A stretch of 64,000 nucleotides of DNA from Rubrivivax sp. Lineage in GTDB: Bacteria > Pseudomonadota > Gammaproteobacteria > Burkholderiales > Burkholderiaceae_C. Each line of letters begins with the position of its first letter. Within the stretch, counting starts at the first letter, position 1. The DNA lies in the NCBI GenBank assembly GCA_027490215.1, contig JAIXYO010000066.1, positions 1-64,000 of the forward strand, in the 5' to 3' direction. Of this stretch, positions 1-64,000 are shown one piece after another. The position numbers were made by a program, and so were the translations under genes. A model generated the notes under the pieces. It searched no databases and was not told where the DNA came from. It was given only the letters and a program-made list of their open reading frames with translations.

Positions 1-420
1 ACCTACGGCCCGCGCATGCACCCGAACGACGGCCGCGTCGTGTCCAACTTCATCGTGCAGGCGCTGCGCGGCGAGGACATCACCATCTTCGGCGACGGCC
101 AGCAAACACGCAGCTTCTGCTACGTTGACGACCTGGTCGAAGTCATCGTCCGGATGATGGCCAGTGACGCCAGCCTGACCGGCCCGGTCAACATCGGTAA
201 CCCCGGCGAGTACACGATGGTTCAGTTGGCTGAAACCATCCTGCGAATGACCGGCAGCAAGTCGAAGCTGATCTTCCAGCCCTTGCCCAGTGACGACCCG
301 AAGCAGCGCCGCCCCGACATCTCGATCGCCAAAAGCAAGCTCGGATGGGAGCCCAAGGTGTCGCTGCAAGACGGCCTGGCGCCCACCATCGCCTACTTCC
401 GCACTCTGCTCGATGTCTGA
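1..420 (+). CDS. NAD-dependent epimerase/dehydratase, UDP-glucuronate decarboxylase-like (5' truncated)
   Basis: This is the C-terminal 139 residues of an extended short-chain dehydrogenase; the reading frame is open from base 1, so the Rossmann fold and YxxxK catalytic motif lie outside the window. The visible part has TYGPRM, the segment [21 protein letters not shown] and [10 protein letters not shown], which are typical of UDP-glucuronate decarboxylases that make UDP-xylose for polysaccharides. A UDP-glucose 4-epimerase or dTDP-glucose dehydratase is less likely but cannot be excluded from the fragment. Its stop overlaps the start of the next glycosyltransferase, so it is the upstream part of a sugar-polymer operon and probably supplies an activated sugar to it. 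Confidence 0.85.
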
Positions 421-1267
421 CGCGCGCCACCCGACCGAACTGGCGCGCGTACCGCTGGGAGTGATCCTGCTCACCTTCAACTCGGCTGGCGTCATCGAGC
501 GCACCTTGCGGGCCGCGCTCGAGGTCAGCCGCTCGGTGTTCATCGTTGATTCGGGTTCCAGCGACGACACCGTGGCCATCGCCAAGGCGCTGGGCTGCGA
601 GGTCGTGAACCGGGCCTTCAAGCACTACGCCGATCAGCGCAACTGGGCCATCGACGAGTTCGGCTCGCGCAGCGAGTGGCAGCTGCACCTCGACGCCGAC
701 GAGGTGCTTGATGCCGAGGCCATCGCCGAGATTCGTCGCGTGCTGGCCGCGCCGGGCGAGGCCACGGGCTTCATCTTCCGGCGGCGCACCTACTTCATGG
801 GCCAGGCGCTGCGCTTCGGCGGCAACGACAACTTCCACCTGCGCTTGTTCAAGACCGGCACCGCGCGCTGCGAAGACCGACTTTACGACCAGCACTTCGT
901 GGCCGACCGCCCCGGCGTGCGGCTGCGCGGCGTTCTGCACGACATGAACGTGGGCAGCCTGACCGAATGGACCGCGCGCCACAACCGCTGGAGCGACATG
1001 GAATCCGCCGAGCTGCTTCGCCCGCATGGCGTGGCTGCCGGCCAGATCCAGGCGCGGCTGTCGAACGACCCGCGCGAGCGTCGCCGCCTCTACAAGGGCC
1101 AGTACTACAAGGCGCCACCAGTGCTGCGCGTGTTCCTGCTGTTCATCTACCGTTATGTGCTGCAAGGCGGTTTCCTAGACGGCCGCGCCGGCTTTTTCTA
1201 CGCCTTCTTCCAGGTGCTGTGGTTTCGCATGCTGGTCGATGCCAAGCTGCTCGAGAAGCCGCAGTGA
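413..1267 (+). CDS. Family 2 glycosyltransferase
   Basis: A 284-residue GT-A fold glycosyltransferase. The N-terminus [18 protein letters not shown] is the usual nucleotide-sugar-binding strand, VDSGSSDDT follows it, and [11 protein letters not shown] carries the DxD metal-binding motif. The arrangement resembles WaaE/KdtX-type enzymes that add one sugar to LPS or exopolysaccharide. The ATG at 413 overlaps the end of the epimerase by 8 bases, and the last bases overlap the flippase start, so translational coupling is likely. An upstream in-frame start exists but would lie inside the epimerase. The acceptor and donor sugar cannot be read from sequence. Confidence 0.85.
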
Positions 1268-2544
1268 GCGTGGCCGCCCTGATCACCCGACGCCGGCTGC
1301 TCAAGGTCGGTGGCTTCGCCTCGGCCCAGCTCGTCGTGCAGGGGCTGGGCTTTGCGTCGGGCATCGCGCTGGTTCACTTCATGGAGCCCACGCAGTACGG
1401 CCACTACACGCTGGCCGTGAGCATGGTCGGCCTGGCCAGTGTGCTAATCGATCTGGGGCTGTCGACGGCGGTGCTCGCAAAAGGCGGGCCGCTGCACAAC
1501 GACCCGAGCGCGCTCGGGGGCCTGGTGGCCGATGCGTTCGTCATCCAGCGGCTGCTGATGCTGCTCGGAGCGCTGGTGCTCGCGCCGGTGTTCGGTGCGA
1601 TGTTCATCCGGCAGGGTCTGGCGTGGCCCGAGATGCTGGTGCTGGCCGTGCTCGCGCTGGGCTGTGGCGTCTTCAATGTGCACAACGCGGTGAGCCTGTC
1701 GCTGGTTCGCCTGCGCGGTGATCTCGCGATGCAGCAGCGCACCGATGTCGGGGTGAACGCCGTACGGGCGGTGCTGGTCGTGGCCGCCGGCCTGATCTTT
1801 CTGGATGCGCGCGTGGCGGTGCTGCTCAACCTCGCCGCGGCCGTGGCCGTGTTTGTGCTGCTGAAAAGCTACCTGGCGAAACACGTGGCCCCGTCGCCGG
1901 TGGCCGCGGGCACGCACCGCGCAGGGCTGTGGGATTTCATCCGCAGGCAGGCGCCCAACTCCATCTATTACTGCGTGCTGGGGCAGATCTCGGTGTGGCT
2001 GGTGGGGCTGTTCGGCAGCGTCGAGCGGGTGGCCGAGGTCGGTGCGCTGGGTCGGCTTGCCGCGCTGTTTACCTTGATCGGCACGGTGCTGGCTGCCATG
2101 GTGGTGCCGTATTTCGCGCGTGCCTCATCGGCGCGCGAGATGGTGAGCGCCTTTGTGGCACTCAATGGGTTCTTTGCGCTGCTGAGCGTCGTGCTGGTCG
2201 CAGCCTCGCTGGTCTGGCCGCACGCCCTGCTGTGGATCCTGGGCAAGCAGTACGGAGGTCTGGTTCAGGAGCTGCCATGGATGGTGGTGGCCTCGGCGCT
2301 GTCGGCCTGGTCCAGCGGCTTGTACGGCGTGGGCGCGGCGCGCGGCTGGATCGTGCCTTCGTTGTTGATGATCCCGTTAGGCATCGCCACCGTGACCTGG
2401 GCGGCCTTCACGTTCGACATGTCGAGCGTGAGCGGCGTCTTCATGATGAACAGCGCCGTGGCTTTGATGGCATTGCTGCTGACGGCTTGCACTGTGTGCT
2501 TGCGGCTCAGAGCGCTCGCCACCACTTCCGAGAATTCGACGTGA
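1264..2544 (+). CDS. Oligosaccharide flippase family protein (Wzx-like)
   Basis: A 426-residue integral membrane protein of the MOP/polysaccharide transport type, with about 12 hydrophobic segments. It starts RRRLLKVGGFASAQLVVQGL, followed by a long run of helices. It probably flips lipid-linked repeat units across the inner membrane. GTG at 1264 is chosen because it overlaps the preceding stop (1265-1267) and gives the usual cytoplasmic basic N-terminus; the longer in-frame extension lies entirely within the previous gene. The final TGA overlaps the next ATG (2544). No polymerase (Wzy) is evident in the window. Confidence 0.82.
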   Translation: MSVAALITRRRLLKVGGFASAQLVVQGLGFASGIALVHFMEPTQYGHYTLAVSMVGLASVLIDLGLSTAVLAKGGPLHNDPSALGGLVADAFVIQRLLMLLGALVLAPVFGAMFIRQGLAWPEMLVLAVLALGCGVFNVHNAVSLSLVRLRGDLAMQQRTDVGVNAVRAVLVVAAGLIFLDARVAVLLNLAAAVAVFVLLKSYLAKHVAPSPVAAGTHRAGLWDFIRRQAPNSIYYCVLGQISVWLVGLFGSVERVAEVGALGRLAALFTLIGTVLAAMVVPYFARASSAREMVSAFVALNGFFALLSVVLVAASLVWPHALLWILGKQYGGLVQELPWMVVASALSAWSSGLYGVGAARGWIVPSLLMIPLGIATVTWAAFTFDMSSVSGVFMMNSAVALMALLLTACTVCLRLRALATTSENST

Positions 2545-3503
2545 TGAATGATTCGATTCAAGGGCCGTTTCGCTGTCCCGCCTGCAGTGGTCAGTCGTGC
2601 GCAGTCATCGAGACGGTGTCGATCCCGGAGCAGCACTTGCGCTATGCAGCCAACGACGTGGCAGGTGCCAGCCGTCTCGACCACAGTCACGGTGCGTCCC
2701 TCGAGGCTTACCGGATGGTTGGTTGCCGCGATTGCGGGCTTGAGTTTGCCAACCCACTGACAGCCCCGTCCGACGCGTGGTACTCGGAACTCTATGGACA
2801 GATACACCTGTATCCGACAGCACGGTGGGAATTCGATCTGGTTGCACAGGCTTTGGGCGCCACGGATGTCGTCGTCGACTATGGCTGCGGCAGTGGCGAA
2901 TTCCTGCTGTCGGTGCGCGACAAGGTAGGGCGTGCCGAGGGCTTCGACTTCTCGGCCGCGGCAGTGGCTGCCTCTGTCAGCAAGGGATTGCAGGTCCATC
3001 GTCTGGATCTGGACGGATTGCCTGCAGGCGATACGCTGCCTGCGAAGGCCGATCACGTGGTGGCCTTTCATGTGCTGGAGCATCTGGCAAGGCCCGGCGC
3101 GTTGTTCGAGTTTGCAAAGGGTGTCATTCGGCCATCTGGCCGACTCTGGGTGGCCGTGCCGAGCGACCGGCGAGCGAGCCGCGTCTATGGCGAAGCCGAT
3201 GCGCTCGACTCGCCACCCCATCATTTGTCGCGGTGGTCGATATCGGCGTTGGAGGCTGTTGGTCTGGCTCATGGTTGGACCATGGAGCGCCACCTTTATG
3301 AGCCTTTGCCCAGCACATTGGCCGTTTGGGAGGCGACGCGGCGCCTGCCGTTCTTTCATCGGGTCAGTTCACGCTGGCGTTCGCTCGAGCGCTTCGCCAG
3401 GCGGGTCCTTGCAGCCGGAGTCTGGCTGAGTCGTCGCCATGTGCGTGTCAACGCCAGCGGTTTTTCGATGCTGGCCTGCTATCGGCGAGCGGAGGCGTCA
3501 TGA
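2544..3503 (+). CDS. Class I SAM-dependent methyltransferase with N-terminal zinc-ribbon-like motif
   Basis: 319 residues. The N-terminus has paired cysteines (CPAC at residues 11-14 and a later CRDCG), suggesting a small zinc ribbon. The central domain has the SAM-binding motif VVDYGCGSGEF and the later strand VVAFHVLEHL, as in Methyltransf_11/23 proteins. Such zinc-ribbon methyltransferases are common in polysaccharide clusters, where they methylate sugars. ATG at 2544 shares a base with the preceding stop, and the gene overlaps the following one by four bases. The substrate is unknown. Confidence 0.8.
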   Translation: MNDSIQGPFRCPACSGQSCAVIETVSIPEQHLRYAANDVAGASRLDHSHGASLEAYRMVGCRDCGLEFANPLTAPSDAWYSELYGQIHLYPTARWEFDLVAQALGATDVVVDYGCGSGEFLLSVRDKVGRAEGFDFSAAAVAASVSKGLQVHRLDLDGLPAGDTLPAKADHVVAFHVLEHLARPGALFEFAKGVIRPSGRLWVAVPSDRRASRVYGEADALDSPPHHLSRWSISALEAVGLAHGWTMERHLYEPLPSTLAVWEATRRLPFFHRVSSRWRSLERFARRVLAAGVWLSRRHVRVNASGFSMLACYRRAEAS

Positions 3504-4468
3504 ACAGCGCTGTGTGCACTCTTTTTGAAGGCGACTATCACTATGGGGTGGCGGCTCTGGCCAACTCACTCCATCACTCTGGATTCCGCGGGAAGCTCTA
3601 TGCAGGCTATCGCGGCGACTTTCCTCAGTGGGCGATTACCGCCATGCCTAGCCCGCTCCAGGCTTGGCCCTCAGCGCGCACTCTGCAGATCGACGAAGGG
3701 ATAGAGCTTGTCTTCTTGCCGGTGACGACGAACTACCACCTGACCAATTACAAGGCGGACTTCATGCTGGCGCTGCTCGACGGCCCTGCAGGCGATACCG
3801 AATCGCTTTTCTACCTAGACCCGGACATCTGCGTCGCGGCTCCGTGGACCTACTTTGAGGATTGGGTCAGTTGCGGTGTTGCCGTGTGTGAGGACATGAA
3901 TTCGCCACTTCCGGAAAATCATCCACGCAGGGCAGGGTGGCGTCGGTACTTTTCAGCACGCGGCCAGCCATTGCGCTTCCGCGGGACTGAATACGTGAAT
4001 GGCGGCTTTGTTGGCCTGCGGATCCAAGACAAAGGATTTCTTGAGACCTGGAGTGTGTTGATGCATCACATGGCCGAAGAAATCGGATCGTTGGCAGCTG
4101 CCAAGATCAACGGAGGAGCGGCGTACAAGACGAGCGGCTTTGCAGATTGCTTTGATTGCAGTGATCAGGATGCACTCAATGCGACGCTTGAGGCAACAGA
4201 TCGGGTGATCAGCGTTGTCGGCCAGGAAGCCATGGGGTTCCGGCCGGGTAGGGCTTTACTTCCACATGCAGTTGGAGGCAGCAAGCCATGGCAACGAAAC
4301 TACCTTCGGTCCGCATTGAATGGCGTGCCGCCAAGACTGATCGACAAGGCATTTTGGAGAAATGTGGCGTCGCCCATCAAGGCCTACGGCGACCTTTTCG
4401 TCGAAATCAAGCGCATTGACATCACATGCGCTGCTGCGATCGGACGTTTCGTCCGTAGAACTGGATGA
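3500..4468 (+). CDS. Putative glycosyltransferase (GT-A/GT8-like)
   Basis: 322 residues. The N-terminus CTLFEGDYHYGVAALANSL is like proteins that bind nucleotide sugars in the GT8/Nucleotid_trans group, and FYLDPDICV carries a DxD-like acidic motif at the expected place. WVNGG-like glycine-rich acceptor sequence is represented by EYVNGGFVGLR. No membrane segments are seen. ATG at 3500 overlaps the methyltransferase stop, so it is in the same operon. I infer transfer of a sugar in the same pathway; the family call is tentative because similarity is limited to short motifs. Confidence 0.65.
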   Translation: MNSAVCTLFEGDYHYGVAALANSLHHSGFRGKLYAGYRGDFPQWAITAMPSPLQAWPSARTLQIDEGIELVFLPVTTNYHLTNYKADFMLALLDGPAGDTESLFYLDPDICVAAPWTYFEDWVSCGVAVCEDMNSPLPENHPRRAGWRRYFSARGQPLRFRGTEYVNGGFVGLRIQDKGFLETWSVLMHHMAEEIGSLAAAKINGGAAYKTSGFADCFDCSDQDALNATLEATDRVISVVGQEAMGFRPGRALLPHAVGGSKPWQRNYLRSALNGVPPRLIDKAFWRNVASPIKAYGDLFVEIKRIDITCAAAIGRFVRRTG

Positions 4469-4591
4469 TGGTGTGTGGCGATCATTGACATGGGTACTGG
4501 TTTTCTTTGCTCTGGGCTGCGCGGTGAGAAGCGGTGACTTGAAAAGCGCTTCGTGCTGGTGGATGAGTTTTCCTGGATCAGAGGCTGGGTC

Positions 4592-5785
4592 GTGAACCTG
4601 GTCTTGTTTACCCATCCTGCGTTTCTGGGCCTGAGAAGCCAGGAACACTACGCCCGGTCCCTGGCCGAAGCGTTCCGCCAACGCGGACACGAGGTCGAAG
4701 TGCGTCGACCTCAGGCGATGGTGCGACGTTGGTTCAGCGCGGGCCTATTGAGCAAATGGGCTGGCTACATTGACCAGTACCTGCTGTTTCCGCCCCAGAT
4801 GCGCGCGGCCATGCGGCGCGATCCCGCCGGCACCCTTTATGTGTTCTGTGACCAGGCCCTGGGCCCTTGGGTGCCGCTTGCAGCCCACCGGCCACATGTG
4901 GTCCATTGCCATGACCTGTTGGCGTTGCGCTCGGCACTCGGCCTGATACCCGCGCACCGCACCTCGCTGACGGGGCGCATCTACCAGCGCTACATCCGCC
5001 AGGGCTTTCGGCAGGCCCGACATTTCATCTCGATCTCGCAGATCACCCGCAGCGACCTGCATCGCTATGCGGGTGTGAAACCGGTCACCTCAGAGGTCGT
5101 GTACAACGGCCTGAACCACCCCTACCAGCCTGTTTCGCCCGAGGTGGTGCGGCAGCGCCTGCTGCAAGCCGGGCTGCCGGCAGACGAGGCGCGCTGCGTG
5201 CTGCATGTGGGCGGAGGCCAGTGGTACAAGAACAGCGTGGGTGTGGTGCTGCTGTATGCCAGTTATGTGCGCGATGCACTGAAGGCGGGTGACACGCCGC
5301 GACCCCTGTGGATGGTCAGCCCGCCACCGAATGCCGCCCTGCGCGAGGCCCTGGCTCAGGTGCCGGCAGAGGGTTCGGTGCGGTTCTTCCGTGGCGTTGA
5401 CGCCGACACGCTGGAGGCGATCTACTCGCATGCCGAGGTGCTTCTGTTTCCGAGTCTGGCCGAAGGCTTCGGCTGGCCTATTGCAGAAGCGCTGGCGTGC
5501 GGCTGTCCTGTCATCACCACCGATGCAGCGCCGATGACGGAAGTCGGCGGCGATGCGGCCTTCTACCTGCCTCGGCTTGAGCCGACCGACGATGTCAGTC
5601 TGTGGGCGGACGGTGGTGCGCGGGTACTCCTGCAGGTGTTGAATCGCTCGAGCGCCGAACGAGAAAAGTGGGCAGAGAAGGGCTTGCACTGGGCCAGGCG
5701 CTTCTCCGCCGATGCGGCCGTTGATGCTTACCTGTCGGTCTACCAGCGTGCTTTGACCATGGATGCCTCGAGTGAATCCGCATGA
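4592..5785 (+). CDS. Family 1 (GT4-type) glycosyltransferase
   Basis: About 397 residues, GT-B fold. The N-terminal domain starts VNLVLFTHPAFLG and contains VHCHDLLALRSAL. The C-terminal domain has VLHVGGGQWYKN and the donor-binding block FPSLAEGFGWPIAEALACG, with the E(x7)E arrangement of GT4 enzymes. GTG at 4592 is chosen because it begins directly at the first beta strand; an upstream in-frame GTG at 4553 would add 13 residues. The 120-base gap upstream is the first break in the operon, so an internal promoter is possible. Confidence 0.85.
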   Translation: MNLVLFTHPAFLGLRSQEHYARSLAEAFRQRGHEVEVRRPQAMVRRWFSAGLLSKWAGYIDQYLLFPPQMRAAMRRDPAGTLYVFCDQALGPWVPLAAHRPHVVHCHDLLALRSALGLIPAHRTSLTGRIYQRYIRQGFRQARHFISISQITRSDLHRYAGVKPVTSEVVYNGLNHPYQPVSPEVVRQRLLQAGLPADEARCVLHVGGGQWYKNSVGVVLLYASYVRDALKAGDTPRPLWMVSPPPNAALREALAQVPAEGSVRFFRGVDADTLEAIYSHAEVLLFPSLAEGFGWPIAEALACGCPVITTDAAPMTEVGGDAAFYLPRLEPTDDVSLWADGGARVLLQVLNRSSAEREKWAEKGLHWARRFSADAAVDAYLSVYQRALTMDASSESA

Positions 5786-5872
5786 TGCGGGTCTCATGGT
5801 TCGTGATCATGTGAAGTCGATCGAGGTCGATCCAAACGTGATTGACACAAGTGTTTCCGAGGTTCTCAACAA

Positions 5873-6811
5873 GTGAAAGCCCCCCGCTGGCGATGGGTCG
5901 TGCTCGGCTTCGTCGCGCTGCTGGGCCTGACTGAGTCGGCGATCCGCCAGGCTGGCGCTATCAGCTTCCCGGTCTATGTGCGCAGTGCCGAGTTCGGATA
6001 CGCACCGGGGCGCAACCAGCAGGGGACATTCCTTGGCACCAATCGCTGGGTCTTCAATGACCGAGGCATGGGCGTTGAAAGACCGTGGAATCCAGGCAAG
6101 CTGACCGACATTCTGCTGATCGGCAACAGCATTGTCATGGGCGGCAATCCGTACGACCAGAAGGACAAGCTGACGCCGCAACTGCAGACCCGGCTGGGCA
6201 ACGGTTGCCCCATCTGGCCCGTGGCTGCAGGGGGCTGGTCAACTGTCAATGAGATGCGTTTCCTTCAGGCCAACCCGGATTTGATGGCGGGTACGGACTT
6301 CTTCATCTGGGCGCAGCTGCCTGGCCAGATGCAAGGGCTCAACCCGTGGGTGAGCGAAAACCTGCACCCGACGCAGGCCCCTCTCTGGGCCACCTGGTAC
6401 GTTGTCCGCAAGGCACTTTCGGCCCGATTCCCAAGCGCTGGGCCTCCAGCGTTGACTTCTCCAGCAGACACGTCGGCGCACCACCAACAGTTCGATGAAC
6501 TGCTCGGCCGTCTGGTGCTTTCCAGCAAGCGTCGACCGGCGGGCATGATCTTGATGTATCCGGACCGGGCACAGCTGTTGGATGCCAGGGCAGGAAAGGA
6601 ATGGCTCGAAGACAGGCAGCTCCTTCAAAGCACGGCCGAGGCTCACGGCATCATGCTCATCGACGTCACGCGCTTTCCGCAGTGGAACGAGTCGCTCTAC
6701 AAGGATCCCGTGCACCCCACGGCCGAGGGCAATGCCGTACTCGCAGCGATTCTGACCAGTGCCCTTCAGACGGCAGGAGCCCTTCCGGACTGCACAAACC
6801 ATCCTCGCTGA
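5873..6811 (+). CDS. Membrane-anchored SGNH/GDSL hydrolase-like protein (copy 1)
   Basis: 312 residues with one N-terminal hydrophobic anchor (about residues 8-22). The motif ILLIGNSIVMGGN corresponds to block I of SGNH hydrolases with the nucleophile serine, and DPVHPTAEGN near the C-terminus gives the Asp-x-x-His of block V. Similar proteins act as periplasmic acyltransferases or esterases on polysaccharides (AlgX/AlgJ-like role). It is a clear paralogue of the next gene: WVFNDxGMGV, PYDQ/YDQ and the GQM block align throughout. GTG at 5873 starts the protein just before the anchor. Confidence 0.75.
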   Translation: MKAPRWRWVVLGFVALLGLTESAIRQAGAISFPVYVRSAEFGYAPGRNQQGTFLGTNRWVFNDRGMGVERPWNPGKLTDILLIGNSIVMGGNPYDQKDKLTPQLQTRLGNGCPIWPVAAGGWSTVNEMRFLQANPDLMAGTDFFIWAQLPGQMQGLNPWVSENLHPTQAPLWATWYVVRKALSARFPSAGPPALTSPADTSAHHQQFDELLGRLVLSSKRRPAGMILMYPDRAQLLDARAGKEWLEDRQLLQSTAEAHGIMLIDVTRFPQWNESLYKDPVHPTAEGNAVLAAILTSALQTAGALPDCTNHPR

Positions 6812-6914
6812 TAGCGCGTGTACCCGCTACTCAGTGCTTGGACTGCCCCGTGCTTGAGGGATGCCTGCTACGCTTTCGACCGCTAGGATGTAGCGTGTGG
6901 TTCAGGAGCCTCTG

Positions 6915-7904
6915 ATGTTTACCGCTTCATCCCGTTCAGGCCCCAAACCTCCCCCATCGCACGGCAGGCATCCGCGCCGAGGATGGATCTGGCTCGCGGC
7001 GGTGATGCTGGTGTTGTTGGTGTCTGCGGAGGTGGCAATCCGACTCAGCGGTTGGGTCGAATTTCCGATTTACACCCGAGATCCACGCTTCGGTTACTTT
7101 CCCGCCCCGCAGCAGTCTGGCAGCTTTCGCAACCGCAACCACTGGGTCTTCAACGATCAGGGCATGGGCGTTGCGGCCACATGGCGACCCAGCGAGCGCA
7201 CCGACATCCTGCTGATTGGCAACAGCATCGTCAGCGGCGGCAATGCCTACGATCAACCTGAGAAGCTGACCCCCCGCCTCCAGGGCAAGCTCGGCGAGAA
7301 CTGCGCTGCCTGGCCCGTGGCGGCAAGCGGGTGGGCCACCGTGAACGCAGCCCGGTACCTTCAAGCGCATCCCCAACTGGTCGAGAAATCAGATTTCTTC
7401 ATCTGGCAGTTCATGACCGGACAGATGGACAACGCCAGTCCCTGGCTGGGCGAGACACGCTTTCCGACGGCCCACCCTGTCTGGGCAACCGGATACGTGC
7501 TGCGCAAGTTCTGGTCTGAGCGTTCAACCGCGAGCGACAACGCAGTGGTTGAACAGGCATCCGACGCCGGGAAGAACTACGACGAGTTCGAAAGCGTGGT
7601 CCAGAAGTTGGCCCGGAAGAGCCAGCAATCTCCGCGCGGGATCATCCTCGCCTATCCCACGGTGCAGCAGCTGCGGCTGGCGCGAGAAGGTCGCGACTGG
7701 CTGCCAGATCGGCAAAGGTTGCAGCGATTGGCCAAGTTCAATGACGTGTTGCTGCTCGATCTTGCCACTCTGCCTGATTGGACCGAAGACATGTACTGGG
7801 ACGAGGTGCACCTCACTCCATTCGGCAATGTCGTGCTGGCGTCGTTGCTGGGCAATGTCGTGGCGACCCAGGCACCATTTCTGGAGTGCGGCAAACAACC
7901 CTAG
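6915..7904 (+). CDS. Membrane-anchored SGNH/GDSL hydrolase-like protein (copy 2)
   Basis: 329 residues, paralogue of the preceding gene. An N-terminal membrane segment follows a basic stretch (RHPRRGWIWLAAVMLVLLV). Block I is ILLIGNSIVSGGN and block V is DEVHLTPFGN, so the Ser-Asp-His triad is present. ATG at 6915 is preferred over GTG 6897 because AGGAG lies at 6904-6908 with ideal spacing. The gene converges on the acyltransferase gene; the two stop codons share the palindrome CTAG at 7901-7904. Probable role: periplasmic O-acylation or deacylation of the polymer made by this locus. Confidence 0.75.
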   Translation: MFTASSRSGPKPPPSHGRHPRRGWIWLAAVMLVLLVSAEVAIRLSGWVEFPIYTRDPRFGYFPAPQQSGSFRNRNHWVFNDQGMGVAATWRPSERTDILLIGNSIVSGGNAYDQPEKLTPRLQGKLGENCAAWPVAASGWATVNAARYLQAHPQLVEKSDFFIWQFMTGQMDNASPWLGETRFPTAHPVWATGYVLRKFWSERSTASDNAVVEQASDAGKNYDEFESVVQKLARKSQQSPRGIILAYPTVQQLRLAREGRDWLPDRQRLQRLAKFNDVLLLDLATLPDWTEDMYWDEVHLTPFGNVVLASLLGNVVATQAPFLECGKQP

Positions 7905-9181
7905 CGAACAGCTGCCACGTCGCCACGCACGCTGTCCGGAAACGAGGCCGGGAAGCCACCCGCGGCGAACGTGATGCTTCCAATCAGTCCGATGCCGATC
8001 AGCCCAGCGGCCAACCCCGTGCTGCGGCGGTTCCAGCGCTTCACACTCGGCTCGCGCCGATCCACGAGTTCGTACGTCAGTGTCGCGAGAACGACGCTTG
8101 ATACCAGGATGATGATCCGAAGTTCGCTGGTCAGCGGCACGCCCATGACCACAGGAAACGCGAGCAGCGGCCAATGCCACAGGAACAAGGGATAGCTGAT
8201 GGCGCCGTAGAACCTGAGGATCGGCTGGGACAGCACTCGGCGATTGACCCAGGCCGTTGGCCCCGAAGCCAGAAGCGCAAAGGTTCCCAACGTGGGCAGC
8301 ACTGTCCACCAGCCATCGAAGCGCTCGGCCCGGTCGACCAGCAACAGAGCGAGGCCAAGAAGCACGGTGCCGGACCAGGCCAAGACGTCCGGCAGCTGGG
8401 CGGTGAGCGCTGGGCTTCTCGCCAATCGCTTCCTCAACCACGGTGCGCTTTCAATGGTCCCCGAGCGACAGACACAGGCGAGCATGGCACCAAGCATCAG
8501 TTCCCATGCCCGCGTCGGCAGCAGGAAGAATGCGGCGTCGGGGTGCGCATCCACCCAGGCCAGGTTGAGCAGGAACGACATGGCGCATGCGCCGCTGACC
8601 GCTGCAACCAAAGGAATCTTTCTCGCCAACAGAAAGCGCAGGGCGAGCGGCCAGACGATGCACCATTGCACCAGCAATGCCACGGCCCACAGATGAAAGA
8701 GCGGCGAACCGCTCGGTCCCACGATGACGGCGCTGCCGTCGAGCCACAGCAGAACATTGGACATCGCGAACGCCACTGAGGCGGCAAGTCCGCTCAAGGC
8801 CATCAGCACGGTTGGTGTCGTGAACAGCCACGCAAACGCCAAACACGACAGCAGCATCACGGCCAAGGCCGGCACGACGGCATGCAGGCGACGTGCGTAG
8901 AAGGTCGACAGATTTCTCCCGCTGTCATCTGCTGCGCTGAGCAACGAATGGGTGATCAGGAATCCCGAAATGACGAGAAAGATGTCGATGCCGACGACAC
9001 CGCCACCAATGCTCCAGGCTGGGAACAAGTGGACCGCCAGCAGCACAAGAACACCAACGCCCCGCAGGCCAGTGATGTCGCTCCGTCGCGCATCTTCGGA
9101 GCGCCCGGAAGCGGCACCAGTGGGAGCTTGGCGAGCGCCCAGTTCGCTCAGGGAGTGTGAGTGCCGCACGGAGGAACTCAT
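7901..9181 (-). CDS. Acyltransferase-3 (OafA/YrhL-like) membrane protein without SGNH domain
   Basis: About 426 residues. After a short polar N-terminus comes ITGLRGVGVLVLLAVHLFP, with the conserved RxxA/G and H of acyltransferase-3 proteins, then GIDIFLVISGFLIT and about ten membrane helices. These proteins move acyl groups across the inner membrane to modify O-antigen or exopolysaccharide. OafA-type relatives usually carry a C-terminal periplasmic SGNH domain; here the protein ends about 40 residues after the last helices, so that domain is absent. ATG 9181 is chosen for its GAGG upstream; ATG 9199 and GTG 9235 are alternatives. Confidence 0.8.
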   Translation of the reverse strand: MSSSVRHSHSLSELGARQAPTGAASGRSEDARRSDITGLRGVGVLVLLAVHLFPAWSIGGGVVGIDIFLVISGFLITHSLLSAADDSGRNLSTFYARRLHAVVPALAVMLLSCLAFAWLFTTPTVLMALSGLAASVAFAMSNVLLWLDGSAVIVGPSGSPLFHLWAVALLVQWCIVWPLALRFLLARKIPLVAAVSGACAMSFLLNLAWVDAHPDAAFFLLPTRAWELMLGAMLACVCRSGTIESAPWLRKRLARSPALTAQLPDVLAWSGTVLLGLALLLVDRAERFDGWWTVLPTLGTFALLASGPTAWVNRRVLSQPILRFYGAISYPLFLWHWPLLAFPVVMGVPLTSELRIIILVSSVVLATLTYELVDRREPSVKRWNRRSTGLAAGLIGIGLIGSITFAAGGFPASFPDSVRGDVAAVR

Positions 9182-9325
9182 CTGAGAAACCTCGTTCATC
9201 CAAAAGCCAGCAAACCCGACTCTTTCGCTACTCACATGCTACGGCTGCAACAAGTCATGCCGCTGTCTGGATGCGAATCGCACCTGGCTCATTCGGACTA
9301 GAGCGTGGCAAGTCGCTCCGGCCGC

Positions 9326-9835
9326 CTAACGGGCGTCCGCTGCTGCCTGTTCCACATCCGGATGAACGGCGATGATCATTTCGTAGAAGCCGGGCTCGAA
9401 CTTGTGCAGCTCGACTGCCTCCATACGGAACCCACCGCACACGGCTTTCAGGTTGGACCAGACTTGGGTGAGTAACCCTCCGGCTCGGGACGAAGGCGCC
9501 CTCTCCACGCTAAAGAAGCTCAAGTACCCCAGTCCCCGCAGTGCTTCGATCACTGCAGATGTCCCACCACGGAAGTCGCCGGCATGCTGCTCGAAAACCA
9601 CGCAAGGCGCGTCCTTGTTCAGCATTCGAGCCATTCCGCGAATGGCCTGCAATTCATGGTCCTCGACATCAATCTTCACTAACGAACCGGGGTGCTCGGT
9701 CCGTATGACGTCGTCAATTGCACAGCCCTGGACTTCCATGATCGTTGCAGCGCTACTGGCTGACTGCCCAATATCCATGACATGCGACGCACCGACGTTT
9801 ATGGACATTTGCTTTACACACCAACCGGAACCGCA
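9326..9835 (-). pseudogene. FkbM-family methyltransferase, C-terminal fragment
   Basis: The frame encodes the second half of an FkbM methyltransferase: a GAS motif, then LVKIDVEDHELQAIRGM, the conserved KIDVE(G)HE block, and a tail ending in EPGFYEMIIAV. The first half, including the SAM-binding glycine loop, is missing. Upstream in a different frame lies the start of a family 2 glycosyltransferase, and the two fragments meet near 9835. I infer a deletion that fused two genes out of frame. The first available ATG in frame is at 9808, so a 160-residue product could be made but should lack SAM binding. Confidence 0.7.
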
Positions 9836-10052
9836 AGTCGCCTTCTAGCAGTTCCTGCAATAGGGCTACTGTTGCGTCAGTGCTGCCGTTGTCGACCACC
9901 AAACACGTCCAATCAGTGTGAACCTGCGCGCGAATGGAAGCGAGCGTTGCTGCTATGTGCGCCTGATTGTTGTGGGTGCCAACGACGACGGCGCACTCCG
10001 GTATCGAATGCCCGCCACCGCCACCCCCGATGCTGAAAGCAGTTTGAGTCAT
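9836..10052 (-). pseudogene. Family 2 glycosyltransferase, N-terminal fragment
   Basis: Starting at ATG 10052, the frame reads ECAVVVGTHNNQAHIAATL and later TCLVVDNGSTDAT, the unmistakable first third of a GT2 enzyme. Similarity stops after LRFRLV, before the DxD motif, and the frame ends at 9753 in unrelated residues. The FkbM fragment begins at that point in another frame. The gene is therefore truncated and very likely inactive. The breakpoint is placed by eye and may be off by about 20 bases. Confidence 0.65.
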
Positions 10053-10099
10053 GAAAGGGTGCGCTCAGCTTATGGCTCTTGGAAAGTGGAATTGATTCA

Positions 10100-11221
10100 T
10101 CAAGGGGGAGACGACGATTCGCTCTGGCATACGCTCAAGGCGCCTCGGTATGGCACGCTGCAGCAAGACTCCGCTGTCGACGTCGCGTGTCGCCTCAGCG
10201 AATGCCCTCGATACCATTCCGCCATCGTGCCTGCCGCCAGCGAGCGATCTGTGGCGTGGCATGGAATCGAGTCGCTCGCGAGCAGGTTGAAAAAATGAGT
10301 TCGGTCGCGCAACTCACTGTGCTCTGCCTCGACTCGTCGCATGTTCAGCACGACGCAACCATGCGCCGCGTAGGCCGCAATCACTCCAGACTTGCCAAAA
10401 AGAGTCTCCGGGTAGTCGATCAACCCGTACGCGCTGTCCTCAAGGAGTTCACGAAGCTCAGACAGGCCCAGGCGGCCGACGTGCCGATGCGGGGGAGATG
10501 GTTCCACCCAGTTGAACGCTGGATCGGGGCCGACCTCAACGATCTCGACGATGCCTTGCTCGGACAAGCGCCGAGCGAAAGTGCGCAATGGCTCCAGCGC
10601 TCGATGGCGCGTTGCTGCTGAGCCAAAAACGACCACCCGAGTCACACGTTCGTTTTGCGGCTTCACCACCCTCGGCTCCCCGACATTCGAGAACACCGCC
10701 TGCACCTCGACCGCAACCGTCGGCGGGAACTGCTTCGCCAACCACACGCTGTAGGGTTCCGTGTTGGTTCGCAGCGCATCACTCGCCTTAGCCAACCGCG
10801 AGGCAATCCTCGCCTGAAACCTAGACAACCAGAACGCCGAACCCCACGGAGGCCCTGAGGCAAAGAGCTCATGAAACATCGTGACCACCCGCAGGCGCTG
10901 ACCCAACTTCGCGCGCGCAGCTTCGATCTCGCTGGCCAGCCAGAAGCACAGGCCTCGCGGATGAAAGCCGTAGCCCGAGAAGTGCAGCACCAGCGAGCAC
11001 GCTCGGCCGTCGCTGCGCATCATGTCGTCGAGCCTGTCGGCCAGCGAGCGCGCAGCCGCGGCGGTCTGGCTGAGCGCCATGAGCTGGCTGTCGATGCCCA
11101 TGGTCTCCCACTCGCACTGCAGGCATTCGGCGTAATCGCGAATGCCACCGGTGCCCGGCGGAACCAGTTGCACGATGAATCGCGTTGCCGACTTGGGCGT
11201 GAACGTGTCGTGGCCGTTCAT
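10100..11221 (-). CDS. Glycosyltransferase family 4-like protein
   Basis: 373 residues, GT-B-like. The N-terminus has QLVPPGTGGIRDYAECL, with the glycine-rich loop typical of GT4 enzymes, then VTMFHELFASGPPW. The C-terminal half has VVVFGSAATRHRAL and GLIDYPETLFGKSGVIAAYAAHG, standing in for the usual EGFG donor-binding block. The last 35 residues (after WYRGHSLRRHA) are atypical for the family, so the true C-terminus may have been altered by the same rearrangement that broke the genes downstream. The start overlaps the stop of the upstream SGNH-like gene by four bases. Confidence 0.7.
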   Translation of the reverse strand: MNGHDTFTPKSATRFIVQLVPPGTGGIRDYAECLQCEWETMGIDSQLMALSQTAAAARSLADRLDDMMRSDGRACSLVLHFSGYGFHPRGLCFWLASEIEAARAKLGQRLRVVTMFHELFASGPPWGSAFWLSRFQARIASRLAKASDALRTNTEPYSVWLAKQFPPTVAVEVQAVFSNVGEPRVVKPQNERVTRVVVFGSAATRHRALEPLRTFARRLSEQGIVEIVEVGPDPAFNWVEPSPPHRHVGRLGLSELRELLEDSAYGLIDYPETLFGKSGVIAAYAAHGCVVLNMRRVEAEHSELRDRTHFFNLLASDSIPCHATDRSLAAGTMAEWYRGHSLRRHATSTAESCCSVPYRGALSVCQSESSSPP

Positions 11222-12180
11222 GGTCGTGCGCGAAGCGCGTCGTTGACGACCGACATCTGATTCAGTGCCTCGGCCACCCGCGTCGAATGCGCTTTCTGGC
11301 AGTCTTCATGCAGGTGGTACAGCGTGTCGAAGAAGCACGACAGCGGGTACTGCGATCGGTTGGGCAGGACCAGGAAGTGCTGGCCGTGGCGCTCGTACAG
11401 CGCCCGCAGGCGCGCAATGTCGGCGTCGTTGAGCTTGGCGTGGTCGGACGTGGTGGGCAAGCCACCCACGACGACGACACCCTTGGCGCGCATGCGGTCG
11501 AGAAAGCCTTCCACGACCTCGAAGGCCCGCGAATGTTCGGGCAACGGCCGGGTGTCAAAACCCTGCTTGGCCAGAAAGTCGCGATACGCCATGCCGTCGG
11601 CAGCGGTGTGCCCCTTCTGGTCGCCTTGCGGTGTGGTGCCTTCGTTGCCGCCGCGCCGCTGGAATCCGGTGCCGGCCAATGCCATCTCGATGCTGCCGTG
11701 AACGAGGAAGGGCAGATCGAACGAGCCCCAGGCGCGCACGATGCGCCGCAGTCCCAGGGTGTCGAGCCACGCGGCCGACTGGTGGGCGATGGTGATGTTC
11801 TCGGCGCCGCCTTCCATTTCGGTGCGTTCGATGCGGTACTGGCTGTACTCGAGCGGCGCGTACAGCACGTCACCGGTTTGCAGCAGCTTCTCGAAGTTCA
11901 GCAACTGGAAGTCGATGCCGATGCCGACCGCGATCGACAGGTTGACACAGGGCACGCGCAACACCTCGGTGAACGCCTCGCAGCGGTGGCTGTATCGGCC
12001 GTTGCTGCCCGCCCAGATGGCGAGCTTGGGATGCGGAAGGCTGTTGGCGTAATCGGTCTTGCTCTGGAAAGCCGCATCGACGCCGCCCACCGTCAGCGGC
12101 CGCTTCACGACCGAGAAGACGGCGACATACAGGCCGATCGATAGCAGGATCGCGAGCGTCAGGGCCAAGAGCTTCTTCAT
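11218..12180 (-). CDS. SGNH-like periplasmic protein, AlgX/DltD-like partner of the MBOAT protein
   Basis: 320 residues with an N-terminal membrane anchor or signal (MKKLLALTLAILLSIGLYVA). AIWAGSNGRYSHRCE is in the position of the SGNH block I and FFDTLYHLHEDC contains a candidate Asp-x-x-x-His of block V. Genes of this kind sit next to AlgI-type O-acyltransferases and complete the transfer of the acyl group onto the polymer in the periplasm. It lies 22 bases downstream of the AlgI-like gene and overlaps the next gene by four bases, so the three form one operon. Confidence 0.65.
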   Translation of the reverse strand: MKKLLALTLAILLSIGLYVAVFSVVKRPLTVGGVDAAFQSKTDYANSLPHPKLAIWAGSNGRYSHRCEAFTEVLRVPCVNLSIAVGIGIDFQLLNFEKLLQTGDVLYAPLEYSQYRIERTEMEGGAENITIAHQSAAWLDTLGLRRIVRAWGSFDLPFLVHGSIEMALAGTGFQRRGGNEGTTPQGDQKGHTAADGMAYRDFLAKQGFDTRPLPEHSRAFEVVEGFLDRMRAKGVVVVGGLPTTSDHAKLNDADIARLRALYERHGQHFLVLPNRSQYPLSCFFDTLYHLHEDCQKAHSTRVAEALNQMSVVNDALRARP

Positions 12181-12202
12181 GTCTTTAGTTCAGAAATGGA
12201 CT

Positions 12203-13753
12203 TCAGAACTGGAAGTACAAGAACTCGGACGCCTGCCCGTACAACACCTGCTGCAGCGCGAGGGCCGCGCAGGGAACGACCAGCGCATAACGCCAGCGGT
12301 TGCGCAACTCGGGCACGGTGGGCGCACCGAGCGTCAGCGCCATACCGAGCGAGATCATCAGGAACATCTCCACGCAGCCCATCACCGTGCCATCGGCCAG
12401 GTACGGCACCTTGCCCATCCCGTCGGCCACATTAGCCAGCGGCGGCACGAACTTGATGATCTGCTCGGGCAGCAGCGCGCCGTTCATGCCTGCCATGCCG
12501 CGCAGCATCGACATCGCCGCGTCGAGGTCGGCCGCGCGAAAGAACACCCAGGCCACGACGACCGCAGTGAACGTCAGCAGCCAGGCGATCGGTGCGCAAA
12601 CGGGGCGCAGCGTTCGCAATGCTGCGTCGAGGCCGAACGCATCGACGCCGCGGCGCCATGCGTGGAACACCATCAGGTACAGCCCGTGCAGCCCGCCCCA
12701 GATGACGAAGGTCCATCCGGCGCCGTGCCACAGGCCGCCGAGCAACATCGTCACCATCAGGTTGAACTGCTGGCGTGGCAGGCCCAGGCGGTTACCGCCG
12801 AGCGGGATGTAGAGGTAGTCGCGCAGGAAGCGCGACAAGGTCATGTGCCAGCGGCGCCAGAAGTCGGCGATGTTTTTCGCCTTGTAAGGCGAGTGGAAGT
12901 TCATCGGCAACTGCACGCCGATCATCAACGCCAGGCCGATGGCCATGTCGCAGTAGCCGGAGAAGTCGAAGTAGATCTGCAGGGTGTACGACAGGGCTGC
13001 ACCCCAGGCTTCGAAGAAGCTGAGGTCGGTGGTGGACGCCGCGGCAAAGGCATTGCGCGCGTAGCCCCCAAAGGCGTCGGCAAGCACGGTCTTCTTGAAG
13101 AGGCCGAGGATGAAGATCACGCACCCGTCGGCCAGCCTGTCGGCGCTGAAACGGAAGATGTCCGCACGGGCGAACTGCGGCATCATTTCCTTGTGGTGCA
13201 GGATAGGCCCGGCGATCAGGTGCGGAAAGTAGGTGACAAAGAGACCGTAGCGCACCGGGTCGAAGTCAGCCGCCTTGCGCTGCTGCACATCGACCAGAAA
13301 CGCGATCTGGGTGAAGGTGAAAAACGAGATGCCCAGTGGCAGTTCGCCGGCTGGCATGTGCGTGTCTGAACCCATCAGCGCAGCCACGCTGTTGAGCGCA
13401 AATGCGGCGTACTTGAAGTACACCAGCAGCGCGATGTTGGCGGCGATCGACGCAATCAACAGTGATCGGCTCGACCAGCCAGACGCCATTGATTGCTGTG
13501 CTGCAACGGCGGTCTGTGTGCCGGCATCTTCAGTCTGCAACCGCGCTGCGATCGACCGGCCTGCCAGGTAGTTGAAGCCGATCGACGCCAGCATCAGCGG
13601 CAGCCATTGCGGGTTCCACCAACCGTAGAACGCCAGCGAGGCCAGGGTCAGCCAGGCCAGTGCCAGCGCATGACTTCGCCGCGCCAGCAGGAAAAAGCCA
13701 ATCAGTGTCAGCGGCAAGAAGCCGAAGATGAATTCTGGCGAGTTGAACAGCAT
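12203..13753 (-). CDS. MBOAT-family O-acyltransferase, AlgI-like
   Basis: 516 residues, the usual length for AlgI. The N-terminus MLFNSPEFIFGFLPL is characteristic of the family, FWRRWHMTLSRFLRDYLYIPLGG is the conserved MBOAT block, and LLGGLWHGAGWTFVIWGGLHG contains the catalytic histidine. About ten membrane helices are present. It should pass acyl groups, probably acetyl, from a cytoplasmic donor through the inner membrane. With the SGNH-like gene just downstream it makes an AlgI/AlgX-type O-acetylation pair for the polysaccharide encoded here. Confidence 0.9.
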   Translation of the reverse strand: MLFNSPEFIFGFLPLTLIGFFLLARRSHALALAWLTLASLAFYGWWNPQWLPLMLASIGFNYLAGRSIAARLQTEDAGTQTAVAAQQSMASGWSSRSLLIASIAANIALLVYFKYAAFALNSVAALMGSDTHMPAGELPLGISFFTFTQIAFLVDVQQRKAADFDPVRYGLFVTYFPHLIAGPILHHKEMMPQFARADIFRFSADRLADGCVIFILGLFKKTVLADAFGGYARNAFAAASTTDLSFFEAWGAALSYTLQIYFDFSGYCDMAIGLALMIGVQLPMNFHSPYKAKNIADFWRRWHMTLSRFLRDYLYIPLGGNRLGLPRQQFNLMVTMLLGGLWHGAGWTFVIWGGLHGLYLMVFHAWRRGVDAFGLDAALRTLRPVCAPIAWLLTFTAVVVAWVFFRAADLDAAMSMLRGMAGMNGALLPEQIIKFVPPLANVADGMGKVPYLADGTVMGCVEMFLMISLGMALTLGAPTVPELRNRWRYALVVPCAALALQQVLYGQASEFLYFQF

Positions 13754-13899
13754 GGGAGCGCCGGGCTACGACAGAACGCCGCGACCCCTACAGCCAGCGA
13801 GGGAGAGCAGGCTGGCGAGCGGGGCCGCGCAATGCGAAGTGTGGCGCCTCAGGCTGTGGGTTGCGTGGCGTGATGGCGACATGTTCGAAAGGCGCACAT

Positions 13900-14484
13900 T
13901 CAGCGCGCGTCGCGCTGCAAGACCGCCATGCGCTGCAGCACGCGTGGCACATAAGCCATCGTTTCAGCGTAAGGCGGGATGCGGCCGTGGTGGCGTGTCA
14001 CGGCGTTGGCGCCGGCGTTGTAGGCCGCCAGTGCCAGCGCCTTGTCCTGACCAAAGCGATTGAGAAGCCGCCGCAGGTGCTGCGCTCCAGCATCGATGTT
14101 CTGGCGTGGGTCGTATGCATTGGTGACGCCATAGTCGCGCGCAGTCGCAGGCATCAGCTGCATCAGCCCCATGGCACCGCGGGGCGACACCGCCCGAACG
14201 GAAAAGCCCGACTCGACGTCGATCACCGCGTGAAGCAGTTGAGGTTCCAAGCTGTGGGCGACAGCCGCCTGAGCGATGAGGCGAGACAGTTCCGCAGGGG
14301 CATGCGCAACAGCGCGTACCTTCGTAATCGTCGGCGGAACTGCCGATGCCGGGCTTCGGTTCGACAGGTGGATCGCGTCGATCCCGTCGCCGACCAGGTA
14401 CACCTCTTCGGGCGTCGAAACGGCTGCCGCCGCATGCACCGCGGCGGCCAACGCACAGCTCGCAGCCCACCGTTGCCAGTTCAT
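13900..14484 (-). CDS. Lytic transglycosylase (SLT domain), secreted
   Basis: 194 residues with an N-terminal signal sequence (WAASCALAAAVHAAAA). The catalytic domain has HAVIDVESGFSVRAVSPRGAMGLMQLMP, where the Glu in VESGF is the general acid, and then LALAAYNAGANAV, as in SLT family 1 enzymes such as MltE/Slt70. ATG 14484 is chosen because it begins directly at the signal peptide; an upstream in-frame ATG at 14577 would add 31 residues that spoil it. It cleaves peptidoglycan and may open the wall for polymer export. Confidence 0.85.
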   Translation of the reverse strand: MNWQRWAASCALAAAVHAAAAVSTPEEVYLVGDGIDAIHLSNRSPASAVPPTITKVRAVAHAPAELSRLIAQAAVAHSLEPQLLHAVIDVESGFSVRAVSPRGAMGLMQLMPATARDYGVTNAYDPRQNIDAGAQHLRRLLNRFGQDKALALAAYNAGANAVTRHHGRIPPYAETMAYVPRVLQRMAVLQRDAR

Positions 14485-14605
14485 GAAAGCGCTGAACTGC
14501 AGATGATGCTCGCGAAGATGCCGCACGCGGGGACTTGGGATGTACATGCAGCCATCCCAGTAACTTAATCGCGGCATGTGACAAGCACATCACAACCTGG
14601 TTCCT

Positions 14606-14633
14606 CCCGTGACAACCATGTGGTCGTCACGGG
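14606..14633. other. Inverted repeat downstream of the PEP-CTERM gene
   Basis: CCCGTGAC and GTCACGGG form an eight-base perfect stem (14606-14613 with 14626-14633). Inside it ACC pairs with GGT around an ATGT loop. It lies just past the end of the PEP-CTERM gene on the minus strand. There is no T-run, so a factor-independent terminator is doubtful; it could be an mRNA-stabilising hairpin or a protein-binding site. Confidence 0.45.
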
Positions 14634-14665
14634 GGCAGCCCAGGTTGCTGCACATCAAGGGTGAT

Positions 14666-16768
14666 TCAGCTCGGCCGACGCCTCTGATACAAGATGCCGA
14701 TGCAGCCCAGCCCAGCAAGCAGCAACGCCACGCTCGGAGGCAACGGCACCGGCGAGACGTCGGTGTAGGTGCCGTCGAAGCGGAAGCCTGCCGCCGCGCC
14801 GTTGATGGTCATGCCTGAGATCAGCGCCAGAAAGTTGCCATCGGTGGTCACATCGCCCAGGAAGCGGATCGCATAGTCTGGCGACAAGGAGACGACATAG
14901 TCGAAAAGGGTGAGAGTTCGCCCGGCGAGGACGCTGCCCAAGGCGTTGAAGGTCAGCGAAGAGCCGCCCAGATCGATGGCCGAGTTCGCGGCGAGCAACA
15001 GGTTGGAGAAGGTCTGGCCGTTCGCACCGCCCGCATTCGTGAGCTTCAAGGTGCCGCCGCCAAGCGACAGCGCGCTCGCTGACGACAGGCGGTTCGCGCC
15101 GTCCAATGTCAGGGTGCCACCATTGGCCTTGGTGGTGCCGCTGTAGCTGCTGGAACCCGACAGGGTGACCGAGCCGCTTTGTACTTCGACACTGCTGAAA
15201 TTCGACAGCGAGCCAGAGTAGCTGAAGCTGTTGCCCGTGCCAGGGTGGATGACGATGGTGTTACTGGCGCTGCTGCCGCCGTTGATGTCGCCGAGCACCG
15301 AGGCCTGGCCGCCGGCGATAGTCAGCGCGGTGGCGCCGCTGCCACCCTGGAAGGCCTTGCCGCTGCTGGAGCCGTCTAGCGTGCCGGCATTGACGAGAGT
15401 GCTGGCGTCGGCACCGGTACGGATGGCTGCCGCGGTGCTGCTGCCGCCCTGGATCGTGGCACCTGCGTTGTTGGTGATGCTCACCGTGTAGATGCTGGCC
15501 GCGCCTTCGACGACGATCGCGGAATCGGTCTGCCCGCGGATGAGTCCGCCAGCGTTGTTGATGATCAATGCATTCCCATACAGGCCCTCGCGGGTGCCTG
15601 CGAGCGGTCCGCTGGTGATGTCGTTTCCTGAGAGGGTGATGCCGCGACCGAATGCGTTGCTGTTGCCGGAGGCCACGAGGCCTTCGATGGTGCCGCTGTT
15701 GGTGATGGTGCCGCCGCCCACCGTGATGCCTTCGCTGTAGGCGGCCACGCCGGCGCTGAAGGAGTTGAGCGAGCGGATGACGCCGCTGTTGGTGATATTG
15801 GCGATGCCGTCGATATCGACGCCGTCACCGTCGCCGATGACACCGTTTCCCCGGATCAGGCCGGTGTTGACGATGGTGGCGCTTTGCAGTGCGTTGAGAC
15901 CGTCCAGGTTGATGCCTGAGCCGTTGCTGCCGAAGATGTTGCCGTTGTTGTTGATGGTGCTGAGGAAGGACGCTGAAGCGTTTGACGGTCCACCCGTGAT
16001 GCCGTGGCGTCCGCCGGTGACAGTGCCGCTGGAGAAGTTGTTCACCGTGACGCCCGTGGCGTTGTTCTGGAGGTCGATGCCATCACTGCTGCTGCCGACG
16101 GCAGTGGTGGCGAGGATGCTGCCGTAGTTGTTCACCACGCCGTTCACGCCTGGGCGAACGGCATCGGCCTCACGCGCCTGCAGCACGCCCGTGCTGTAGT
16201 TGTTGACGATATTGGCACCGGTGGCGATGGCGTTGAAATCGACTGCCTGGCTCCCGCCAGCCGACGCGTTGTTCGACAGCAAGGTGCCGTAGTTGTTCAA
16301 TGTCACGCTGCCGCCAGCGACGTTCATCTGGAATACATCGCCATCAGCCGATTGCATCAAGGCGGTCGAGTTCGTGATGCTGCCGTTGGTCACCACCAGG
16401 CCGGTCGCCGCGGTGTTGCTGCGCAACGTGCGGCCGGTGCCGGTTTGCAAGATTTGCCCCAGGTTCACGACGCTGGCGCCGTTGCCGGTGAAGCTGACGG
16501 CGACGGTGGAACCAGAAACCGACAAGGTGGTACCGGCAGCGACGTTGCCAGTTTCGTTGGCCGCCAGCGTTTGCGCGCTGTTGACGGTGCCGCTGAGTAT
16601 GCTGAAAGAGGTGGCTGATGCACCAGGGGCTGCAAAAGCGAATGACAGTGCGGCCAGTACCGGCAGCAGCTCAAACCGCTGTTTGGTAGCGAGTGGGCGG
16701 CGGCAAGTCTCAACGATCTGAGGTTGCAAGAACTTGACGTCAGCAGGGCGTGTCTTCGAAATGGGCAT
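14666..16768 (-). CDS. PEP-CTERM-type surface protein with autotransporter-like beta-helix repeats
   Basis: About 700 residues. ATG 16768 gives a long signal region (MPISKTRP, then LLPVLAALSFAFAAPGASA). The body is a chain of N-I-T-N-S-G-type repeats, such as ITNSGTIEG and VNNYGSIL, typical of beta-helix passengers. Near the C-terminus is one autotransporter-associated strand repeat (SYSGTTKANGGTLTLDGANRL). Instead of a beta-barrel the protein ends VPLPPSVALLLAGLG, a hydrophobic stretch and RRRPS, which is the VPLP variant of the PEP-CTERM exosortase sorting signal. It should be processed by an exosortase and attached to or released with the exopolysaccharide. No exosortase gene is in the window. 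Confidence 0.8.
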   Translation of the reverse strand: MPISKTRPADVKFLQPQIVETCRRPLATKQRFELLPVLAALSFAFAAPGASATSFSILSGTVNSAQTLAANETGNVAAGTTLSVSGSTVAVSFTGNGASVVNLGQILQTGTGRTLRSNTAATGLVVTNGSITNSTALMQSADGDVFQMNVAGGSVTLNNYGTLLSNNASAGGSQAVDFNAIATGANIVNNYSTGVLQAREADAVRPGVNGVVNNYGSILATTAVGSSSDGIDLQNNATGVTVNNFSSGTVTGGRHGITGGPSNASASFLSTINNNGNIFGSNGSGINLDGLNALQSATIVNTGLIRGNGVIGDGDGVDIDGIANITNSGVIRSLNSFSAGVAAYSEGITVGGGTITNSGTIEGLVASGNSNAFGRGITLSGNDITSGPLAGTREGLYGNALIINNAGGLIRGQTDSAIVVEGAASIYTVSITNNAGATIQGGSSTAAAIRTGADASTLVNAGTLDGSSSGKAFQGGSGATALTIAGGQASVLGDINGGSSASNTIVIHPGTGNSFSYSGSLSNFSSVEVQSGSVTLSGSSSYSGTTKANGGTLTLDGANRLSSASALSLGGGTLKLTNAGGANGQTFSNLLLAANSAIDLGGSSLTFNALGSVLAGRTLTLFDYVVSLSPDYAIRFLGDVTTDGNFLALISGMTINGAAAGFRFDGTYTDVSPVPLPPSVALLLAGLGCIGILYQRRRPS

Positions 16769-17072
16769 GAGGAAATCCGGGTTCTGAAATTCACCCTCGA
16801 TCCAGCGAAGGAGGGTCGGCGAGTCTTCGAAGAACTGACTGAACTGAGGCGTCTGCAACCGCCCTCGGAGCCCATGGCTGGGGTCGGGGCGACCGCACGT
16901 CTCTACAGGCTGCGGAGGATTGAAGCGCGCCACAGTGACGCAGTGGTGTCACTCGGCATAGCCCGTTTGCCTTTCCTGGCGCCCCACACTTCGCAGCTGA
17001 TACGTTCGGACTATGGGCGGCTACTTCAGCACGTCACGGGGACCCGCCAGCATTGCGTGTAGCAAGGGCGAA

Positions 17073-18392
17073 ATGGCAACCATGAAGATCGTTTTGGTGA
17101 GCATGAACTTCAGTCCGGAGCTCACGGGTATCGGCAAGTATTCCGGCGAAATGGCTGATGGACTCATCGCCCGCGGTCACGAGGTGAGCGTTGTCTGCGC
17201 GCCGCCGTATTACCCAACCTGGAAGGTGGCGCCCGGCCACTCGGGGGCGTCCTATCGGGTCGAGCAGCCAAAGCCTGGCTTGACGGTCTACCGCTGCCCC
17301 ATCTGGATTCCGAAACGCCTGGGCGGGCTGACCCGTCTGCTCCACTTGGCCAGCTTTGCGCTGAGCAGCATGCCCGTGGTGCTCAAGTTGGTCGGCTGGC
17401 AGCCGCGCGTCGTGCTGGTGGTGGCGCCCGGCTTCTTCTGCGCTCCGGTGGCTTGGTTGGCTGCCCGGCTGGCCGGTGCCAAAGCGTGGTTGCACATTCA
17501 GGATTTCGAGATCGACGCAGCCTTCGAGTTGGGGCTTTTGAAGCAGCCGTGGCTGCGCAGCATGGCCAAGCGTGCCGAACGGGTGATGCTGCGTCGATTC
17601 GACGCGGTGTCCACCATTTCCAGTCGCATGCTGCGCTTGTTGGCTGCCAAGGGCGTACCGATGCAGAAAACAGAGATGTTGCCGAATTGGGTCGATGCGT
17701 CGGCACTCAGCTCGGCCGACGGTTCGGCTGAACTTCGTCAGTCCCTGGGCATCGACCCCGAGCAGATTGTTTGCCTGTTCTCCGGCACGATCAACCGAAA
17801 GCAGGGCCTCGGCGTCCTCGTGGAAGCTGCCCGCCTGCTGAGTGGTGATCCTCGCGTTGTGATCGTCATCTGCGGCAATGGCGAAATGCGGGCCCCGCTC
17901 GAGGATGCTGCTCGTGATTTGCCCAACGTGCGATTCATCGACCTGATGCCCGCGGCAAAACTGAGCGCGCTGCTGAACATGGCAGACATCCATCTGCTGC
18001 CCCAACTGCGTGGAGCGGCAGATCTGGTGATGCCATCGAAACTTGGCGGCATGCTGGCCAGCGGTCGGCCCGTGATCGCGTCCGCAACGCCCGGTACCGA
18101 GATTGCATCGATTGTCATCTCGTGCGGGCTGCTGACGGAACCTGAGTGTGCAGACGATTTTGCGCAGGCAATCGCAACGCTGGCCGTCGATGCGGAACGC
18201 CGGCATCGACTCGGCGCAAACGGCCGCGCATATGCGCATCGCGTGCTCGATTCGAAGGGCATCTTCGACCGTCTCGACGTCAGCCTCGCCGCCCTTGAGC
18301 AACAACCCGAGGGCAGTTTGCTGCCGGGGCTCGGGTTCGGGCGTCAACCCAACCTCGAAAACACGGCCAGAGCGCCACAACGCGCGCGCTAG
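17073..18392 (+). CDS. wcaI: WcaI-like colanic-acid-type glycosyltransferase
   Basis: 439 residues of the GT4 family. MKIVLVSMNFSPELTGIGKYSGEMADGL and VSVVCAPPYYPTWKV are diagnostic of WcaI-type enzymes. AKAWLHIQDFEIDAAFELGLL and MLPNWVD also match, and the C-terminal domain has FSGTINRKQGL and LGGMLASGRPVIA. WcaI adds a sugar, fucose in colanic acid, to a lipid-linked exopolysaccharide intermediate. ATG 17073 or 17082 are both possible starts; 17073 has a purine-rich leader. The gene stands alone and is transcribed away from the PEP-CTERM gene across a gap of about 300 bases that must hold both promoters. Confidence 0.85.
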   Translation: MATMKIVLVSMNFSPELTGIGKYSGEMADGLIARGHEVSVVCAPPYYPTWKVAPGHSGASYRVEQPKPGLTVYRCPIWIPKRLGGLTRLLHLASFALSSMPVVLKLVGWQPRVVLVVAPGFFCAPVAWLAARLAGAKAWLHIQDFEIDAAFELGLLKQPWLRSMAKRAERVMLRRFDAVSTISSRMLRLLAAKGVPMQKTEMLPNWVDASALSSADGSAELRQSLGIDPEQIVCLFSGTINRKQGLGVLVEAARLLSGDPRVVIVICGNGEMRAPLEDAARDLPNVRFIDLMPAAKLSALLNMADIHLLPQLRGAADLVMPSKLGGMLASGRPVIASATPGTEIASIVISCGLLTEPECADDFAQAIATLAVDAERRHRLGANGRAYAHRVLDSKGIFDRLDVSLAALEQQPEGSLLPGLGFGRQPNLENTARAPQRAR

Positions 18393-18569
18393 GGACCCAT
18401 TGGCGCTGTCGCGACCCTGACTGCGCCTACAAACGCGCCGCAGTCGCCCGAAACCCTCCTGGGTTGCTGGTCCCGTTTGCAGTGCTCGACAGGGCCCGGC
18501 TCCTCGTCGGCCTGGGGCACACCCTAAACTCGCACGCTGTTCAATGGATCAGTGCTTCGGAGTGCGGGG

Positions 18570-19286
18570 ATGGAAGAAAGCGTGGTGGGCCGGCCACCAG
18601 CGGTGGTGCTTCTGAGCGGAGGACTTGATTCCTCGACGGTGCTGGCGATCGCGCGCGAGCGCGGCTTCGAGCCGTGTGCGCTGAGCTTCCGTTATGGGCA
18701 ACGCCATGTGCATGAGTTGAACGCGGCTGACGCCATCGTGCGCGCCCTGGGTGTGGCTCAGCACGTCACCGCGCAGATAGACCTTCGCGCCTTCGGCGCC
18801 TCGGCCCTGACCGCCGACATCGCCGTGCCGAAAGACCGCAGTGCCGACGAGATGTCGCATGGCATCCCGATCACCTATGTGCCCGCACGCAACACGGTGT
18901 TCCTCAGCTTTGCGCTGGCCTGGGCGGAAACGCTGGGCTCGACCGACATCTTCATCGGTGTGAATGCTCTCGATTACTCGGGCTATCCGGACTGCCGGCC
19001 CGACTACATTGCCGCGTTCGAGACGATGGCCAATCTGGCCACGCGCGCTGGCGTCGAAGGCACGCAGCGCTTGAAGATCCATGCGCCGCTGATCGCGATG
19101 AGCAAGGCGCAGATCATTCAGGAAGGTTTGCGCCTGGGGGTCGACTACGCGCAAACCAGCAGCTGCTACGACCCCGGCGCCGACGGCAGGCCGTGCGGTG
19201 GATGCGACTCCTGCGTGCTGCGCGCGAAGGGCTTCGCCGAGGCGGGCTCCGTCGATCCCTTGCTCGTGCGCTTCGGGTTGGTCTGA
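18570..19286 (+). CDS. queC: 7-cyano-7-deazaguanine synthase QueC
   Basis: 238 residues. [17 protein letters not shown] is the PP-loop ATP-binding motif near the N-terminus, and the zinc site is formed by SSCYDP and [10 protein letters not shown] at the end. [11 protein letters not shown] and [15 protein letters not shown] are highly conserved in the family. It converts 7-carboxy-7-deazaguanine with ammonia and ATP into preQ0. ATG 18570 is the natural start; GTG 18552 is an alternative. It is the first gene of the complete set queC-queD-queE-queF, with two bases separating it from queD. Confidence 0.97.
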
Positions 19287-19288
19287 AC

Positions 19289-20395
19289 GTGGCGACTTCA
19301 TTGCCCACACGCACGGTGTTCTGTGCGCAGGCCGGCTTCGAGGCGGCGCGGCAGATCGACGCCTTGCCCACAGGGCATCCGTCGAGCCGCTTGCACGGCC
19401 ACGGCTTCGTCGCGAAGCTGCGCTGCGTGCCGCCTGCAGGCTGGGCACCTTTCCAGGGCGGCGAAGTCGAGCGCCTGCGCGACCAGCTTCAGGCCAGCGC
19501 GGCGCTGCTCGACCACCGCCTGCTCAACGAGCAGGTGCCCAACCCGACCGACGCGCATCTCGCGCGCTGGCTGCGTGATCGGCTCGATCTGCCTGGCCCG
19601 ACCGAACTCGGCGTGCAGAGCACCGCCCAACGAGGCGCCCAGCTCGATGCTGCGGGTGGTGTGACGTTGTGGCGCCGCTATGCGTTCCAGTCGGCGCACT
19701 GGTTGCCGAATGTGCCGCTCGGCCACAAGTGCGGAAAGATGCATGGGCATGGCTTCGAGGCGGTGCTGCATGTGCGCGCGAGCGACGCAGCCGGCGACAC
19801 CACCCTCAGCCACGACGACCTCGATGCGATCTGGGCGCCTCTGCACGGCCAGTTGAACTACGGCTGCCTGAACGATCTGCCGGGCCTCGCCAACCCGACC
19901 AGTGAATTGCTCGCCAGCTGGCTGTGGGAGCGCCTGGCGCCGCAGCTGCCGGGCCTGGTGACCGTCACGGTGTACGAGACCGGCAGCTGCGGTGCGGTGT
20001 TCGACGGCGTGCTGCACCGCATCTGGAAGGAAATGACGCTGGACGCCGCGGTGCAACTGCGACAGGCGCCCGACGGCACTGGCTTGCGCCGGCTGCACGG
20101 TCACACCTACACGCTGCGTCTGCATCTCGCGGCGCCGCTGGACGAACTGCTGGGCTGGGCGGTCGATTTCGGCGATGTGAAATCGGCCTTCAACCCGATC
20201 TTCCGCCAGCTCGATCACCAGCCGATCCACGAGATCGCCGACCTCGCCGATGGCGACACGGCCAGCATCGCCGGCTGGATTCTCGAGCGAGCCCGGCTTC
20301 AGCTGCCGCAGCTCGACCGGGTCGATCTGTTCGAAACACCTGGCTGCGGCGCCATCGTGTCGGTGGGCGATGTGGCATTGACCGGGCCGCTGTGA
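19289..20395 (+). CDS. queD: Triple-domain 6-carboxytetrahydropterin synthase QueD
   Basis: 368 residues, about three times a normal QueD (roughly 120). Three tandem pterin-synthase domains are visible, each with the zinc-binding HGH: residues 36-38, 152-154 and 270-272. Only the middle domain has the full C-x3-HGH catalytic arrangement (Cys148) and the expected FQSAHWLP start; the outer two lack the cysteine. Domains two and three keep the late glutamate motif (VYETGSCGAV and LFETPGCGAI). The enzyme makes 6-carboxytetrahydropterin from dihydroneopterin triphosphate for queuosine. I infer one active and two structural or regulatory domains. GTG 19289 is two bases after queC. Confidence 0.9.
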   Translation: MATSLPTRTVFCAQAGFEAARQIDALPTGHPSSRLHGHGFVAKLRCVPPAGWAPFQGGEVERLRDQLQASAALLDHRLLNEQVPNPTDAHLARWLRDRLDLPGPTELGVQSTAQRGAQLDAAGGVTLWRRYAFQSAHWLPNVPLGHKCGKMHGHGFEAVLHVRASDAAGDTTLSHDDLDAIWAPLHGQLNYGCLNDLPGLANPTSELLASWLWERLAPQLPGLVTVTVYETGSCGAVFDGVLHRIWKEMTLDAAVQLRQAPDGTGLRRLHGHTYTLRLHLAAPLDELLGWAVDFGDVKSAFNPIFRQLDHQPIHEIADLADGDTASIAGWILERARLQLPQLDRVDLFETPGCGAIVSVGDVALTGPL

Positions 20396-20411
20396 CCATG
20401 GGCCATCGCCA

Positions 20412-21047
20412 ATGACCTACGCCGTCAAGGAGGTCTACTACACGCTGCAAGGCGAGGGCGGCCAGAGCGGGCGCGCGGCGGTGTTCTGCCGCTTCGCTGG
20501 CTGCAATCTGTGGTCGGGCCGCGAGGCCGATCGCGCAAGCGCGGTCTGCCAGTTCTGCGACACCGATTTCGTCGGCACCGATGGCCCGGGCGGCGGCAAG
20601 TTCGATACGCCGGAGGCACTGGCCGCGCAAATCGCGCAGCAGTGGCCAAAGGGCTTGCCCGGCAGGCCGCTGGTGGTGTGCACTGGCGGCGAGCCGCTTC
20701 TGCAGCTCGACACGCCGCTGATCGACGCGCTGCACGCGCTGGGCTTCGAGGTGGCGGTCGAGACCAATGGCACACAGCCCGCGCCGGCGGGGCTCGACTG
20801 GATCTGCGTGAGCCCGAAGGCCGATGCGCCGCTGGTGCTGACGAGCGGCCACGAACTCAAGCTGGTGTACCCCCAGCCTGCCGCGCTGCCAGAGCGCTTT
20901 GCGGCGCTGGACTTCGAACTCTTTTTCCTGCAACCGATGGACGGCCTCGAACAGCGCCGCAACACGCGGCTGGCCATCGACTACTGTCTCGCGCATCCGC
21001 AATGGCGGCTCAGCGTGCAGGCGCACAAGACGGTGGGCATCCCCTGA
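20412..21047 (+). CDS. queE: 7-carboxy-7-deazaguanine synthase QueE
   Basis: 211-residue radical SAM enzyme. [17 protein letters not shown] is the conserved start. The cluster-binding cysteines are in [19 protein letters not shown], a C-x14-C-x2-C spacing that replaces the usual CX3CX2C and is known in one class of Que[11 protein letters not shown] follows. It rearranges 6-carboxytetrahydropterin into 7-carboxy-7-deazaguanine, the step between QueD and QueC. It starts 17 bases after queD and has no obvious strong ribosome-binding site, so it may rely on coupling. Confidence 0.95.
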
Positions 21048-21070
21048 CTTCCTCTCAACGATCTCCTGCC

Positions 21071-21553
21071 ATGTCGCGAAACACCAAGACCATCAAACCT
21101 GAACCTGCCCGGCAGCGTGCCGCGCCGATCAATCCACCGACCGCGCCGTCGAAAGACCTGCATGTGTTTCCGAACCCGGCCCCCGAGCGCGATTACACGA
21201 TCCAGTTCCAGATCCCCGAGTTCACCTGCCTGTGCCCGCTGACCGGCCAGCCGGACTACGCGCACTTCGTCATCGACATGGTGGCTGACACGCTCTGCGT
21301 CGAACTGAAGAGCCTGAAGATGTACATGTGGAGCTTCCGCGATGAAGGCGCTTTCCACGAGAAGGTCACCAATGACATCCTGACCAAGATCGTGGCCGTT
21401 ACCCAGCCGCGCTACGCGCGCATCACCGCGCGCTGGTATGTGCGCGGCGGTATCTACACCAACGTGGTGGCCGAGCACCGCAAGAAGGGCTGGAAGCCGG
21501 CGACACCGGTGGTGCTGCCGGAGCATCCCGGCGAGAGCGGCTTGCGCGGCTGA
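21071..21553 (+). CDS. queF: NADPH-dependent 7-cyano-7-deazaguanine reductase QueF (short form)
   Basis: 160 residues, the unimodular type. [16 protein letters not shown] holds the catalytic cysteine, [20 protein letters not shown] is the QueF family motif, and [14 protein letters not shown] follows. It reduces preQ0 to preQ1, so the cell makes preQ1 for insertion into tRNA. It is the last of the four queuosine genes here; FolE and Tgt are not in the window. Confidence 0.97.
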
Positions 21554-21560
21554 GCTGGCG

Positions 21561-22118
21561 ATGCACATCGCCCGACGTCTGCTGGCTGCCCTGTGCCTGT
21601 GCGCTTGTGGCACCAGTCACGCGCTCGTGCTGCCCGACGGCTTGGCGATCGATCCGCCGGCATCGATCGACCTGACGCAGCAAGTCGTCCCATCGGTGAA
21701 CCAGCAGAAGCAGGTGCTTGCAGCGTGGGACGGCGACACCTTGCGCTACCTGATCACCGTAGAGAAACTGCCGTCCGATGCGCCTCAAGCGCAGGCCTAC
21801 TTCTACCAACTGGTGGCCGACCTGCGTGCCGCGGACACCGTTGTCGAGACAGGCAAGCGCGGCGAGTACCAGTCCACCTCGGGGTGGCGTGGCAACTACC
21901 TGGTGCTGAAGTCGCAACCGAAGACACAGCCGCGCGCTGACGTGACGGTGGCCCACTACGTCACCGACGGCAAGCTCGCGTTTGTGGCCTACGCGCGGCT
22001 GGTGGGCAGCACCCCCGCCGATCAGCTCATCGATGAAACGGTCAGCCTGTTCCAGACGGCGCACCTCGGTATCCCCGAGGTGCCAGCCCCGGCTCCGATC
22101 AGCGCAGGCAAGCCCTAG
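21561..22118 (+). CDS. Small secreted protein of unknown function
   Basis: 185 residues. The N-terminus ARRLLAALCLCACGTSHA is a signal peptide; a lipobox is possible at LCAC but the residue after it is glycine, so lipidation is uncertain. The mature part is mixed alpha/beta with no motif I recognise. It begins seven bases after queF and may share its transcript. The C-terminus is proline-rich (VPAPAPISAG). No function is proposed. Confidence 0.7.
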   Translation: MHIARRLLAALCLCACGTSHALVLPDGLAIDPPASIDLTQQVVPSVNQQKQVLAAWDGDTLRYLITVEKLPSDAPQAQAYFYQLVADLRAADTVVETGKRGEYQSTSGWRGNYLVLKSQPKTQPRADVTVAHYVTDGKLAFVAYARLVGSTPADQLIDETVSLFQTAHLGIPEVPAPAPISAGKP

Positions 22119-22159
22119 TGCGATTCTGAGGAACGGGGCGCGGACAGCGGCGGGCTGTC

Positions 22160-22966
22160 TCAGCGGTGCAGCCAGCGCGCGTGCAGCCAGCGGGCTGCCA
22201 CATCGAGCGCGTAGCCCAGCGCACCGATCAGCACGATGGCAGCCATCAGTTCATCGTAGGCCAGCCGGTCCCGGGTGTCGAGAATGAAGTAGCCCAAGCC
22301 GGCCGACACGCCCAGCATCTCGGCCGGCACCAGCACGATCCAGATGATGCCGATGGCCAGCCGCACGCCGGTCAGGATCTGCGCGGTGATGCCGGGCAGC
22401 ACTACGCGCAGCACGGTTTCGCGACGAGTGGCCGACAGGCTGCGCGCCAGCAGCAGCCAGTTGGGATCGAGCTGGGCCACGCCGGCGGCGGTGTTCAACA
22501 GCATCGGCCACACTGCCGCGAAGGCCAGCAGGAAGTACACCGGCGCGTCGCCCACGCCGAGCACCATCACGGCGATCGGCATCCACGACAGTGGCGACAC
22601 CATGCGCAGGAACTGGAACAGCGGCGTGGTGCCTTCGGCAAAGCGCCTGGACAAGCCGGTCAGCACACCCAGCGGCACGCCGATGGCCACCGCCAGGCCC
22701 AGACCGACCGCCACGCGCTGCAAGCTGGTGACCACGTGGGGCCACAACTCTCCACTTGCCAGCAAGCGCGCCAGCGCCTGCAGCGCAGGCCAGGGCGCGA
22801 ACGACTCCGCGATGGGCGTGCGCAGGATGAGCAACTGCGCACCGATCCACCACAGGACCACGGCCAGCGCCAGGCCCACCCAGGGCAGCAGCCGGTGCCA
22901 GTGCGGCACCGCCGGCGGCGCCGACTCCACGGCATCGACGGGGGCTGCGTTCGCCAAATCGCTCAC
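22160..22966 (-). CDS. ABC transporter permease, nitrate/sulfonate/taurine type
   Basis: 268 residues with about six membrane helices. The EAA loop reads LDPNWLLLARSLSATRRETVLRVVLPGITAQILTG, the coupling region that contacts the ATPase. The sequence resembles SsuC/TauC/NrtB permeases. GTG 22966 is chosen because GAGGAG precedes it by the right distance; the longer reading would extend back over the solute-binding gene. It is the third gene of the operon, after the ATPase and the binding protein, with ten bases between. Confidence 0.88.
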   Translation of the reverse strand: MSDLANAAPVDAVESAPPAVPHWHRLLPWVGLALAVVLWWIGAQLLILRTPIAESFAPWPALQALARLLASGELWPHVVTSLQRVAVGLGLAVAIGVPLGVLTGLSRRFAEGTTPLFQFLRMVSPLSWMPIAVMVLGVGDAPVYFLLAFAAVWPMLLNTAAGVAQLDPNWLLLARSLSATRRETVLRVVLPGITAQILTGVRLAIGIIWIVLVPAEMLGVSAGLGYFILDTRDRLAYDELMAAIVLIGALGYALDVAARWLHARWLHR

Positions 22967-22976
22967 GTCGCGCTCC

Positions 22977-24227
22977 TCAAACCTGCACCATTTCCTTGCG
23001 CAGCAAGTCGGTGGGCAGGCCGAACACCTGCGGGCCACCCACTGCGGTCAGCGACTTGCGCACGAAGCGGTCATCGACCAAATCACCGGCAACGAACTTC
23101 GGATCCAGCGATTCGAGGAATCGGGTGTCTCCCTCGACCTTGGTCTGCCGGATCGCGCGCACCAGCTCTTCGGTGTAGCTGGCAAACGGGTACGGCTGGA
23201 AGTCGATGCGCCGCTGCGCCCAGCCCTTGTGACGCACCACACCGCTGGCTTCGTAGCTGGCGTAGTCGGTGGCCGCCAGCACCTTGGTCATCGTGCGCAG
23301 CGGGTGCGGCGTGTAGCGGCCCTCGCCACTGGTTGACAGCAGCCGGGCGGCATCGGTCTGGTTGTCGCGCGTCCACAGCTGCGCCTTCACGATGGAGGTG
23401 GTCACGCGCTGCGCCCACTCGGGACGCTCGACCAGATCGCGCTCGGCCAGGAAAGTCACGCAGCAGGCGTGGTTCTTCCAGACATCGCCCGAAAAGCGCA
23501 GCACCTTGCCCACGCCGGCGATCTCGGCAGCGGCGTTGAAGGGGTCGGCCACGATGAAGCCTGCGATCGAGCCGGCGGCCAGCGCCGACACCATCTCGGC
23601 AGGCGGCATCACGATCAGGTTGACCTCGTTGGGCGCGGTCTTGGCATCGCGGGGGCGCGTCACCGCCACCAGATTGCTGGCGCGCAGGATCTGCTGCAGC
23701 AGCACGTTGTGGATCGAGTACCAGAACGGAATCGCCACCGTGCGCCCCCCGAGTTCGGCCACGCTGTTGATGCTGGGTGCCACTGTCAGCGCTGAGCCGT
23801 TGACGTGGTTCCAGGCCACGATCTTGGCCGGGAACTTCGAACCGTAGCGCACCCACAGCGCAGCTGGGGTCAGCAGGTGAATCACGTTGACCTGGCCCGA
23901 CACGAAGGCTTCGACAATCTGCGCCCAGCTGCGGAACAGCCGTGGCGCTTCGGCGCGCAGGCCTTCGGCCTCGTACATCTTGCGACCGTGGGCCACGAGC
24001 AGCGGTGCGGCATCGGTGATCGGCAGGTAGCCGATCTTGACCGGCTGGTCATCGCCCTTGAAGGCCTGCGCTCGCGCATCGCCGGCGCTCAGCAGCGGCG
24101 CAGCCACCGCTGCGGTGGCCAGTGCGCCCAGACGCAGCATGTCGCGCCGCGTCAGGCCGCAGCCGCAATCCGATGAGGCGCAGATGTGCGTGTAGCGCGA
24201 GGCCATGGAGGTGTCGATGATCGTCAT
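22977..24227 (-). CDS. ABC transporter substrate-binding protein with Tat signal
   Basis: 416 residues of the NrtA/SsuA/TauA family. The mature domain starts VKIGYLPITDAAPLLVAHGRKMYEAEGL, and IVMPPAEMVSALAAGSIAGFIVADPF is the typical hinge region. TRRDMLRLG followed by a hydrophobic, alanine-rich stretch is a twin-arginine export signal, so the protein is folded before export. An odd feature is a cysteine cluster (CASSDCGCG) just before the twin arginines. The ligand is not readable from sequence: nitrate, a sulfonate, or an organosulfur or organoselenium compound are all possible. Confidence 0.85.
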   Translation of the reverse strand: MTIIDTSMASRYTHICASSDCGCGLTRRDMLRLGALATAAVAAPLLSAGDARAQAFKGDDQPVKIGYLPITDAAPLLVAHGRKMYEAEGLRAEAPRLFRSWAQIVEAFVSGQVNVIHLLTPAALWVRYGSKFPAKIVAWNHVNGSALTVAPSINSVAELGGRTVAIPFWYSIHNVLLQQILRASNLVAVTRPRDAKTAPNEVNLIVMPPAEMVSALAAGSIAGFIVADPFNAAAEIAGVGKVLRFSGDVWKNHACCVTFLAERDLVERPEWAQRVTTSIVKAQLWTRDNQTDAARLLSTSGEGRYTPHPLRTMTKVLAATDYASYEASGVVRHKGWAQRRIDFQPYPFASYTEELVRAIRQTKVEGDTRFLESLDPKFVAGDLVDDRFVRKSLTAVGGPQVFGLPTDLLRKEMVQV

Positions 24228-24254
24228 GGGAGCTTTCTTTGAGGCGGGGTGGAT

Positions 24255-25055
24255 TCAGGAGTGGCGAAGCGAGTGCAAGGCGGCCAGGATGTCAAGCCGC
24301 AGCGCGGTCACTTCGGCGGCATGGTCTTCGCGCGGGCGCTCGATGGATACCGACCATTCGTGCAGTACGCGCGCCGGATGCGTGGGCTGCTTTCGCCCCA
24401 TCAGCAAGATGCGATCGGCCACCAGGATGGCCTCGTCGATGTCGTGCGTGACCAGCAGCGCTGCGGTGTGCCAGCGGTGCACCAGCTCAACCAGCAAGGT
24501 CTGCATCTCGGCGCGAGTGATCGCATCGAGCGCCGAAAAAGGCTCGTCGGCCAGCAGCAGCTGCGGCTCGCGCGCCAGGGCGCGGGCCAGCGCCACGCGC
24601 TGCGCCATGCCTCCCGACAACTGCGCGGGGTAAAGCTTGTCGTGACCCGACAGCGACACCGCCTCAAGCGCCTCGCGCACACGGGCATCAAGCGCTGCCC
24701 GGTCGATCTCGGGCTGGTGCGAGAAATCAAGGCCGAAGCCCACGTTGCCGACGACGTTGAGCCATGGCAGCAGGCTCGGTTGCTGGAACACCAGCGCCGC
24801 CCGGGGGTGCGGCGATGTCAGTGGCTCGCCCAGAAACTCGACCTCACCACGGGTCGGCTCGGCGAGCTTGGCGAGCACGCGCAGCAGCGATGACTTGCCA
24901 CAACCACTGCCGCCGAGCAACGCGACGATTTCGCGCGGGCGCACGTCAAGCGACACCGCCTCGAAGATGGGTTGGCCCTTGCCATACGAAAAAGCCAGAT
25001 CGCGACCGCTCAGCGCGTACGGCGCCGTCGATGCCGCCTCGACCCTGGCGTGCAT
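24255..25055 (-). CDS. ABC transporter ATP-binding protein
   Basis: 266 residues. Walker A is LLGGSGCGKSSLLR, the Q-loop is FQQPSLLPWLNV, the signature is LSGGMAQRVALARALA and Walker B is LLLADEPFSALD. It is of the SsuB/TauB/NrtC class that powers uptake of nitrate or sulfonates. ATG 25055 starts just before the nucleotide-binding domain; the open frame continues upstream to 25226 without a better start. It is the first gene of the importer operon and is transcribed away from the OsmC gene. Confidence 0.9.
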   Translation of the reverse strand: MHARVEAASTAPYALSGRDLAFSYGKGQPIFEAVSLDVRPREIVALLGGSGCGKSSLLRVLAKLAEPTRGEVEFLGEPLTSPHPRAALVFQQPSLLPWLNVVGNVGFGLDFSHQPEIDRAALDARVREALEAVSLSGHDKLYPAQLSGGMAQRVALARALAREPQLLLADEPFSALDAITRAEMQTLLVELVHRWHTAALLVTHDIDEAILVADRILLMGRKQPTHPARVLHEWSVSIERPREDHAAEVTALRLDILAALHSLRHS

Positions 25056-25444
25056 CACCGCGGGCGGACGGCCTGTCGGGCCGTCGGGTGTCTGAAAGGG
25101 TGGAGCGTCATCAGTGAGTCTGGAATGAAAGGCAAAGCCCGCGATTGTTTCACCGCTCGACGAGCGGCGGGAAGGCGAGGCCTCACGAAGGCCCCGGACT
25201 GTGCCGTCACGGCAAGCGTCAGGCAAGCGTCAGGCAAATAATCTTTCCGACTATCCATAGAGCAAACATGTCGATAGGCGTGCACCGTCCACCGCACGTC
25301 GCCCTGACGCCCGCACAGCGAGGCGCGGTGCCTAAAATCGGGGGCTCATCAGATGGATGGCGGCAACACCGAGGCCTCGCGCCTGCAGGTCGTCGCGTCC
25401 GCGGTGCCTCAAGGCGCTCTCAACAATTTCCGGAGACTCATCTC
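25056..25444. promoter_or_regulatory. Divergent control region between the ABC importer and the OsmC operon
   Basis: This gap of about 390 bases separates two divergent operons and should hold both promoters. An 11-base unit GGCAAGCGTCA occurs twice in tandem plus a partial third copy at 25212-25239, directly before an AT-rich patch (AAATAATCTTTCC) that could be a promoter region. A short inverted repeat CCGCTC/GAGCGG lies near 25152. No gene is convincing within it. No known operator could be assigned. Confidence 0.45.
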
Positions 25445-25996
25445 ATGTCATCGACCGACAACACGACCAGAACCGTCAAGACCTACCTGCGTCCGATCGA
25501 CCGCGACGGCCTGCTGGCCTTTGCCGAGAAGGGTCGCAACAACCCATCCTCACGTGGCACCAACAAGGTCCACACTGTCGTCGAAGGCCAGTACCGCACG
25601 CTGAGCTACGTGGGCAACCATGCTCCGGTGGTGGTTGATGAGCCACCTCACCTGTTCGGCCAGGACACCGCACCGGCGCCCGGCGAGATCGTGTTGTCGG
25701 CGCTGGGCGGTTGCCTCGCTGTCGGTATCACCGCCGTGGCCACCTGGAAGCAGGTGAAGTTGAGCAAGCTCGAGCTGTTTCTGGAAGGCGACATCGGAAA
25801 CCCCGCTGCGTGGGGAGCCGGTGGCGCGCTGAAGGCGCCGGCTGACATGGGCTTTCAGGCGGTCCGTGTGAAGGTGGTCATCGAAGGCGACGCCACTCGC
25901 GAAGTGCTCGACGAGATAGTGCAGCACGCCAACATGTATTCGCCTGTGGCCAACAGCGTGCGCAACCCGATCGCGTTCCAGATCGATCTGGCCTGA
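25445..25996 (+). CDS. OsmC family protein
   Basis: 183 residues. APGEIVLSALGGCLAVGI is the OsmC core, with the peroxidatic cysteine at residue 90. The second conserved cysteine of OsmC/Ohr peroxidases is replaced by serine (MYSPV, residue 166). The enzyme is therefore probably not a classical two-cysteine hydroperoxide reductase and may bind or process a thiol or another small molecule. It is 30 bases upstream of the flavoprotein gene in the same direction and is probably co-transcribed with it. Confidence 0.88.
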   Translation: MSSTDNTTRTVKTYLRPIDRDGLLAFAEKGRNNPSSRGTNKVHTVVEGQYRTLSYVGNHAPVVVDEPPHLFGQDTAPAPGEIVLSALGGCLAVGITAVATWKQVKLSKLELFLEGDIGNPAAWGAGGALKAPADMGFQAVRVKVVIEGDATREVLDEIVQHANMYSPVANSVRNPIAFQIDLA

Positions 25997-26026
25997 TCGC
26001 ACATCACACATCCTTGGGAGTCGCCC

Positions 26027-27190
26027 ATGTCAGCCGTGCTCGCCGATACCGCGCCGGAAGCCGTCACCAGCTCGGCAACGCCGCTGGCAACTGCCCGGCA
26101 GTCACTGATCGACGCCGTACGTGAGATCGCCAACGGCGACCTCGCGGCGATGGTCGATGCGATCGATCGGCAGGGCGCCTATCCGAAGGCGGTGCTCAAG
26201 CGGCTGGGCGCGGCGGGCGCCTTGCGGGCGCACCTGCGGGTCGGCGGCCAGCAAGATTACGGCGCGGCCATTGCGGCCATGGCCGAGGTGTCGCGAGTTT
26301 GCGGCGCCACCGGGTTCATGGTGTGGTGCCACGACGCCTGCGGCCTCTACATGGAAGAGTCGGGCAACCCGGCGTTGACCGGTCAGGCGCTGCTTGACCA
26401 CGCCTCGGCGCACTCGCTGGGCGCCACCGGCCTGAGCAACCCGATGAAGAGCTTTGCCGGCATCGAAACCTTCCTGCTGCATGCGCGCCGCGTCGAAGGC
26501 GGCTACCGGGTCAACGGCACGCTGCCGTGGGTCAGCAACCTCGGGCCTGACCACTACTTCGGCGCGGTGGCCGCGGTCGAAGGCACCGAGGGCGGCCACC
26601 AGATCATGTTCATCGTGCGCTGCGACGGCGAGGGCGTCGAGTTGCGTAACTGCCCGTCGTTCTCAGCCATGGAGGGCACCAACACCTGGGCGGTGCGACT
26701 GACCGAGCACTTCATCGGCGCCGACACACTCATCGCCGACCCGGCGCGGCCATTCATCGGCCACGTGCGTGCGGCGTTCGTGCTGCTGCAGTGCGGCATG
26801 GGGCTGGGTGTGGTGCAAGGCGCCATCGACTCGATGTGGGACGTCGAGCGCCCGCTCGGTCACGTCAACGAGTTTCTTGACGAACGTCCCGATGAGCTGC
26901 AAGCCGAGCTCGATGCGCTGACCGAGCGCACGATGCGCCTGGCCCGCACACCGTTTGAAACCAGCACCGAATTCCTGATCGACGTGCTCGACACGCGAGC
27001 CCACGTCTCCGAATTGGCCCTGCGTGCCGCTCAGTCGGCGCTCCTGCACCAGGGCGCGCGCGGCTACCTGATGAGCTCGGCGGTTCAGCGGCGCGTGCGC
27101 GAGTCGCACTTCGTGGCCATCGTCACGCCAGCCGTCAAGCACCTGCGCAAGGAAATCGCGCGGCTCAGCGCCACCGTGGTGCCAGCGTGA
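26027..27190 (+). CDS. Acyl-CoA dehydrogenase-fold flavoprotein
   Basis: 387 residues. The alpha-helical N-terminus, the strand region with [13 protein letters not shown] and [11 protein letters not shown], and [16 protein letters not shown] match acyl-CoA dehydrogenases and the related flavin-dependent monooxygenases (DszC/SfnB-like). The family includes enzymes that release sulfur from organosulfur compounds. No catalytic glutamate could be assigned with confidence. Between an OsmC protein and a rubredoxin-reductase fusion, and facing a sulfonate/nitrate-type importer, a role in oxidising a sulfur or selenium compound is my inference. Confidence 0.8.
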
Positions 27191-27206
27191 AAGCCCGTAC
27201 GGCAGC

Positions 27207-28451
27207 ATGACAGCGCAAGCCTGGCGCACCTTCATCTGCCGAGCCTGCGGCTGGATTTACGACGAGGCGCTGGGCGATGCCGATGGCGGGTTGCCGCCCG
27301 GCACGCGCTTCGAAGACATCCCCGACGACTGGATGTGTCCGCTGTGCGGCGTGAGCAAGGCCGACTTCGAGCCCTGTGAGCCGCTGCCCACGCTGCGGCG
27401 TGCAGCCAGTGCGACGGCGTCGGCCCGACGCGCGGGCACAGGCGGGCGCCACGATGCCGGTGTCGTCATCGTCGGTGCCGGCTGCGCGGGATGGCAAATG
27501 GCGCAGGCGCTGCGCGAGCACGACGCCGACCTGCCGATCACCATCGTCACCGCCTGCTCTGGTCACGTGTACGACAAGCCGCTGCTGTCGGTGGCGCTGG
27601 CCAAGGGCATCGCCCCGGCGGCGCTGGTCAGGCAGACCGCGGAGCAGGCCGCAGCCTGGCTCGGCGTGCGGCTGCTCAAGTGCACGCGAGCCATCAGCGT
27701 GTCGGCCCGCGTGCAGGCCTTGCGCACCACGCGCGGCACGCTGCGCTACCGGCATCTGGTGCTGGCACACGGGGCCGAGCCTCTTGATCTGCCGCAGCTG
27801 CCCGCGGCGCTGTGCTGGCGCATCAACCACCTCGATGCGTACCTGAGGTTCCGCGAACATCTCGGCGAGCCCGGCGCCCAGCCCGTGCAGCGTGTGCTGA
27901 TTGCCGGTGCGGGTCTGGTGGGCTGCGAGCTGGCCAACGACCTCGCGCTGGCCGGCCACCCGGTGACGCTGCTCGACATCAACGAACGACCCCTTGCGCA
28001 GTTGCTGGGCGAAGACACCTCGCGCGAGCTGCTGGCCGCCTGGCAGGGCCTGCCGCTCGAGTTCATCGGCGGGGTGCGCATCACAGGGGTCAGCGATCAA
28101 GACAGCGTGCGCACCGTGCATGCCAACGACGGCCGGCGCTTTGACGCCGAGCACCTGATCGCGGCCACCGGACTGCAAACACCACACCGGCTGGCGCAGT
28201 CGGCCGGATTGAGCTGGAACAACGGCATCGCGGTCGACCCGCTCACCCTGCACACCAACGTGCCCACGATCCACGCGCTGGGTGACTGCATCAGCATCGA
28301 TGGCCAGGCACTGCGTTACATCGAGCCGATCTCGCGTCAGGCAAGGCAGATTGCGGCGACGATCCGCGGCGAGGCGCTGGCACCCTATGACCGCACGGCG
28401 CCGCCGATCCGCATCAAGACTGGCTCACGGGGCTTCACGGTCAACCGCTGA
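27207..28451 (+). CDS. Rubredoxin-NAD(P)H:rubredoxin reductase fusion
   Basis: 414 residues. The first 50 form a complete rubredoxin with CRAC at 11-14 and CPLC at 44-47 for one iron. A linker of about 40 residues leads to a two-dinucleotide-fold flavoprotein with [15 protein letters not shown] for FAD and [14 protein letters not shown] for NAD(P)H, plus LGDC near the end. It should carry electrons from NAD(P)H through FAD to the attached rubredoxin. The gene is 16 bases after the flavoprotein gene, which it could supply with electrons. Confidence 0.9.
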
Positions 28452-28467
28452 GCCAGCGCTGCGCGCT

Positions 28468-29532
28468 TCAGTTCACCAGCAAACGCGGCGCGTCACTGGC
28501 TTTGGTGATGCTGCCGACCACGGCGGCCTGCTCGAAGCCATGGCGGCGGAAGATGGCCAGCACCTCGTCCAGCGCGGCCGGTGCACACGACACCAGCAGC
28601 CCGCCACTGGTTTGCGGATCGGTCAGCAGCGCTTGGTCCTCGGCGGCGAACGCCGATGGCAGCGTCACGTCACTGCCATAGCCGCCCCAGTTGCGACCTG
28701 ATGCGCCGGTGACGAAGCCCTGGGACGCCAACTGGCGAGCGCCGGTCATCAGCGGCACGGCAGACCAATCGAGCTGCACATCGCAACGCGCGCCGCGCGC
28801 CATCTCCAGCGCGTGACCGGCCAAGCCGAAGCCGGTGACGTCGGTCAGCGCATGCACGCCGGGCAGTGCCGCCAGATCCGGGCCCGGCGTATTGAGTTTC
28901 GTGGTGGTGGCGATCATCTGCGCGTAGCCGGCGTCGCCGAGTTCGCCCTTCTTCAGGGCGGCCGACATCACGCCAACGCCTACCGGCTTGCCCAGAACCA
29001 GCACGTCGCCAGGCCTGGCATCGGCATTGCGTTTGACATGCCTGGGGTGCACGAGACCCAGGGCCACCAGGCCGTAGATGGCCTCAACCGAATCGATGGT
29101 GTGCCCGCCCGCGATGGGAATGCCTGCGGCGCGGCAGACCGACGCCCCGCCTTCGAGGATGCGGCCGATGGTCTGCGTAGACAGCACGGCGATCGGCATG
29201 GCCACCAAGGCCAGCGCCATGATGGGCCGACCACCCATGGCGTACACGTCGCTGATCGCGTTGGTGGCGGCGATGCGGCCGAAGTCGAGCGGATCGTCGA
29301 CGATGGGCATGAAGAAATCGGTCGTGGCGATCAGCGCCTGCTCGTCGTTGAGCTGGTAGACCGCCGCGTCGTCGGCGGTCTCGATGCCGACCAGCAGTTC
29401 CTTTGGGATCGGCATCGACGCCGTGCCCTTCAGGATCTCGGACAACACCCCTGGCGCGATCTTGCAGCCGCAGCCGCCCCCGTGGGACAGTGAAGTCAGG
29501 CGAGGTTCGGCGAGCTTGTCGGGTGCGTTCAT
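28468..29532 (-). CDS. senC: Selenide, water dikinase, SelD/SenC
   Basis: 354 residues. HGGGCGCK at residues 17-24 is the active-site motif, with Cys21 and Lys24 matching Cys17 and Lys20 of E. coli SelD; cysteine, not selenocysteine, is used. Glycine-rich ATP-binding segments (TTDFF, NAISDVYAMGG, ALTDVTGFGLAGHA) are intact. It makes selenophosphate from selenide and ATP. The order senC-senB with a divergent senA identifies it as the selenophosphate supplier for selenoneine synthesis, although it could also serve tRNA or selenoprotein pathways. It ends 17 bases from the rubredoxin fusion gene on the other strand. Confidence 0.9.
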   Translation of the reverse strand: MNAPDKLAEPRLTSLSHGGGCGCKIAPGVLSEILKGTASMPIPKELLVGIETADDAAVYQLNDEQALIATTDFFMPIVDDPLDFGRIAATNAISDVYAMGGRPIMALALVAMPIAVLSTQTIGRILEGGASVCRAAGIPIAGGHTIDSVEAIYGLVALGLVHPRHVKRNADARPGDVLVLGKPVGVGVMSAALKKGELGDAGYAQMIATTTKLNTPGPDLAALPGVHALTDVTGFGLAGHALEMARGARCDVQLDWSAVPLMTGARQLASQGFVTGASGRNWGGYGSDVTLPSAFAAEDQALLTDPQTSGGLLVSCAPAALDEVLAIFRRHGFEQAAVVGSITKASDAPRLLVN

Positions 29533-29540
29533 GGTGTGTC

Positions 29541-30518
29541 TCAGTTGATCGATGGCGTCGGCGGATGGAGTAGTTCGCCGATCAGCGCGTGCAGGTTGGC
29601 GGACTCCCGTGTCGGCTCGAACAACGGGGCACGCTCACCGCACTGCTGCTGCAGGTGAGTCAGCTTAGCTGGCTCGTCGCGAAGACGCTGCAGCAGGGTT
29701 GCCAGGGCGGACGCGTTGTCTACCGGGAAATAGCCATCATAGTTTTCACCGAGCAGGCCCACGTTGCCATCGATTCGCGAGGCCAGCACTGGCGTTCCAC
29801 TGCGCACGGCCTCGATCACGACATGGGCGCCGCCTTCCATCCGACTGGGGTGGACCAGCAGGTGGGCGGCCTGGATGCGCCTGCGGGTGGCGGCATGAGG
29901 CAGCCCGCCCAGCCAGCGGTAGCGCGGGTTCTCGGCCGTCAATGCGCCGGCCAGCGCCCCGATTGCGGGGTCGAGTGCCGCACCGACGTGGTCGAGCAGG
30001 ACGTCGGGGCGACCTTTGAGCTGACGCGCTGCATCGAAGTAGGTCTGGGGCGACTTTTCCGCGCGCAGGTGGCCGACCATCAGCGCGCGCAGGTGCTGGC
30101 CGGTCTTGGGCAGCGTCTTGCGCGCGGTGCAGGACTGCAACACGACACGGGCCTTGGAATTCAGTCCCTTGGGCAGAGATTCGGCGCCAAGCTGGTTGAG
30201 CACGATCAGGCGGTCGGCAGCTTCCAGCGAGGCCCGCGCGGAAGTGTCGCTTTCGATGTCTCTGTAGAGGTCGGTGCCGGTGAGCACGACGATCAGGGGC
30301 GCCGCGGGGCGAAGGGTTCGCCACTTCGTCACCGAGGCTGCCGAGCGGCGGGCGTGGAGCGCGACCATCACATCCTCATCGCCGCCGTCCCATGTTGACG
30401 CCAGGCGCACACGGTAAGCTCCCGACAGCATGCGGCTCCAGCGACGGGCCGTTTGCCAGTTGCCATTGTTGGCGTCGGCCAGGGCCGGCGTCACGATCAC
30501 GATATCCCGTCTGTGCAC
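29541..30518 (-). CDS. senB: Selenosugar synthase SenB (GT-B glycosyltransferase-like)
   Basis: 325 residues. DIVIVTPALADANNGNWQTA at the N-terminus and HPSRMEGGAHVVIEAVRSG with its EGG..E motif near the C-terminus identify a GT4-like enzyme of the SenB family. In the described pathway SenB joins selenophosphate with UDP-N-acetylglucosamine to give a selenosugar. It is eight bases upstream of senC. The start is GTG at 30518, only 17 bases from the start of senA on the other strand. Confidence 0.88.
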   Translation of the reverse strand: MHRRDIVIVTPALADANNGNWQTARRWSRMLSGAYRVRLASTWDGGDEDVMVALHARRSAASVTKWRTLRPAAPLIVVLTGTDLYRDIESDTSARASLEAADRLIVLNQLGAESLPKGLNSKARVVLQSCTARKTLPKTGQHLRALMVGHLRAEKSPQTYFDAARQLKGRPDVLLDHVGAALDPAIGALAGALTAENPRYRWLGGLPHAATRRRIQAAHLLVHPSRMEGGAHVVIEAVRSGTPVLASRIDGNVGLLGENYDGYFPVDNASALATLLQRLRDEPAKLTHLQQQCGERAPLFEPTRESANLHALIGELLHPPTPSIN

Positions 30519-30535
30519 GGTCGAAGGTTAACGCG

Positions 30536-31747
30536 ATGACGGTCCTGCTCGAAGACGCCGCCATGGCCCGCCAGGCGGACGCTCACTGGCTGGCTGCGGC
30601 ACTCAGGTCCAGCCGTGACGACACGCTGGCGAAGCTTGAACTGCTCGAACGCTCGCTGGGGCAACTGAGCGTGCCGCAGCGGCAAGCCCTGAATCCTCCG
30701 CTGTGGGAACTCGGGCACATCGGCTGGTTCCAGGAGTTCTGGATCGCACGCAATCCGCTGCGCTTCGTGGGAGCAGCGGCCGACCCCGACGTCCGCCGAC
30801 TGCCCGGGGTGCGCCCGAATGCCGACGCCTTGTACGACTCCAGCAACGTGGCACCCGACGCACGCTGGTCGCTGCCGCTGCCGGACGCCGCGGCCACGCG
30901 CTGCGATCTCGCCGAGCAGCTTGAGGGCACGCTCGCGTGGCTGCGCGATGCCGACGGCAGCAGTGCGGCGCTCTACTTCTTCCGGCTGGCCCTGTTTCAC
31001 GAAGACATGCACCACGAGGCTGCGCTCTACACGGCGCAAAGCCTTGGGGTGGTCATCGCCGATGCGCGCTGGCAGACACCTGCGCTGAGAAACACATGCC
31101 GGCAACTGGCATTCGATGTCGGCTCCTGGAGGCTGGGCAGCAGCGGCACTGGGTTCGCCTTCGACAACGAGCTGGCCGGCCATGCTGTGCGCCTGCCAGC
31201 TGTGTTCATCGACAGCCAGGTTGCCCGCTGGGCTGACTTCCTGGCCTTCGTCGAAGCGGGCGGTTATGGCGAGCCGCGGTGGTGGAGCGAGGCCGGTGCT
31301 GCCTGGCTGGCGACCGAGCGACCGCAAGCACCGCGTTATCTGCGGCGCGACGGATCCACTTGGCAGCAATGGCGCCACGGGTCGTGGCAGGCACTGGACC
31401 TGAACCATCCCGCCTGCCACCTGACCTTCCACGAAGCCGAGGCCTGGTGCCGCTGGGCCGGCCGCAGATTGCCAAGCGAGGCCGAGTGGGAACGCGCAGC
31501 CATTGAACGTCCTGATGACTTCGAGTGGGGCCAGGTCTGGGAGTGGACGGCCAGCCCATTCCTGCCCTATCCGGGGTTCGAGCCTCACCCTTACCGCGAC
31601 TACTCCGCACCATGGTTTGGCAGCCGCCCGGTGCTGCGCGGCGCCTCGTTCATGACGCAGCCGCGCATGCGACATCCGCGCTACCGCAATTTCTTCATGG
31701 CCAACCGCAACGACGTGCCCGCCGGGTTTCGCAGCTGCTCGCTGTAG
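30536..31747 (+). CDS. senA: Selenoneine synthase SenA (EgtB-like)
   Basis: 403 residues. The N-terminal DinB-like domain contains the iron site H-x3-H-x-E (His155, His159, Glu161) and an upstream His61 (WELGHIGWFQEFW). The C-terminal half is an FGE-sulfatase domain (LPSEAEWERA, then GGS-type RGASFMTQPRMRHPRYRNFF). It is homologous to EgtB of ergothioneine synthesis, but the neighbours senB and senC mark it as SenA, which couples a selenosugar to hercynine. An EgtB or OvoA assignment is possible without the context. No egtD is in the window, so hercynine must come from elsewhere. Confidence 0.88.
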   Translation: MTVLLEDAAMARQADAHWLAAALRSSRDDTLAKLELLERSLGQLSVPQRQALNPPLWELGHIGWFQEFWIARNPLRFVGAAADPDVRRLPGVRPNADALYDSSNVAPDARWSLPLPDAAATRCDLAEQLEGTLAWLRDADGSSAALYFFRLALFHEDMHHEAALYTAQSLGVVIADARWQTPALRNTCRQLAFDVGSWRLGSSGTGFAFDNELAGHAVRLPAVFIDSQVARWADFLAFVEAGGYGEPRWWSEAGAAWLATERPQAPRYLRRDGSTWQQWRHGSWQALDLNHPACHLTFHEAEAWCRWAGRRLPSEAEWERAAIERPDDFEWGQVWEWTASPFLPYPGFEPHPYRDYSAPWFGSRPVLRGASFMTQPRMRHPRYRNFFMANRNDVPAGFRSCSL

Positions 31748-31791
31748 TTCGAGGGCATCCCGCGCAGCCAAGGCACACCCCATGCGCCGTG

Positions 31792-33609
31792 TCAGCCCTT
31801 CGCCCAGGTGTCTTTCAGCGTCGTGGTCCGGTTGAACACCGGGCGATCTGGTGTGTGGTCCTTGCGGTCAGCGACAAAGTAGCCGTGGCGCTCGAACTGG
31901 AATCGGTCGTCCGCCTGCGCCGAGGCCAATGAGGATTCGAGGTATGCGGTGACGATGGTCTTGCTGCTGGGGTTCAGCACGGTCAGGAAATCGCGCCCGC
32001 CCGCATCGGGCTGGGCCTCGGTGAACAGGCGGTCGTAAAGACGCACCTCGGCCGAGATGCCAGTGGCCACGCTGACCCAGGTGATCACGCCCTTGACCTT
32101 GACCGCATCGGCGCCCGGTGTGCCGCTCTTGGTGCCGGGCACCAGCGTGGCCAGCACGGCGGTGACGCGGCCTGCGTCGTCCTTCTCGCAGCCGGTGCAT
32201 TCGATCACGTAGCCGTATTTCAGCCGTGACTTGCTGCCTGGCTGCGCCACACCGGCCGCATCGGTGCGCGGTGGGCTCAGGCGGAAGAAGCCTTTGCTGG
32301 GCTCTTCCATGAAATCTTCGCGCTCGATCCACACCTCGTTCGTCAGCACGAAGTCGCGCTGGCCTCGTTCAGGATGCGCCGGATGAACCGGTGCGTGGCA
32401 GGGCTCCTGATGCGACACACTGCCGAACACCTCGGCGAAATTGGTCAGCTTCAGCTTCAGCGGGTCGAGCACGGCGCAGGCGCGCGCGGCCTTCGGGTCG
32501 AGGTCGTCGCGCAGCGCGATGTCGATGGCCGAGTAGTCGAGCCATCCTCCAACCTTGTTGACGCCGCTGCGCTCGGCCAGCAGTTGCAGGCTCTCCGGCG
32601 TATAGCCGCGCCGGCGCAGGCCGACGATGGTCGGCATGCGCGGGTCGTCCCAGCCCTGCACATGGCCCTCGTCGACCAGCAGCTTGAGCTTGCGCTTGCT
32701 GGTGATGATGTAGGTGATGTTGAGCCGCGCGAACTCGTACTGGTGCGGGCGCGGCTGTTTCGTCAGGCCCAGCGTGCACAGCGTGTCGAGCAGCCAGTCG
32801 TAGAAGGGGCGCTGGTCTTCGAACTCGAGCGTGCAGATGCTGTGGGTGATGTTCTCGAGCGCGTCTTCGATCGGGTGGGCGTAGGTGTACATCGGGTAGA
32901 TGCACCAGGTGTCGCCGGTGTTGTGGTGCGTCGCGCGCTTGATGCGGTAGATGGCCGGGTCGCGCAGATTGATGTTCGGCGAGGCCATGTCGATCTTCGC
33001 GCGCAGCACCGCCGCGCCATCGGCCAGCTTCCCGTCGCGCATTTCGCGGAAGCGGGCGAGGTTCTCTTCTGGCGTGCGGCTGCGGAAGGGGCTGTCGGTG
33101 CCAGGCGTGTTGAAGTCGCCGCGGTTCGCGCGCATCTGCTCGGGCGTCTGCTCATCGACGTAGGCCAGGCCGGCGGAGATCAGCGCCTCGGCGGCGCGGT
33201 ACATGAAGTCGAAGTAGTTGCTGGCGTAGTAGAGGTGACTCTCCCAGCCGAAGCCCAGCCACTTCACCGCGTCGAGGATCGAGTCGACGTACTCCTGCTC
33301 TTCCTTCTCCGGGTTGGTGTCGTCGAAGCGCATGTGACATACGCCGCCGTAGTCACGTGCCAGGCCAAAGTTCAGGCAGATGCTTTTGGCGTGTCCGATG
33401 TGCAGGTAGCCATTGGGCTCGGGCGGGAAGCGGGTGCGGATGCGTGCCGGGTCCAGCGGGCCGTTGGCGTGGTGGGCAGCATCGCCCGGCGTACCGGCGA
33501 AGGTGCGGCCGGCATACGTGCCCTGGGCCAGATCGCGCTCGATCACCTGTCGCAGGAAATTGCTCGGCTTGTTCTCGTCAGGCGGGGTCGGGCGGGCGGG
33601 TGCGGTCAT
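31792..33609 (-). CDS. glnS: Glutamine-tRNA ligase
   Basis: 605 residues. PPEPNGYLHIGHAKSICLNFG holds the HIGH motif and ITSKRKL the KMSKS equivalent, both in class I order. The C-terminal half has the anticodon-binding beta-barrels. ATG 33609 is preferred over an upstream in-frame start at 33636 because the shorter form is the usual length in this group. Bases 33610-33853 upstream hold no gene. It charges tRNA-Gln directly. It converges with senA, 44 bases away. Confidence 0.95.
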   Translation of the reverse strand: MTAPARPTPPDENKPSNFLRQVIERDLAQGTYAGRTFAGTPGDAAHHANGPLDPARIRTRFPPEPNGYLHIGHAKSICLNFGLARDYGGVCHMRFDDTNPEKEEQEYVDSILDAVKWLGFGWESHLYYASNYFDFMYRAAEALISAGLAYVDEQTPEQMRANRGDFNTPGTDSPFRSRTPEENLARFREMRDGKLADGAAVLRAKIDMASPNINLRDPAIYRIKRATHHNTGDTWCIYPMYTYAHPIEDALENITHSICTLEFEDQRPFYDWLLDTLCTLGLTKQPRPHQYEFARLNITYIITSKRKLKLLVDEGHVQGWDDPRMPTIVGLRRRGYTPESLQLLAERSGVNKVGGWLDYSAIDIALRDDLDPKAARACAVLDPLKLKLTNFAEVFGSVSHQEPCHAPVHPAHPERGQRDFVLTNEVWIEREDFMEEPSKGFFRLSPPRTDAAGVAQPGSKSRLKYGYVIECTGCEKDDAGRVTAVLATLVPGTKSGTPGADAVKVKGVITWVSVATGISAEVRLYDRLFTEAQPDAGGRDFLTVLNPSSKTIVTAYLESSLASAQADDRFQFERHGYFVADRKDHTPDRPVFNRTTTLKDTWAKG

Positions 33610-33853
33610 GGGGCGGGCGCAGAGGGCGCAATACAACGAAGGAGGCGATGAAACGGGCGGCGCGAGGGCGCGGCCGCATGAATTATGTCCCTCGCTACCT
33701 GCTCACCCGGGTGCGGACGTTGGCTGCCGATCCACCGGATCGGCGGCGCGCTTCACATGTCTTTACCCTCCGTCACAGAGCCGGGGTCAACCGGTGGCCT
33801 CTGTCGCCACGTTGAGGTCGGGCACACCACAGCGGTGTGCCAGGAGACACAGC

Positions 33854-34285
33854 ATGAAGAAACGTCTGATCCTTGCCGCCGCAGCGGTCGTTGCCTTGTC
33901 CAGTGTGGGCGTTGCCCAGGCGCGGGACAACATCAACTGGTCCATCACGGTGGGCGACCCCTTCATCGGCGCCGTGATTTCGAACGGGTCGGGTTATGGG
34001 CATGGTTACCGCCATGCCGCGCCGGTCTATGTGGCGCCGCCGGTGGTCTACGTGCCGGCCCCGCGCATCGTCTACCAAAGGCCTTATGTCGTGGCGCCCT
34101 ACGGCTACGTTCCTTACGGGTATGTTCAGTCTGGTCGTGATCGCTGGGAGCATCGCCGCTACGAGGAGCGCACCCGCTACGACCGCCGCGATCGGCGAGA
34201 CTGGCGCGATGGGGATCGCCATGATCGTGACGACCGATGGGATGACCGAGGCGGTCGCCACGATGATCGCTGGCAGCGCCGCTGA
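33854..34285 (+). CDS. Small secreted protein with Tyr/Pro-rich and Arg/Asp-rich segments
   Basis: 143 residues. MKKRLILAAAAVVALSSVGVAQA is a standard signal peptide, preceded by AGGAGA seven bases before ATG 33854. The mature part begins with a glycine/tyrosine/proline-rich region (VYVAPPVVYVPAP, PYGYVPYGYV) and ends in a charged repeat of RYDRRDRRDWRDGDR type. Such proteins are common in Burkholderiales and other Proteobacteria but have no clear function. It might bind the cell surface or metal ions; that is only a guess from composition. Confidence 0.75.
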   Translation: MKKRLILAAAAVVALSSVGVAQARDNINWSITVGDPFIGAVISNGSGYGHGYRHAAPVYVAPPVVYVPAPRIVYQRPYVVAPYGYVPYGYVQSGRDRWEHRRYEERTRYDRRDRRDWRDGDRHDRDDRWDDRGGRHDDRWQRR

Positions 34286-34351
34286 TAAGGGCACAGCGTT
34301 CGGAGCGCGGCGCCTCAGTGCCGTCGCGCGTCTGGTGGGGGATTCGAGCGG

Positions 34352-34834
34352 TCAGGGCGAGGCAGCCAGCTGTGTCCGTATCTCTTCGATGCGGGCGCGG
34401 TTGGCGCCCAGGTCGGTCTCGCCCAGCCGCGATGCCGAACGCACGTGGACGACGCCTGCGCGAGGGTCGAACCAGAACTCGGTGTCAGCGACCAATCGAA
34501 ACCAGGTGCTGGTGAATCGAGCATAGAGATAGGGGCCGTCGAACGTGACGACCTGGGCACCCGGCATCGCTTGCACGATGGTGTGCAAGGTGGCCAGTGT
34601 GGCGCTGCCATCGTGGTCACCAAATCTCGCTGACAGCGGCTCGATGAACGCTTTGCTGGCGGGGTCGGCCTGGCTGGACACGCTGTTCGGCACGCGCGCG
34701 GGAGGCTTCAAGCGGCCTTCCTTGACCCCCAGATCGCTCGGCACCGGGCCTTCGAGCCATCCCAACTGCCCCGCTATCAGCGCCAGCGTGGCGGACACCA
34801 CGATGGCCACCAGCACACGCATGAGCAGATTCAT
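34352..34834 (-). CDS. DUF1499 family membrane-anchored protein
   Basis: 160 residues with an N-terminal hydrophobic segment ([17 protein letters not shown]). [19 protein letters not shown] and [16 protein letters not shown] are the conserved DUF1499 features. The function is unknown. The start ATG 34834 overlaps the stop of the HerA-like gene by four bases, so they form one transcript. Confidence 0.85.
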
Positions 34835-36381
34835 CGCCGGCGCCCGCCGAGCAGACTGCCCAGCACACCGCGGATGATCTCGCGGCCGACTGTCGAGCCC
34901 ATGGTGCGCACGGCCGACTTCGCCATCGACGTGGCCAGCCCGTCACGCACGCCCCCGCGCGGGCCGGTGCTGCCGAACAGGATGTCGCCGAGCCCACCGA
35001 GCATGCCGCCGCCGCTGGCTTCGGCAGGTGCCGCCGCCTTGCCTGCGGCTGTCGGCGCCTGCTGCGTCGTTGCTGACGCCTCCGCTGCGGCTGCGTTGGC
35101 CCGCCCCTTGATCTTTTCGTAGGCCGATTCCCGATCGACTGCTTTCTCGTACACCCCTGCCACCAGTGAACTGGCGATCAGCGCCTGCCGCTGCGCGGGC
35201 GTGATCGGCCCGATCTGGCTGCCCGGTGGCAGGATGAACACCCGCTCTGTGATGCTCGGCCTGCCTTTCGAGTCGAGGAAGCTGACCAGCGCCTCGCCCA
35301 CGCCCAGCTCGGTGATGGCGTTTTCGATGTCGAGGCCCGGCTTCGCGCGCATCGTGCTGGCCGCCGCCTTGACCGCCTTCTGGTCGCGCGGCGTGAAGGC
35401 GCGCAGGGCGTGCTGCACCCGGTTGCCAAGCTGGGCGAGCACCGTGTCGGGAATGTCCAGCGGGTTCTGCGTCACGAAATAGACGCCGACGCCCTTGCTG
35501 CGAACCAGCCGCACCACCAGCTCGATGCGCTCGACCAGCGCGGTGGGTGCTTCCTTGAACAGGAGGTGCGCCTCGTCGAAGAAGAACACCAGCTTGGGCT
35601 GCTCCAGATCGCCCACCTCGGGCAGCTGCTCGAACAGTTCGCTCAGCATCCACAGCAGGAAGGTTGAATACAGCCGCGGGCTATTCATCAGCTGGTCGGC
35701 CGCGAGGATGTTGATCACGCCCTTGCCACCGTCGGTCTGCATGAAGTCGGCGATGTTGAGCATCGGCTCGCCGAAGAAGCGGTCGCCGCCTTGTTGCTCG
35801 ATCTGCAGCAGGCCGCGCTGGATCGCGCCGACGCTGGCGGCACTCACGTTGCCGTATTCGGTGGTGAACTGACTCGCGTTCTCGCCCACGCACTGCAGCA
35901 TCGCGCGCAGGTCTTTCAGATCGAGCAGCAGCAGCCCGTTGTCGTCGGCAATCTTGAACACCAGACTCAGCACGCCCTGCTGCGTTTCATTGAGCGCCAG
36001 CATGCGTGCCAGCATCAGCGGGCCCATGTCGCTCACGGTCGCGCGCACCGGGTGGCCGTCGGCCTTTTTGTCGTTCGCGAATACATCCCACAGGGTCGCC
36101 GGGCAGGCCGCGGAGGCCGGCGTGTCGAGTGCGCGTTCCTTGAGCACTGCGGCCAGCTTGTCGCTCACCTTGCCGGGCTGCGTGATGCCGGTCAGGTCGC
36201 CCTTGACGTCGGCCATGAAGACCGGCACGCCGATCAGGCTGAAGTTCTCGGCGAGGGTCTGCAACGTGATCGTCTTGCCGGTGCCGGTGGCGCCGGTGAT
36301 CAGGCCGTGGCGGTTGGCGAGCGCGGGCAACAGGAAACACTCGGTGTCGCCATGCTTGGCAACCAGGATCGGCTCGGCCAT
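34831..36381 (-). CDS. HerA/FtsK-like ATPase, DUF853 family
   Basis: 516 residues. [20 protein letters not shown] is the Walker A motif, [12 protein letters not shown] the Walker B, and the C-terminal half has the [19 protein letters not shown] block typical of DUF853 (YjgR). The C-terminal 70 residues are alanine- and glycine-rich. DUF853 proteins are related to HerA helicases, which move DNA, but their cellular role is unknown. The gene is upstream of and coupled to the DUF1499 gene. Confidence 0.9.
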
Positions 36382-36518
36382 GGGGCTGCTCCAGTAGGTC
36401 GGGGAAGGAACGTGAGCCAGCGCAAAGAAGCGCCAGGGCGGGCACGTAAAATCACAGTCTATCCAACAAAATATGGCAAGCCGCAGTACGGCGAAGCCTG
36501 TGCAGGAGGCGCCATTTC

Positions 36519-37244
36519 ATGGCCGGACATTCCAAGTGGGCCAACATCCAGCACCGCAAGGGTCGCCAGGACGAAAAGCGCGGCCGCATCTGGACGCGCA
36601 TCATCCGTGAGATCACTGTGGCGGCGCGCCTGGGCGGCGCCGATCTGGCGCTGAACCCGCGGCTGCGGCTGGCGGTCGAAAAAGCCAAGGCGGCCAACAT
36701 GCCGGCCGACACCGTCAAGAAGAACATCGACAAGGCCACCGGCAACCTCGAAGGCGTCAGCTACGAAGAAATCCGCTACGAGGGCTATGGCATCGGCGGT
36801 GCGGCCGTCATCATCGACACCATGACCGACAACAAGGTGCGCACCGTGGCCGAGGTGCGGCATGCCTTCAGCAAGTACGGCGGCAACCTGGGCACCGAAG
36901 GCTCGGTGTCATTCCAGTTCAAGCACTGCGGGCAATTGGTCTTTGCGCCGGGCACCAGTGAAGACAAGGTGATGGAGGTGGCGCTGGAGGCGGGTGCCGA
37001 CGACGTCGTCACCGGCGACGATGGCGCGATCGAGGTCATCACCGCGCCGCAGGAATTCGAATCCATCAAGTCGGCGCTCGAAGCCGCTGGCTTGAAACCC
37101 GAGGTGGCTGAAGTGACGATGCGTGCCGAGAACACGGTGGAAATCACCGGAGAAGATGCGATCCGCATGCAGAAGCTGCTCGATGCGATCGAAGACCTGG
37201 ACGACGTGCAGTCCGTCTTTCACAACGCCGAGCTGTCCGAATGA
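36519..37244 (+). CDS. yebC: YebC/PmpR family regulatory protein
   Basis: 241 residues, normal length. [27 protein letters not shown] is the family hallmark, followed by [17 protein letters not shown]. Members affect transcription, and newer work links them to translation of stalling sequences. It begins the housekeeping run that continues with purD, hemF, nadD, rsfS, rlmH, maf and rng. Its stop is included in a palindromic repeat downstream. Confidence 0.95.
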
Positions 37245-37317
37245 GCCCCCACGCTCGCGGTTGCTCGCTGCCCCCCGAGGGGGCGCCCGGCCTCCTTGAG
37301 GCGGCTCGGCGGAGTCC
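37243..37317. repeat. GC-rich palindromic intergenic repeat of Burkholderiales type
   Basis: The 75 bases between yebC and purD contain GAGCCCCCACGCTCGCGG, then a palindromic GCCCCCCGAGGGGGC core at about 37270-37284, then CCTCCTTGAGGCGGC. I recall nearly identical elements after many genes in Comamonadaceae and relatives. It overlaps the yebC stop. Only this copy was seen in the window. It might work as a transcription terminator or an mRNA-stabilising hairpin. Confidence 0.6.
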
Positions 37318-37320
37318 GGC

Positions 37321-38610
37321 ATGAAGGTCCTCGTGATCGGCTCTGGCGGCCGCGAGCACGCGATCGCCTGGAAGCTCTTGCAGTCGACCAAGATCCAGAC
37401 GGTGTATGTCGCACCGGGCAATGGCGGCACCGCCAGTGACCACCGGCTGCACAACCTGCCGCTGACCGACTTCAAGGACCTCGCCGAATTCGCCGAGCGC
37501 GAGAAGATCGCGCTGACGGTCGTCGGCCCCGAAGGCCCGCTCGCCGGCGGCATCGTTGATTTCTTCCGCGCCCGCGGGCTGCGCATCTTCGGCCCCACCA
37601 AAGCGGCGGCGCAGCTCGAAAGCTCGAAGGCCTTTGCCAAGGCCTTCATGAAGCGGCACCAGATCCCCACCGCCGCCTACGAAACCTTCACCGACGCCGC
37701 GCTGGCCCATGCCTACGTCGACCAGCAGGGCGCGCCGATCGTCATCAAGGCCGATGGCCTGGCCGCCGGCAAGGGCGTGGTGGTCGCCACCACGCTGCCG
37801 CAGGCCCATGAAGCGATCGACTGGATGCTGGGCACCGATGCCAGCGGTGTCAGCCTCGACGTCAAGCACAACGATGTGCCGCGCGTCGTGATCGAGCAGT
37901 TCCTCGAAGGCGAGGAGGCCAGCTTCATCGTGATGTGCGACGGCAAGAACGTCGTCTCGCTCGCCACCAGCCAGGACCACAAGCGCCTGCTCGATGGCGA
38001 CGAGGGCCCGAACACCGGCGGCATGGGCGCGTATTCGCCAGCCCCGGTGGTCACGCCCAATGTGCATGCGAAGGCCATGCACGAAATCATCCTGCCCACC
38101 ATCCAGGGCATGGCCAAAGACGGCGTGCCGTTCACTGGTTTCCTCTACGCCGGTCTGATGATCGACGCGCACGGCCAGCCGCGCACCGTCGAATTCAACT
38201 GTCGCTTGGGCGACCCCGAAACACAGCCGATCCTGATGCGTCTGAAAAGCGATCTGTTCGACCTGTTCGCGCATGCCACTGACGGCAAGCTCGATGAAGT
38301 CGAACTGCACTGGGACCGCCGCGTCGCGCTCGGCGTGGTCGTGGCCGCCGCCGGCTACCCCGGCACGCCGCGCAAAGGCGATGCGATACAGGGCATCCCG
38401 GTCGAGGCGGCCGACGGCATCGTGTTCCATGCCGGCACCGAGTTGCGCGATGGCAACCTGGTGACCTCAGGCGGGCGCGTGCTGTGCGTGACGGTGCTGG
38501 CCGATTCGGTCAAGCAGGCCCAACCCCGCGCCTATGAGTTGCTGCAAGCCATCCGCTTCGACGGCATGCAGTACCGCAAAGACATCGGCCACCGCGCGAT
38601 GAAACGTTGA
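37321..38610 (+). CDS. purD: Phosphoribosylamine-glycine ligase
   Basis: 429 residues. [19 protein letters not shown] is the N-terminal motif, with [13 protein letters not shown] and [24 protein letters not shown] of the ATP-grasp domain and [12 protein letters not shown] for metal binding. It makes glycinamide ribonucleotide in purine synthesis. It starts at the end of the palindromic repeat and lies 13 bases upstream of hemF. Confidence 0.98.
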
Positions 38611-38623
38611 CCCCAATCTGACC

Positions 38624-39544
38624 ATGAGCACACAAGCCGTTCGAGACTATCTGCTGGGTTTGCAGGACCGCATCATTGGCGCGCTCGAGCGCGAAGGTGG
38701 CGAGCAATTTCGCAGCGACAGCTGGGTGCGAGAGCCTTCGGAGCGATTGCAGGGCGACGGCTGCTCGCGCCTGATCGAGGGTGGCGAACTGCTGGAGCGC
38801 GGTGGCTGCAATTTCTCGCATGTCCGCGGCCCCAAGCTGCCACCTTCGGCCACGCAGCACCGGCCCGAACTGGCCGGCGCACCGTTCGAGGCGATGGGTG
38901 TGTCGCTGGTATTCCACCCCCGCAATCCGTATGTGCCGACGATGCACATGAACGTCCGATCGTTCGCCGCGCTGCCCGAGGGCAAGGAGCCGGTGGTCTG
39001 GTTCGGTGGCGGCATGGACCTGACGCCTTACTACGGCTTCGAGGAAGACGCCGCGCACTTCCACCGCGTCAACCGCGATGCCTTGGCACCCTTCGGCGAC
39101 GACAAGTACCCGCGCTTCAAGAAATGGTGCGACGAGTATTTCTTTCTGAAGCATCGCGACGAGCCGCGCGGCGTCGGCGGCGTGTTCTTCGACGACTTCT
39201 CCGAACTGGGCTTCGACCGCAGCTTCGAGATGATGCAAGCGGTCGGCGATGCCATGGTCGATGCCTACTTGCCGATCGTGCAGCGCCGCAAGGACACTGC
39301 ATACACCGAGCACGAGCGAGACTTCCAGGCCTACCGCCGCGGGCGCTATGTCGAGTTCAACCTGGTGTTCGACCGCGGCACGCTGTTCGGCCTGCAGTCG
39401 GGCGGGCGCACCGAAAGCATCCTGATGTCGATGCCACCCATCGTGAAGTGGCGCTACGACTGGAAGCCCGAAGCCGGCACGCCCGAAGCGAGGCTGTACA
39501 GCGACTTCCTGCGGCCGCGTGACTGGGCGGACTGGTCCGCTTGA
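38624..39544 (+). CDS. hemF: Oxygen-dependent coproporphyrinogen III oxidase
   Basis: 306 residues, full length. [44 protein letters not shown] and [10 protein letters not shown] are conserved in HemF. It decarboxylates coproporphyrinogen III aerobically for heme, so the organism has an oxygen-dependent heme step. Its stop overlaps the TTG start of nadD. Confidence 0.97.
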
Positions 39545-40110
39545 AACGCATCGGCCTGTTCGGCGGCAGCTTCGACCCGGTGCACAACGCGCACCTGGCG
39601 CTCGCACAGGCGGCGTTGCGAGACGCAACACTTGATCAGGTCCGCTGGATCCCGGCGGGCCAACCTTGGCAGAAATCCCGCGCGATGACGGCCGCCGCGC
39701 ACCGCGAGGCGATGGTGGCACTCGCGATTGAAGGCGAGCCCCGCTTTGTGCTCGACCGCATCGAGCTTGAACGCCCCGGACCGAGCTACACGCTCGACAC
39801 CGTGCGCGCGCTGCAAGCCGCGCAGCCCGGTGCACAGTGGTTTCTGATCGTGGGGCAGGACCAGCAGGCCGGCCTGCCCACCTGGCACGGCATTGACGAA
39901 CTGCTCGGCCTCGTCACGCTGGCCGCCGCACGCCGTCCCGGTGCGCCTGAGGCTTCGCCCGCGTCGGGCGCGGTGTGCGCCATTGAATTGCCACCGATGA
40001 ACCTGTCATCGACCGAGGTGCGCGCCCGCTGCGCCGCGGGCCTGCCCATCGACAAGATGGTGCCTGAAAACGTGGCGCGCTATATTGACCAACACGGGCT
40101 GTACCGGTGA
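39541..40110 (+). CDS. nadD: Nicotinate-nucleotide adenylyltransferase
   Basis: 189 residues. [20 protein letters not shown] contains the nucleotidyltransferase start with the HxxH-type motif, [10 protein letters not shown] follows, and [10 protein letters not shown] is the second ATP-binding motif. It makes nicotinate adenine dinucleotide for NAD. The start is TTG at 39541 overlapping the hemF stop (39542-39544), so translation is probably coupled. Confidence 0.95.
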
Positions 40111-40166
40111 ACTCACCGCGCCCCACGCATTTCGAGGCACGCGCCGGCTGGCGCATCAGGAGTTGA

Positions 40167-40994
40167 ATGGACATCAAGAAGCTGCAACGCGCCATCGTCG
40201 ATGGTCTGGAAGACGTCAAGGGCCAGAACATCCTCGTGTTCGACACCGAACACCTGTCGTCGCTGTTCGAGCGCGTGATCATCGCCTCGGGCACCAGCAA
40301 TCGGCAGACGAAATCGCTGGCCAGCAGCGTTCGGGACGCGGTCAAGCAGGCAGGCTTTCCGGTGCCGCGCACCGAAGGCGAAGTCAACGGCGAATGGATC
40401 ATCGTCGACTGCGGCGCCGCCGTGGTGCACCTGATGCAGCCCAACATCCGCGAGTACTACCACCTCGAAGAAATCTGGGGCGAGAAGCCAGTCAAGCTCA
40501 AGCTCGACACCGCACCGAAGCGGCTGGTGAAAGCCGAGGAAGTGCCGGCCGAACCCAAGAAGAAGTCACCTGCGCGCAAGGCCGCGGCCGCTGCTGCCCC
40601 GGCTGATGCGCCGGTCAAGAAAGCACCTGCGCGCAAGGCGCCTGCGCGCGTCGCCGAGCCCGAGGTCGCCGTCCCCGCCGCCAAGCGCCGCACTGTCGCT
40701 ACCAAGTCAGCCGCACCGGCCAAGCGTGCGGCACCCGCCAAGACAGGCGTTACCCGCACCGTGGGCGTGAAGTCCACCGGGGCTGCCGCCAAGTCGCCGG
40801 CGCGCAAGGCGTCGTTGGCACCTTCAGCCCGCGTGGCGAAGAAGGCGCCGATCAAGGTCATTGCAGTCAACAAGCCTTCGACCAAGAAGGCCGCGAGTGC
40901 CCGCGCAGCCGTCAATGCGGCGCCGGCGAAGCGACCCGCTGCCGGCAAAACGGCAGCCAAACCAGCACCCAGGAAAGCCCCGCGCGGCGCGTGA
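40167..40994 (+). CDS. rsfS: Ribosome silencing factor RsfS with long Lys/Ala/Pro-rich C-terminal tail
   Basis: 275 residues, more than twice the usual 105-120. Residues 1 to about 110 are a complete RsfS/Iojap domain ([21 protein letters not shown] and [21 protein letters not shown]). From about residue 120 to the end is a disordered-looking tail of [12 protein letters not shown]-type repeats, rich in lysine, alanine and proline like histone H1. RsfS binds ribosomal protein L14 and blocks subunit joining. The tail probably binds nucleic acid. The gene is in the conserved nadD-rsfS-rlmH order. Confidence 0.93.
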
Positions 40995-41458
40995 AGCTGC
41001 TGCTGGTCGCCGTCGGTCAGCGTCAGCCGGCGTGGGCCGACGAGGCCTACCAGGACTACGCCAAGCGCTTTCCGCCCGATCTGAGGCTGGAGCTCAAGGC
41101 CGTGAAGGCTGAGCCGCGCAGCGGCAAGACGGCCGAGCAGTTGATGGCCGCCGAGGCAGCACGCATCGAGGCGGCCTTGCCCAAGGGTGTGCGCCGCGTG
41201 GTGCTCGATGAACACGGCACGCGGCTCACCACGGTGCAACTGGCTCAGCGCCTGACCGCCTGGACGCACGACGGACGCGATGCGGCCCTGATCGTTGGCG
41301 GCCCCGACGGCCTCGCCCCACCGCTGAAAGCCAGCGCTGATGAAACCCTGCGCCTGTCTGATCTGACCCTGCCGCATGCCTTCGTGCGGGTGCTGCTGGC
41401 CGAGGCGCTGTACCGCGCCTGGACGGTGACCATCAACCATCCGTACCACCGTGAATGA
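40991..41458 (+). CDS. rlmH: 23S rRNA (pseudouridine-1915-N3)-methyltransferase RlmH
   Basis: 155 residues, normal length. It starts [14 protein letters not shown] from GTG 40991, which overlaps the rsfS stop. [11 protein letters not shown] is the SPOUT-fold SAM-binding knot, [23 protein letters not shown] follows, and it ends INHPYHRE as the family does. It methylates pseudouridine 1915 in helix 69. Confidence 0.97.
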
Positions 41459-41480
41459 ACCACCGCGAATGAAGCGACGC

Positions 41481-42092
41481 ATGGCCACAGCACACGACTT
41501 CATCTACCTCGCGTCGCAAAGTCCGCGCCGGCGCCAACTGCTGGAGCAGATGGGCGTGCGCTGCGAGCTGCTGCTGCCCGACGCCACCGAAGACGCCGAA
41601 GCGCTGGAAGCCGAACGCGTGGGCGAGCTGCCGCTGGACTACGTGCAGCGCGTCACCCGCGCCAAGCTGCATGCCGCGCAGGAGCGCCTGGCGCAACGCC
41701 AGCTGCCGCCGGCGCCGATCCTGTGTTCCGACACCACGGTGGCGCTCGGCCGGCGCATTCACGGCAAGCCGCAGGATGCGGCCGATGCCGCGGCCATCCT
41801 GCAGCAACTCAGCGGCCGCACCCACCGCGTGATCACCGCGGTGGCGGTGGCATCGGGAGATTCCGAGCAACTGGCCGTGAGCACCTCGCGCGTCACTTTC
41901 GCCGAGCTGAATGCCGACACCATCGAGCGCTACATCGCCAGTGGTGAGCCGTTCGGCAAGGCCGGTGCCTATGCCATCCAGGGCGCAGCCGGAGCCTGGG
42001 TTTCGCGCATCGACGGCAGCTACACCGGCATCATGGGCCTGCCACTGTTCGAGACCGCCGGGCTGCTGCGCGCCGTGGGTGTGCGGTGGTGA
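41481..42092 (+). CDS. maf: Maf-like nucleotide pyrophosphatase
   Basis: About 203 residues. FIYLASQSPRRRQLLEQMG is the Maf N-terminus, CSDTTVAL the catalytic aspartate region, and GRTHRVITAVAV, GKAGAYAIQG and GIMGLPLFET follow in order. Maf proteins hydrolyse modified or canonical nucleoside triphosphates. In-frame starts at ATG 41469 and GTG 41451 are possible; 41481 places the conserved region near the N-terminus. Confidence 0.93.
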   Translation: MATAHDFIYLASQSPRRRQLLEQMGVRCELLLPDATEDAEALEAERVGELPLDYVQRVTRAKLHAAQERLAQRQLPPAPILCSDTTVALGRRIHGKPQDAADAAAILQQLSGRTHRVITAVAVASGDSEQLAVSTSRVTFAELNADTIERYIASGEPFGKAGAYAIQGAAGAWVSRIDGSYTGIMGLPLFETAGLLRAVGVRW

Positions 42093-42129
42093 GGCTCGTG
42101 TCGCGCCGCGCTCAACTACCATCGACCGA

Positions 42130-43623
42130 ATGCAAGACATCCTGATCAACTGGACCCCGCAGGAAACACGCGTCGCGGTGATTGAAGGCGGTGCCGTGCA
42201 GGACCTGCACATCGAACGTGCGCTCGAACGCGGGCTGGTCGGCAACATCTACGCGGGCAAGGTGGTGCGCGTGTTGCCGGGCATGCAATCGGCCTTCATC
42301 GACATCGGGCTCGAGCGCGCTGCCTTTCTGCACGCGGCCGATGTGCAGCTGACTGGCGAGCCCCCGCGACACGCCGTGGCGACTGGGGGCGTGGTGACAC
42401 CACCGCCGCCGATCGAGCGCCTGGTGTTCGAAGGCCAGACGCTGACGGTGCAGGTCATCAAGGACCCGATCGGCACCAAAGGCGCACGGCTGTCCACGCA
42501 GATCAGCATTGCCGGCCGCCTGCTGGTGTTTCTGCCGCAAGACGATCACATCGGCATCAGCCAGAAGATCGGCTCGCCCGAGTTGCGAGAGCAACTGCGC
42601 ACCCGCATGAAGGTGCTGGCCGAGCTGCCCGAGGGCAGCGGCCCCACCGGTGGATTCATTCTGCGCACGAATGCCGAAGAAGCGACCGACGCCGAGCTGG
42701 CCGACGACATCGCCTACCTGCGCAAGACCTGGAAGGCCATCCGAGAGCGCAGCTTCAAGTCGCCGCCCGGCACTTTGCTGCACCAGGATCTGAGCCTGGT
42801 CGAGCGTGTGCTGCGCGATCTGGCGCACGAGGCCACGCAATCCATCCGTATCGACTCGCAGCAGCAGTACGACGCCTTGAAGGCCTTCGGCGAGGCCTTC
42901 ACGCCAACCTCGGTCGACAAGCTGAGCCTGTACAAAGGCGAACGGCCGATCTTCGACCTGTTCAACATCGACGAAGAGATCGCGCGCGCGCTGGCGCGGC
43001 GGGTCGATTTGAAATCAGGCGGCTACCTCGTCATCGACCAGACCGAGGCGCTGACCACGGTCGACGTGAACACCGGCGGCTATGTGGGCGCGCGCAACTT
43101 CGACGACACCATCTTCAAGACCAACCTCGAAGCCACGCAGACCATTGCCCGCCAGCTGCGGCTGCGCAACCTGGGCGGCATCATCATCGTCGACTTCATC
43201 GACATGACGCGCGAAGAGCATCAGGCTGCGGTGCTGGCCGAACTCAAGAAGCAGCTGGCGCGCGACCGCACCAAGGTGACGGTGAGCGGCTTCACCCAGC
43301 TGGGGCTGGTGGAGCTGACCCGCAAGCGCACCCGCGAGTCGCTGGCCCACATGTTGTGCGAGCCGTGCCCCACCTGCGCAGGCAAGGGCCAGGTGAAGAC
43401 CGCGCGCAGCGTCTGCTACGACATCCTGCGCGAGATCCTGCGCGAGGCAAAGCAGTTCAACCCGAAGGAATTCCGCATCATCGCCACGCCCGCCGTCGTC
43501 GAGATGCTGCTCGACGAAGAAAGCCAGCACCTGGCCGGCCTGAGCGATTTCATCGGCAAGCCGATCTCGCTGCGCGCCGAGAACGCCGGCTCGCCGGAGC
43601 GGTATGACATCGTGCTGATGTAG
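42130..43623 (+). CDS. rng: Ribonuclease G
   Basis: 497 residues, normal for RNase G. MQDILINWTPQETRVAVIEGG is typical. The S1-like RNA-binding domain carries an insertion (GEPPRHAVATGGVV). TTVDVNTGGYVGARN is the conserved catalytic motif and EPCPTCAGKGQV holds the zinc-link cysteines. It processes 16S rRNA 5' ends and some mRNAs. The ATG is at 42130; the longer frame upstream runs inside maf. It is the last gene of the housekeeping run. Confidence 0.97.
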   Translation: MQDILINWTPQETRVAVIEGGAVQDLHIERALERGLVGNIYAGKVVRVLPGMQSAFIDIGLERAAFLHAADVQLTGEPPRHAVATGGVVTPPPPIERLVFEGQTLTVQVIKDPIGTKGARLSTQISIAGRLLVFLPQDDHIGISQKIGSPELREQLRTRMKVLAELPEGSGPTGGFILRTNAEEATDAELADDIAYLRKTWKAIRERSFKSPPGTLLHQDLSLVERVLRDLAHEATQSIRIDSQQQYDALKAFGEAFTPTSVDKLSLYKGERPIFDLFNIDEEIARALARRVDLKSGGYLVIDQTEALTTVDVNTGGYVGARNFDDTIFKTNLEATQTIARQLRLRNLGGIIIVDFIDMTREEHQAAVLAELKKQLARDRTKVTVSGFTQLGLVELTRKRTRESLAHMLCEPCPTCAGKGQVKTARSVCYDILREILREAKQFNPKEFRIIATPAVVEMLLDEESQHLAGLSDFIGKPISLRAENAGSPERYDIVLM

Positions 43624-43757
43624 CGCGTTGCCAGGGCAGGCCTTCACCCAGGACTGAGTACGGAAACGCCCGCGATTTGCCGCCGGGCTGAGCGACCAAT
43701 CAAGACTCGGTGGACGTGGCTTCGATTCAGGGACTGCTGTCGACCCATCCACGACAT

Positions 43758-44112
43758 TCACAAGACTGAAAAAGGCGCCCCAAAGTTGAGCTTGGGCACC
43801 AGCGCGGCCAGCCGCTGCATGAACTCCAGCGGGCCAATGACCAAGTGCGTCGCTCCGCCGCGCGACGGCATCCTGAGCTTGAGCTCCACCTGCCCGGCAG
43901 CCTTGAGCTGAACCCGCTCATCTGACAGCGCCGGCAGGGTGATGTAGCGGCACAGTTGTTCCAGCCGATTGAGGTCGTGCGATTCGACCCGCCCCGCCGC
44001 GTGAGCAGCTTCATCGGCCGGGTTATGAGGCTCTGCAGGAGTGTGTGCAACTCGTCATCGGTGGGCGCTTGTGCCTCGACAAAGGCCGGCGCTCCATCGG
44101 CACACGCCGTCA
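43758..44112 (-). pseudogene. IS91-type transposase remnant, C-terminal, frameshifted
   Basis: Reading from 44112, the sequence encodes LTACADGAPAFVEAQAPTDDELHTLLQSLITRPMKLLTRRG. About 44 codons in, it needs a frame change to continue with RLEQLCRYITLPALSDERVQ, then GGATHLVIGPLEFMQRLAALVP, before a stop at 43758. These match the C-terminal part of IS91/Y2-type transposases as I remember them. The N-terminal half and the rest of the element are absent. It lies directly after the PEP-CTERM gene, so an insertion once landed here. Confidence 0.65.
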
Positions 44113-44934
44113 AGCGCCAGCGACGCCTTGCTTCCTGCGCCAGACCACAGAGCCCACCAGCCCCAGGCCCGCCAGGACCATGGCATAGGTTTCCGGTTCG
44201 GGCACAGCAGAGACGGTCACACTATCGATACCAAAGGAAACCAACGCTCGATATTCACCCCCGTTTGCCTGCGAAGAGTGCCCGACAACAAAGCCCGCAA
44301 AGCCGAAACCTTGGGTGAAATCGATGTTTATCAAACTAGGAAAATTTGCGCCGTCAATCGCATCGTACCCATCCGCGAGATCCCAAAAGTGGTCAAAGTC
44401 GAGCACGCCATACTCGAAGATAGCAGTAGTTCCGCCGCCACAATTAGCAAAGCAACCGAGGTCAATGCCGCTCGCGCTTACGTAATAGCCATCGTAGGTG
44501 TGGTTATTGAAGATTCCTGGCGGCACGTCAGTCAGACCGGGGGGCACGGTTACATCATTAAGCGTTTCGACTCGGGAAAACTGGTTGTCCACACCTGAAA
44601 ACACGTCCACGCCATCAATCGTCAAGCGGTAAGTGACGTTTGCGGGCGACCAGACGTTCTCAAACTCGCCGGGTATGCCGTCTATCTCAATGCTTTGCCC
44701 AACCACGTTGGCCGTACCAGGTGTCAGTTCCAGCGTGAACGCTTTGTCAAACCATGCACTGGGGTCGTAGGCAATCGGACCGGTGTAGCCGTCAAGAAGG
44801 GTGATACCAGAGTCAACGACCCCTGTGACAGTGATCTTGGGCAACTGCGCAGCCTGGGCACCCGCACTGGCCAGGATCAGACATGCCAGGAGTACGGAGT
44901 GACGAGCAACATGTTTGGTTTTTGCGTGCCTCAT
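44110..44934 (-). CDS. PEP-CTERM sorting domain protein
   Basis: 274 residues. The N-terminus HSVLLACLILASAGAQA is a signal peptide. The middle is a secreted beta-rich region without a family I recognise, with CFANC as a possible disulfide. It ends VPEPETYAMVLAGLGLVGSVVWRRK: the PEP motif, a hydrophobic helix and a basic tail, the exosortase target signal. It is expected at the cell surface or in exopolysaccharide. The transposase remnant begins at its stop, and the tail QGVAGA may have come from that junction. It is the second such protein in the window. Confidence 0.88.
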   Translation of the reverse strand: MRHAKTKHVARHSVLLACLILASAGAQAAQLPKITVTGVVDSGITLLDGYTGPIAYDPSAWFDKAFTLELTPGTANVVGQSIEIDGIPGEFENVWSPANVTYRLTIDGVDVFSGVDNQFSRVETLNDVTVPPGLTDVPPGIFNNHTYDGYYVSASGIDLGCFANCGGGTTAIFEYGVLDFDHFWDLADGYDAIDGANFPSLINIDFTQGFGFAGFVVGHSSQANGGEYRALVSFGIDSVTVSAVPEPETYAMVLAGLGLVGSVVWRRKQGVAGA

Positions 44935-45629
44935 GATTCCCTCTTTCCAGATAGTGGGTACTACAACGGCAATGAGCTGAGCCAGAGAACAGGGAGCCCC
45001 GGCACCCTGTCATCCGAAGTGCCTAAGCCCCACTCAAGGCCACAGCGACAACGCTTGGCCCGAGCATGGAGCGATTCAGCAGCATGATGTTCCTTCCAGC
45101 AATCAGATGCCAACGCTCATGATTGCGACACGTTCATGTGACATGCGAGGCCACAGGTGCAGGCGAGTTTCTAGCCCGTTTGGCCTAGTCCTGGCAATGC
45201 CCTCCGCAGCGCCAGGGAAGGATTGGACAAACAGCCTCTAGCCCGTGTTGACATTCGACGTCACAAAGTCGCCTTCCCCCTCCGGCCAACCGCGACGTAA
45301 AGAAACAACCTGCCTGCGTGACCTTGCGCTTTGGCTCAGACAACCCGCTTTGATCTGATTGGGCGAGAACCTGCCACCAAATTGTCAAAGGCGGACCACA
45401 TCGCAGGACATTTGCTGCCGCCGCCCGACTGCCCGAGGCTCAGGGCGACGATGACGGAGCCGGTGTGCTGGTGACGAAAAACCCGTCTCTGCGAGCCCAC
45501 CACGGGCAGGGGCGCGCTCGGACATTTTTCAGCGTCGAAATAGCCTCCCCCCTGGTCATCTTGAGTTCACGCGCGCAGTCGATGCTTGCCCGCATGAAGT
45601 GGCAAACCAAGCGCAGGGAGGAGCTCGCC
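44935..45629. other. Gene-poor stretch
   Basis: About 700 bases between the PEP-CTERM gene and the YegP-like gene. No frame shows a recognisable protein, and no tRNA, terminator or repeat was found by eye. The 5' part must hold the promoter of the PEP-CTERM gene. The neighbouring transposase remnant suggests the stretch may be decayed mobile DNA, but nothing within it proves this. Confidence 0.4.
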
Positions 45630-45971
45630 ATGACCGGGTACTACGTGCTCTCGAAGACCGAGGACGAACAGTTCGTTTTCACTCTCTACGCCAGCCATTT
45701 CGAGATCGCGCTGGTCAGCGATCCGTTCCGCACCAAGGCCTTGGCATTGGACGAGATCGAAGCGTTGCAAACCCACGGGACAAACGCCGCGAACTACCAG
45801 CGGGGTACATCCGGGCCTGGCGACCCGTACTTCCTCATCGAAGATGCTGAGGGTGATGTGATCGCATGCAGCGAACTCCACGCTTGCAACGCCACCATGG
45901 AGCGTGCCATTCAGCGTGTGATCAAAAGCGCCTCGTCGAAAACCATCAAGGATCTGACTGGATCGAGTTGA
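45630..45971 (+). CDS. YegP-like DUF1508 family protein
   Basis: About 113 residues. GYYVLSKTEDEQFVFTLYASHFEIALVSDPFRTKALALDEIEALQTHG follows the pattern of DUF1508/YegP proteins: a short alpha/beta unit with an F-x-L and a following set of small residues. ATG 45630 is preceded by GGGAGGAG at 45616-45623, which decides the start over upstream alternatives. The biological role is unknown. Confidence 0.75.
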   Translation: MTGYYVLSKTEDEQFVFTLYASHFEIALVSDPFRTKALALDEIEALQTHGTNAANYQRGTSGPGDPYFLIEDAEGDVIACSELHACNATMERAIQRVIKSASSKTIKDLTGSS

Positions 45972-45999
45972 TGGTTGGCATGCGGCGAACTCTGCGCGG

Positions 46000-46341
46000 T
46001 CAGCGCGTGCGGGAAGCCACGTACAGGCAGGACTCGTCCAGCTGCTCGCGCACAGCGAGGGCGGCCTGCTCGAAGCCGACCTTCCAGTCCAGCCGCTTCT
46101 TGGCCACCACCAGATCGGCCTTGGTGGGCGCGTCGAAGGCTGGTCCCAGGAGCCGGCGCATGGCCTGTTCGGCCAGCATGCGGGCCTCCGAGGGTGTGCA
46201 TTCGCCGCGCTCGGCTGCGCCTTGGGCCACGTGCAGAACCAATTCGCTGTAGGCTTGGAGGATGAGATCGCGTGCGCGCTTCGGGTCGATGATCTCGTCT
46301 TCCGCCAGCTGCGGCATCGTCGGGAAGAGTTGTCGGGTCAT
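46000..46341 (-). CDS. Hypothetical protein
   Basis: About 113 residues, mostly helical and acidic to neutral. It has no signal peptide or membrane segment and no family I recognise. It begins MTRQLFPTMPQLAEDEIIDPK at ATG 46341 with AAAGGA about eight bases upstream; GTG 46359 is an alternative that overlaps that site. Codon choice and a good ribosome-binding site support it being a real gene. It converges with the YegP-like gene. Confidence 0.6.
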   Translation of the reverse strand: MTRQLFPTMPQLAEDEIIDPKRARDLILQAYSELVLHVAQGAAERGECTPSEARMLAEQAMRRLLGPAFDAPTKADLVVAKKRLDWKVGFEQAALAVREQLDESCLYVASRTR

Positions 46342-46610
46342 GTTCAGATCCTTTCCCACGTCTTTTCGGCCGATCGGCGTGGCGCTGAATAGCCCTTTCG
46401 GATCATGTCCAGAGGCCCGTCGGCCTGGGTCTTTCCCTTACTCGATCGATCGTTGTCCTTCGCCGAGGCCGCGCTCAACGCCGACGCGATGGGGCTCGCC
46501 GGACTTGTCGTCCCCAGACCAGATCGGAGCGGCGGGAATCCCGGCGCTTCCATAATGCAGCGACGGGGGCAGAAGCTGTGGCAGCTCACGAGTTCCATGT
46601 CGGCCTCTGA

Positions 46611-47828
46611 GTGAAACCACGGGTGCTGTCGCGCTTTGCAATGGGTGTGGGCACTATGGTTCCTTTCTTGTTCATGGCCGCTGTGACATCGGCCTGCACC
46701 ATGACCTCTGAGCCGCGCTCCATGACCGGTGAGCCGACGCTGCGTGGGCAGGCGCCGATCGTGATCGCGCATCGCGGGGCTTCGGCATATCGCCCCGAGC
46801 ACACGCTCGCTGCCTACGCGCTGTCGATCGAGCAGGGCGCGGACTTCATCGAGCCCGACCTGGTGATGACGCGCGACGGGGTCCTGGTGGCTCGCCACGA
46901 GCCGATGCTCGCGCGGGTGGAGCTTGAATCCGACGGCAGCATCCGCCGCGCGAACGGCGCACCGGTGATCCACCGCACCGATACCAGCACCAATGTGTGG
47001 CAGTTGCCGCAGTACGCCTCCCGCCTGACGGTCAAGACACTCGATGGCCAGCGGGTCGGCGGCTGGTTCGTCGAGGACTTCACTGCTGCGGAACTGCGCA
47101 CCGATGTGCGCGCGCAGGAACGCCTGCGTGACCTGCGCACCGCCAACAACGCCTTCAACGATCAGTTCTCGATTCCAACGCTGCAGGAGATCATCGATCT
47201 GGCCCGTTCCGAGACCGCGCAGCGTGGGCGCACGATCGGCATCTATCCGGAGACCAAGCATCCGAGCTACTTTGCCGCGCACGCCCGTGAGCGAGGTCTG
47301 GTGTCGATGGACGACGCGCTGGTGTCCATGCTGCACGCGAGTTACGGCAACTCGGCGGCCGCGCCGGTCTACATCCAGTCCTTCGAGGTGGCGAACCTGC
47401 AGTACCTCCGCACCAGGACCGACATCCGCCTGGTGCAGTTGCTGGCGGCCAGCGGTCAGCCCTACGACTTTGTGCTGGCAGGCGATCCGCGCGGCTATGT
47501 CGATCTGACCCAGCCGGACGGCCTGGACTTCATCCGGCGCCATGCCGATGGCATCGGTCCCAATACCGATCTGGTGATCCCGCGCGTGGACGGCCGGCTT
47601 GGCGCCGCGAGTGCCCTGGTGCGCGAGGCGCATGCGCGGGGGCTGGTGGTGCATCCGTGGACCTTCCGGGCCGAAGGCTTCTTTCTGCCCGAGGAGTTTC
47701 GCCGTGGCGATCAGCCCGCGGCGCCAGGCGATCTGACCGGCCAGTTGCGCGCGTTTCTGGCGGTGGGCATCGACGGCTTCTTCACCGACCAGCCTGACCT
47801 CGGCGTCGCCGCGGTCGGCCGGCCCTGA
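46611..47828 (+). CDS. Glycerophosphodiester phosphodiesterase, exported
   Basis: 405 residues. The N-terminus has a hydrophobic stretch with TSAC at its end, a possible lipobox, so it may be a lipoprotein. IVIAHRGASAYRPEHTLAAYALSIEQGADFIEPDLVMTRDGV is the GDPD catalytic region with the essential His, Arg and Glu-Asp residues. DGFFTDQPDL is the typical end. It splits glycerophosphodiesters into glycerol-3-phosphate and an alcohol, as GlpQ does. The GTG at 46611 is the start of the open frame; ATG 46641 is a shorter choice. Confidence 0.9.
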   Translation: MKPRVLSRFAMGVGTMVPFLFMAAVTSACTMTSEPRSMTGEPTLRGQAPIVIAHRGASAYRPEHTLAAYALSIEQGADFIEPDLVMTRDGVLVARHEPMLARVELESDGSIRRANGAPVIHRTDTSTNVWQLPQYASRLTVKTLDGQRVGGWFVEDFTAAELRTDVRAQERLRDLRTANNAFNDQFSIPTLQEIIDLARSETAQRGRTIGIYPETKHPSYFAAHARERGLVSMDDALVSMLHASYGNSAAAPVYIQSFEVANLQYLRTRTDIRLVQLLAASGQPYDFVLAGDPRGYVDLTQPDGLDFIRRHADGIGPNTDLVIPRVDGRLGAASALVREAHARGLVVHPWTFRAEGFFLPEEFRRGDQPAAPGDLTGQLRAFLAVGIDGFFTDQPDLGVAAVGRP

Positions 47829-47948
47829 GGGGCGCGGCGCTGCGCCGCGCTTGAGCTCGGTCGCCTTGCCCTAGAACAGCTGCTACGAGAACACAGTGTG
47901 GGCCGTGAAGGCCGGCGCTGTGCACCGCGCCAGCACCGTGACGTGTTG

Positions 47949-49826
47949 TCAGCGACTCGCCTCACCGCCCGCCATGACTGCCGTCATGCGGAACATCGCA
48001 TCGTGCGCGCAGCTGTCGACAGCGCCACCGCCACGATGCCCACCGAATCCCACCAGCAGCGGGCTGATATCGGGCGCCGCGCTGGCCGTGCGTGCGCCGG
48101 GCTCGAGTTTGAAGATCGTCTTGCCTTCCTTGACCGTTTCGGTGACCTTGATGTCGGCAATCGTGGTGGGCACGACCGCCGTCGGGTCCTTGGAGAGGAT
48201 CGCGAAGTCGGCGAGCTTGCCGCGCTCCAGGCTGCCTTTGGTCTTTTCTTCGAAGTGGTGGTAGGCCGGCCAGATCGTCATGGCCTTCAGGGCCGTGATG
48301 ACGTCGACACGTTGATCGGGCCCGACGATGCGGCCAGTGCCGCGTGCACGCCGTGTGACGGTGGCATCCAGCACGCGCATGGAATCCGGGAATGCGACCG
48401 GCGCGTCGTGATGGCTGGAGAAGATCATGCCGCGCTTCCTGGCCCAGCCGGTGGGCGAGATGTTCATGCCCGCGACCGGCCCGACGGTATGGTCGAGGTG
48501 CCAGTCGCCCCAGTAGAAGGTGTGCATCGCGAACAGCGACGGAATCACGCCGAGCGCCTTGTAGCTGTCGAGCTGGTCTTCGCGCAGGAACTGGCCGTGG
48601 ATGAGAACGTTGCGCATCTCCTTGCCATGCGGGAAGCGCGCCTGAGCCGAGCGGTGGGCAGCGATCAGCAGGTCGGACGCGCGCTCGCCATTGGCGTGCG
48701 TGATCACCTGGATGCCGTTCTCGGCCGACCACTGCACTGCGCTCATGACCTCCTCGGCGGAGGCGGCCGCGTAGCCGGAATAACCCGGCGGGTAGTTGCC
48801 CACCAGCTTGAAGTACGGCCTGTCGCGCCAGGCCGTGAAGCCCTGCGGGCTGCCATCGATGGTGAGCTTGGCGCCTGCAACCCGGAAGCGGTTGGTGTAC
48901 GTGGCGCTCTGGTTGGCCTTGATGAAGGCGCGGTCGACGAGCACGTCGGGATAGGTGTTCACGTCGTTCAGGAAGCCGCCCTCCGCAGCCACCTGCTTGA
49001 GCATCTGTGCGACCTCAGGCGTGGAACGGCCTTCCTCGGCCGTGGTGTAACCGAAGCGCGCCCACAGTTTCGCGCCCTCTCGTGCGAAGGCCTTCAGCCC
49101 ATCCGGGCCGATGCGGCCGATGACCACCGGTGCGCCGGCAAAGAACGCGGTCTCTTCCAGCGTGCCATTGGGCTCGGTGGTGCCGGGCTTGCGCTGGATG
49201 ACGCCGCCAGCCGGGTCCTTGGTGTTGGCGTCGTAGCCCATGGCCTTCAGCATGGCGGAGTTGACGGTCGCGAGATGCCCGGACTGGTGCACGACGAGGA
49301 CCGGAACGTCCATGGACACGGCGTCGAGCTCTTCCTTGGTCGGGTGCCGCAGTTCCTTGAGCTGCGAGTTGTCGTAACCGAAGCCGACGATGAGCTTGAC
49401 CTGGTCGACGACCGCGGGGTTCTTCTTCATCCAGTCGCGCAGCGTCTGCTGCAGCGAAGCGATGTCCCGGACTTCGCCGTCGGGCGGTGCCAGGAGATTG
49501 GCCGACAGGGCCTGCAGGCCACCGGTCACGACGTGCCCATGCGCATCGACAAAGCCGGGGACGAGGGTCTGGCCCTTCAGGTCGACAAGCTGGGTTGCGG
49601 GGCCCTTCAGCTTCATCACCTCGCTGCGCTTGCCTACGGCCAGGATCTTGCCGCCCGCCACCGCCACCGCCTCGGCACGCATGGCCTTGTCGTTCATCGT
49701 GAGGATGGGGCCACCTGACCAAATGCTGTCGGCGATGGGCTGGGCTGCAACCGGCGCGGCCAGTGCCATGCAGCCTGCCAGTGCGGCCGCGAATACAGGT
49801 ACCGGCCTTTGAAGTCGTTCCTTCAT
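47949..49826 (-). CDS. Secreted amidohydrolase family protein (YtcJ-like)
   Basis: 625 residues. A signal peptide (VFAAALAGCMALAAPVAA) precedes the enzyme. PGFVDAHGHV is the metal-binding HxH motif, HANGE and FSSHHDAPVAFPDSM lie later, and the C-terminal IWPAYHHFEEKTKGSLERGKLADFAIL is the beta-sandwich characteristic of YtcJ-type amidohydrolases. It probably hydrolyses an N-substituted compound in the periplasm; the substrate is unknown. ATG 49826 has AAGGGAAA upstream. Confidence 0.9.
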   Translation of the reverse strand: MKERLQRPVPVFAAALAGCMALAAPVAAQPIADSIWSGGPILTMNDKAMRAEAVAVAGGKILAVGKRSEVMKLKGPATQLVDLKGQTLVPGFVDAHGHVVTGGLQALSANLLAPPDGEVRDIASLQQTLRDWMKKNPAVVDQVKLIVGFGYDNSQLKELRHPTKEELDAVSMDVPVLVVHQSGHLATVNSAMLKAMGYDANTKDPAGGVIQRKPGTTEPNGTLEETAFFAGAPVVIGRIGPDGLKAFAREGAKLWARFGYTTAEEGRSTPEVAQMLKQVAAEGGFLNDVNTYPDVLVDRAFIKANQSATYTNRFRVAGAKLTIDGSPQGFTAWRDRPYFKLVGNYPPGYSGYAAASAEEVMSAVQWSAENGIQVITHANGERASDLLIAAHRSAQARFPHGKEMRNVLIHGQFLREDQLDSYKALGVIPSLFAMHTFYWGDWHLDHTVGPVAGMNISPTGWARKRGMIFSSHHDAPVAFPDSMRVLDATVTRRARGTGRIVGPDQRVDVITALKAMTIWPAYHHFEEKTKGSLERGKLADFAILSKDPTAVVPTTIADIKVTETVKEGKTIFKLEPGARTASAAPDISPLLVGFGGHRGGGAVDSCAHDAMFRMTAVMAGGEASR

Positions 49827-50041
49827 TGAATTTCCCTTGGGGGTTGGTTCAGCGGTCCGTTGCATCGTCCTGGTCAAAGCACGATGAGCGAATGCACTCT
49901 GCCCAGCCACACCCATGGGTTCGCGCCGCTGGCGGAAGATTTTGCCATTGCAGCCATGCCGAAAGGCGCAGCCAGTTGCAGCTTGTGCCGGGCTCAAGTT
50001 CGGCCATCAGGTGCCGAAAGGCACTTGCAACCGCTGTATCG

Positions 50042-50650
50042 ATGAGCCCGAAGATGCCGTACAACCCGAATGATGACGACCCCTTGGTCAGCCAGCCCCG
50101 CCGCGAACGCCGTGCGCGAAATGGCAGGCCAGGTTCGCTGCTTTGGGTGCGCGAGATCCTGGGCCGGCCGCTGGTGCTGGAGAAGCGCGGCTTGAGCCTG
50201 CACGTCGTGCTCAAGGAACGCCGTCGCCCCCCGGGAGTGATCCGTGCCGAAGCGATGACGCAGCTGCTCTTCGAGCTTGGGGTGCATTTGGTGGAAGCGG
50301 AATCACCAACCGCGCGCCGTACGCTGCGGCACCTGTCCACCGTGCACGACGCACTGCTTCGCAAGGGTTGGGCGGGCGTTGCAAATCTTCCGAGCAGCAC
50401 GCTGGCCAGGGCCGTCGTGCAGGCGCAGATGGTCAGCCGCCGCGACGCCACCTCTCGCTTGCGCAACTTCATCGAGCACCTGCGACGGCTGCAGGTTGCT
50501 GCCGAGGTGCGCGAGGACCGCCTGCATCACGCGCCCCCAGGGGTCAATGACGAAGGCACCGTCGAGGTTCGCGAGACCTCTGCCGAAGAGTTCGACGCCA
50601 GCGAGCGGGAATGCGCGGGCACGGAACTGCACCGCGAAGACAAGCGCTGA
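50042..50650 (+). CDS. Hypothetical protein
   Basis: About 202 residues with no signal peptide, membrane helix or motif I recognise. The first third is basic (QPRRERRARNGRP), the middle is helical (TARRTLRHLSTVHDALLRKGW), and the tail is acidic. It starts MSPKMPYNPNDDDP at 50042, with ATG 50054 as a shorter alternative. It stands alone between the amidohydrolase and the antiporter. Base composition is like that of neighbours. Confidence 0.55.
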   Translation: MSPKMPYNPNDDDPLVSQPRRERRARNGRPGSLLWVREILGRPLVLEKRGLSLHVVLKERRRPPGVIRAEAMTQLLFELGVHLVEAESPTARRTLRHLSTVHDALLRKGWAGVANLPSSTLARAVVQAQMVSRRDATSRLRNFIEHLRRLQVAAEVREDRLHHAPPGVNDEGTVEVRETSAEEFDASERECAGTELHREDKR

Positions 50651-50909
50651 ATCAGGCGCTGGCAAATTCCCCACGCGACCTGCGCCACGCGGCTTCAGGT
50701 GTCGATGTCGTTTGCAGTCAAGCCGATACGACCTGACACCTCTACATTCCGCGACGTGGAGGGTAAGCCTGTATCCAGCCAGCCCGCGACGCAATGCCAC
50801 CGCCCAGGCGCCCGGAGTCTCCGGTTCAGCCAGGTCCGCGGCCCGGCTAGTATTCCAGCCAAGCCTCACCGTGCATGGCTGAGCCCCCCCCTCGCAGGAC
50901 AGCGGCCTG

Positions 50910-52505
50910 ATGGAACCATTGATGATTGCGCTTGCCTTTGCCGCCGGCTTTGCTGCGCAGATGGTTCGCCTGCCTCCATTGATCGGGTTCTTGGCGGCCG
51001 GGTTCATCCTCAACGCAATGGGTTTTGAGCGCAGCGTGGCGCTCGACACCATTGCCAACCTGGGGGTCACGCTGCTGCTCTTCACCATTGGCCTGAAGCT
51101 CGACATCCGCACGCTGATGCGCGGTGAGGTCTGGGGCTCGGCCACGCTGCACATCGTGGGCTCGACGCTTTGCCTGGCGGCGGTGTTGTTCTTGCTGAAG
51201 GCGCTTGGGCTGGCCATGGCCAGCGAACTGGGCTGGACGGCGATGGTGCTGCTGGGTTTTGCGCTCAGCTTTTCCAGCACCGTCTTTGCCGTCAAGGTAC
51301 TGGAGGAGCGCAGCGAACTCGGCTCGTTGTATGGCCGCATCGCGGTGGGCATCCTGGTGATGCAGGACGTGTTTGCGGTGATCTTCCTCAGCGCCAGCTC
51401 GGGCAAGTTGCCCAGCATCTGGGCCTTGGGGCTGGTGTTGTTGTGGCCGGCGGCCAAGCTGATGCGCGCGATGTTGGACCGTGTGGGCCATGGTGACCTG
51501 CAGGTGCTTTACGGTGCCTTCTTGGCCCTGGTGGTGGGTTACAGCCTCTTTGAGGCGGTGGGTGTCAAGGGTGACCTGGGTGCCTTGATCGTGGGCATGA
51601 TGCTGGCGTCGCACCCCGCCACGTCGGGCCTGGCCAAATCCCTGTTCCACCTGAAGGAGCTGTTTCTGGTCGGCTTCTTCCTCAGCGTGGGCTTGGGCGC
51701 GCTGCCGGACCTATCGATGGTGGTGATGGCACTCTTGCTGCTGCTCTTGTTGCCCTTGAAGACGGGGCTTTATTTCCTGGTGTTGATGCGTTTTGGCCTG
51801 CGCACCCGCTCCGGGGTGTTGTCCACGCTGACCCTGGCCAATTACTCCGAATTCGGCCTCATCGTCGCCGCCATCGCTGTCACGGCGGGCTGGTTGTCCG
51901 ATGAATGGCTGGTGGTGATTTCGCTGGCCGTGGCGGGCAGCTTTGTGCTGGCCGCGCCCTTGAATGCCGCCAGCGAGCGCCTGTATGCCTGGCTGAAGGG
52001 GCCGCTGGCGGGGCTGGAAGCCAAGGCGCTGCTGGCGGCTGACCGGCCGATGGCCATCGAGGCCGTGGATGCCGTGGTGCTGGGCATGGGACAGATCGGC
52101 AGCGGTGCCTACATGCGGCTCAGCCAAGGCCATGGCCTGAACGTGCTGGGCGTGGACAACAACCCGGACCAGTTGGCCAAACACCTGGCCGCCCAGCGCA
52201 ACGTGATCGAGGGCGATGCGGTGGACTCCGACTTCTGGGACAAGCTGATCCTCACGCCGTCCGTCAAGCTGGTGCTGCTGGCCATGCCTGGCCATGCCGG
52301 CAACGTGTACGCCTTGTCGCAACTGAAGAACCGTGCCTTCACCGGGCGCATCGCCGCCATCGTCAAGTACCCCGAAGAGATTGCGGTGCTGAAGAACCTG
52401 GGCGCCGATGCTGTGTTCCACGTCTATGACGAGGCTGGCACTGCGTTTGCCGACGACGCTTGGGCGGGAGCAACAGGCCAGCCCATACCCCAAGCGTCGA
52501 TGTGA
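50910..52505 (+). CDS. Cation:proton antiporter, KefB/KefC/YbaL type with RCK domain
   Basis: 531 residues. About twelve hydrophobic helices form a CPA2 antiporter domain (residues about 1-380), with GFILNAMGFE and the VGMMLASHP region. The C-terminus (about 390-510) has a TrkA-N/RCK nucleotide-binding domain with AVVLGMGQIGSGAYMRL and NVIEGDAVDSDFW. It exports potassium in exchange for protons, probably gated by a ligand. It converges with the TrkH gene. Confidence 0.9.
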   Translation: MEPLMIALAFAAGFAAQMVRLPPLIGFLAAGFILNAMGFERSVALDTIANLGVTLLLFTIGLKLDIRTLMRGEVWGSATLHIVGSTLCLAAVLFLLKALGLAMASELGWTAMVLLGFALSFSSTVFAVKVLEERSELGSLYGRIAVGILVMQDVFAVIFLSASSGKLPSIWALGLVLLWPAAKLMRAMLDRVGHGDLQVLYGAFLALVVGYSLFEAVGVKGDLGALIVGMMLASHPATSGLAKSLFHLKELFLVGFFLSVGLGALPDLSMVVMALLLLLLLPLKTGLYFLVLMRFGLRTRSGVLSTLTLANYSEFGLIVAAIAVTAGWLSDEWLVVISLAVAGSFVLAAPLNAASERLYAWLKGPLAGLEAKALLAADRPMAIEAVDAVVLGMGQIGSGAYMRLSQGHGLNVLGVDNNPDQLAKHLAAQRNVIEGDAVDSDFWDKLILTPSVKLVLLAMPGHAGNVYALSQLKNRAFTGRIAAIVKYPEEIAVLKNLGADAVFHVYDEAGTAFADDAWAGATGQPIPQASM

Positions 52506-52557
52506 AGTGCTTTGGGTTCTGCAAACAGGGGCTGTTCACATCGCGAGGGCTCGACCC

Positions 52558-54012
52558 CTACCGCCGCCAGAACTGCGGTGTGAGCAGCACCAGCACGCTG
52601 AGCAGTTCCAGCCGCCCCAGCAGCATGGCAAAGGTACAGATCCAGGTCTGGAAGTCGGTCAGCACGCCGTAGTTCACGGACGGGCCCACTTCGCCCAGAC
52701 CGGGGCCGATGTTGTTCACGCAAGCCAGGATGGCGGTGAAGGCGCTCACCACGTCCAGGCCGCTGAGCAGCATCAACATCGTCAGGCCCACCAGGGTGGC
52801 GCCGTAGATCATCATGAAGGCAATCACACTTTGCATGATGCGGTCGCTGACCGCCACACCGCCCAGAACCACCGGGTTGACGACACTTGGATGAACGATG
52901 CGCACCAGTTCGCGCCGCGATTGCTTGAGCAGCAGAAGCAGGCGCACCATCTTCATGCCGCCCCCGGTGCTGCCGGCGCAGGTGGCGAAACAGCCCAGCA
53001 GGATCATCAGGAAAGGCGCAAACAGCGGCCACTGCGCATAGTCGTGGTTGGCAAAGCCGGTGGTGGTGGCGACGGAGATCACGTGAAACGCGGTGTGGCG
53101 CAGAGACTCCAGGAAGTTGGGGTAGGTGCCTTGCACGGTGAGATACACCGCAATGAGCGCAATCGTGCCCAGCACCACGGCATAGAAGGCACGCACCTCG
53201 GTGTTGCGCCACAAGGGGCCCAGTGAACGGCCGCGCGCGGCCGCAAAGTACACCAGCAGGTTGATGCCGGAAAGCATCATGAACAGCATCGCCACGGCTT
53301 CGATGGACTGTGAATTCCAGTGGCCGAAGCTCGCGTCGTAGCTTGAAAAACCACCCAGGCTGACGGTGGTGCACATGTGCAGGAAGGCGTCGATCCAGCT
53401 CATGCCGGCGATGCGATAGGCAAGAAAACAAGCCAGCGACAGCAGGCCGTAAATGCTCCAGATGGCCCGTGCGGTGTCGGCAATGCGCGGCGTGAGTTTC
53501 TGGTCCTTCATCGGCCCGGCGGCTTCGGCCCTGAAGAGCTGCGTGCCGCCCACGCCCAGCAGCGGCAAGATGGCCACCGCCAGCACGATGATCCCCAAGC
53601 CGCCTACCCACATCATGAAACAGCGCCAGACGTTGATCGACAACGGCAGCTCGTCCAGCCCGCTGATGGCGGTGGCGCCCGTGGCCGTGAAGGCCGACAT
53701 GGCTTCGAAATAAGCATTGGTGGCACTCAAGCCAGGCACCGCCAGCCACAGCGGCAAGGCGCCAAACAGGGGCAGCGTGAGCCAGGTCAGACCCACCAGC
53801 ACAAAACCGTCGCGCGGTTGCAGTTCGCGCCGAAAGCGCCGGGTCAGCAGGCTCATCAAGATGCCGCTGCCCCCCGTGGTGGCGGTGGCGATGACAAAGG
53901 CGTCTTCGGCAGGGTCACGCCCGAAAACCGCGAAAGCCAAAGGCACAAGCATCAACAGCGCAAACAGGGCAACCATGCGGCCCACCAGCGCAACAACGGC
54001 CAAGGTGCCCAT
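52558..54012 (-). CDS. trkH: Trk potassium uptake transporter, TrkH
   Basis: 484 residues, the usual length, with about ten helices. The selectivity-loop sequences are visible as MSAFTATGATAISG, MCTTVSLGGFSSYD, SVATTTGFAN and NNIGPGLGEVG, the four pore loops of the family. FATCAGSTGGGMKM lies between them. It imports potassium together with TrkA. Its start shares one base with the trkA stop, which suggests translational coupling. Confidence 0.95.
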   Translation of the reverse strand: MGTLAVVALVGRMVALFALLMLVPLAFAVFGRDPAEDAFVIATATTGGSGILMSLLTRRFRRELQPRDGFVLVGLTWLTLPLFGALPLWLAVPGLSATNAYFEAMSAFTATGATAISGLDELPLSINVWRCFMMWVGGLGIIVLAVAILPLLGVGGTQLFRAEAAGPMKDQKLTPRIADTARAIWSIYGLLSLACFLAYRIAGMSWIDAFLHMCTTVSLGGFSSYDASFGHWNSQSIEAVAMLFMMLSGINLLVYFAAARGRSLGPLWRNTEVRAFYAVVLGTIALIAVYLTVQGTYPNFLESLRHTAFHVISVATTTGFANHDYAQWPLFAPFLMILLGCFATCAGSTGGGMKMVRLLLLLKQSRRELVRIVHPSVVNPVVLGGVAVSDRIMQSVIAFMMIYGATLVGLTMLMLLSGLDVVSAFTAILACVNNIGPGLGEVGPSVNYGVLTDFQTWICTFAMLLGRLELLSVLVLLTPQFWRR

Positions 54013-55436
54013 CAGAACATGAAGGTGGCGCTGACCTGGAAGAGCTTTTCGACCTCGCGCACCATGCGCTTGCGCGGCACGAAGACGATGACGTGGTCGT
54101 TGGGCAGCACCAAAGTGTCGTGGTGGGCGATGATGACCTGGGGCTTGGCGTCTTCGCCGGCATCACTGCCGTCCGGCCGGTGCAGGCCACGCACGATGGC
54201 GCCTACCTGTGCGCCCTTGGGCAGGCCCACTTCTTCGATGCGCCGGCCGGCCATCTTGCAGGTCTTGCGGTCGCCACGCACGATGGCTTCCAGCGCCTCG
54301 GCGGCGCCGCGGCGCAGGCTGTGCACGGCTTCGATGTCGCCGCGCCGCACAAAAGCCAGCAACTCGCCGATGACAGCCTGCGCCGGTGAAATGGCGATGT
54401 CGATGGTGGTGCCCTGCACCAGGTCTGCATAGGCCTTGCGGTTGATGACGGCCAGCACGCGGCGTGCGCCCAGCCGCTTGGCCAGCAGGCAGCCCATGAT
54501 GTTGTCTTCGTCATCGCCGGTCAGGGACAGGAACAGGTCCATGTCCTGCACGTTTTCGTCGACCAGCAGGTCTTCGTCGGTGCTGTCGCCGTTCAGCACC
54601 AACACTTCGGGCGGCAGTTGGGTGGCCAGGTATTCGCAGCGCTGGCGCACCGGCTCGATGATCTTGACCTGGCAGTCGCCGTGGATTTCGCGCGCCAGGC
54701 GCAGACCCACCTTGCCACCGCCGGCGATCATCAGCCTCTTGACCGGACGGTCGGCCTTGCGCAGTGCACCCAGCACGGTGCGGATGTGTTCGGTGGCGGC
54801 CAGTACAAATACTTCGTCGTCGGGTTCGATGCGGGTGTTGCCGTCCAGCGTGGCCAGGGCCATGTCGCGCCGGTAGATGGCCACGATGCGCATGTCCGCA
54901 CCCGGCACCAGCTGCGGGATCTCGGTCAGGCTGTGCTGGACCAGCGGCCCGCCGGCCACGGCCCGCACGGCGATCAGGCTGACCAGACCATGGGCAAACT
55001 CCAGCACCTGCAGCGCTTCGGGGTATTCGATGAGCTTGCGGATGGTGCGCGTGACACTTTCTTCCGGGCAGATCACCTGGTCCACGGCAAAGCCGCTCTT
55101 GTCCATCAGTGCGCTGCCGTTGACAAATTCCGGGCTGCGCAGCCGTGCAATGGTGGTGGGTACGTTGAACACGTCATGCGCCACCTTGCAGGCCACCAGG
55201 TTGGTTTCGTCTGCCGGCGCGCAGGAAATGAACATGTCGGCGTCTTCGATGCCGGCTTCGCGCAGCACGCTGGGCTGGATGCCGTTGCCGGCCACGCCGC
55301 GCAAGTCCATGCGGTCTTGCAGCTCCCGCAAGCGCGCCGGGTTGGTGTCGATGACAGTGATGTCGTTCTTCTCGGACACCAGGCTTTCGGCCACACTTTC
55401 ACCGACCCGGCCGGCGCCCAGGATCAAGATCTTCAT
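54012..55436 (-). CDS. trkA: Trk system potassium uptake protein TrkA
   Basis: 474 residues. Two NAD-binding RCK units are present: MKILILGAGRVGESVAESL at the N-terminus and KRLMIAGGGKVGLRLAREI at the middle, each followed by a C-terminal regulatory subdomain. This is the standard two-repeat TrkA. It binds NAD(H) and regulates the TrkH channel. It is the first gene of the two-gene operon. Confidence 0.95.
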   Translation of the reverse strand: MKILILGAGRVGESVAESLVSEKNDITVIDTNPARLRELQDRMDLRGVAGNGIQPSVLREAGIEDADMFISCAPADETNLVACKVAHDVFNVPTTIARLRSPEFVNGSALMDKSGFAVDQVICPEESVTRTIRKLIEYPEALQVLEFAHGLVSLIAVRAVAGGPLVQHSLTEIPQLVPGADMRIVAIYRRDMALATLDGNTRIEPDDEVFVLAATEHIRTVLGALRKADRPVKRLMIAGGGKVGLRLAREIHGDCQVKIIEPVRQRCEYLATQLPPEVLVLNGDSTDEDLLVDENVQDMDLFLSLTGDDEDNIMGCLLAKRLGARRVLAVINRKAYADLVQGTTIDIAISPAQAVIGELLAFVRRGDIEAVHSLRRGAAEALEAIVRGDRKTCKMAGRRIEEVGLPKGAQVGAIVRGLHRPDGSDAGEDAKPQVIIAHHDTLVLPNDHVIVFVPRKRMVREVEKLFQVSATFMF

Positions 55437-55508
55437 GGAGGGTGATTCTCACCCGCAGCCGGCGTGGGAGATAAAACCCGCGACGCCTGATGACCGACGG
55501 CTGCTCAA

Positions 55509-55937
55509 TCAAAGTCCGAAGGCTTCCCGCAAAGCCCGCCGCAATTCATCCTGGGTCTGCGGCGTGTGCAGCAGCGCCACGCGCTGGCCGTTGGCGTCAA
55601 ACAGCACCACCGTCCCGTCGCTGGCCTGGTGCTGCGTGGCAAAAGCCTGTCCGTCCGGTAACGCCAGCGACACGACCAGAAAATGCACCGAATCGGCATA
55701 GCTGGGCCGCAGGTCGTTGAGCAGGTTCATCACCGACGCACCAGCGAGATAGTTGCTGTCCATGGCCAGCACGAGTGCCGCCTGCCCCTGACCTATGCGC
55801 GACAAGTCAGTGGGATAACTGCCCTTGGGCAGCTGGCTCCAGATAAGACTGCCGGATCCGACAATGATCCCGGTGACGATCAGGCGCCGTCGCCACGGCG
55901 ACGAGATGCGATGGGGGGATGTGGGATGCTTTTGCAT
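55509..55937 (-). CDS. Small membrane-anchored protein, possible thioredoxin-like fold
   Basis: 142 residues. An N-terminal basic stretch and a hydrophobic segment (RRLIVTGIIVGSGSLIW) give a signal anchor. The rest (VLAMDSNYLAGASVMNLLNDLRPSYADSVHFLVVSL, TVVLFDANGQRVALLHTP) has the strand-helix rhythm of thioredoxin-like proteins but lacks a CxxC pair. It lies between trkA and the acyl-CoA ligase. Function unknown. Confidence 0.6.
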   Translation of the reverse strand: MQKHPTSPHRISSPWRRRLIVTGIIVGSGSLIWSQLPKGSYPTDLSRIGQGQAALVLAMDSNYLAGASVMNLLNDLRPSYADSVHFLVVSLALPDGQAFATQHQASDGTVVLFDANGQRVALLHTPQTQDELRRALREAFGL

Positions 55938-56084
55938 GGCCGCCAGAGCATAGCAAGGCGCCTTCCCGCCGGGCCTTGTGCCTCTCGTTTGATCTAGGTC
56001 AGAGCCCGTCGCGCGGTGGGACACTAGCGTCCCATCTTGGGCGGGCCGTGGGTCTGCCGAGTGCATTGCGAGGGCTGCCCTGAC

Positions 56085-57602
56085 ATGAATCTGTTCTCCC
56101 TGCTCGACCAGACTGCGCTGCGCTATCCCGACCAGGGGGCGGTGTTTCGGGGCCTTGAGCAGGTGCTGACCTGGCGCGAGTTGCGCGCACGTGCGCTGAG
56201 TCTGGCGGCGGGCATCCGCCAGCGCTGCACGGCGGGTGACCGCATCGCGCTGGTGAGTGAAAACCGGGTGGAGTTCCCCGAGCTGCTGTTCGCCGCCTGG
56301 GCGGCCGAGGCGACCATCGTGCCTATCAATTTCAAGCTGCACGACAAGGAAGTGCTGCAGATCCTGCAAGACGCCGACGTGTCGCTGGTGTTCGCCTCGC
56401 CGAAGCTGCTGCCTGATCTGCGACACACCGCAGCGGCGCACGCCGAGCGCCTGGTGGTGATTGGTGAGCCCGATTACCTCGCCATGCTCCAGGCCGAAGC
56501 CCTGGCGCCGCCCACCATCGATCCGCAGGCCCTGGCCTGGCTGTTCTACACCAGCGGCACCACGGGCCGCTCCAAGGGAGCCATGCTGTCGCACCGCAAC
56601 CTGCTGGCGATGACGGTGGCGCACCTCGCCGACATCGAGGCACTCGACGCGCACTGCAGCCAGATCCATGTGGCGCCGATGTCGCATGGCTCGGGCATGT
56701 ACCTGCTGAGCTCGGTGGCGCGCGGCGCGCGGCAGGTGGTACCAGCCTCGGGCGCGTTCGATCCGGCGGAATTTCTTGACCTGTGCGAGGTGCATCCCGG
56801 CTGCGGCGCCTTCCTCGCGCCGACGATGGTGCAGCGCCTGCGGCTGGAGGCCGAGGCCAAGCACCGCGCGCCGCCTGCCAACCTGCGCTGCATCGTCTAC
56901 GGCGGCGGACCGATGTACGTGGAAGAGCTGCGCAAGTCCACCGCGGTGCTGGGCCCGGTGTTCGCGCAGATCTACGGCCAGGGCGAGTCGCCGATGACGA
57001 TCACCGGACTCGACCGTGCCAGCCATGCGACGGATGACGACGCCATCCTCGGCTCGGTGGGCTGGGCGCGCAGCGGGGTCGAGGTGAGGGTGATCGACGC
57101 GCTCGGTGTGCAGGTGCCGCCGGGCGAGGTGGGCGAGATCGTCTGTCGCGGCGACGTGGTGATGTCGGGATACTGGCGCAACCCCGACGCGACCGGCCAG
57201 GCACTCAAGAACGGCTGGCTGCACACCGGTGACATGGGTGCGTTCGACGCGCATGGTTGCCTCACGCTGCGCGACCGCTCGAAGGATGTGGTGATCAGTG
57301 GCGGCAGCAACATCTACCCGCGCGAAGTCGAGGAGGTGTTGCAAACCCATCCGGCCGTCACCAAGGTCAGCATCGTCGGCCGGCCCGACCCCGAGTGGGG
57401 CGAGGTGCTGGTGGCCTTTGTGGTGTGCACGCCGGGGTGGGTGGTGACGCAGGAAGAGCTGGATGCCCACTGCCTCGACCACATCGCCCGCTTCAAGCGG
57501 CCGAAGGAGTATCGCTTCGTCGATGAGCTGCCGACCAGCAACTACGGCAAGGTGCTGAAGAACGAGCTGCGCAAGCTGTTGGCGAGCGCCGCATCCAGTT
57601 GA
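56085..57602 (+). CDS. AMP-binding acyl-CoA synthetase
   Basis: 505 residues. LFYTSGTTGRSKGAMLSHRNLL is the ATP-binding AMP-forming motif, QIYGQGESPMTITG the A5 region, GWLHTGDMGAFD the A7 aspartate region, and YGKVLKNELR near the end holds the catalytic lysine. It activates a carboxylic acid to its CoA ester. It is followed by a thiolase and a BKACE gene in the same direction, which suggests a substrate that becomes a beta-keto acid. Confidence 0.93.
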   Translation: MNLFSLLDQTALRYPDQGAVFRGLEQVLTWRELRARALSLAAGIRQRCTAGDRIALVSENRVEFPELLFAAWAAEATIVPINFKLHDKEVLQILQDADVSLVFASPKLLPDLRHTAAAHAERLVVIGEPDYLAMLQAEALAPPTIDPQALAWLFYTSGTTGRSKGAMLSHRNLLAMTVAHLADIEALDAHCSQIHVAPMSHGSGMYLLSSVARGARQVVPASGAFDPAEFLDLCEVHPGCGAFLAPTMVQRLRLEAEAKHRAPPANLRCIVYGGGPMYVEELRKSTAVLGPVFAQIYGQGESPMTITGLDRASHATDDDAILGSVGWARSGVEVRVIDALGVQVPPGEVGEIVCRGDVVMSGYWRNPDATGQALKNGWLHTGDMGAFDAHGCLTLRDRSKDVVISGGSNIYPREVEEVLQTHPAVTKVSIVGRPDPEWGEVLVAFVVCTPGWVVTQEELDAHCLDHIARFKRPKEYRFVDELPTSNYGKVLKNELRKLLASAASS

Positions 57603-57624
57603 TGGACAGGAACACGGGAGTGCA

Positions 57625-58803
57625 ATGATGAGTGTGAACGTATCGGTCGTCGGCTGGGCTCAAACCCCTTTCGGCAAGTTCGACAACGAAAGCGTCGAGA
57701 GCCTGATCGTCAAGGCGGTTCACGGCGCGCTGGAATCCGCGGGCATCTCGGCGGCTGATGTCGACGCGATCTACCTCGGCCATTTCAACGCCGGCTTCTC
57801 CAAGCAGGACTTCACCGCCTCGCTGGTGCTGCAGGCCGACGACGCCTTGCGCTTCACGCCGGCCACGCGGGTCGAGAACGCCTGCGCGACTGGATCGGCA
57901 GCCATCCACCAGGGCATCCAATCCATCCAGGCTGGTCGCGCGAAGATCGTGCTGGCGGTGGGCGTCGAGCAGATGACGCAGACGCCTGGCCCAGAGGTTG
58001 GCACCAACCTGCTGCGCGCTTCTTATCTGCGCGAAGAAAGCGACATCCAGGGCGGCTTTGCGGGCCTGTTCGGCCAGATCGCCACCGCCTACTTCGAGAA
58101 GTACGGCGACCAGTCCGATGCGCTGGCGATGATCGCCGCCAAGAACCACCGCAACGGTGCCTCCAACCCGCTGGCGCACCTGCGCAAGGACCTGGGCTAC
58201 GACTTTTGCCGGCAGGTCAGCGAGAAGAACCCGTTCGTGGCCGGGCCGCTCAAGCGCACCGACTGCTCGCCGGTGTCTGACGGCGCGGCGGCCGTGATCC
58301 TCACCGATGCCGCAACGGCGCGCGGCATGCAGCGCGAGATCGCGATCCGCAGCGTGGCGCATGTGCAGGACTTTCTGCCGATGTCGCGGCGCGATGTGAT
58401 GAAGCTCGAAGGCTGCGCACTGGCCTGGCGCAAGGCGCTCGATGCGGCGCAGCTGCAGCTGAGCGATCTGTCGTTCGTCGAGACGCACGACTGCTTCACC
58501 ATCGCCGAGCTGCTCGAATACGAAGCGATGGGCCTGACGCCTGCGGGGCAGGGCGCCACCGCGATCCGCGAAGGCTGGACGCAGGTCGGCGGCAAGCTGC
58601 CCATCAATGCCTCGGGCGGACTGAAGTCCAAGGGCCACCCGGTCGGTGCCACCGGCGTGTCGATGCATGTGATGGCCGCGATGCAGCTTGCCGACCAGAT
58701 GCCTGAGGCGATCACGGTAAAGAACGCCAAGCTCGGCGGCATCTTCAACATGGGCGGCGCGGGCGTCGCCAACTACGTGAGCATCCTCGAGCGCGTGCGT
58801 TGA
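57625..58803 (+). CDS. Thiolase family protein
   Basis: 392 residues of the SCP-x/thiolase type. RVENACATGSAAIHQGI holds the nucleophilic Cys87, NASGGLKSKGHPVGATGVS the GHP histidine, and the late catalytic cysteine is not at the usual GGG(Q/M)G position (it reads MGGAGVANYV), as in other SCP-x-like thiolases. It probably cleaves or forms a beta-ketoacyl-CoA. It lies 22 bases after the ligase and 4 bases before the BKACE gene. Confidence 0.88.
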   Translation: MMSVNVSVVGWAQTPFGKFDNESVESLIVKAVHGALESAGISAADVDAIYLGHFNAGFSKQDFTASLVLQADDALRFTPATRVENACATGSAAIHQGIQSIQAGRAKIVLAVGVEQMTQTPGPEVGTNLLRASYLREESDIQGGFAGLFGQIATAYFEKYGDQSDALAMIAAKNHRNGASNPLAHLRKDLGYDFCRQVSEKNPFVAGPLKRTDCSPVSDGAAAVILTDAATARGMQREIAIRSVAHVQDFLPMSRRDVMKLEGCALAWRKALDAAQLQLSDLSFVETHDCFTIAELLEYEAMGLTPAGQGATAIREGWTQVGGKLPINASGGLKSKGHPVGATGVSMHVMAAMQLADQMPEAITVKNAKLGGIFNMGGAGVANYVSILERVR

Positions 58804-58807
58804 TGGC

Positions 58808-59731
58808 ATGAACAAGGTCATCATCACCTGCGCGATCACCGGGTCGATCCACACCCCGTCGATGTCGCCTTATCTACCGGTGACGCCGGAGGAGATTGCG
58901 GCGTCGGCAATCGGCGCGGCCGAGGCGGGCGCGGCCATCGTGCACCTGCACGCGCGCGACCCGGCAGACGGTCGGCCGTCGCAAGACCCGGCGCTGTTTC
59001 GTCAATTCGTGCCGCGCATCAAGGCAGCCTCGGACGTGGTGATCAACATCACCACCGGCGGCGCGCCGACGATGAGCGTGGAAGAACGGCTGCAGCCCGC
59101 ACTGCAGCTGCAACCGGAGGTCGCTTCACTGAACATGGGCTCGATGAATTTCGGGCTCTACGAGATGCTCGGCCGATTCAAGGAGTTCAAGCACGACTGG
59201 GAGCGGCCTTATCTGGCCGGCAGCGACGACCGGGTGTTCAAGAACACCTTCAAGGACATCGCCTACATCCTGCAGTCGTGCAGTGAGAACCAAACCCGGT
59301 TCGAGATCGAGTGCTACGACATCGGGCACCTGTACACCGCAGCGCATTTCCTTGACCGTGCGCTGCTGACGCCGCCGCTGTTGATTCAATCGGTGTTCGG
59401 CTTGCGCGGTGGCATCGGCGGGCATGTCGAAGACCTGATGCACATGCGGCGCACGGCCGATCGGCTGTTCGGCAAGGACTACGTGTGGTCAGTGTTGGGC
59501 GCCGGCCGCAACCAGATTCCGCTGGCCACTGTGTCGGCCTCGATCGGCGGGCATGTTCGTGTGGGGCTCGAAGATTCGCTGTGGGACGGCCCGGGCCAGT
59601 TCGCGACGACCAACGCGGCCCAGGTTCAGCGCATGCGCACCATCATCGAGGCCCTGTCGCTGCAGGTGGCCACGTCGGCCGAGGCGCGGCAGATGCTGGG
59701 CTTGAAGGGCCGGGACGCGGTGGCGTTCTGA
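58808..59731 (+). CDS. Beta-keto acid cleavage enzyme (BKACE, DUF849)
   Basis: 307 residues. The N-terminus VIITCAITGSIHTPSMSPYLP and IVHLHARDPADGRPSQDP are the hallmarks of the BKACE family; the histidines in HLHA bind zinc. NITTGGAPTM, SLNMGSMNF and the late RVGLEDSLW region are also typical. These enzymes react a beta-keto acid with acetyl-CoA to give acetoacetate and a new CoA ester. The exact substrate is not readable; the neighbours suggest degradation of a compound that passes through a beta-keto acid. Confidence 0.92.
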   Translation: MNKVIITCAITGSIHTPSMSPYLPVTPEEIAASAIGAAEAGAAIVHLHARDPADGRPSQDPALFRQFVPRIKAASDVVINITTGGAPTMSVEERLQPALQLQPEVASLNMGSMNFGLYEMLGRFKEFKHDWERPYLAGSDDRVFKNTFKDIAYILQSCSENQTRFEIECYDIGHLYTAAHFLDRALLTPPLLIQSVFGLRGGIGGHVEDLMHMRRTADRLFGKDYVWSVLGAGRNQIPLATVSASIGGHVRVGLEDSLWDGPGQFATTNAAQVQRMRTIIEALSLQVATSAEARQMLGLKGRDAVAF

Positions 59732-59781
59732 TGACGAGGCTGCGTCCGTCGCGACCCAGACGCTTCTCCCGCTGATTGGGT

Positions 59782-60156
59782 TCAACCCAGTGCGTCGTCT
59801 GACTCAGTGGTGTTGCTGCCCTTGCCTGGCCGGCTATGGCGATGTGCTTCATGCTTGTCCACCACTGTGGTGATGGCCCGCTTGAGCTTGGCCACCGCGC
59901 CATTGATCGCCTGGTGTGCCGTATTGGCCTGGTCCTTCACCACCACCGGGTCCATCCCGACCAGCCGGGCTTCCAGCGTGCAGTGAATGTCGTCGGGCGT
60001 GTTCTTGAGATGGCTGTTCGCATCGGCCAGGTGAGCCTCGACCCGCGTCACGTGGTCTGCGAAGCGGCTCAGGGCGTCCTTCACGACGGCGTTGAGGTGC
60101 TCGGCCATCTGATGGCGCCCGTCGACATGGGGATCGGTGTTCAACAAGACTTGCAC
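59782..60156 (-). CDS. HPF/RaiA-like ribosome-associated protein
   Basis: 124 residues. VLLNTDPHVDGRHQMAEHLNAVVKDALSRFADHVTRVEAHLAD and the CTLEARLVGMDPVVVKDQANT strand-helix pattern match short hibernation-factor proteins, which bind the 30S subunit in stationary phase. The start is GTG 60156 with GAGGA upstream in proper position. The basic histidine-rich tail (KHEAHRHSRPGKG) could aid rRNA binding. Confidence 0.75.
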   Translation of the reverse strand: MQVLLNTDPHVDGRHQMAEHLNAVVKDALSRFADHVTRVEAHLADANSHLKNTPDDIHCTLEARLVGMDPVVVKDQANTAHQAINGAVAKLKRAITTVVDKHEAHRHSRPGKGSNTTESDDALG

Positions 60157-60183
60157 GGCATGTTCCTCGGGCAGTGGATCGGC

Positions 60184-60390
60184 TCAGCGTCGCGGCTGTT
60201 GGCCTTCAGGGGACTCTAGCCGCTGGCCGCTCCAGAAGTCGATCACTTTGGCGGACTTCTGGGTCGTCGCCAGGGAAAGCCTGTGCTGCGACGCGACATC
60301 GGCCTCTGCAAGCGCAGCATAGGTCATCTGGTTGGCGGCGCTCAGCCACGTGATCATGTACCGGGTTTTGGTCGTCCAATCATCCTGCAT
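60184..60390 (-). CDS. Small hypothetical protein
   Basis: 68 residues with no motif I recognise. A strong GGAGG lies just before ATG 60390, which supports translation. It is 27 bases upstream of the HPF-like gene in the same direction and may be co-transcribed with it. The C-terminal 15 residues are basic (SPEGQQPRR). Function unknown. Confidence 0.5.
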   Translation of the reverse strand: MQDDWTTKTRYMITWLSAANQMTYAALAEADVASQHRLSLATTQKSAKVIDFWSGQRLESPEGQQPRR

Positions 60391-60513
60391 CGCAGCCTCC
60401 GACGGACCCTGTGGGTCAATGCGTCGATGGTGTCGAAACCAGGCGATTTGTCAGTCACCCAAAGGCATGAACTCGCGTGGTCCGTGTCCTACGCCAAACC
60501 GTCGGACCCAAAG

Positions 60514-60545
60514 AAAAAGGCCCGGTCGTTGGACCGGGCCTTTTC
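60514..60545 (-). terminator. Factor-independent terminator after the phasin gene
   Basis: GGCCCGGTC pairs with GACCGGGCC around a four-base loop (60519-60527 with 60532-60540). A run of As lies on one side and Ts on the other, so it reads as a terminator on both strands. It lies 55 bases past the phasin stop. Confidence 0.88.
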
Positions 60546-60599
60546 AGTGGGGACGCCCCTGGCGCTGGGCCGGAGGTGCACTCAGTGGGATGAAAGATC

Positions 60600-61145
60600 T
60601 CAGGCGCGCTTCGTCTTGGTCGCCGAGGCAGCCTTGACAGCCGTGCTGGTCATCGCCTGGAAGTTGGCTTCGGCCACTTCAACGGCTTGCTTCGACGCCT
60701 TGTGCACGCTTTCGTAGGCGTTGTTCGCGGCAGCGACGGCGGACTTCACCAGGGCCACGGCGTTTTCGCTGCCGGCCGGTGCGTTCTTGACAGCGGTGTC
60801 GACCACCGACATGAACTTCTTCTGCGCATCAGCAGCGGTCGCTTCCGCAGCCTTGGTCATTTCCGACGTGGTCGCGGTGGCGATGTCGTACAGGTGGCGG
60901 CTGTAAGCGGCTGCCTTTTCGGCGGCGGGCTGCAGCAGCGAGGTCTGCAGGGCCAGCAGTTCCTGAGCGTCCTTGGCCGACAGAGCGGCTTGGGTGGACT
61001 CAGCGGCTTCGCCCATCGCGGCCTTGGCCACTTGCAGGTTCAGCTCGACGAGCTTTTCAACGCCTTCGAAGGCCTTGGTGGTCAGGCCGAACAGCGTGTC
61101 AAGGTTGGACTTTTGCGCGGCGACGATTTGTTCTGCGGTCAACAT
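60600..61145 (-). CDS. phaP: Phasin family protein
   Basis: 181 residues. [44 protein letters not shown] is the typical start of granule-associated phasins, with long amphipathic helices and an alanine-, lysine- and threonine-rich C-terminus ([12 protein letters not shown]). It coats polyhydroxyalkanoate granules and controls their size. AGGAG precedes ATG 61145. A clear terminator follows the gene, so it is monocistronic. Confidence 0.95.
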
Positions 61146-61385
61146 GAATATCTCCTGGAGGTCGGGAAAAACGACGGCGATAGAGCAAGGGGTTGAGGCT
61201 CAAGGCCGGGGCCATACAACACGTTCAAGCTGAATCACAAACCTTGTTGCAGTGCAGCATGGGGTGAAGTATAGGAGTCCGAAATCTCTTGGCAAGCCTT
61301 TTTTGGTGCAATGCAGCAAAACTAGGGTGGTGGGCCTAAAACCCAGCTTTCGCTGGCTCGCAAGGGGATCTGCACAATCCGACGC

Positions 61386-62360
61386 GTGCAGGCCTTCTAC
61401 TCCGACCATTTCGTGTTGCCGCTGCCCGAGGGACACCGTTTCCCGATGGTGAAGTACCGGCTGCTGAGGGACCGTGTGGCCGCTGAGTTGCCCGGTGTCA
61501 CGCTGATGGAGGCGCCTGCGGCATCGGATGGCGAACTGGCGCTGGCACACACGCCGCAATACGTCGGCGACGTGGCGGAAGGGCGCTTGTCAGCCGCCCA
61601 GCAGCGCGAGATCGGCTTCCCGTGGACGGCGGCGATGGTGGCGCGCTCGCGCCGATCGGTGGGCGCTTCGATCGCTGCGGCACGCGCGGCACTGAACGGC
61701 GGCGGCGTGGCCTTCAACCTGGCCGGCGGTACCCACCACGCCTATGCCGATCACGGCAGCGGTTTCTGCGTGTTCAACGACGTGGTGGTCGCGGCCCGGC
61801 GGATGCAGGCCGAGGTGCCCTGTCGGGGTGACGGCCCGCTGCGCGTCGCGGTGATCGATCTCGATGTGCATCAGGGCAATGGCACAGCGGCCATCTGCCG
61901 CGATGACCCGACGATCACCACGCTCTCGATGCACGGCGCAAAGAATTTCCCGTTTCGCAAGGAGTCGAGCGACATCGACATCGATCTGCCCGATGGCTGT
62001 GCCGACGATGAGTACCTGGCCGCGCTGGATCACGCACTGGATCGGCTGTGGCGACACGCTGAGTCCACCGGCCTTCCGCAATTGATCTTCTACCTGGCCG
62101 GCGCCGATCCCCACGAGGGCGATCGCCTGGGCCGCCTGAAACTCACCGCAGCCGGCTTGGCCGAGCGTGACCGTCGTCTGTTCGCAGCAGCCCTGGAGCG
62201 CCGCATTCCGGTCGCCGTGTCGATGGCGGGCGGCTACGGGACGGTGATCGAGGACACCGTGGCGCTCCAGCTCACCACCTTGCGCCTGGCGTTCGGCCAC
62301 TGGCAGACCTGGCAGTCGTTGCGCCCGCGCGCGTCTGCGCTGCACGGCGAGGTCGCCTGA
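61386..62360 (+). CDS. Histone deacetylase family protein
   Basis: 324 residues. NLAGGTHHAYADHGSGFCVFNDVVVAAR contains the HH pair, VAVIDLDVHQGNGTAAI the zinc-binding Asp and His, and YLAGADPHEGDRLGRLKLT the second Asp. It belongs to the acetoin-utilization/HDAC superfamily; bacterial members deacetylate small amines or proteins. The start is GTG 61386. A polyamine deacetylase role is possible but not shown. Confidence 0.92.
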   Translation: MQAFYSDHFVLPLPEGHRFPMVKYRLLRDRVAAELPGVTLMEAPAASDGELALAHTPQYVGDVAEGRLSAAQQREIGFPWTAAMVARSRRSVGASIAAARAALNGGGVAFNLAGGTHHAYADHGSGFCVFNDVVVAARRMQAEVPCRGDGPLRVAVIDLDVHQGNGTAAICRDDPTITTLSMHGAKNFPFRKESSDIDIDLPDGCADDEYLAALDHALDRLWRHAESTGLPQLIFYLAGADPHEGDRLGRLKLTAAGLAERDRRLFAAALERRIPVAVSMAGGYGTVIEDTVALQLTTLRLAFGHWQTWQSLRPRASALHGEVA

Positions 62361-62381
62361 GGCGCCTGAGACAATCGGTCG

Positions 62382-63785
62382 ATGGAAAACCTGCCCTGGA
62401 TCACGCTCGCGCTGAGTGTCCTCACGCTGCTGCTCGTGCTGTGGTTGGCGCTTCGCAATCCAGACAACGCCAGCGCGCGCGCCGACCACGAGACGCTGAT
62501 CGATGCGGTCCGCAGTGGCTCGGAGCGCCTGGAGCGCGAACTGCGCGATGAACTCGGCCGCAGCGCCCAGGGCACGCGGGTCGAACTGGGCACCGCGCTC
62601 GGCACGTTTCAGCAGACATTGTTGAACCAGCAGGGCGACGTCGCCCGCACCCAGACCACGCAGGCCCAGGCCTCGCGCGAATCGCTCGATGCAGCGCTCA
62701 AGCGCTTTTCAGACACTTTGGGTGCGCAGCTGCGCGACATGGCCGAGGCCAATGAGCGGCGACTCGGCGAGGTCAAGACCAGCGTCGAGCAACGGCTGAC
62801 CGTGCTGCAGCAGGGCAACGAAGCCAAGCTCGAACAGATGCGTGCCACCGTCGATGAGAAGCTGCATGCAACGCTCGAAGCGCGTCTGGGCGAAAGCTTC
62901 AAGCAGGTCGCCGACCGGCTCGACCAGGTACACCGCGGGCTGGGCGAGATGCAGGGGCTGGCCAAGGATGTGGGTTCGCTGAACCGCGTGCTGAATAACG
63001 TGAAGTCGCGCGGTGTCTTCGGCGAGGTACAACTGGCTGGCTTGCTGGAACAGGTGTTCACGCCGGACCAGTACGCAACGAACGTCGAGACCATTCCCGG
63101 CAGCGGCGCGCGGGTCGAATTTGCGATCAAGTTGCCGGGCCGCCGCGACGATGGCCTGCCACTGTGGCTGCCGATCGATGCGAAATTCCCGCGCGAGGAC
63201 TACGAGCGCCTGCTCGATGCGCAGGAGCGCGCCGACCGGCCCGAGGCCGAAGCGGCCGGCAAGGCGATCGAGCTCCGATTGCGCGCCGAGGCGAAGACCA
63301 TCCGCGAGAAGTACGTGGCGGCGCCGCACACCACCGAATTCGCGATCCTTTTCGTGCCGACCGAGGGCTTGTACGCCGAAGCGCTGCGCCGCCCGGGCCT
63401 GATGGAAGCGCTGCAGCGCGAACACCGTGTCACGCTGGCGGGGCCGACCACGCTGCTGGCCACGCTGAACAGCCTGCAGATGGGCTTTCGCACGTTGGCG
63501 CTGGAGAAGCGCTCGACCGAGGTGTGGGAGGTGCTGGGCGCGGTGAAGACCGAGTTCAGCAAGTTCGGCGAGGTGCTCGACAAAACCAAGAAAAAGCTCG
63601 CGGAGGCCAGTGACACGATTGACAAGGCGCAGACACGTACCAACGCGATGAACCGCGCGCTCAAGAGGGTCGAGGCAGTGTCCGAGCCGCGAATGCACGC
63701 GCTGTTGCCCGGCGCAGATGCTGAGTTGCAGGCGGAAGCCGACATCGACCCCTTGTCCGCCGAGGTTCCCGCGGCGCGCGATTGA
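62382..63785 (+). CDS. rmuC: DNA recombination protein RmuC
   Basis: 467 residues. An N-terminal hydrophobic helix (LALSVLTLLLVLWLAL) is followed by a long coiled coil (about residues 30-190). The PD-(D/E)XK-like RmuC domain runs from MQGLAKDVGSLNRVLNNVKSRGVFGEVQL through LWLPIDAKFPREDYERL and FAILFVPTEGLYAEAL. RmuC limits DNA inversions. It ends overlapping the next gene by one base. Confidence 0.95.
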   Translation: MENLPWITLALSVLTLLLVLWLALRNPDNASARADHETLIDAVRSGSERLERELRDELGRSAQGTRVELGTALGTFQQTLLNQQGDVARTQTTQAQASRESLDAALKRFSDTLGAQLRDMAEANERRLGEVKTSVEQRLTVLQQGNEAKLEQMRATVDEKLHATLEARLGESFKQVADRLDQVHRGLGEMQGLAKDVGSLNRVLNNVKSRGVFGEVQLAGLLEQVFTPDQYATNVETIPGSGARVEFAIKLPGRRDDGLPLWLPIDAKFPREDYERLLDAQERADRPEAEAAGKAIELRLRAEAKTIREKYVAAPHTTEFAILFVPTEGLYAEALRRPGLMEALQREHRVTLAGPTTLLATLNSLQMGFRTLALEKRSTEVWEVLGAVKTEFSKFGEVLDKTKKKLAEASDTIDKAQTRTNAMNRALKRVEAVSEPRMHALLPGADAELQAEADIDPLSAEVPAARD

Positions 63786-64000
63786 TGGCGTTTTCGCGGC
63801 CGCTGCTGGCGCTGATCCTCGGTCAGGTCTTCCTGCATGCCTGCATGACGGGTGCGCGCGTCGCCGCTCCCTTGCTGATGCTGCGGCAAGGTCATCCCGA
63901 GTGGGCAGTCGGTTTGCTGCTGGGTTTGTTTGCTGCCGCGCCGGTGGCCACTGCGCTGCACTCCGGGCGCATGGCAGACCGCCACGGTTATCACAGGCCG
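63785..64000 (+). CDS. MFS transporter (3' truncated by window end)
   Basis: The first 72 residues, MAFSRPLLALILGQVFLHA then GLLLGLFAAAPVATALHSGRMADRHG, form the first two membrane segments and the G-x-x-x-D-R loop typical of major facilitator transporters. ATG 63785 overlaps the rmuC stop. The substrate cannot be inferred, as the gene continues past the window. Confidence 0.8.
   Translation, partial: MAFSRPLLALILGQVFLHACMTGARVAAPLLMLRQGHPEWAVGLLLGLFAAAPVATALHSGRMADRHGYHRP

Follow-up and report, generated by a model that had tools for sequence, protein, structure and literature searches.

The selenoneine (sen) cluster of Variovorax paradoxus reportedly goes back to an original paper in Nature in 2022 (doi 10.1038/s41586-022-05174-2), as cited in later work. 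The window analysed here, a stretch of 64,000 nucleotides from Rubrivivax sp. (assembly GCA_027490215.1, contig JAIXYO010000066.1, positions 1 to 64,000), contains three neighbouring genes, senA, senB and senC (Table 1). The cluster of V. paradoxus DSM 30034 comprises the same three families, as described in PMC9814287, PMC10891094 and PMC10702425, and each of the window proteins exceeds the curated cut-off of its family. The pathway is already known, and these genes add one more cluster to that kind. The locus is very probably a sen cluster of the type described from V. paradoxus, a reading that draws on the family scores, the active-site residues, the solved homologues, the iron-site triad of SenA, an egtD gene in the genome, a single SelD over the cut-off and the presence of MnmH with no SelA found. 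A preliminary description of this DNA had matched the genes to SenA, SenB and SenC, and the assignment is upheld beyond chance by scores over all three cut-offs and by the solved homologues; domain searches, named there as a possible refutation, place the proteins inside the SenA and SenB families.

Table 1. Features of the sen cluster and of its divergent junction, in window coordinates
Feature	Positions	Strand	Remarks
senC, selenide, water dikinase (SelD)	28468-29532	-	TIGR00476, 422 bits (cut-off 125)
senB, selenosugar synthase	29541-30518	-	GTG start; TIGR04348, 451 bits (cut-off 300)
senA, selenoneine synthase	30536-31747	+	NF041186, 501 bits (cut-off 420)
Gap between the divergent senB and senA start codons	30519-30535		17 bases
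TAACCT, candidate -10 box of senB	30525-30530	-	6 bases ahead of GTG
AAGG, possible Shine-Dalgarno sequence of senA	30524-30527	+	8 bases ahead of ATG; overlaps the senB box

The open reading frames of all three genes are intact at these coordinates, with an 8-base spacer between the end of senB and senC. Pfam domains are FGE-sulfatase and DinB_2 in SenA, glycosyltransferase group 1 in SenB and AIRS in SenC. By sequence, the nearest solved chains of SenB are those of SenB itself (8jjq/8fbx, E about 1e-106), and the nearest of SenA are likewise SenA chains (8k5i/8ryz, E about 1e-119). Fourteen mutagenesis-tested or active-site residues of V. paradoxus SenB, chiefly K158 and N20/T23/E231, were taken from PMC10891094. 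By alignment, 13 of these 14 are identical in the window SenB, the exception being V157, which is replaced by Glu. The iron-site His residues of SenA (H61, H155 and H159) are all present. We take these to be the iron ligands, as the corresponding positions are in EgtB. SenC contains the motif GGGCGCK, whose Cys is presumably the reactive Cys of SelD. In a tree of 119 rows, which omits short or cut SenA reading frames, the window SenA is placed among SenB-linked SenA proteins and not with EgtB (SH-aLRT 99 with L010, then 99 with L012 and L015), and the three-His triad is intact in it and in 72 of the 72 other SenB-linked rows.

The genome consists of 72 contigs, is listed as 99.6% complete, and has the window on contig C44. 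The preliminary description had supposed that hercynine must come from another locus, and a genome search for egtD did find it elsewhere, as a single match on contig C70 (343 bits for PF10017; 381 bits for TIGR03438, cut-off 291). On that contig, egtD (25398-26291) lies about 13 kb from mnmH/selU (11550-12461). MnmH/SelU scores 357 bits against a cut-off of 220, and SelA has no match in the genome at E 0.001. SenC is the only SelD over the cut-off, the other match reaching 40 bits, and as the sole such protein it probably feeds MnmH (tRNA selenouridine) as well. In addition, a separate sulfur-type EgtB is encoded on contig C61 (545 bits; TIGR03440 cut-off 360). In this EgtB (L002/L167), a single frame of 721 aa, the EgtB part follows a fused rhodanese domain of UPF0176/TrhO-like type; among 17 distinct EgtB loci, many with short flanks, that domain was seen at this genome's locus only. 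The gene content would allow selenouridine, selenoneine and perhaps ergothioneine to be made, with no sign of SelA-dependent selenocysteine. Going by family membership and published work, SenC would convert selenide to selenophosphate, SenB would form a selenosugar from selenophosphate and a UDP-sugar, and SenA, as an iron enzyme, would couple the selenosugar to hercynine supplied by the EgtD of the other contig, after which selenoneine would be released. The locus offers a clean, checkable case of a sen pathway whose hercynine comes from a separate locus.

A scan for SenB yielded 280 confirmed loci, the best 80 of which were kept for comparison. Among these best 80 of 280, senA stands head to head with senB in 56, and egtD lies within the fetched flanks, which are short on some contigs, in 39; egtD, senA, senB, senC is a frequent order in relatives. 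No egtD was found in the fetched flanks of the nearest relatives (L010-L022). Eighty genomes were drawn from the family, the window's own included; SenB occurs in 29 of them and SenA over the cut-off in 27; a SenA-family match adjoins SenB in 21 of the 29 SenB genomes by hand count, and 5 of the remaining 8 carry one over the cut-off elsewhere. By these counts, the sen cluster is ordinary for its group. The selenium-specialised metabolism that had been suggested for this strain was overstated in view of the frequency of SenB in the family, the unlinked egtD of the nearest relatives and the retention of a sulfur-type EgtB.

It is improbable that the cluster chiefly yields a selenosugar or other selenometabolite instead of selenoneine: SenB can stand apart, 8 of the 29 SenB genomes having no adjoining SenA-family match, but the window SenA is linked, over the cut-off and in possession of its iron-site His residues, and egtD is encoded in the genome. 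Still more improbable is a silent or decaying cluster, an idea to which nothing in the sequence itself lends support; egtD is unlinked here, as against 39 of the best 80 of 280 loci with it in the fetched flanks, but it is unlinked in the nearest relatives too, and the intact reading frames, the conserved catalytic residues and a base composition like that of the flanks (GC 0.674 against 0.673 and 0.663) argue against silence or decay. Horizontal transfer, judged by composition, was rejected on the same equality of GC.

Fifteen of the best 80 of 280 loci have a senB with neither a head-to-head senA nor egtD directly upstream (e.g. L013, L014, L018, L022, L026 and L048); these include L070, whose senA lies upstream in the same orientation, and L087, which starts near a contig end. 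Several orphan senB loci retain senC, and such loci could supply selenosugars for another use. An apparent remnant of the 5' end of senA was recognised by eye at L011. At L037, L049, L062, L075, L078 and L085 the nearest SelD-like gene lies about 1.2-1.3 kb behind senB and its product is 31-36% identical to the window SenC; to judge by sequence it is a different type of SelD. On the other side of senC, the flank at 22977-28451 carries NMT1-type ABC importer genes together with genes for an OsmC-like protein, an acyl-CoA dehydrogenase-like protein and a rubredoxin-reductase fusion. The gene for the fusion runs on the strand opposite to senC and ends 16 bases short of it. The OsmC-like protein weakly matches an OsmC-related (seleno)protein model (53 bits against a cut-off of 95). 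Searched against the best 80 of 280 senB loci at E 1e-8, the queries for the rubredoxin reductase, the acyl-CoA dehydrogenase, OsmC and the substrate-binding protein had 0 matches, the permease had 2, and the ABC ATPase, a query that any ABC ATPase can match, had 36. After these neighbour searches a functional tie of the flanking genes to sen was dropped, and they are treated as unrelated.

The 17-base divergent gap reported in the preliminary description is real and usual among relatives: across the 56 loci with head-to-head senA among the best 80 of 280, the gap has a median of 17 and extremes of -9 (overlap) and 90, and 11 of these loci overlap by 6 bases. L010, L012, L015 and L016 likewise have exactly 17 bases, lying between a GTG of senB and an ATG of senA. 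GTG 30518 is the sole ATG, GTG or TTG of senB that retains the conserved N-terminus, since the frame meets a TAA at the fourth codon upstream. For senA, translation could alternatively begin at ATG 30563, with a gap of 44, or farther upstream, the frame being open to 30392. ATG 30536 is favoured by the AAGG ahead of it and by the equivalent ATG picked in L010, L012, L015 and L016, although start picks in relatives were anchored on the window's proteins and are biased towards the window's starts. It had been argued from the gap that either the two promoters overlap each other's coding sequence or the starts lie elsewhere. The starts look right; for senB the point can be sharpened, as a conserved -10-like box lies in the gap and any -35 would fall in the first codons of senA, and no promoter was found for senA, upstream of which the relatives have no enriched TANNNT distance.

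The motif TANNNT occurs exactly 6 bases ahead of the senB start, at -12 to -7 relative to the start codon, in 34 of the best 80 of 280 loci, against a mean of 0.58 and a maximum of 4 of 80 over 300 mono-nucleotide shuffles. This is the classical -10 place if transcription begins at the senB start codon. Controls gave 0/58 for senC, 0/49 for senA and 1/11 for EgtB, and other reading frames (at least 200 aa, first start taken) gave 15/766 (Fisher p 5e-27, a test that ignores shared ancestry). Three of 36 egtD starts have TANNNT, above the shuffles (mean 0.2), and egtD may sometimes be leaderless too. Under a looser rule (TANNNT or TATANN at 5-8 bases), 48 of the best 80 of 280 senB genes have a box, and 32 of 81 senB starts, window included, have none at that distance. 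Sixteen further loci of the family draw, outside the 80 and excluding the window, showed the strict box in 1 and the looser one in 9. Among the 35 box carriers, window included, which were selected for T, A and T at -12, -11 and -7, the other conserved positions by frequency are C at -8 and G at -14 (each 32/35), the rest remaining below 0.5 bit except -13 (0.66) and -18 (0.58); no conserved -35 stands out.

Shine-Dalgarno (SD)-like motifs are rarer ahead of senB than in shuffles (5 of the best 80 of 280 against 12.5, and 0 of the 34 box carriers), common ahead of senC (35/58 against 6.6) and slightly enriched ahead of senA (15/49 against 10.9). The senB of the window has no SD-like motif upstream and has its -10-like box 6 bases ahead of the start, as expected of a leaderless gene, for which such a box would end 6-7 bases before the start codon. 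Because the box lies at a fixed distance and SD motifs are scarce before senB, we consider senB to be probably leaderless. In this model, senB and senC would be read from a promoter with its -10 box inside the 17-base gap, the 5' end of the transcript would fall at, or within about 2 bases of, the senB GTG (about 30518), and senB would be translated without a leader, while these bases, read on the opposite strand, may serve as the ribosome-binding site of senA. The conservation of the box is observed, and transcription from it is what we infer.

Several points stand against the leaderless model, namely the weak match of TAACCT to TATAAT (3 of 6 bases), a sigma-70 consensus promoter scan of 28380-31900 that returned no site, the lack of a conserved -35, the boxless senB starts, the single strict box among the 16 further family loci, the boxes ahead of egtD and the merely slight enrichment of SD-like motifs ahead of senA. 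GTG is, moreover, uncommon as a leaderless start, and the shared ancestry of the loci means that the tests overstate independence. One terminator-like site was found in 28380-31900, inside senA, which is below the shuffle mean of 2.1. Synonymous-site conservation at the junction showed no excess in 57 senB and 55 senA sequences; in a close set of 8 senB sequences, codons 1-20 were higher (0.70 and 0.81 against 0.62), a result from few pairs that was set aside.

TANNNT might instead be kept merely through the ribosome-binding site or codons of senA, the senB promoter lying deeper in senA and giving a normal leader. The CCT of the box reads as AGG, an SD core, on the senA strand of the window and of several loci with a 17-base gap, and in the relatives that overlap by 6 bases the box lies inside senA. 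This explanation is nonetheless unlikely in our view, since among the best 80 of 280 loci the box is kept in 8 of the 15 that have neither a head-to-head senA nor egtD directly upstream and is present in 0 of the 9 senB genes directly behind a same-strand egtD, and since a leadered transcript of senB, a gene without SD motifs, would miss a normal ribosome site. Two of the 8 (L011 and L017) resemble, by eye, recent losses of senA and carry less weight.

Burkholderia is another genus of the order to which the window organism belongs. Mapping in Burkholderia cenocepacia has shown leaderless transcripts immediately preceded by a TA-rich motif: 72 primary starts coincide exactly with the annotated start and a further 42 lie at most 10 bases upstream, 24 of those leaderless transcripts being tRNAs (PMC4603805). 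Within a limited literature collection, no publication joining leaderless transcription and selenoneine was found. The leaderless model is a concrete prediction of how a 17-base divergent gap can function, and if it is true, expression of senB from its native start would depend on the host and on the start context.

A second SenA-like protein of this genome (L003/L165; contig C63:9869-11098) scores 469 bits against the SenA cut-off of 420, and its gene has a MurB gene on one side and a ZnuA-type gene on the other. Its HxxxH reads REDML, so that two of the three iron-site His residues are gone. The 119-row tree places it with L107, to which it is 87% identical, inside a clade of 37 rows (SH-aLRT 100) that is separate from the window SenA. 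Four added full-length relatives (G001, G003, G006 and G007), with the placement displayed for 3 of the 4, join the clade under a simpler model (41 rows, SH-aLRT 100); they come from genomes with SenB and an adjoining SenA, that of G007 being cut by contig ends, and the full triad is present in 0 of the 4. Among members of the 41-row clade, an intact triad is found in 12 of the 14 from genomes that carry SenB but no second SenA, in 3 of the 15 from genomes that encode a canonical SenB-linked SenA as well, and in 1 of the 12 from genomes lacking a SenB match, absence of SenB or SenA being uncertain in those clade genomes that are incomplete MAGs. This split, which the four added relatives strengthened, gave Fisher p values of 0.0006 and 0.0001, not corrected for ancestry and with genome status assigned by hand; the triad-less exceptions in the SenB-only group are L107/G002 and L115/G016. 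The count leaves aside unfetched matches with a profile end at 381 (taken as EgtB uninspected), partial matches in G072, G074, G034, G004 and G005, and weak FGE-type matches.

Conserved neighbours were considered as a clue to the function of these paralogues and gave no explanation: 16 of the 37 loci share a protein cluster for which the one member scanned proved to be a TRAP transporter subunit, and 13 of the 37 share another for which it was a LysR-type/PBP protein. No publications on selenoneine synthase or EgtB paralogues that lose their iron ligands were found in the literature search. The iron-site test parts likely selenoneine synthases from look-alikes over the annotation cut-off, and would correct counts of producers. 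We hold, with slightly better than even confidence, that the senA-senB spacer has a double use in a large betaproteobacterial sen group, as a leaderless -10 box and, in clusters like this one, as the senA ribosome site, tying transcription of the selenosugar arm to translation of the synthase, and that a paralogue clade mostly lacks the triad where there is another SenA or no SenB, with at least this genome's member over-annotated as selenoneine synthase. The leaderless senB model and the SenA iron-site split are the parts worth testing.

Among known systems, EgtB (TIGR03440) is of the same superfamily as the window SenA, with DinB_2 and FGE-sulfatase domains and a three-His site, but the window SenA reaches 235 bits where the EgtB model requires 360, and the tree places it off the EgtB branch. 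OvsA selenoxide synthase (PDB 8u41, 8ux5) is selenium-using by its deposited name and similar in sequence, although its match to the window SenA (E 3e-41) is far weaker than that to SenA (1e-119). The window differs from V. paradoxus in the unlinked egtD of its genome and in the Glu at SenB V157, and the divergent arrangement of senA and senB-senC is found likewise in Variovorax soli (L035).
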